Shown piece by piece: positions 1 through 20,485 of a stretch of 20,485 nucleotides of DNA. Under the pieces are notes generated by a model, which saw only the letters and a program-made list of their open reading frames with translations, ran no database searches and was not told the DNA's origin. This stretch comes from Candidatus Desantisbacteria bacterium CG1_02_49_89 (GTDB lineage Bacteria; Desantisbacteria; UBA1551): positions 1 to 20,485 of the forward strand of contig MNUP01000060.1 of the NCBI GenBank assembly GCA_001871075.1, written 5' to 3'. How positions within the stretch are numbered: the stretch's first letter is position 1; every line of letters starts with the position of its first letter. Made by a program: the position numbers and the translations under genes.

Positions 1-117
1 ATTATATGGGCTGGGAAGTGTATTACCATAATAAATAACAACAGATCCTAGATCCTGGATGCTAGATCCTGGATCGAGGATTTATTTAAATAAATTCCTT
101 CATCCAGGATCCAGTAT

Positions 118-287
118 CTAGTGTGGTGTCTCTAACAGATCTTTACATTTGGGCTGTCATTGCGAGGAGTGTTAACGACGAAGCAATCTCGACCTAAAAA
201 TCGAGATTGCCACGCTCCCTTTGGTCGCTCGCAATGACAACTCAAAGCAGAATCAAATGTCAAGGGATTTATGTAACACCACACTAG
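118..287. repeat. Nested inverted-repeat element, MITE-like
   Basis: The outer arms CTAGTGTGGTGT (118-129) and ACACCACACTAG (276-287) are a perfect 12-base inverted repeat. Complementarity continues imperfectly inward, with CATTTG at 146-151 against CAAATG at 254-259. The centre holds a second palindromic element, the TCATTGCGAG repeat. The whole unit sits inside a GATCCAG word tract that resumes right after it. The CTAG at each end could be a target duplication, but CTAG is itself a palindrome, so this is not decisive. The size and arms resemble a non-coding miniature element; there is no transposase. Confidence 0.55.
156..238. repeat. TCATTGCGAG palindromic repeat, copy 1
   Basis: GTCATTGCGAG on the left pairs with CTCGCAATGAC on the right. 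An inner hairpin pairs GCAATCTCGA (183-192) with TCGAGATTGC (201-210). A full, more degenerate copy lies at 17611-17678 and a left half-copy at 15306-15332. Similar TCATTGCGAG...GAAGCAATC elements are scattered between genes in several bacterial lineages. Their function is not settled. Confidence 0.75.
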
Positions 288-308
288 GATCCAGCATCCC
301 ATTAAGAA

Positions 309-638
309 ATGCTTAAAAACATACTGCTGCTGGTTGTGTTCTGGGCGATGCAGGTCATTGCGGGTTATTTTTTCAAGCTGGGAGGCACGGCACCCGGAAG
401 GTGGGTCCCCTGTTTCCTTGCCGGCAACGCGTTCGGCCTGACCAGCACCTGGCTGCTGATGCTTCTTTACAAATCAATGAACATAAATGTTGCGCTGGGC
501 CTGTGCACGGGAGTGGCGTTCATGTTGAGCCAGATCACGCTGGGCGTGATATTCCACTCGGTCCTTTCGCCGATGCAGATCGCGGGCGCAATAGCGACGA
601 TCGCCGGGGTATTCCTGCTTTCTTTCGGGGCAAAATAA
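309..638 (+). CDS. Small multidrug resistance (SMR)-like four-helix membrane protein
   Basis: The 109-residue product is almost entirely hydrophobic, with four predicted membrane helices at about 2-22, 33-54, 58-80 and 86-107. This is the size and layout of the SMR/EmrE branch of the drug/metabolite transporter superfamily. The C-terminal part (MQIAGAIATIAGVFLLSFG) closely resembles the last helix of SMR and EamA proteins. By hand alignment, Gln15 falls on the membrane glutamate that EmrE (Glu14) uses to couple substrate to protons, and a Cys falls on the conserved Trp63. If so, it is probably not a standard proton-coupled drug exporter; it may be a divergent flippase- or undecaprenyl-carrier-type DMT protein or a partner subunit. 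The ribosome site is weak. The phosphodiesterase gene follows after two bases, so the two are probably co-transcribed. Confidence 0.7.
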   Translation: MLKNILLLVVFWAMQVIAGYFFKLGGTAPGRWVPCFLAGNAFGLTSTWLLMLLYKSMNINVALGLCTGVAFMLSQITLGVIFHSVLSPMQIAGAIATIAGVFLLSFGAK

Positions 639-640
639 AT

Positions 641-1378
641 ATGATTACACCGATTTTCAAAAGAGATTACACAGATAAGAAGATAAGGCCGCTGCGCATA
701 GGGCACAGGGGTGCGTGCGGGCTTGCGCCGGAAAACACTCTCGCGAGTTTCAGGAAGGCGCTTGAGATCGGGGTGGACGGGGTTGAGTTTGACGCGCACG
801 CCACGAAGGACGGGGAGCTTGTGCTCATGCACGACGATAAAGTGGACCGGACCACGGAAGGCACGGGTTTTATCAGGGACCTGACCTTTGAGGAGATCAG
901 GAAACTGGACGCCGGAATGAAATTCAAGGAAAAATTCAGGGGAGAGCGGGTGCCGGCGATGAAAGAGGCGCTGCAGCTGCTGGCGGGAAAAACGATATTC
1001 ATAGAAATAAAACAGGAAGGTATCGAGGAAAAAGTGCACGAAGCCCTGAAGGCGGCGGGAATGCGGGACAACGTTTACGTGATCTCTTTTAACAGGGCTT
1101 CTGTCCGCATAAGCAAGGAGATAAATAAGAAAATAAAAACGGGGCTTATAACCGAAAAACCGGAAGACCTTCAATACGCGCTGGATCTGAGGGCGGATAT
1201 ATTCTGCCTTAACCACGCTGAGGCGGACAGGGAGATCGCGGACGCGGTCCATAAGAACAAGATGCTTCTGAACGTGTGGACCATGAACGATCCTCAGGAA
1301 ATAAGGCAGATGATCGAAATAGGCGCTGACATGCTGACATCGGATTTCCCGGATATGCTCAATAGGATGCTTGAATGA
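641..1378 (+). CDS. Glycerophosphodiester phosphodiesterase family protein
   Basis: A 245-residue cytoplasmic protein of the GDPD family (PF03009), which hydrolyses glycerophosphodiesters to glycerol 3-phosphate and an alcohol. Family signatures are in order: HRG at 22-24 with PENT at 30-33, the metal-binding segment GVEFDAH (E49, D51), MHDD around H64, and IEIK (E122, K124). The C-terminal NVWTMN and LTSDFPD segments are also typical. There is no signal peptide. I chose ATG 641 because an upstream extension in this frame would run through the preceding gene, and there is no other ATG, GTG or TTG before the domain begins at about residue 19. The first 14 codons consist of a GATTACACNGATT word repeat that is intergenic elsewhere in the window, so the N-terminal tail is probably repeat-derived. 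The start lies two bases after the SMR-like gene. Confidence 0.88.
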   Translation: MITPIFKRDYTDKKIRPLRIGHRGACGLAPENTLASFRKALEIGVDGVEFDAHATKDGELVLMHDDKVDRTTEGTGFIRDLTFEEIRKLDAGMKFKEKFRGERVPAMKEALQLLAGKTIFIEIKQEGIEEKVHEALKAAGMRDNVYVISFNRASVRISKEINKKIKTGLITEKPEDLQYALDLRADIFCLNHAEADREIADAVHKNKMLLNVWTMNDPQEIRQMIEIGADMLTSDFPDMLNRMLE

Positions 1379-1387
1379 TTGCTGTTG

Positions 1388-1463
1388 CCGTCGTACGTCG
1401 AGCGTCTTACGTCGTGCGTTAAGGTCTTTTAAACGTACGACTTACGACGTATGACGTACGACG
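1388..1463. repeat. ACGTCGTACG word repeat forming a hairpin, copy C
   Basis: The gap is made of degenerate repeats of CGTACGTC and TTACGTCG. The left half (about 1389-1421) is nearly the reverse complement of the right half (about 1431-1463), so the transcript could form one long stem. The same word family fills 9918-10046 and 14376-14477. Here it ends about 20 bases before the TTG start of the dehydrogenase. Confidence 0.75.
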
Positions 1464-1487
1464 AAACGCGATAAAAAAGGAGTTAAA

Positions 1488-2471
1488 TTGGACAAGGTGC
1501 GGATAGGGTTCATAGGGTGCGGGGGTATCTCAAACGGGCACATACAGAGGCTTACGCCGATCGAAGAGGCGGAGGTAACGGCCCTGGCTGACACAAATCC
1601 TGCCAATGCCGAAAAGCTCAAGCAGGGCTTTCCGAAACTCGCGGGCGCAAGGATCTTTTCGGATTACAGGGAAATGCTTGACAAGGCTGAGCTGGATGCC
1701 GTGGGTATTTTTTCGCCGCACACGGTGCATTTCCAGCAGGCTATGGATTCCCTTGGCAAAGGCCTGCACGTCCTGATGGAAAAGCCGATGGTCTGCAAGG
1801 TGGAGCACGCGAAGAAGCTGATCGCGGAGGCAGAGAAAAAGAAAAAGGTAGTGCTTCTTTCCTATCAAAGACACTACATGCCCGCGTTCAGGTATATGAG
1901 GGAAGTGATCCAAAAGGGGGATCTGGGCGAGGTGCGTTTCTTGTCGGCGCTGCAGACCCAGCAGTGGTATAAAGGCTGCAAGGGAAGCTGGCGGCAGACC
2001 CAGGAACTGAGCGGCGGCGGGCAGCTCAACGATTCCGGCAGCCACCTTATTGACATAATATTCTGGATGACGGGGCTTCAGGCCGCGGAAATTTTCGGTT
2101 TCATAGACAACCTGGACACGCCGGTTGATATAAACTCCGCGATCACGGTGAAATACAGGAACGGGGCAGAAGGCACATACAGCGTTGTGGCAGAATCCCC
2201 TACCTGGTGGGAGGACATAACGATCTGGGGGACAAAAGGCATGTTCTTCTACAGGAACGGGGTGCTGTGGCACCAGAAAGGCGAGGCTAATAAAGCGCCG
2301 GAACAGCCGGTATTGCCCGCGCAGGTATCAGACCCGGACAGGAATTTTATAAATGTGATCCTGAAGAACGAGCAGAACGAATCCCCGGCTGCCGGGGGTT
2401 TGCGCGTTATTGAGCTGACAGAGGCTGCGTGGGAATCCGGCAGGACCGGCAAACCCGTCAAAGTCAAATAA
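1488..2471 (+). CDS. Gfo/Idh/MocA family NAD(P)-dependent oxidoreductase
   Basis: A 327-residue soluble dehydrogenase of the Gfo/Idh/MocA family, whose members oxidise or reduce sugars, inositols and related polyols. The N-terminal Rossmann fold shows the dinucleotide motif GFIGCGGIS at 7-15. The catalytic lysine motif EKP is at 98-100 (MEKPM), and the second catalytic segment NDSGSHLID is at 181-189, with Asp182 and His186 in the usual active-site places. Length is normal for the family. Translation starts at TTG 1488 behind a good AAAAAAGGAG ribosome site; no ATG lies in a sensible place. The substrate cannot be read from the sequence. It stands alone between two repeat-filled gaps, so it may have its own promoter. 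Confidence 0.92.
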   Translation: MDKVRIGFIGCGGISNGHIQRLTPIEEAEVTALADTNPANAEKLKQGFPKLAGARIFSDYREMLDKAELDAVGIFSPHTVHFQQAMDSLGKGLHVLMEKPMVCKVEHAKKLIAEAEKKKKVVLLSYQRHYMPAFRYMREVIQKGDLGEVRFLSALQTQQWYKGCKGSWRQTQELSGGGQLNDSGSHLIDIIFWMTGLQAAEIFGFIDNLDTPVDINSAITVKYRNGAEGTYSVVAESPTWWEDITIWGTKGMFFYRNGVLWHQKGEANKAPEQPVLPAQVSDPDRNFINVILKNEQNESPAAGGLRVIELTEAAWESGRTGKPVKVK

Positions 2472-2580
2472 TAATTATGAATGATGAATTATGAATTATG
2501 AGTCAAAAGCATAAGGATTTATATTAAAATTAATTCCTTGCAGTTGATTCATAACTCATAATTCATAACTCATAATTAAT
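2472..2580. repeat. AATTATGA word repeat forming an inverted repeat
   Basis: After the stop codon the DNA is built from the words ATGAATT and ATTATGAG. The segment GAATTATGAATTATGAGT (about 2486-2503) is mirrored by ACTCATAATTCATAACTC at 2554-2571, giving an AT-only hairpin with a loop of about 50 bases. No T-run follows, so it does not look like a classical terminator. Confidence 0.7.
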
Positions 2581-2617
2581 CCGTGCCGTACCTATTAAAT
2601 TTTTAGGAAAACCGACT

Positions 2618-4429
2618 ATGGACGATGGACTGAATAAAAAGAAGTCAACGGCTGCAGTATGGGCAGTGGCGGGGGCAGTAGCGCTTACGCTGATACTGGG
2701 GTTTACATACCTTTACCAGATAAGGAACTACGCTGTGTACAGAAACCCCGTGCACGGAACCGATATGTTCACATACTATTCTTTTGCGTCTGATATCGTG
2801 CAGGGCAAAGGATTCCCCCCCGACACTAATTTTTCGCCGCTCTACCCTTTCGCGTTCCTGCCCCTGATATATTTTCTTTTCGGCATAAACCCGTTCGCGG
2901 CCTACGCGGTCCAGGTGATCATGGGAGGGCTGTGCGTCCTGCTCACGTACCTTATAGCGAGAAAGATTTTCGGGGAAACAACCGCGCTGATCGCCGCGTA
3001 CGCGCATTCTCTCTACGGGTTCTTCATTATATTTTACGGCGCGCTTCTCGCCGAGGTGCTGATAAATTTCACTTTCCTGCTCGCGCTGTGGATGTTCCTT
3101 AACGCCCTTGAGAAGCAGGATCTGCGATACTGCATATTATGCGGGCTGTTCTGGGGAACGGCTATCCTTGCGAAGCCGACGATGGCGGGATTCATTCCCT
3201 TCCTCCTGATACCGTGGTTCTTAAAGAAGGGCATGAGCCTGAAGTCAGCCGGGGGGATTGCCGCGATGGCGGTATGCGCGGCCGCCGTGATCGCGCCGGT
3301 GACCGTCAGGAACTACAGGATAACCGGGAGTTTCATTCCGGTTTCTTCCGGGGGCGGAACCGCGTTCATAATCGGCAACAGTCCCCAGGCGAGCGGCAGT
3401 TATATCTACACGCCCTTTGCGCGAAACGTTCCAAAAGAAGCAGAAGGGATGAGCGCCGGCCGCATGGACAGGTACCTGTTTGGAAAAACCATTGAATCCA
3501 TAGAAAAGGACCCGGCGGATTTCCTGCGGGTTATCGGCAGGAAGTTCCAATTTTTTTGGGGAAGACCCGAGATCCCGAACAATATCAATTATTACTACCA
3601 CACTTATAATTACAGCCGGAAGGTCCGCCCCCCCGTGCTTGATTTCCAGCTCCTGGTGCCCTGGGAGCTTCTTGTTGCCCTGGGCATAACGGGTTTTATG
3701 CTTTCGCTGAAAAAATGGAGGGACGCTCTCACGCTGCAGCTGTTCGCGCTGGTTTACCCGGCGATAATAATAATGCTGCTGGTAATGGGCAGGTTCAGGC
3801 TGCCCCTGTTTCCCATACTTGCTATTTTTTCTGCTTACGCTTTGCAGAGCATTGTCAGGATGGCGGCAGACCGCAGGCACGCGGCTTTTGCGGGTTCTAT
3901 CGCGGTTGTCGCCGCCCTGCTTTTTGTGGAATACGGTTACGCAAGGACTTTTTTGGCTCCAGCCGGCATTTACGAGAAAGAAAGCGGCTCTATCCTTATC
4001 AGGGATGAAAACATTCATGTGACGGGAGCCCAGTTCCTCGGGAGCGAATATGAAATAGCCAGGAAGGACATAGTCCTTAATTATGAACCGGGGGAATTCA
4101 AAAAAATAGTCCCGGTTTTGTATTTTAAATTCGTGAACAGCACCGGTTATCTGAAAATCGCGGTCAACGGCAGGGAAACCGTCAAGATACCGGCAGGTAT
4201 GGGCCCTTCGGGAAAATCGTTCTTTATGAACTGGGAAATCCGGGTTCCAACTTCAAGCTTTGTAAGGGGGACCAATACGATACTGATGCAGCCCTGCGAA
4301 GGAGCAAAGGTTTATTTTCCCTACGATTTCTCCTACAGGTACGGACGGTCAAGAATTTTTTACGCGTGGGAAAAATACGAGGAAAAAATTCCGGGCGAGT
4401 ATGTGGTCCGCCTGCGCCTGGAACAGTAA
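2618..4429 (+). CDS. GT-C type membrane glycosyltransferase (ArnT/PMT-like)
   Basis: A 603-residue polytopic protein. A cytoplasmic Lys-rich start precedes a first helix at about 12-32, then an outer loop carrying the acidic site GTDMFTYY (Asp49). About ten further hydrophobic segments run to roughly residue 440. The motif RNYRITGSFIPVSSGGG at 231-247 is characteristic of the PMT_2/ArnT group of GT-C enzymes, which transfer sugars from polyprenyl-phosphate carriers on the outer face of the membrane. Residues from about 445 to 603 are hydrophilic and beta-rich, probably an extracytoplasmic domain that helps choose the acceptor. Donor and acceptor are unknown. ATG 2618 has an AGGAAA site upstream. 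Repeat spacers lie on both sides, so operon membership is unclear. Confidence 0.85.
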   Translation: MDDGLNKKKSTAAVWAVAGAVALTLILGFTYLYQIRNYAVYRNPVHGTDMFTYYSFASDIVQGKGFPPDTNFSPLYPFAFLPLIYFLFGINPFAAYAVQVIMGGLCVLLTYLIARKIFGETTALIAAYAHSLYGFFIIFYGALLAEVLINFTFLLALWMFLNALEKQDLRYCILCGLFWGTAILAKPTMAGFIPFLLIPWFLKKGMSLKSAGGIAAMAVCAAAVIAPVTVRNYRITGSFIPVSSGGGTAFIIGNSPQASGSYIYTPFARNVPKEAEGMSAGRMDRYLFGKTIESIEKDPADFLRVIGRKFQFFWGRPEIPNNINYYYHTYNYSRKVRPPVLDFQLLVPWELLVALGITGFMLSLKKWRDALTLQLFALVYPAIIIMLLVMGRFRLPLFPILAIFSAYALQSIVRMAADRRHAAFAGSIAVVAALLFVEYGYARTFLAPAGIYEKESGSILIRDENIHVTGAQFLGSEYEIARKDIVLNYEPGEFKKIVPVLYFKFVNSTGYLKIAVNGRETVKIPAGMGPSGKSFFMNWEIRVPTSSFVRGTNTILMQPCEGAKVYFPYDFSYRYGRSRIFYAWEKYEEKIPGEYVVRLRLEQ

Positions 4430-4638
4430 AAAACGCACATAGCAAATGGCATATGGCACATAGCGTATCGCAAAGCATTTGATTAAAGGCTTAATAGATT
4501 AACGGTTTCTCGGATTTAAACAGTTTATACAGTTTACAGAGTCTATAAAGTTTACAAAGTAAAAAATTCGTGGGAATTAGTGTTAATTCGTGGTTAAAAA
4601 GATTTTTTGTGGATTCCGTGGTTGCAAAAGGAGAGTGT
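4430..4638. repeat. Gap made of three word-repeat families
   Basis: No gene is supported here. From 4436 to 4471 the words CACATAGC and GGCATATGGC repeat. From about 4516 to 4560 GTTTACA/GTTTATA words repeat, the same family as at 9156-9253. From 4568 to about 4625 TTCGTGG words repeat, the reverse strand of the CACGAA words seen at 13513-13548. An AAAAGGAGAG ribosome site then precedes ATG 4639. An open frame can be extended upstream to GTG 4570, but that extension is only repeat sequence. Confidence 0.7.
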
Positions 4639-6120
4639 ATGGCAAAGATAAAGCTGGGCAGGAGCGAATACAGGGACAAGGTTTACGCGTGCTGGATGGG
4701 AAAGAACATCGGCGGCACGCTTGGAGCGCCATTTGAATGCAGGAAATGGGTGAACTGCCTGGAGTATTACCACAAAACGCCTGACGAGGCGGCTGCGAAC
4801 GATGACCTGGACCTGCAGCTTGTGTGGCTTAAAATGCTGGAAGACAAAGGCGTGGATCCGGCGCTGTCGGATTTCGCGGATTACTGGAAGAAATGCGCGT
4901 CCCCCTACCCGTGGAACGAATACGGGTTCTGCAACAGGAACCTTGCCCGCGGTTTAAGGCCGCCTGTTTCAGGGTGTTTTGAAAACCACTACATAGACGA
5001 AATGGGTTCCCCCATACGCAGCGAGATATGGGCGTGCGCCGCGCCCGGAGACCCGCAGCTTGCGGCTTCGTTCGCGTGGAAGGATTCTTCGGTTGACCAC
5101 GCCGGCGGGGAAGGAACTTATGGCGAGATGTTCTGGGCCGCGGTTGAAAGCGCCACGTTCGTGATAAATGACCCCAAAACCCTTATTCATATCGGCCTGC
5201 AGATGATACCGATCCACTGCCGCATTTCAAGGGTGATAAGGGAGGCGGTATGGTGCCATGAGAACGGGATTTCCTGGGCAGAGGCAAGGCAGAGGATCCT
5301 GGAAGCTTTCGGCAGGGACTATAACCCCTGCAATGCCGTGCAGAACCACGGGTTCACTATACTGGGCTGGCTTTACGGGAAGGATTTCGGGGATAAGCTG
5401 TGCATCGCTGTGAACTGCGCGTATGACACGGACTGCACCGGGGCGACGCTGGGCTCGGTGCTGGGGATACTGGACGGCGTAAAAGGGATCCCTGAAAAAT
5501 GGACAAAGCCCATTGGCGAGAAAATAGTGCTGCACAAGTTCACGCAGGTCCCGGGAGCCCCCAAGACCATAAGCGAACTGACAGAAAGGACGGTAAAGAT
5601 CGCGGAAAAATTCCTAAAAGCAAGATCAGAGGCCGCCGAATTCTCTCCGGGGAAGACCGTGAAACCGAAAGACCCGGTTTCCGTTCTATGCTCTAACGAA
5701 ATGGCAACCCAGGCTCTTATGCAGGACCCGATGTCCGCTGTGGAAAGAAGGGACGGCATTGACATATGGTTCCATTACGGCGGAGAACCGGTTGTAAGGC
5801 CGGGGATCTCGAAGAACGTGGGCATGCATCTTGAAAAGGACGGAAAGCCGGTCGACGGCAGCATTTCTATCATAGTTCCGAGGAACTGGACCGTGAACAG
5901 GGCTTCTGACAATTTCGGGCAGAAAAGGTTCGCGCTCTTCGCTGACAAAGCCTCAGACCGCAACGAGATGAGAGTAAAGGTGAACACGGGCTCAAAGAAG
6001 ATAGAAGCGTCGTTCATGATGCTGGGACCCGGCGAGGCAAAAGGATATCCCGTGAACGCGCAGGCAGGAAACTGCCCGAAGTGCGGGGGGTGGCCCGGCT
6101 CATGTTTGTGCGCTAAATAA
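4639..6120 (+). CDS. ADP-ribosylglycohydrolase family protein, paralog A
   Basis: A 493-residue protein whose first roughly 340 residues are an ADP-ribosylglycohydrolase (DraG/ARH, PF03747) domain. The binuclear metal-site motifs are visible: NDDLDLQ at 54-60, DHAGGEG at 153-159 and DTDCTGATLGS at 263-273. CWMGKNIGGTLGAPFE at 18-33 is the usual N-terminal helix. The family removes ADP-ribose or cleaves related N- or O-glycosidic bonds. Members found beside carbohydrate genes have unknown substrates, so activity on a sugar or nucleoside is possible. Residues from about 365 form an extra beta-rich domain. The last 15 residues contain CPKC and CLC, a possible zinc knuckle missing from paralog B. 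I placed the start at ATG 4639 because it has a clear AAAGGAG site and aligns with paralog B. There is no signal peptide. Confidence 0.88.
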   Translation: MAKIKLGRSEYRDKVYACWMGKNIGGTLGAPFECRKWVNCLEYYHKTPDEAAANDDLDLQLVWLKMLEDKGVDPALSDFADYWKKCASPYPWNEYGFCNRNLARGLRPPVSGCFENHYIDEMGSPIRSEIWACAAPGDPQLAASFAWKDSSVDHAGGEGTYGEMFWAAVESATFVINDPKTLIHIGLQMIPIHCRISRVIREAVWCHENGISWAEARQRILEAFGRDYNPCNAVQNHGFTILGWLYGKDFGDKLCIAVNCAYDTDCTGATLGSVLGILDGVKGIPEKWTKPIGEKIVLHKFTQVPGAPKTISELTERTVKIAEKFLKARSEAAEFSPGKTVKPKDPVSVLCSNEMATQALMQDPMSAVERRDGIDIWFHYGGEPVVRPGISKNVGMHLEKDGKPVDGSISIIVPRNWTVNRASDNFGQKRFALFADKASDRNEMRVKVNTGSKKIEASFMMLGPGEAKGYPVNAQAGNCPKCGGWPGSCLCAK

Positions 6121-6291
6121 AAATAGTTAAAGGTTAAAAGTTGAAGGTTAAAAGTTAAAAATCCGTGGCTGAATATTTTTAAGTTCTCGTAAGTTCCATG
6201 TAAAAAGAAAGTATTTCTTTAATCGTTTTTAAATAATCACCGTAATCTCTTTTAAAATCACTGTAATCCAAAATAAAAAAAGGAGAAGAAA
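6121..6291. repeat. Word-repeat gap between the two paralogs
   Basis: From 6126 to about 6160 AAAGTTGAAGG and GTTAAAAG words repeat. From about 6230 to 6270 the gap holds TCACCGTAATC and TCACTGTAATC, the reverse complement of the GATTACNGTGATT family seen at 20224-20292 and 15336-15385. An AAAAAAAGGAGAAG ribosome site follows, just before GTG 6292. No gene is seen. Confidence 0.7.
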
Positions 6292-7761
6292 GTGGACAGA
6301 ATCCGGTTGAGCAAAAATGAATATATGGATAAGGTGCTGGCGTGCTGGCTTGGGAAGAACATAGGCGGGACGCTTGGCACGCCAGTGGAGGGCATAAAAT
6401 ATACCCATGCCTTTACCTATTACGACTGGGACGTAACGCGCAGGTGGAAAAAGGACCCGTCCTGGACGCCGGGCGAGCCGCTTCAGAACGATGACCTGGA
6501 TTTCCAGCTCGTATGGGTGAAAATGCTCGAAGACAGGGGCATCCACGTAAAGTTCAGGGATTTTGCGGATTACTGGCTCAAACACCTTCATAAGCACTGG
6601 TACGCGGAATACAGTTTCTGCATCTACAATCTTCAAAGGGGTTTAATGCCCCCGGTTTCAGGCGCGTTCCAGAACTACTGGGTTGATGAAATGGGTTCCC
6701 CTATCAGGAGCGAGATATGGGCGTGCGTTGCTCCGGCTGATCCCCAGCTTGCAGCGTCCCTCGCATGGATGGATTCCTCCCTTGACCATACAGGCGGGGA
6801 AGGAAGGTGGGGGGAAATGTTCTGGGCAGCGGCTGAAAGCGCCGCTTTTGTGACCAAGGACCCAATGACCCTTATAAAGATCGGGCTTTCCATGATACCG
6901 ATCTCCTGCAGTATCGCGAGGAGCGTTAGAGAGGCGGTCTGGTGTTTTGAGAACAAGCTGGACTGGGGAGAGGCAAGAGAAAGGATCGCCACTATTTTCG
7001 GGCATGTCCAGCCGTGTAACGCGATCCCCAACCACGGGTTTGCCGTCATAGGCCTTCTCTACGGAAAAGATTACGGGGACATACTGTGCAAGGCGGTGAA
7101 CTGCGGTTTTGACACGGACTGCACAGGCGCGACCTTAGGTTCGCTCCTGGGGATTATGGGCGGGACTGCCGGCATACCCGAGGAGTGGAAAAAACCTGTC
7201 GGTTACGCTATAACCCCGTGCGCCCAGACAATTATGGACGGGCTTCCCAAAACAATCACTGAGCTTACTGAGCGCACAGCGAAGATAGCGGAAAAGCTCC
7301 TGAAGGAAAGATCAGGCACTTCGGAATTCGGGGAAAAGGCCGTTTTGCCGGAAAACATCCTGTCGCTTTTATTCAGGAATGAAAAAATAGGAAAGCTGCT
7401 TACGTTTGACAACAACTGCGCGGTGGAAAACATCGAAGACGCGGAGATTGCGCTGCATTACAACGGTGAGCCGGTGCTTTATCCGGGTATAGAAAAGACA
7501 CTGGATGTTTCCGTAAGAAAAGGCGGTTCAGCCGTTATGCCGGAAATAGAGATAAAGGCGCCTGCTGGATGGAGCGTCTCAAAGCCCGAAAAGGTGCAGG
7601 GCCTGGGCAGGTTCAGCGTTTCCGCGAAAACAGTCGAGAACAAGAACGCGCTGGAAATCACGGTCAAGGCTGAAGGCAAAACAGCGAAAGCAAGTTTTAC
7701 GCTGCTGGGACCAGGCGCGGTTAAGTTGCTGCCCGCGGCGCAGTCAGCCCCGCAGTCCTGA
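6292..7761 (+). CDS. ADP-ribosylglycohydrolase family protein, paralog B
   Basis: A 489-residue tandem paralog of the preceding gene, similar over its whole length. It keeps the same metal-site motifs: NDDLDFQ at 66-72, LDHTGGEG at 164-171 and DTDCTGATLGS at 274-284. It also has the N-terminal CWLGKNIGGTLGTPVE and the same beta-rich C-terminal extension. It differs in an insertion of about 12 residues near 47-62 and in lacking the Cys-rich tail of paralog A. Translation starts at GTG 6292 behind a strong AAGGAG site. The pair probably arose by local duplication; retention of both suggests two related substrates or a complex. Function beyond the family is unknown. Confidence 0.88.
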   Translation: MDRIRLSKNEYMDKVLACWLGKNIGGTLGTPVEGIKYTHAFTYYDWDVTRRWKKDPSWTPGEPLQNDDLDFQLVWVKMLEDRGIHVKFRDFADYWLKHLHKHWYAEYSFCIYNLQRGLMPPVSGAFQNYWVDEMGSPIRSEIWACVAPADPQLAASLAWMDSSLDHTGGEGRWGEMFWAAAESAAFVTKDPMTLIKIGLSMIPISCSIARSVREAVWCFENKLDWGEARERIATIFGHVQPCNAIPNHGFAVIGLLYGKDYGDILCKAVNCGFDTDCTGATLGSLLGIMGGTAGIPEEWKKPVGYAITPCAQTIMDGLPKTITELTERTAKIAEKLLKERSGTSEFGEKAVLPENILSLLFRNEKIGKLLTFDNNCAVENIEDAEIALHYNGEPVLYPGIEKTLDVSVRKGGSAVMPEIEIKAPAGWSVSKPEKVQGLGRFSVSAKTVENKNALEITVKAEGKTAKASFTLLGPGAVKLLPAAQSAPQS

Positions 7762-7824
7762 ACGAGTTAAAAGTTGAAAGTTGAAAGTAAAAACAAAAAC
7801 GTGTCAACGCAAAAACAAGGTAGC

Positions 7825-7869
7825 CGCAGGCTTTAGCCTGCGTTGTAGCGGTGCGACGTTTCGTCGCAC
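7825..7869. repeat. Pair of GC-rich palindromes, copy 1
   Basis: CGCAGGCTTTAGCCTGCG (7825-7842) and GTGCGACGTTTCGTCGCAC (7851-7869) are near-perfect palindromes a few bases apart. The same arrangement with slightly changed stems recurs at 15196-15270. Compensating changes (CGCAGG/CCTGCG against GCAAGG/CCTTGC) suggest the paired stem is what is conserved. Confidence 0.75.
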
Positions 7870-7945
7870 ATGTAACTCAGGGCTTCTCGAAGACCCGCCG
7901 ATCCTTAAGGTGGGAGCCCTGATAAAAATTTCCATGAAAGCACTC

Positions 7946-7995
7946 CGCCCGTCTTTCAGCGGGCGAGACTTCGCCCACCTGAAAGGATGGGCGAG
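7946..7995. repeat. Two-hairpin composite repeat, copy 1
   Basis: A first stem pairs CGCCCG (7946-7951) with CGGGCG (7960-7965). A short AGACT linker follows, then a second stem pairing TCGCCCA (7971-7977) with TGGGCGA (7988-7994). A second unit with the same two-stem plan and different loops lies at 13451-13497. Confidence 0.65.
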
Positions 7996-8104
7996 GAAAG
8001 CACGAAAGACCGCTTTTAACCACGGATTAACACGGATTTACACAGATTAATCTTCTACTTGACTCTTGACACTTGATACTTGACACTGAATTTAAGGGGG
8101 CGAA

Positions 8105-9151
8105 ATGAAAATACTGTCTGGGATGGACGGGCTGCCGGCCCTGCGGGATTACAGGTCTTTCCGCGTCTCAAGCTATGACCGCACCGGCGCGAACGCGGAT
8201 TTCGTCCTGATAAAGCCCGGTGAGAAAAAGACGACGGCGGAAATAAAGGGCGCCGGAAGCGTCAGGCACATATGGTTCGGCGGCGCGGCGCAAGAAGAAG
8301 GATGGGTCAGGAAAACGATACTGCGCGTATTCTGGGACGGGGAAAAGGATCCCAGCGTGGAATGCCCTTTCGGGGATTTCTTCGGAGTGGGCCACGGGAT
8401 GTCAGGCAATTACTGGTCCCTGCCCCTCAGCATGAGGGTGGCGGACTGGCAGAACGGCCCGGCAATGAACTGCTAGTTCCCGATGCCTTTCGCTGAATCC
8501 GCGAGGTTTGAGGTTGAGAACGGGTCAGGCGCGGATTTTAATCACTATTTCTATATTGATTTTCAAAAATACAAGAAACTGCCGGCTGGGCTTGGAAGGT
8601 TCCACGCGCAATGGAAAAGGGAAAACCCCTGCAAGGCGGTGCCTTTCAAGGAAGGCGAACCCAGGACAAACCTTACAGGTAAAGAGAATTACGTTATACT
8701 TGACGCCGAGGGAAAAGGCCATTACGTGGGGTGCAACGTGAGCGTGCACCAGCTCGCTCCCGGATGGTACGGCGAGGGAGATGACATGATCTTCATTGAC
8801 GGGGAAAAATGACCCCCTTCTTTGCACGGCACAGGCACAGAGGATTATTTCTGTTCTTCTTACGAGTTCCCGGTGGACGGGTGGTCCACTCCCTATCACG
8901 GGGTTTCTCTTGCCGGAAGCCCGAAGCTTCGGGACTGGGATAACATGGAAGGCAAGACCAACAAGTGGACGGTTTACAAGTTCCACATAGAGGACCCCAT
9001 CCCCTTCAAGAAGTCAATAAAGGTGACCATTGAGCACGGCCATGCCAACGACCGCTCTGATGACTGGGCAAGCGTCGCGTACTGGTACCAGGCAGAGCCG
9101 CATAAGGTTTTTCCGCGGTTTCCGGGCGTGAACGAAAGAATGCCCCGCTAA
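8105..9151 (+). pseudogene. GH172/DUF2961 protein interrupted by two in-frame stops
   Basis: Read through, this is a 348-codon gene of the DUF2961 (PF11175, GH172) family, which includes enzymes acting on fructofuranosyl and D-arabinofuranosyl sugars. The family segments are all in one frame: YRSFRVSSYDRTG at 16-28, IWFGG at 56-60, FWDGE at 76-80, GDFFGVGHG at 90-98, FPMPF just after codon 124, HGTGTEDYF at 241-249 (with a conserved acidic residue, Glu246) and SVAYWYQAEPH near the end. Two codons break it. TAG at 8474-8476 (codon 124) lies where relatives read Tyr in NCYFPMPF. TGA at 8810-8812 (codon 236) lies where relatives read Trp in GEKWPPSLHGTG. There is no frameshift, and no ribosome site for restart after either stop. 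TAG and TGA end other genes here, so recoding is unlikely. A recent pseudogene or sequencing/strain variation fits best. Confidence 0.85.
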
Positions 9152-9155
9152 AAAA

Positions 9156-9253
9156 CAGTTTACATAGTTTACAGAGTGTATAGAGTTTGCAAAGGAACTG
9201 CTTTGTAAAAACAACTATGTAAACTGTGTAAACTTTATAAACTCTGTAAACTC
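9156..9253. repeat. GTTTACA word repeat forming a long hairpin
   Basis: CAGTTTACATAGTTT and related words at 9156-9194 are mirrored by AACTATGTAAACTG and related words at 9201-9253. The spacer of only about six bases makes one long AT-rich stem. The word family also occurs at 4516-4560. It lies between the stop of the GH172 gene and the ribosome site of the next gene. Confidence 0.75.
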
Positions 9254-9294
9254 AATAGAATATTTTATAAAGAAAAGTACAAAAGGAGGGAAAG

Positions 9295-9912
9295 ATGAAA
9301 AAATTAATTGTGGTTTGCGCTGTGGCGGCAGTTTTTGCGGCTGGTGTGTGCAGGGCGGAGACGCTTAAGCTTTTTGACGAGGAAGACGGGTTCGTGGACC
9401 TGATCAGCCAGCACGCGGTGGATTCGGTTGTGGAGATAGAGGCAAAAGACGTGTTTGCCGGCAAAAAAGCGCTGAAGGTTACGCCTCAGCAGTCGTATAT
9501 CGAGACCATTGACGGATGGGAATACCATATTACGGATAAACCGGGTAAGGGAGAGTTCCGCTACATTATGTTCGCCTGGAAAAAGCTGGGCGGGGAAGGC
9601 ATAATGATCCAGTTCCCTGACAGCGGTCAGTGGGGAGGGGTTACGGAAGCGATCGTTGAACCGGGAGAACCATGCAGGAGGTATGTGGCAGGAGAAAATG
9701 TCGCGGGTTGGTCCTCGATCCAGATCGACAAGAATATTCCCGCGAAATGGACGCCGGTGATAAGGGACATGTACGCGGATTTCGGTGAGTTCATAATGAC
9801 AGGCATCGCGTTCACCCCTTTTGACGGTGATGTGGGCTTGTGGGACTGCATATACCTGGGCACCACGAAGGACGAGCTTGTGAAGCTTGCGGACAAAATT
9901 AAAAACAAATAA
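9295..9912 (+). CDS. Secreted protein of unknown function, beta-rich single domain
   Basis: A 205-residue protein with a clear signal peptide, MKKLIVVCAVAAVFAAGVCRA, probably cut after Ala21. The mature part is one domain of about 180 residues rich in aromatic and Gly residues, with segments FRYIMFAWKKLGGEG, WTPVIRDMYADFGEF, TGIAFTPFDG and GLWDCIYLGTT. I recall similar WT-V-RD-Y-DFG and GLWD-IYLG patterns as a stand-alone or terminal domain in secreted planctomycete-type proteins, where a carbohydrate-binding or jelly-roll fold is suspected; this is from memory, not a search. ATG 9295 follows a strong AAAGGAGGG site. It lies directly downstream of the broken GH172 gene, and a role in binding the same glycan is possible but unproven. 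Confidence 0.75.
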   Translation: MKKLIVVCAVAAVFAAGVCRAETLKLFDEEDGFVDLISQHAVDSVVEIEAKDVFAGKKALKVTPQQSYIETIDGWEYHITDKPGKGEFRYIMFAWKKLGGEGIMIQFPDSGQWGGVTEAIVEPGEPCRRYVAGENVAGWSSIQIDKNIPAKWTPVIRDMYADFGEFIMTGIAFTPFDGDVGLWDCIYLGTTKDELVKLADKIKNK

Positions 9913-9917
9913 AAAAA

Positions 9918-10046
9918 CCGTCGAGCGTCATAAGCCGTACGTCTTACGTAAATACCGTCATCCGTCGTAGGTCTTACGTTTTAAGGATTCATACGCAAGA
10001 CGCTCGACGTTCGACGTGAAACGTACGACGTTCGACGTACGACGTG
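9918..10046. repeat. ACGTCGTACG word repeat, copy A
   Basis: The gap is filled with CGTCGAGCGTC, TACGTCTTACG and GTTCGACGTACG words. Its first roughly 85 bases match 14376-14460 almost base for base, including the core TAAATACCGTCAT and AAGGATTCATACGCA. The right half is largely complementary to the left. It ends about 15 bases before the radical SAM start. Confidence 0.8.
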
Positions 10047-10061
10047 AAAAAGAGAGGAACT

Positions 10062-11405
10062 GTGAAAATACTTCTAATTGCGCCGGGTCAGGATGAGAAT
10101 TATGCGGGAAGGCTCGGATTTGCGTTCAAGTTCCCGCCGCTCGCGCTCGCGACTGTCGCGTCTCTTGTAAAGCCCGGTATCGAAGTCAGGATCCTGGACG
10201 AACACGTTGAGGCGATCAATTATGACGAAGGCGCGGACCTTGTGGGAATAAGCGCGATGACCGCGGTAGCGCCGAGGGCTTACAGGATCGCGGACAAATT
10301 CCGCGCAAGGGGCACCAAGGTTGTGCTGGGCGGCGTGCACCCGTCAGTGGTTCCTGAGGAAGCGATACAGCACGCGGATGCCCTGGTCATGGGAGAGGCA
10401 GAGGGATCCTTTCCCGGGCTGATAGAGGATTTTGAAAAAGGCAGGATGGAAAAGTTCTACTCCAATAAAGAAGTGCCTTCCCTTTCAGGGCTTCCGGAAC
10501 CCAGGCGCGACCTTTATAAAAAAAAGGCCTATTTCGTGAAGAACTCTTTCCAGACAACCAGGGGCTGCCCTTATGACTGCTCGTTCTGTTCCGTGTCAGG
10601 CGTGTTCGGCAGGCAGTACCGGTCAAAGCCCGTTGAGGACGTGATAAGGTCGGTTGGATCGTCCAAAAGCGGTTTTGTCGGTTTTATTGACGACAACATC
10701 GCCGGTAACAAGAGGTACAGCAAGGACCTTTTCAGGGCGCTTGCCCCGCTTAAGGTCAGGTGGGCCGGCCAGTCTTCGGTTAACGCCGCGGAAGACGAAG
10801 AGCTGCTGGTGCTTCTTAAAAAAAGCGGGTGCGTGGGGCTTTTTATGGGTTTTGAGACTATTTCGCAGGGCAGCATGGGAGAGATAGGCAAGCACCAGAA
10901 CAAGATAGAGGAGTTCAAAACGAACGTTAAAAAAATGCACGACCACGGGATCGTGGTCCTGGGCGCGTTCGTGTTCGGTTTTGACAGCGACGATAAGGAC
11001 GTTTTCAAAAGGACCCTGGATTTTGTCTTTGATTCAAAGCTGGACCTGGCTCAGTTCAGCATACTGACGCCGCTGCCCGGAACAGCAGTGTTCAAGAAAC
11101 TGTCCTCCGAGAACCGCATAATAGACACAGACTGGTCCAAATACGACATGACAAGGACCGTGTTCAAGCCGGCGCTTATGACCGCTGACGAACTGCAGAA
11201 AGGCAGTATGTGGGCGTGGAGGGAGTTCTATTCCGCGGGTCCCATACTGAAAAGAATGACAAGGATGGATTTCCATTTCATATCAAGCATCCCGTACTGG
11301 ATCGTGCTGGCAATAATGAATTTCGGTTTCAAGGGAACCCTTGCCTTTAATGACGCCCTGAACAGGAAGTTCATAAAGGAAGGCAACGAAAGAGCGATCA
11401 GGTGA
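10062..11405 (+). CDS. B12-binding domain radical SAM protein, paralog 1
   Basis: A 447-residue protein with an N-terminal cobalamin-binding-like Rossmann domain (about 3-130, with DEHVEAI at 46-52, VGISAMT at 61-67 and VVLGGVHPSVVPEEA at 87-101). A radical SAM barrel follows, with the cluster motif CPYDCSFC (Cys169, Cys173, Cys176) after TTRG. Later segments GFDSDD and LTPLPGT are typical of this class, which includes BchE and HpnJ-type enzymes carrying out cobalamin-dependent methylations or rearrangements at unactivated carbons. The substrate is unknown. I prefer GTG 10062 to the upstream GTG 10044 because AGAGGA precedes it and the product then has exactly the length and N-terminus of paralog 2. 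Its last four bases overlap the LysE-type gene, implying translational coupling. Confidence 0.87.
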   Translation: MKILLIAPGQDENYAGRLGFAFKFPPLALATVASLVKPGIEVRILDEHVEAINYDEGADLVGISAMTAVAPRAYRIADKFRARGTKVVLGGVHPSVVPEEAIQHADALVMGEAEGSFPGLIEDFEKGRMEKFYSNKEVPSLSGLPEPRRDLYKKKAYFVKNSFQTTRGCPYDCSFCSVSGVFGRQYRSKPVEDVIRSVGSSKSGFVGFIDDNIAGNKRYSKDLFRALAPLKVRWAGQSSVNAAEDEELLVLLKKSGCVGLFMGFETISQGSMGEIGKHQNKIEEFKTNVKKMHDHGIVVLGAFVFGFDSDDKDVFKRTLDFVFDSKLDLAQFSILTPLPGTAVFKKLSSENRIIDTDWSKYDMTRTVFKPALMTADELQKGSMWAWREFYSAGPILKRMTRMDFHFISSIPYWIVLAIMNFGFKGTLAFNDALNRKFIKEGNERAIR

Positions 11406-12049
11406 ACGGATTTATTTCTATCCTCGGTTTATTCGGGATGGGATTAGGCATAGGGCTGAGCGGGGCGCTGATCCCGGGCCCGCTCCTCGTATTCAACATA
11501 ACGGAAACGCTCAAGCACGGCGCGAAGACAGGATTTCTGGTCATACTGGGCCATTTCTTCGTGGAGGTATGCGTATCGCTTCTTATAATCTTCGGATTTT
11601 TAAAGTTCCTGCGATCGCCTGTTGTCGCGGGGGCCGTAGGGCTGGCAGGCGGGATCCTGCTTTTCCTGACCGGTATTTCTCTTTTAAGGCAGAAAGGGCT
11701 TAATGCCTTCGGGCCCGCGTCCGAAAAAAGCTACGGCCCGGTCCTGGGCGGGGTGATATTTACGGTTTTCAATCCTTCCTTCCCGCCGTGGTGGGCAGCA
11801 ATCGGTTACAACATGCTGTGGCAGGGCATGCAGGCTGCGGGCGTAACAGGGCTTATCGCGATACTGGTTGGGCACTGGTGCTCTGATTTCGGATGGTACG
11901 CGCTTGTTTCTTTCACGGTTTCAAGGGGGAAGGATGTTATCCTGCGCGAAAAGGTATACCCCCTGCTTAAGACAGTGCTTGCGCTTTTTATGTTTTTCCT
12001 TGCAATCTATTTTATAATAAAAGCAGTCAACTGCTTTACTCCGCTGTAG
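11402..12049 (+). CDS. LysE/RhtB-family amino acid or metabolite exporter
   Basis: A 215-residue membrane protein with about six helices and the LysE family signature near the N-terminus: GLSGALIPGPLLVFNITETL, with PGP at 25-27. The family exports amino acids and related small molecules across the inner membrane. The GTG start at 11402 overlaps the stop of paralog 1 in a GTGA configuration, and there is no separate ribosome site, so translation is probably coupled. It is enclosed by two radical SAM paralogs in the same direction, which suggests it exports or detoxifies something those enzymes make or use. Substrate specificity cannot be inferred. Confidence 0.85.
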   Translation: MNGFISILGLFGMGLGIGLSGALIPGPLLVFNITETLKHGAKTGFLVILGHFFVEVCVSLLIIFGFLKFLRSPVVAGAVGLAGGILLFLTGISLLRQKGLNAFGPASEKSYGPVLGGVIFTVFNPSFPPWWAAIGYNMLWQGMQAAGVTGLIAILVGHWCSDFGWYALVSFTVSRGKDVILREKVYPLLKTVLALFMFFLAIYFIIKAVNCFTPL

Positions 12050-12051
12050 CG

Positions 12052-12064
12052 CCCGCCTGGCGGG
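12052..12064. repeat. Short GC palindrome after the exporter
   Basis: CCCGCCTGGCGGG is a perfect 6-base stem with one central base, just after the TAG of the exporter gene. No T-run follows, so it is not a clear terminator. It resembles the GC-rich stems elsewhere in the window. Confidence 0.45.
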
Positions 12065-12104
12065 TTGCGGATCATACTGCGGTTGCCTGCGGATAGGAGG
12101 ATGG

Positions 12105-13448
12105 ATGAGGATCTTGTTGATATCACCGGGCAAAGACGAGGATTACGCAAAGAGGATGGGGCTTGCTTTCAAGCTTCCGCCTCTGGGGATAACCACAGTT
12201 GCGGGTCTGACAAAACCCGGCATAGACATAAGGCTTCTGGATGAGCAGGTGGAGGCAATAGATTTCAATGACGGGGCTGATATCGTGGGTATCAGCATGA
12301 TGACCGCTGCCGCGCCCAGGGTTTACAGGCTTGCGGAGGAATTCCGCAGGCGCGGGGCAAAAGTAGTGCTGGGAGGGCCGCATGCCTCGGCGGTCCCGGA
12401 AGAGGCGGCGCAGCACTGCGACGCGGTGGTTGTCGGTGAGGCCGAGGGTTCATGGCCCAGGCTTATAGAGGATTTTGAAAAAGGAAAGCTTGAAAAAATT
12501 TATGCCAACGCGGAAAAACCCAGCCTTGCCGGGCTTCCTGAGCCCAGGCGCGACCTTTACAAAAAAAAGGCGTATTTAATTAAAAATACCTTTCAGACAA
12601 CAAGGGGCTGCCCTTACGCGTGTTCGTTTTGCTCTGTTTCCGGGGTATTCGGGGAACAGTACCGCTCAAAACCCGTGGAGGACGTAGTAAGGTCGATCGA
12701 AATAACGAAGGCCAGGTTCGCCGGCTTTATTGACGATAACATCTGCGGGAATAAAAAATACAGCAAGGAATTGTTCAAAGCCCTTATACCGCTGCATGTA
12801 GGATGGATCGGCCAGGCTTCTGTCAACGCCGCCGAGGACCTGGAGCTGCTTCAGCTTGCGAAAAAAAGCGGGTGCGTCGGTCTTTTTATGGGGTTTGAGA
12901 CCCTTTCGCAGGGCAGCATGGGAGAGATCGGCAAGTCCCAGAACAAGATCGCGGCTTTCAAGGACAACATCAAGCGGCTTCACGATCACGGCATAATAGT
13001 GCTGGGCGCTTTCGTTTTCGGGTTTGACAGCGACGACGTGGACGTGTTCAAGCGCACGGTGGATTTTATTTATGACGCAAAGCTTGACCTCGCGCAGTTC
13101 ACAAACCTTACACCCCTGCCCGGGACCCAGCTTCACAAGAAGCTTGCGGCAGAAAACCGCATCATAGACACCGACTGGAGGCATTATGACACGGAAAGCG
13201 TGGTTTTCAAGCCCGCGCAGATGACCCCTGACCAGCTCTGGAACGGGACCGGATGGGCGTGGAATAATTTCTATTCCCGCGGCAACATCTTAAGAAGAAT
13301 GATGGGAATGAAATTTGACATAATACGCCTCGGGATGTATGTCGTTCCTCTTTTAATAATGAACTTTGGGTTCAAGAAAGCCCTTGATTTTGATAACGTT
13401 GTCAAGAATACGTTTTTCAAGGACCCCGGCATCCGCAACAAAGATTAG
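12105..13448 (+). CDS. B12-binding domain radical SAM protein, paralog 2
   Basis: A 447-residue paralog of the protein at 10062, the same length and closely similar along its whole sequence (for example YRSKPVEDV, CVGLFMGFET and LTPLPGT are shared). It has the same cobalamin-binding N-terminal domain and the cluster motif CPYACSFC at about 169-176. The start ATG 12105 has AGGAGG at 12095-12100; another ATG at 12101 is out of frame. It follows the exporter after 55 bases and completes what looks like a three-gene operon. The strong similarity suggests duplication followed by modest specialisation; two successive modifications or a heteromeric enzyme are possible. Product and substrate are unknown. 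Confidence 0.87.
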   Translation: MRILLISPGKDEDYAKRMGLAFKLPPLGITTVAGLTKPGIDIRLLDEQVEAIDFNDGADIVGISMMTAAAPRVYRLAEEFRRRGAKVVLGGPHASAVPEEAAQHCDAVVVGEAEGSWPRLIEDFEKGKLEKIYANAEKPSLAGLPEPRRDLYKKKAYLIKNTFQTTRGCPYACSFCSVSGVFGEQYRSKPVEDVVRSIEITKARFAGFIDDNICGNKKYSKELFKALIPLHVGWIGQASVNAAEDLELLQLAKKSGCVGLFMGFETLSQGSMGEIGKSQNKIAAFKDNIKRLHDHGIIVLGAFVFGFDSDDVDVFKRTVDFIYDAKLDLAQFTNLTPLPGTQLHKKLAAENRIIDTDWRHYDTESVVFKPAQMTPDQLWNGTGWAWNNFYSRGNILRRMMGMKFDIIRLGMYVVPLLIMNFGFKKALDFDNVVKNTFFKDPGIRNKD

Positions 13449-13450
13449 CT

Positions 13451-13497
13451 GCCCGCCCCAAAGGGGCGAGGTCTCGCCCAGATTGAGATCTGGGCGG
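13451..13497. repeat. Two-hairpin composite repeat, copy 2
   Basis: CGCCCC-AAA-GGGGCG (13454-13468) is followed by AGGTC and then the stem CGCCCAGAT/ATCTGGGCG (13475-13496). The plan matches 7946-7995. It lies just after the operon end and could slow transcription, but no T-run follows it. Confidence 0.6.
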
Positions 13498-13512
13498 AAA
13501 AGTAAAAGATTT

Positions 13513-13629
13513 CCACGAAATCACGAAAGTGTCACGAAAACACGAAATATGCTTTTATCTTGCTAATGACTCACGACAAATGCCTAAGGACTGTTTTTGT
13601 AACCACAGGTTAACACAGGTTAACACAGT
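13513..13629. repeat. CACGAAA and CACAGGTTAA word repeats
   Basis: From 13513 to 13548 CCACGAAA, TCACGAAA and ACACGAAA words repeat. From 13601 to 13629 AACCACAGGTTAACACAGG words repeat, a relative of the CACGGATTAACACGG tract at 8021-8050. The rest of the gap, 13449-13727, shows no gene. Confidence 0.65.
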
Positions 13630-13727
13630 AATACTTTTTACAGGGAATTTAAGAGAACTTAAAAGTCAGTTTAAATTCTCGTCAGATCCCTGTTGAAAAA
13701 TTGTGTATCATTGAAGTGAGGTGGAAG

Positions 13728-14369
13728 ATGAAGAACATGATTAAAATCAGTGTTGTGATCGGGTTGGCGCTGGTAATCCTGAATACCGGAATGGCAAAGG
13801 ATCCCGTTTTCATTGATGATTTCAAAACCGACAAGCTGAATGAAAAGTGGGAGTGGGTTTGCCCTTCGGAAGGGCCTTCATATAAAATTGACGCGAAAAA
13901 AGGCATTCTTATTTTCACTGTCCCTTCTGAGCAGACCTATGACCACTGGAGCCACATCGCGGCCGCTCCCCAGCTTGCCCTGAAAGTCCCGAAGGGGAAC
14001 TGGACCTTTGAGGCAAAGATGAAACTGGCCGAGTCAACGGAAGGCCAGCAGTTCCACGCTGTTCTTTTCGTAAGGTTCGCTGACCTGGACTATTTTTACT
14101 GGGGGCCGTATATGGGCACGAAACTGCGCCTTGAGCGGTCAGGGGCGAACGATATGCTTAACGCGGATTACGACTCCGACGAGGTCTGGCTGCAGATCAA
14201 AAAAGACGGTTCCTCGTATTCCTGGAGCTACAGGAAGACCGAGAAAGACAAGTGGGAGGAAGTGGGCACTGCCGCGGAGGAGCTTGAGCCGGAGAAGATC
14301 GGGTTTATGATCAAGACCTGGGGAGCGGCGGAAGTCACAGCCGAGTTCAGCTCCGTGAGGTTATACTGA
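13728..14369 (+). CDS. Secreted concanavalin-like (DUF1349/LamG-type) protein
   Basis: A 213-residue exported protein. A signal peptide spans about residues 1-22 (MKNMIKISVVIGLALVILNT, then GMA). The mature domain begins with FIDDFKTDKLNEKWEW, a common opening of concanavalin A-like jelly-roll domains. It continues with WTFEAKMKL, AVLFVRFADLDYFYWG, LQIKKDGSSYSWSY, and ends with the edge strand VTAEFSSVRLY. This pattern fits DUF1349/LamG-type lectin-like domains that bind or lie next to carbohydrate-active enzymes. The product is only the binding-type domain; no catalytic domain follows. I placed the start at ATG 13728 because a GAGGTGG site precedes it and it gives a proper signal peptide; GTG 13701 in the same frame lacks a site. 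Confidence 0.78.
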   Translation: MKNMIKISVVIGLALVILNTGMAKDPVFIDDFKTDKLNEKWEWVCPSEGPSYKIDAKKGILIFTVPSEQTYDHWSHIAAAPQLALKVPKGNWTFEAKMKLAESTEGQQFHAVLFVRFADLDYFYWGPYMGTKLRLERSGANDMLNADYDSDEVWLQIKKDGSSYSWSYRKTEKDKWEEVGTAAEELEPEKIGFMIKTWGAAEVTAEFSSVRLY

Positions 14370-14375
14370 TAACCA

Positions 14376-14477
14376 CCGTCGAGCGTCGTAAGTCGTACGT
14401 CTTACGTAAATACCGTCATACGTCATAAGTCTTACGTTTCAAGGATTCATACGCACGACATACGACATACGACATAA
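14376..14477. repeat. ACGTCGTACG word repeat, copy B
   Basis: Nearly identical to the first roughly 85 bases of the tract at 9918 (shared core TAAATACCGTCAT, GTCTTACGTTT and AAGGATTCATACGCA). Its right end then diverges into ACGACATACGACATAC. It ends directly before the AAAAGGAG ribosome site of the creatininase-family gene. Confidence 0.8.
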
Positions 14478-14488
14478 AAGGAGCCATT

Positions 14489-15166
14489 ATGAAAATGGAA
14501 GAATTGAAACCTGGAGAAATCGATAAAATCCTGGAACACGCACCCATATGCTACATCCCCTGGGGGTCCCTGGAATGGCACGGTGTGCAGAACCCTATAG
14601 GCCTTGACACGCTCAAGGCGCATCAGCTCTGCCTTATGGCAGCGGAAAAAACCGGCGGAGTTGTCCACCCCCCTGTTTACTGCGGTTATAACACGATGAA
14701 GCCGCACGCGGGATTTAAAAAGACCCTGGAAATGAACAAGGAAACAGTGCAGGTCCTTGCGCAGGACACGTTCGAGCAGTTATACGACGAGGGATTCAGG
14801 ATAATTTTCGTGCTGATGGGCCATTACGGCGGCGAGCACATGAAGGCGCTGAGGGAAGCCGGGTTTCTGTTCCAGGAAAAGCACAAGGACGCGAAGATCC
14901 TGCTTTTTTCAGATGCGGAGATCGCCGCTGACAAGGGGATCGTGGGTGACCACGCTGCGGGATACGAAACTTCGCTTATGATGTATTTCAGCCCCCAGCT
15001 TGTGGATATAAAACTCCTCCCGAAGGACAGGCCGATAACGATAAAGGAAGACGGGATCGGCGGCCCGGTTGACCCCCGGAAATCCACAATAGAAGAAGGC
15101 AGGCGGATAGCTGAAATCGTTGTAGAAGGTATGGTCGCCAGGGTGAAACAGTTGATAGGTGGATAA
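14489..15166 (+). CDS. Creatininase-family amidohydrolase
   Basis: A 225-residue cytoplasmic protein of the creatininase family (PF02633), metal-dependent amidohydrolases that open cyclic or formamide-type C-N bonds; relatives include creatininase and mycofactocin or riboflavin-pathway proteins. The metal ligands are all present: WGSLEWHG (Glu29, His31), Asp40 in GLD, GHYGGEHM (His112) and GYETS (Glu160). The usual NGHGGN loop reads MGHYGGEH here, so the substrate may differ from creatinine. Length is slightly under the usual 240-260. ATG 14489 is preceded by AAAAGGAG. The 3' end runs into a GATAAGTG word repeat, which encodes the last few residues. Confidence 0.87.
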   Translation: MKMEELKPGEIDKILEHAPICYIPWGSLEWHGVQNPIGLDTLKAHQLCLMAAEKTGGVVHPPVYCGYNTMKPHAGFKKTLEMNKETVQVLAQDTFEQLYDEGFRIIFVLMGHYGGEHMKALREAGFLFQEKHKDAKILLFSDAEIAADKGIVGDHAAGYETSLMMYFSPQLVDIKLLPKDRPITIKEDGIGGPVDPRKSTIEEGRRIAEIVVEGMVARVKQLIGG

Positions 15167-15195
15167 GTAGATAAGTGGATATGGGGTAACGTAGG

Positions 15196-15270
15196 GCAAG
15201 GCTTTAGCCTTGCAAGTTGTAGGGGCTCAATTCATTGAGCCCGATATAGCGGTGCGACGTTCCGTCGCAC
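15196..15270. repeat. GC-rich palindromes, copy 2
   Basis: Three stems follow one another: GCAAGGCTTTAGCCTTGC (15196-15213), GGGCTCAA/TTGAGCCC (15223-15242) and GTGCGACGTTCCGTCGCAC (15252-15270). The first and third match the pair at 7825-7869 except for paired changes. A short T-run follows the third stem, so it could act as a weak terminator for the creatininase-family gene. Confidence 0.7.
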
Positions 15271-15305
15271 TTTTTGCCTGCCCTGCGAAGCCTTGGCGTA
15301 GTAGG

Positions 15306-15332
15306 GTCATTGCGAGCATAGCGAAGCAATCT
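15306..15332. repeat. TCATTGCGAG repeat, left half only
   Basis: GTCATTGCGAGC...GCGAAGCAATCTG matches the left arm of the elements at 156-238 and 17611-17678. No right arm follows, so this copy is truncated; the word repeat and nuclease gene lie downstream. Confidence 0.6.
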
Positions 15333-15393
15333 GTTTGTTAATCTGTGTAATCGTCATTTTAGAATCGGTGTAATCAGAATAAAGGAAATAAAA

Positions 15394-16410
15394 ATGAATT
15401 CTAAACGACAATTAACAAGGTATTTTTACAATCAATTTGATGAAATCGTAACAATGATTAAAGACGCAAGATACAATGCCATAAAAAACGTAAATATTGA
15501 GTTAGTGAAACTATACTGGAAAATCGGCGAATATATCAGCAAAAAAATTGTATCGGCTGAATGGGGTGACGCTGTAGTTGACAATCTTGCCTTCTATATA
15601 CAGACCAGACACCCTGAATATAAAGGATTTACCCGCCGAAGCTTGTATCGTATGCGCCAGTTTTATGAAATATATAATCAAAAGCAATTTGTGTCAGCAG
15701 TGCTGACACAAATAAGTTGGACAAATCATTTACTCATTCTTTCTAAAACAAAATCAAAAGAAGAACGGGAATTTTATTTAGCGCTTTCAATAAAAGAAAG
15801 ATATAGCTCCCGAGAACTTGAGCGTCAGATCGATTCTGGTTATTATGAGCGGGCAATCCTCTCAAAGAAAAAAGTGTCAGCATCGCTGACACAAAAAGAT
15901 TCAGATATAACCAGAGTATTTAAAGATACCTATGTTTTAGACTTTCTGAACCTTCCCGAAGTCCACACAGAGAAAGACCTTCAAAAAAGCATAGTAGGTA
16001 ATCTTAAAGACTTTATTCTTGAATTCGGAAAAGATTTTGCCTTCATTGGACAGGAGTATCGAATACAGGTAGGCAAAAATGACTATTTCATTGACTTACT
16101 TTTTCTGCATCGCGGTCTCAAGTGTCTCGTGATGATTGAGTTGAAAATTGACGATTTTAAGCCTGAATATATTGGAAAATTAAATTTTTGCCTTGAAGTG
16201 CTTGACCGCGACATAAAAAAGCCCCATGAAAGCCCGAGTGTGGGCATAATTCTTTGCAAGTCAAAAGATAACGAAGTAGTTGAATATGCTCTTAGCAGAA
16301 ATCTATCTCCAGCGCTTGTGGCTGAATATAAAACAAAACTTATACCTAAAAAAATACTTCAGAAGAAACTGCGTGAGTTTTTCCTTTTAAATGAATCACA
16401 GATTAAATAA
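15394..16410 (+). CDS. DUF1016 (YhcG-like) PDDEXK nuclease-domain protein
   Basis: A 338-residue protein with the two-part DUF1016 architecture. An N-terminal helical, probably DNA-binding part (about 5-165, with SLYRMRQFYEIY at 83-94 and ISWTNH at 107-112) is followed by a C-terminal PD-(D/E)xK nuclease fold. In the nuclease part, DYFIDLLFLH supplies Asp234 and MIELK supplies Glu249 and Lys251. Family members are widespread in mobile and defence-associated regions; their precise role is not settled. The gene is visibly richer in A and T than the enzyme genes around it, which suggests transfer. Two short palindromes lie inside the coding sequence and encode VSAVLTQ and VSASLTQ. It ends only 10 bases before the UroD-like gene, and both genes start behind a near-identical A-rich leader. 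Confidence 0.88.
   Translation: MNSKRQLTRYFYNQFDEIVTMIKDARYNAIKNVNIELVKLYWKIGEYISKKIVSAEWGDAVVDNLAFYIQTRHPEYKGFTRRSLYRMRQFYEIYNQKQFVSAVLTQISWTNHLLILSKTKSKEEREFYLALSIKERYSSRELERQIDSGYYERAILSKKKVSASLTQKDSDITRVFKDTYVLDFLNLPEVHTEKDLQKSIVGNLKDFILEFGKDFAFIGQEYRIQVGKNDYFIDLLFLHRGLKCLVMIELKIDDFKPEYIGKLNFCLEVLDRDIKKPHESPSVGIILCKSKDNEVVEYALSRNLSPALVAEYKTKLIPKKILQKKLREFFLLNESQIK
15688..15712. repeat. Perfect palindrome inside the nuclease gene, copy 1
   Basis: TTTGTGTCAGCA and TGCTGACACAAA flank one central G, a perfect 12-base stem within coding sequence. It encodes FVSAVLTQ just before the ISWTNH segment. A related unit lies 183 bases downstream in the same frame. Confidence 0.75.
15874..15892. repeat. 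Palindrome inside the nuclease gene, copy 2
   Basis: GTGTCAGC and GCTGACAC flank ATC. It shares its arms and following ACAAA with the first copy, and encodes VSASLTQ in the linker between the helical and nuclease domains. Confidence 0.7.
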
Positions 16411-16420
16411 GGAAATATAA

Positions 16421-17542
16421 ATGAATAATAGGGAAAGATACCTGAAAACAGTACAGTTCCAGAAGCCTGACAGGTTTCCCCTGTACGAGCTGGGGATCTG
16501 GGGGCAGACCTACGAGCGGTGGATAAGCGAAGGCCTGAAAAAAGAAGAACTTGACGGGGATTGGTTCAGGGGCCAGCCGAAATTCGCGGGCCTTGACAAA
16601 CACGAGTTCATAAGGCTCAATATGGGGCCTATTCCCGGGCTTGACAAAACCATTGAGGAGACAGACAGGTACGTTATTTTCATGGACGCCTGGGGCGAGA
16701 CAAGGAAGGGCCTGAAAGAAGGCACTGTTATGGGGACCAGGCTTTCAATGGACACCTTCATGGATTTCTTCGTGAAAAAGCGCGAGGATTTCCTTGAATT
16801 CAAAAAACACTTCAATCCGGATGATCCTGCCCGTTACCCGCAGAACTGGGAAGACGCTAAAAAGGAATGGAAGAACAGGGATTACCCCCTTAACCTTACC
16901 GAGAACTGCGGGTTCGCGGGGTTATACTGGAATATGCGGCAGATGATGGGAACCGAGCGCCTGTCAATGGCTTTCTTTGACCAACCGGAACTCGTCCATG
17001 AGATACTGGATTTCATGGTGGATTTCTTCATTAAGCTTACTAAAAAAGCCCTTATAGAAACAGACATCGACGCGTTCTGCTTTAACGAGGATTTCGCGTT
17101 CAAGAACGGGCCGCTTATCTCGCCGAAGATCTACAAAGAGTTTTTCCTCCCGAGGCATAAAAAGATAATAGGATTCCTGAAAAAAAACGGCGTGCAGGTG
17201 GTCGAGATGGACAGCGACGGCAATACCGAAGTCCTCATACCGCTGATGATCGAGGCAGGTGTGAACCTGATATGGCCTCTTGAAGCCGCGGCAAACATGG
17301 ACCCGGTAAAAATAAGGAAGGAATACGGGAAAGACCTGGCATTCTCAGGCGGCATAGACAAGCGTGAGCTGGCGAAGGACAGGAAGGCGATCGACGCGGA
17401 ACTGAAGAAAAAGATCGTTCCCCTGCTCGAGACCGGCGGGTACATCCCCACTGTTGACCACACCATACCACCGGAGATTTCACTGGAGAACTTTAAATAT
17501 TATTTAGATTTAAAGTGTAAAATCGCCAAAGGAAAATGCTAA
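16421..17542 (+). CDS. Uroporphyrinogen decarboxylase-like (UroD/MtaA superfamily) protein
   Basis: A 373-residue protein of the UroD superfamily, a TIM-barrel group that contains haem-pathway HemE and many corrinoid-dependent methyltransferases such as MtaA. Family features include the opening RERYLKTVQFQKPDR, the mid-barrel segments CFNEDFAFKNGPLISPKIYKE and VEMDSDGN, and the C-terminal GGYIPTVDHTIPPEISLENF. The HemE active-site signature (MRQAGR) is absent: the corresponding stretch reads PLYELGIWGQTYERW. It is therefore probably not the haem enzyme but one of the abundant paralogs thought to handle methyl groups or other small substrates. The ribosome site AAGGAAA overlaps the stop of the nuclease gene. 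Its base composition resembles the enzyme genes rather than the AT-rich nuclease before it. Confidence 0.83.
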   Translation: MNNRERYLKTVQFQKPDRFPLYELGIWGQTYERWISEGLKKEELDGDWFRGQPKFAGLDKHEFIRLNMGPIPGLDKTIEETDRYVIFMDAWGETRKGLKEGTVMGTRLSMDTFMDFFVKKREDFLEFKKHFNPDDPARYPQNWEDAKKEWKNRDYPLNLTENCGFAGLYWNMRQMMGTERLSMAFFDQPELVHEILDFMVDFFIKLTKKALIETDIDAFCFNEDFAFKNGPLISPKIYKEFFLPRHKKIIGFLKKNGVQVVEMDSDGNTEVLIPLMIEAGVNLIWPLEAAANMDPVKIRKEYGKDLAFSGGIDKRELAKDRKAIDAELKKKIVPLLETGGYIPTVDHTIPPEISLENFKYYLDLKCKIAKGKC

Positions 17543-17856
17543 CTACAAAGGCATAAAATAGATGGAACCACACGATTACACAAGATTAGCACTTGATTTC
17601 AAGTTAAGCTGTCATTGCGAACGATAGTGAAGCAATCCAGATTTTAGATTGCTTCGTCGTTTCACTTCTCGCAATGACATTTCTCGTGAAAATCTGTGAA
17701 ATCGCGTGGTAAAAAAATTTAATTCAATATTCAAGGTCTGACACTCAATTTTTTACGCCCCAGACCACACTTTTATGAGGGGGTCAATATCTTTACACCC
17801 CTTCCCATTTTCAGTTTTTCACGACGACAAATTTCTTTTGAAAGGAGAAATTACTT
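17543..17856. other. 314-base gap with one TCATTGCGAG element
   Basis: Near 17568-17590 there is a short CACGATTACACAAGATT word stretch. The TCATTGCGAG element follows at 17611-17678. The rest, up to an AAAGGAGA site before ATG 17857, has a GGTCTGAC/CCAGACC pairing (about 17734-17766) and no gene. The region is AT-rich. Confidence 0.6.
17611..17678. repeat. TCATTGCGAG palindromic repeat, copy 3
   Basis: GTCATTGCGA (17611-17620) pairs with CGCAATGAC (17670-17678), and GAAGCAATC with GATTGCTTC inside. It is shorter and more degenerate than the copy at 156-238. Confidence 0.75.
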
Positions 17857-18384
17857 ATGAAAAAATTTGCTACTGTAATAATGCTGTGCTTGGCGGGATT
17901 AACCCTGATCTGTGGCTGCATGAAAACAAGCACAGATTCTTGGAGGGTTTTTAGTTTAGCAGCAAATCATTTTAAAGTTTCTTTCCCAAACGAAGTTAAG
18001 AAAGTTGGTAGCGGAGCAACTGTTCAGTATATAAGTAAGAATTCTCTAGGTAATTTGTATGCCGCTCAGCGATTTGTTCCAGAAATAGAGACAATAAGGG
18101 GGCAAAGTTCTAAGGATATGTTGCGAACCGCAATAAAAGTTCTCGTCATGAAACATAATATTAAGTTGGACGAAACAACCTATACTGAATATCTTAGAGA
18201 AACTGTTGCTGTTGATTTTTCGGGTCAAATAACTAATCAGCCATCCGCTGATAGACCATTCAAGGGCAAAATTATTTTAGATAATAATTCATTTTACTAT
18301 ATTTATTCAATTCTCAAGACAAATAATCAAAAGAATCTAGAAAATTATGAAAAATTTGTAAGGTCGTTTCAGATTACCGAATAA
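17857..18384 (+). CDS. Putative lipoprotein of unknown function
   Basis: A 175-residue protein with a lipoprotein signal peptide: MKKF, a hydrophobic stretch, and the lipobox-like ICGC, with the lipidated cysteine at residue 21. The mature part is about 150 residues of mixed alpha/beta character with no motif I recognise. The segment WRVFSLAANHFKVSFPNEVKKV and the ending KFVRSFQITE recall small lipoproteins with a PsbP/DUF1795-like fold, in which a short N-terminal strand introduces a sequence like F-V-FP; this is a loose impression. AAAGGAGA precedes the start. The gene is AT-rich, like the PIN-domain gene after it and unlike the enzyme genes. Confidence 0.7.
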   Translation: MKKFATVIMLCLAGLTLICGCMKTSTDSWRVFSLAANHFKVSFPNEVKKVGSGATVQYISKNSLGNLYAAQRFVPEIETIRGQSSKDMLRTAIKVLVMKHNIKLDETTYTEYLRETVAVDFSGQITNQPSADRPFKGKIILDNNSFYYIYSILKTNNQKNLENYEKFVRSFQITE

Positions 18385-18483
18385 AAAATTAATGAGAATA
18401 ATAATGTAAATTGTAAAGCAAAACACAAACTTAAACTTTCCGAAATCGTCAGACGTGCATCAGACAAATCCCTCGAGGATAAA

Positions 18484-19044
18484 ATGAATATATTTTTAGA
18501 CACAAATATTATAATTGAGGCTGGGGCCAGAAAAGAGCATCATGACCTTATTGCTTTGGCAAAGAAAGGTATCATAAATCTCTTTATAAGCTTGGATATA
18601 CTTGGCGAACAAAAGTATAGACAGCTTTTATGGTTTTATAATAAAAACTCTCTGGGAAAGTTAGAACAAATAGAAGAGAATGATAAAAAAGAGTGGAAAT
18701 TTTGGCAAGAAGTCAATTTTGAGAGTGCTGACGATTGTTCTTTTAGTAAATTAGTTGATTACTCACTAAATAAAACAGAAGAAGAAATTTTAAAATTTGA
18801 CAATAAAGGGGAATATCAGTTGCTTGATGAGCTAAAAATGAAATTTAAAATTAAAGACAAAGATTCAATAAATATAATGGTTGCGCATAGTGCAAACATG
18901 GATTATTTTTTAACGTGGGATAATGATTTGATAAAAAAGACTAAACAAGTTTTGTGGTTAAAACCAAAAGTAGCTACTCCTTTTGATTTTATTCAAACGA
19001 TGAGTAAACGTCTCCCGAAAAACTATACCCCTTGCAATTTATAA
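18484..19044 (+). CDS. PIN-domain protein
   Basis: A 186-residue protein with a PIN-like ribonuclease domain. The first acidic site is FLDTNIIIE (Asp6, Glu12), and the C-terminal acidic sites are KDSINIMVAHS (Asp127) and FLTWDND (Asp146, Asp148). Such proteins are usually toxins of type II toxin-antitoxin pairs that cleave RNA. The middle (about 45-120) is longer and more charged than in the smallest VapC proteins. No separate antitoxin gene is visible next to it. The frame is open upstream of the ATG and reads LKLSEIVRRASDKSLEDK, which could be the tail of a lost or non-standard partner. A GAGG site five bases before ATG 18484 supports the chosen start. Confidence 0.75.
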   Translation: MNIFLDTNIIIEAGARKEHHDLIALAKKGIINLFISLDILGEQKYRQLLWFYNKNSLGKLEQIEENDKKEWKFWQEVNFESADDCSFSKLVDYSLNKTEEEILKFDNKGEYQLLDELKMKFKIKDKDSINIMVAHSANMDYFLTWDNDLIKKTKQVLWLKPKVATPFDFIQTMSKRLPKNYTPCNL

Positions 19045-19095
19045 TGGGGGGCGGTTCTATTTATTTTTACAAAAATAGAGGCAGCGCCTGTTTTT
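19045..19095 (+). terminator. Hairpin and T-run after the PIN gene
   Basis: Just after the stop codon, GGCGGTTCTATTT pairs imperfectly with AAATAGAGGCAGCGCC (ending 19088), and TTTTT follows at 19091-19095. This could terminate the PIN transcript. The stem is also the first of two related units (the second at 19138-19172), so it may instead be a dispersed REP-like repeat. Confidence 0.45.
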
Positions 19096-19137
19096 AAAAC
19101 GATCCATATACCATCCTCCTACGCTTAACTCCGGGAA

Positions 19138-19172
19138 CGGTTCTATTCAGTTAGAGAAGTAGAGACAGTGCC
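19138..19172. repeat. REP-like unit related to the preceding hairpin
   Basis: CGGTTCTATTCAG...GTAGAGACAGTGCC shares both its ends with the unit at 19052-19088 (CGGTTCTATT and TAGAG-CAG-GCC), with a different centre. Paired units of this kind resemble REP elements linked to Y1 transposases; none is encoded here. Apart from these two units, 19045-19294 contains only a TATGCATCCG/TATGCATCAG word tract (about 19241-19273). Confidence 0.45.
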
Positions 19173-19294
19173 GCTGAACCATTTTGATTTTATAATTCAA
19201 ATTTTTTTATGATTTTGTGTTTTCGTGAAGATTTTATCCGTATGCATCCGTTCTGTTAATCCGTATGCATCAGTATAAACAGAAAGGAGAAAAG

Positions 19295-20227
19295 ATGGAG
19301 ATAAAGTTCAATAACCCGTTCGGGGTGGAAGGCAACTGGTTCAAGGGCAACCTGCACACGCACACAAAGAATTCGGACGGCACGCTCCCGCCCGAAGATA
19401 CTGTGGCGCAGTACAAGGAGGCGGGATATCATTTTTTAGCGCTGACAGACCACTGCAAGCTCACGAAGGTTGAGGGGAACCACGGGGTCCTGCTTATCCC
19501 CGGCGAGGAGCTGCACTGCGGTATAACCGAGGCGAAGACCAACTTCCACCTTCTGGGTTTTGACCTGAAACAGGAAATTGTCTATTCCGGGGACGAGGTT
19601 GTTGTTCTCAAAAAGAAATGGTGGGAGGTCCACCCCCAGGAGATGATAGATCTGGTGAAGTCACAGGGCGGCGAGATAAACCTTGCCCACCCGTACTGGT
19701 CAGCCCTGACCACCAACGACATTTTCTCCTGCAAGGGGTACATAGGGACAGAGGTTTTCAACACGTCCTGCCACCCAAGCGTTGACAAGGCGTACTCGAT
19801 GACCTACTGGGATAACATGCTTGCAGCCGGCAGGAACGTTTACGGGTTCGCGGTTGACGACGCGCACAACCACTTCAACGATCACAGGTGGAACGACGCG
19901 TGCGGCTCCTGGATAATGGTTAAGTCAAAGAAACTCGCGCTGCGCGACATAATGGACTCGATCAAGAAAGGGCTTTTTTACGCGAGCTGGGGCCCGGAGA
20001 TAAAGGACGTGAAAATAAACGGGAACAGCCTTTATGTCGCGACCTCCCTCGTAAAGACGATATCGTTTATTTCTTTCAACGGCTACGGGGAGATGTTCTC
20101 TGCCCTGAAAAAAGAGCCGCTGAAGGAAGCCGAATACAAGATACACGGAAAGGAAAAATACATAAGGATCCAGTGCGCGGACACGCAGGGGCGCATGGCC
20201 TGGTCCAACGCGATTTTCCTTGAATGA
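19295..20227 (+). CDS. PHP-domain metal-dependent phosphoesterase
   Basis: A 310-residue protein with a PHP (polymerase and histidinol phosphatase) domain, which hydrolyses phosphoesters with a cluster of two or three metals. Ligand motifs are in order: LHTHTKNSDGT (His21, His23, Asp28), LTDHCK (Asp52, His53), IPGEELHC (Glu71/Glu72), INLAHPYW (His132), and FAVDDAHNH (Asp188, Asp189, His191). The last 80 residues form a small beta-rich tail after YASWGPEIKDV, common in stand-alone PHP proteins of carbohydrate loci. I chose ATG 19295 because AAAGGAGA precedes it; an earlier in-frame ATG at 19265 lies in a TATGCATC word repeat. There is no signal peptide. The substrate is unknown. It is GC-richer than the island before it. 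Confidence 0.88.
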   Translation: MEIKFNNPFGVEGNWFKGNLHTHTKNSDGTLPPEDTVAQYKEAGYHFLALTDHCKLTKVEGNHGVLLIPGEELHCGITEAKTNFHLLGFDLKQEIVYSGDEVVVLKKKWWEVHPQEMIDLVKSQGGEINLAHPYWSALTTNDIFSCKGYIGTEVFNTSCHPSVDKAYSMTYWDNMLAAGRNVYGFAVDDAHNHFNDHRWNDACGSWIMVKSKKLALRDIMDSIKKGLFYASWGPEIKDVKINGNSLYVATSLVKTISFISFNGYGEMFSALKKEPLKEAEYKIHGKEKYIRIQCADTQGRMAWSNAIFLE

Positions 20228-20300
20228 TTACGGTGATTATTAAAAGATGATTACAGTGATTATTGAAAGATGATTACCGTGATTATCAAATACTGATTAC
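20224..20300. repeat. 23-base tandem repeat, GATTACNGTGATTAT
   Basis: Three copies of a 23-base unit start at 20224, 20247 and 20270. Each reads ATGATTACNGTGATTAT followed by four to six variable bases. A partial fourth begins near 20293. The first unit includes the TGA stop of the PHP gene. Reverse-strand relatives lie at 6230-6270 and 15336-15385. Confidence 0.8.
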
Positions 20301-20485
20301 CTGAAAAACGCATAAAACATCCTATATTTTTATCACTTCTCGTCGGATCTCTCATTAAGAGACTTTGCAAATTGTTTAGAATGTTATAAGATAATAAACA
20401 TTTCTAAGGTTGTTTCCCGAGTATAACAAAAGAAAGCTCTCTTTATTGATTTGCAAATTATTGAAGAAAAAGTAACTCTCTAAAG
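20301..20485. other. AT-rich end of the window
   Basis: This stretch is AT-rich and has no supported gene on either strand. TTTGCAAATT occurs twice (about 20365 and 20451), once within TTTGCAAATTGTTT and once within TTTGCAAATTATT. I see no clear promoter or RNA gene; the next gene presumably begins beyond the edge. Confidence 0.5.

Follow-up and report, generated by a model that had tools for sequence, protein, structure and literature searches.

We examined the window, i.e., the whole stretch of 20,485 nucleotides of DNA belonging to a 2.48-Mb, 150-contig assembly (93.5% complete, 1.78% contamination), and focused on a gene of a sugar-cleaving enzyme, a glycoside hydrolase of family GH172, that is interrupted by two in-frame stop codons. 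This gene was probably inactivated very recently by nonsense mutation, which would make it a young pseudogene or loss-of-function allele; its stops rest on one assembled consensus. Two point substitutions would each have created a stop, leaving the ribosome-binding site, the reading frame, and the catalytic motifs intact. Translation would then end after 123 residues, ahead of both catalytic glutamates, so that no active enzyme would be formed. The proposed loss of function is deduced from where the catalytic residues lie relative to the stops and from the normal termination machinery of the genome.

The GH172 frame and its catalytic residues

Translation of positions 8105-9151 on the forward strand resulted in 348 codons followed by TAA, the sole internal stops being TAG at codon 124 (8474-8476) and TGA at codon 236 (8810-8812). 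The uninterrupted open reading frame of a GH172 enzyme is therefore not found here. Direct reading of the frame revealed no indel and no frameshift between 8105 and 9151, so that the original prediction of a 348-codon frame with these two stops and without frameshift holds. A ribosome-binding site (AAGGGGG) is located a few bases 5' of the ATG start, both being intact on the forward strand (8089-8107), and a coding-potential scan showed that coding potential persists on either side of each stop.

The frame read through both stops matched the Pfam family DUF2961 (PF11175, GH172) with 282.7 bits and covered positions 2-235 of the 235-position profile. Its AlphaFold2 model, calculated from an alignment of 32 sequences, reached a pLDDT of 85.3 and a pTM of 0.88. 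In a Foldseek search this model retrieved the solved GH172 enzymes 7v1v, 4kq7, 8ah3, and 8ic8, with a TMq of 0.89 to 7v1v_B as well as to 4kq7_A. Family match and fold are far beyond chance, confirming the gene as a full-length GH172 gene as originally proposed, and the read-through frame is predicted to adopt the double jelly-roll fold of GH172.

In alphaFFase1, Glu270 acts as acid/base and Glu291 as nucleophile (PMC8605356). Matched by motif, E224 and E246 of the window protein appear as their respective counterparts; both are invariant in the alignment and encoded in the DNA 3' of codon 124. According to the alignment and these published residue roles, the putative acid/base Glu (codon 224) is part of a WYGE motif between the two stops (8765-8776, forward strand), while the putative nucleophile (codon 246) lies in a GTGTEDYF motif 3' of both (8828-8851, forward strand). 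Since the TAG precedes both catalytic glutamates and the TGA falls between them, we infer that the terminated product cannot be active.

Stop columns and the age of the lesion

The residues at the two stop columns were evaluated in 108-109 aligned relatives, which are 40-56% identical to the window protein. Not one of these carries a stop at column 124 or 236, i.e., the gene has in-frame stops where its relatives have sense codons, as is typical of a young pseudogene. One relative flagged with a stop (L015/L020) has it where the match reaches its C-terminus, and the stop was taken as the normal end. At column 124, the 109 relatives have mostly Phe (45), Tyr (34), or Trp (22), and Phe is also found in L026 and L030, the closest neighbours in a maximum-likelihood tree in which this placement is only moderately supported. 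Column 236 is occupied by Trp in 66 out of 108 relatives (~61%), the others having Glu, Leu, Phe, Lys, and more. As judged from the alignment, column 124 thus holds an aromatic residue rather than specifically Tyr, and column 236 prefers Trp without being invariant. The earlier description of both as conserved Tyr and Trp was overstated. The location of stops at positions of this type is in itself unremarkable, because Tyr and Trp codons account for 58 of the 134 single-base changes by which this gene can acquire a stop. One other genome of the same phylum was examined and the GH172 gene was missing from it.

In order to estimate the age of the lesion, we defined 50 near-invariant columns, conserved at a level of at least 95% in 100 relatives. 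The window protein keeps 49 of them, the exception being K292 in place of R. In a leave-one-out comparison, most relatives showed zero or one departure and approximately 4 in 10 departed at one or more columns. As the window protein stays within this range, constraint would have ended only recently. The retained catalytic motifs and 49 out of 50 near-invariant residues likewise suggest a very recent loss.

A neutral simulation led to two stops after approximately 20-60 substitutions in the GH172 gene, most likely at about 30-60 and plausibly at 20. With an assumed indel to substitution ratio of 1:10 to 1:20, a gene with 20 substitutions remained free of indels with a probability of 0.14-0.37, and one with 30 substitutions with a probability of 0.05-0.22. 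The original prediction had built on the premise that indels usually accompany decay. This premise is consequently weak at such an age, since two stops arise after approximately 20-40 neutral substitutions, when a gene is still rather likely to be indel-free. Two nonsense changes, near-complete conservation, and no indel represent the young end of what is expected from decay.

Genome context

Two further GH172 genes, both intact, are found on contigs C46 and C130. Being 42-47% identical to the window protein, they are old paralogues and not recent duplicates, and their presence may have relaxed the selection on the window copy.

Genes interrupted by in-frame stops were also counted by a coding-potential scan of a 408-kb sample (~0.41 Mb, window included). 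Besides the GH172 gene, two genes turned out to carry a clean in-frame stop, TAA in both cases. In an SBBP-repeat protein gene close to a contig end (L157 at approximately base 169, minus strand, C47), the TAA occupies a position that is Tyr in the sister repeats, and a gene of a secreted barrel-like protein (L170 at approximately base 13595, minus strand, C74) is interrupted after ~85 residues. Inspected by eye, the remaining candidates looked like tandem-gene junctions. Clean nonsense lesions are hence not unique to the GH172 gene, as these two genes carry them as well. Their occurrence at low frequency agrees with pseudogenes still being formed in this genome, and just as well with a consensus that includes rare strain variants.

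Within the window, two tandem genes of the ADP-ribosylglycohydrolase family (4570-6120 and 6292-7761), ~55% mutually identical, immediately precede the GH172 gene; a neighbour of this family was seen in just one (L043) of the GH172 relatives that were fetched. The gap between 7761 and 8105 hosts an ~85-bp palindromic intergenic repeat (7924-8010, TTTCCATGAAAGCACTCCGCCC ... GGGCGAGGAAAGCACGAAA) as well as pieces of other dispersed repeats. This palindromic repeat has >30 further copies in the genome with 82-99% identity, folds strongly (z -4.4), is not contained in Rfam, and resembles REP or MITE-type elements. On the other side of the GH172 gene, two very similar B12-binding radical SAM genes (10044-11405 and 12105-13448) enclose a LysE-type transporter gene.

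Alternative explanations and comparison with known systems

TGA and TAG are the codons serving Sec and Pyl, and each is found here at a position able to hold an aromatic residue. Nevertheless, a genome-wide reassignment of the stop codons, or their decoding as Sec or Pyl, has a practically negligible chance of being correct. Genes of the window end in TAG at 12049 and 13448 and in TGA at 7761 and 14369, as had been pointed out originally, and out of 240 long frames in the sample 54 end in TAG and 57 in TGA. All other 12 Trp codons of the GH172 frame are TGG. RF1 and RF2 are both intact in the genome, and the RF2 gene (L148, approximately base 887) has a classic programmed +1 frameshift site (GGGGAGGTATCTTTGAG), consisting of a Shine-Dalgarno-like GGGGAGG followed by TAT CTT TGA, showing this mechanism in a little-known phylum. 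The autoregulatory frameshift of RF2 depends on TGA acting as a stop. A third gene with a release-factor domain (L149), flagged with a TGA, is an ArfB-like gene and the TGA its normal end. The suggested search for suppressor tRNAs yielded no stop-reading anticodon among the 44 distinct tRNAs of the 93.5% complete assembly. The anticodon stem of tRNA-Trp(CCA) has 5 bp, in contrast to the 4-bp stem of the UGA-reading form (PMC13092985). PylS was not found in the genome, and matches of the tRNA-Sec model coincide with the places of ordinary tRNAs. Internal stops are absent from 45 radical-SAM and ABC transporter domain matches (~6,300 codons) and from four ADP-ribosylglycohydrolase genes. With neither a suppressor tRNA nor release-factor loss nor widespread in-frame stops in this assembly, a changed genetic code is contradicted by independent genome evidence; the original argument against it is reinforced by the release factors, the RF2 frameshift, the tRNA set, and the clean gene families.

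Leaky or regulated readthrough, by which little full-length enzyme is made and the downstream sequence stays selected, would agree with the survival of conserved residues and catalytic motifs on either side of both stops. A published survey argues that many bacterial in-frame stops are read through, and also finds most of these stops to be transient, at the level of population polymorphism (PMC7918605). However, this persistence is explained equally well by youth, none of the relatives examined, at 40-56% identity, shares either stop, two different stops would need reading in series, and the tRNA complement described above offers neither a suppressor nor a 4-bp-stem tRNA-Trp. Moreover, the RNA 3' of the stops folds no better than shuffled sequences (z 0.79 and 0.10), i.e., a stimulatory structure as in programmed readthrough was not detected. 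Readthrough of the GH172 stops, one of the options originally offered, is thus possible but unsupported, and we regard it as improbable. In a more elaborate version, near-cognate tRNAs of this uncultured phylum would read both stops inefficiently, the pair acting as an expression throttle that keeps the enzyme at a very low level; this appears quite improbable. Separate translation of gene fragments that then assemble could make use of the start-like codons after each stop (ATG at 8483 and TTG at 8822), but no ribosome-binding site was seen by eye before either, all aligned relatives lack such a split, and the pieces would cut through the double jelly-roll fold with one break between the two catalytic glutamates; a split gene is accordingly very hard to credit. 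A consensus artefact, caused by sequencing or assembly error or by a mixed-strain consensus while the resident population has an intact gene, is unlikely and still carries appreciable weight, as the 150-contig assembly with its 1.78% contamination looks metagenome-derived and every other feature of the gene is intact. Against it, the above-mentioned ~6,300 codons, the four ADP-ribosylglycohydrolase genes, and the two GH172 paralogues are all stop-free, which argues for a low general error rate; two independent errors, both nonsense, in a single gene would be a coincidence, and the assembly contains no second copy of the gene. A sister sequence was absent from viral contigs (36-base exact pattern), and plasmids gave weak matches only.

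Among the options that had been put forward, recent inactivation is therefore the best supported, in light of the conserved motifs, the paralogues, and the standard termination. The gene mainly illustrates the appearance of a young pseudogene, its frame still full-length and motif-complete but broken by two clean stops, and genome annotation should mark it as interrupted. It would gain in importance only if purifying selection were seen to act in sister genomes that retain both stops; double readthrough could then be tested.

The GH172/DUF2961 enzymes used for comparison include alphaFFase1 of Bifidobacterium dentium (7v1v), BACUNI_00161 (4kq7), and an exo-alpha-D-arabinofuranosidase (8ic8). 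The read-through frame has in common with the known enzymes the full-length domain, the predicted double jelly-roll, and the WYGEG and GTGTED motifs. Unlike them, the window gene has two in-frame stops that would cut the product before both catalytic glutamates. With the proposed read-through genes (PMC7918605) it shares a frame intact beyond the stops, and it differs from them by the lack of orthologous stops in the relatives examined and by two different stops in series. Its closest resemblance, in terms of clean stops, a conserved remainder, and intact paralogues, is to bacterial pseudogenes that arose recently through nonsense mutation, or to nonsense alleles that still segregate, of which this gene would be an ordinary example; nothing notable sets it apart from them, two stops without an indel placing it at their young end.
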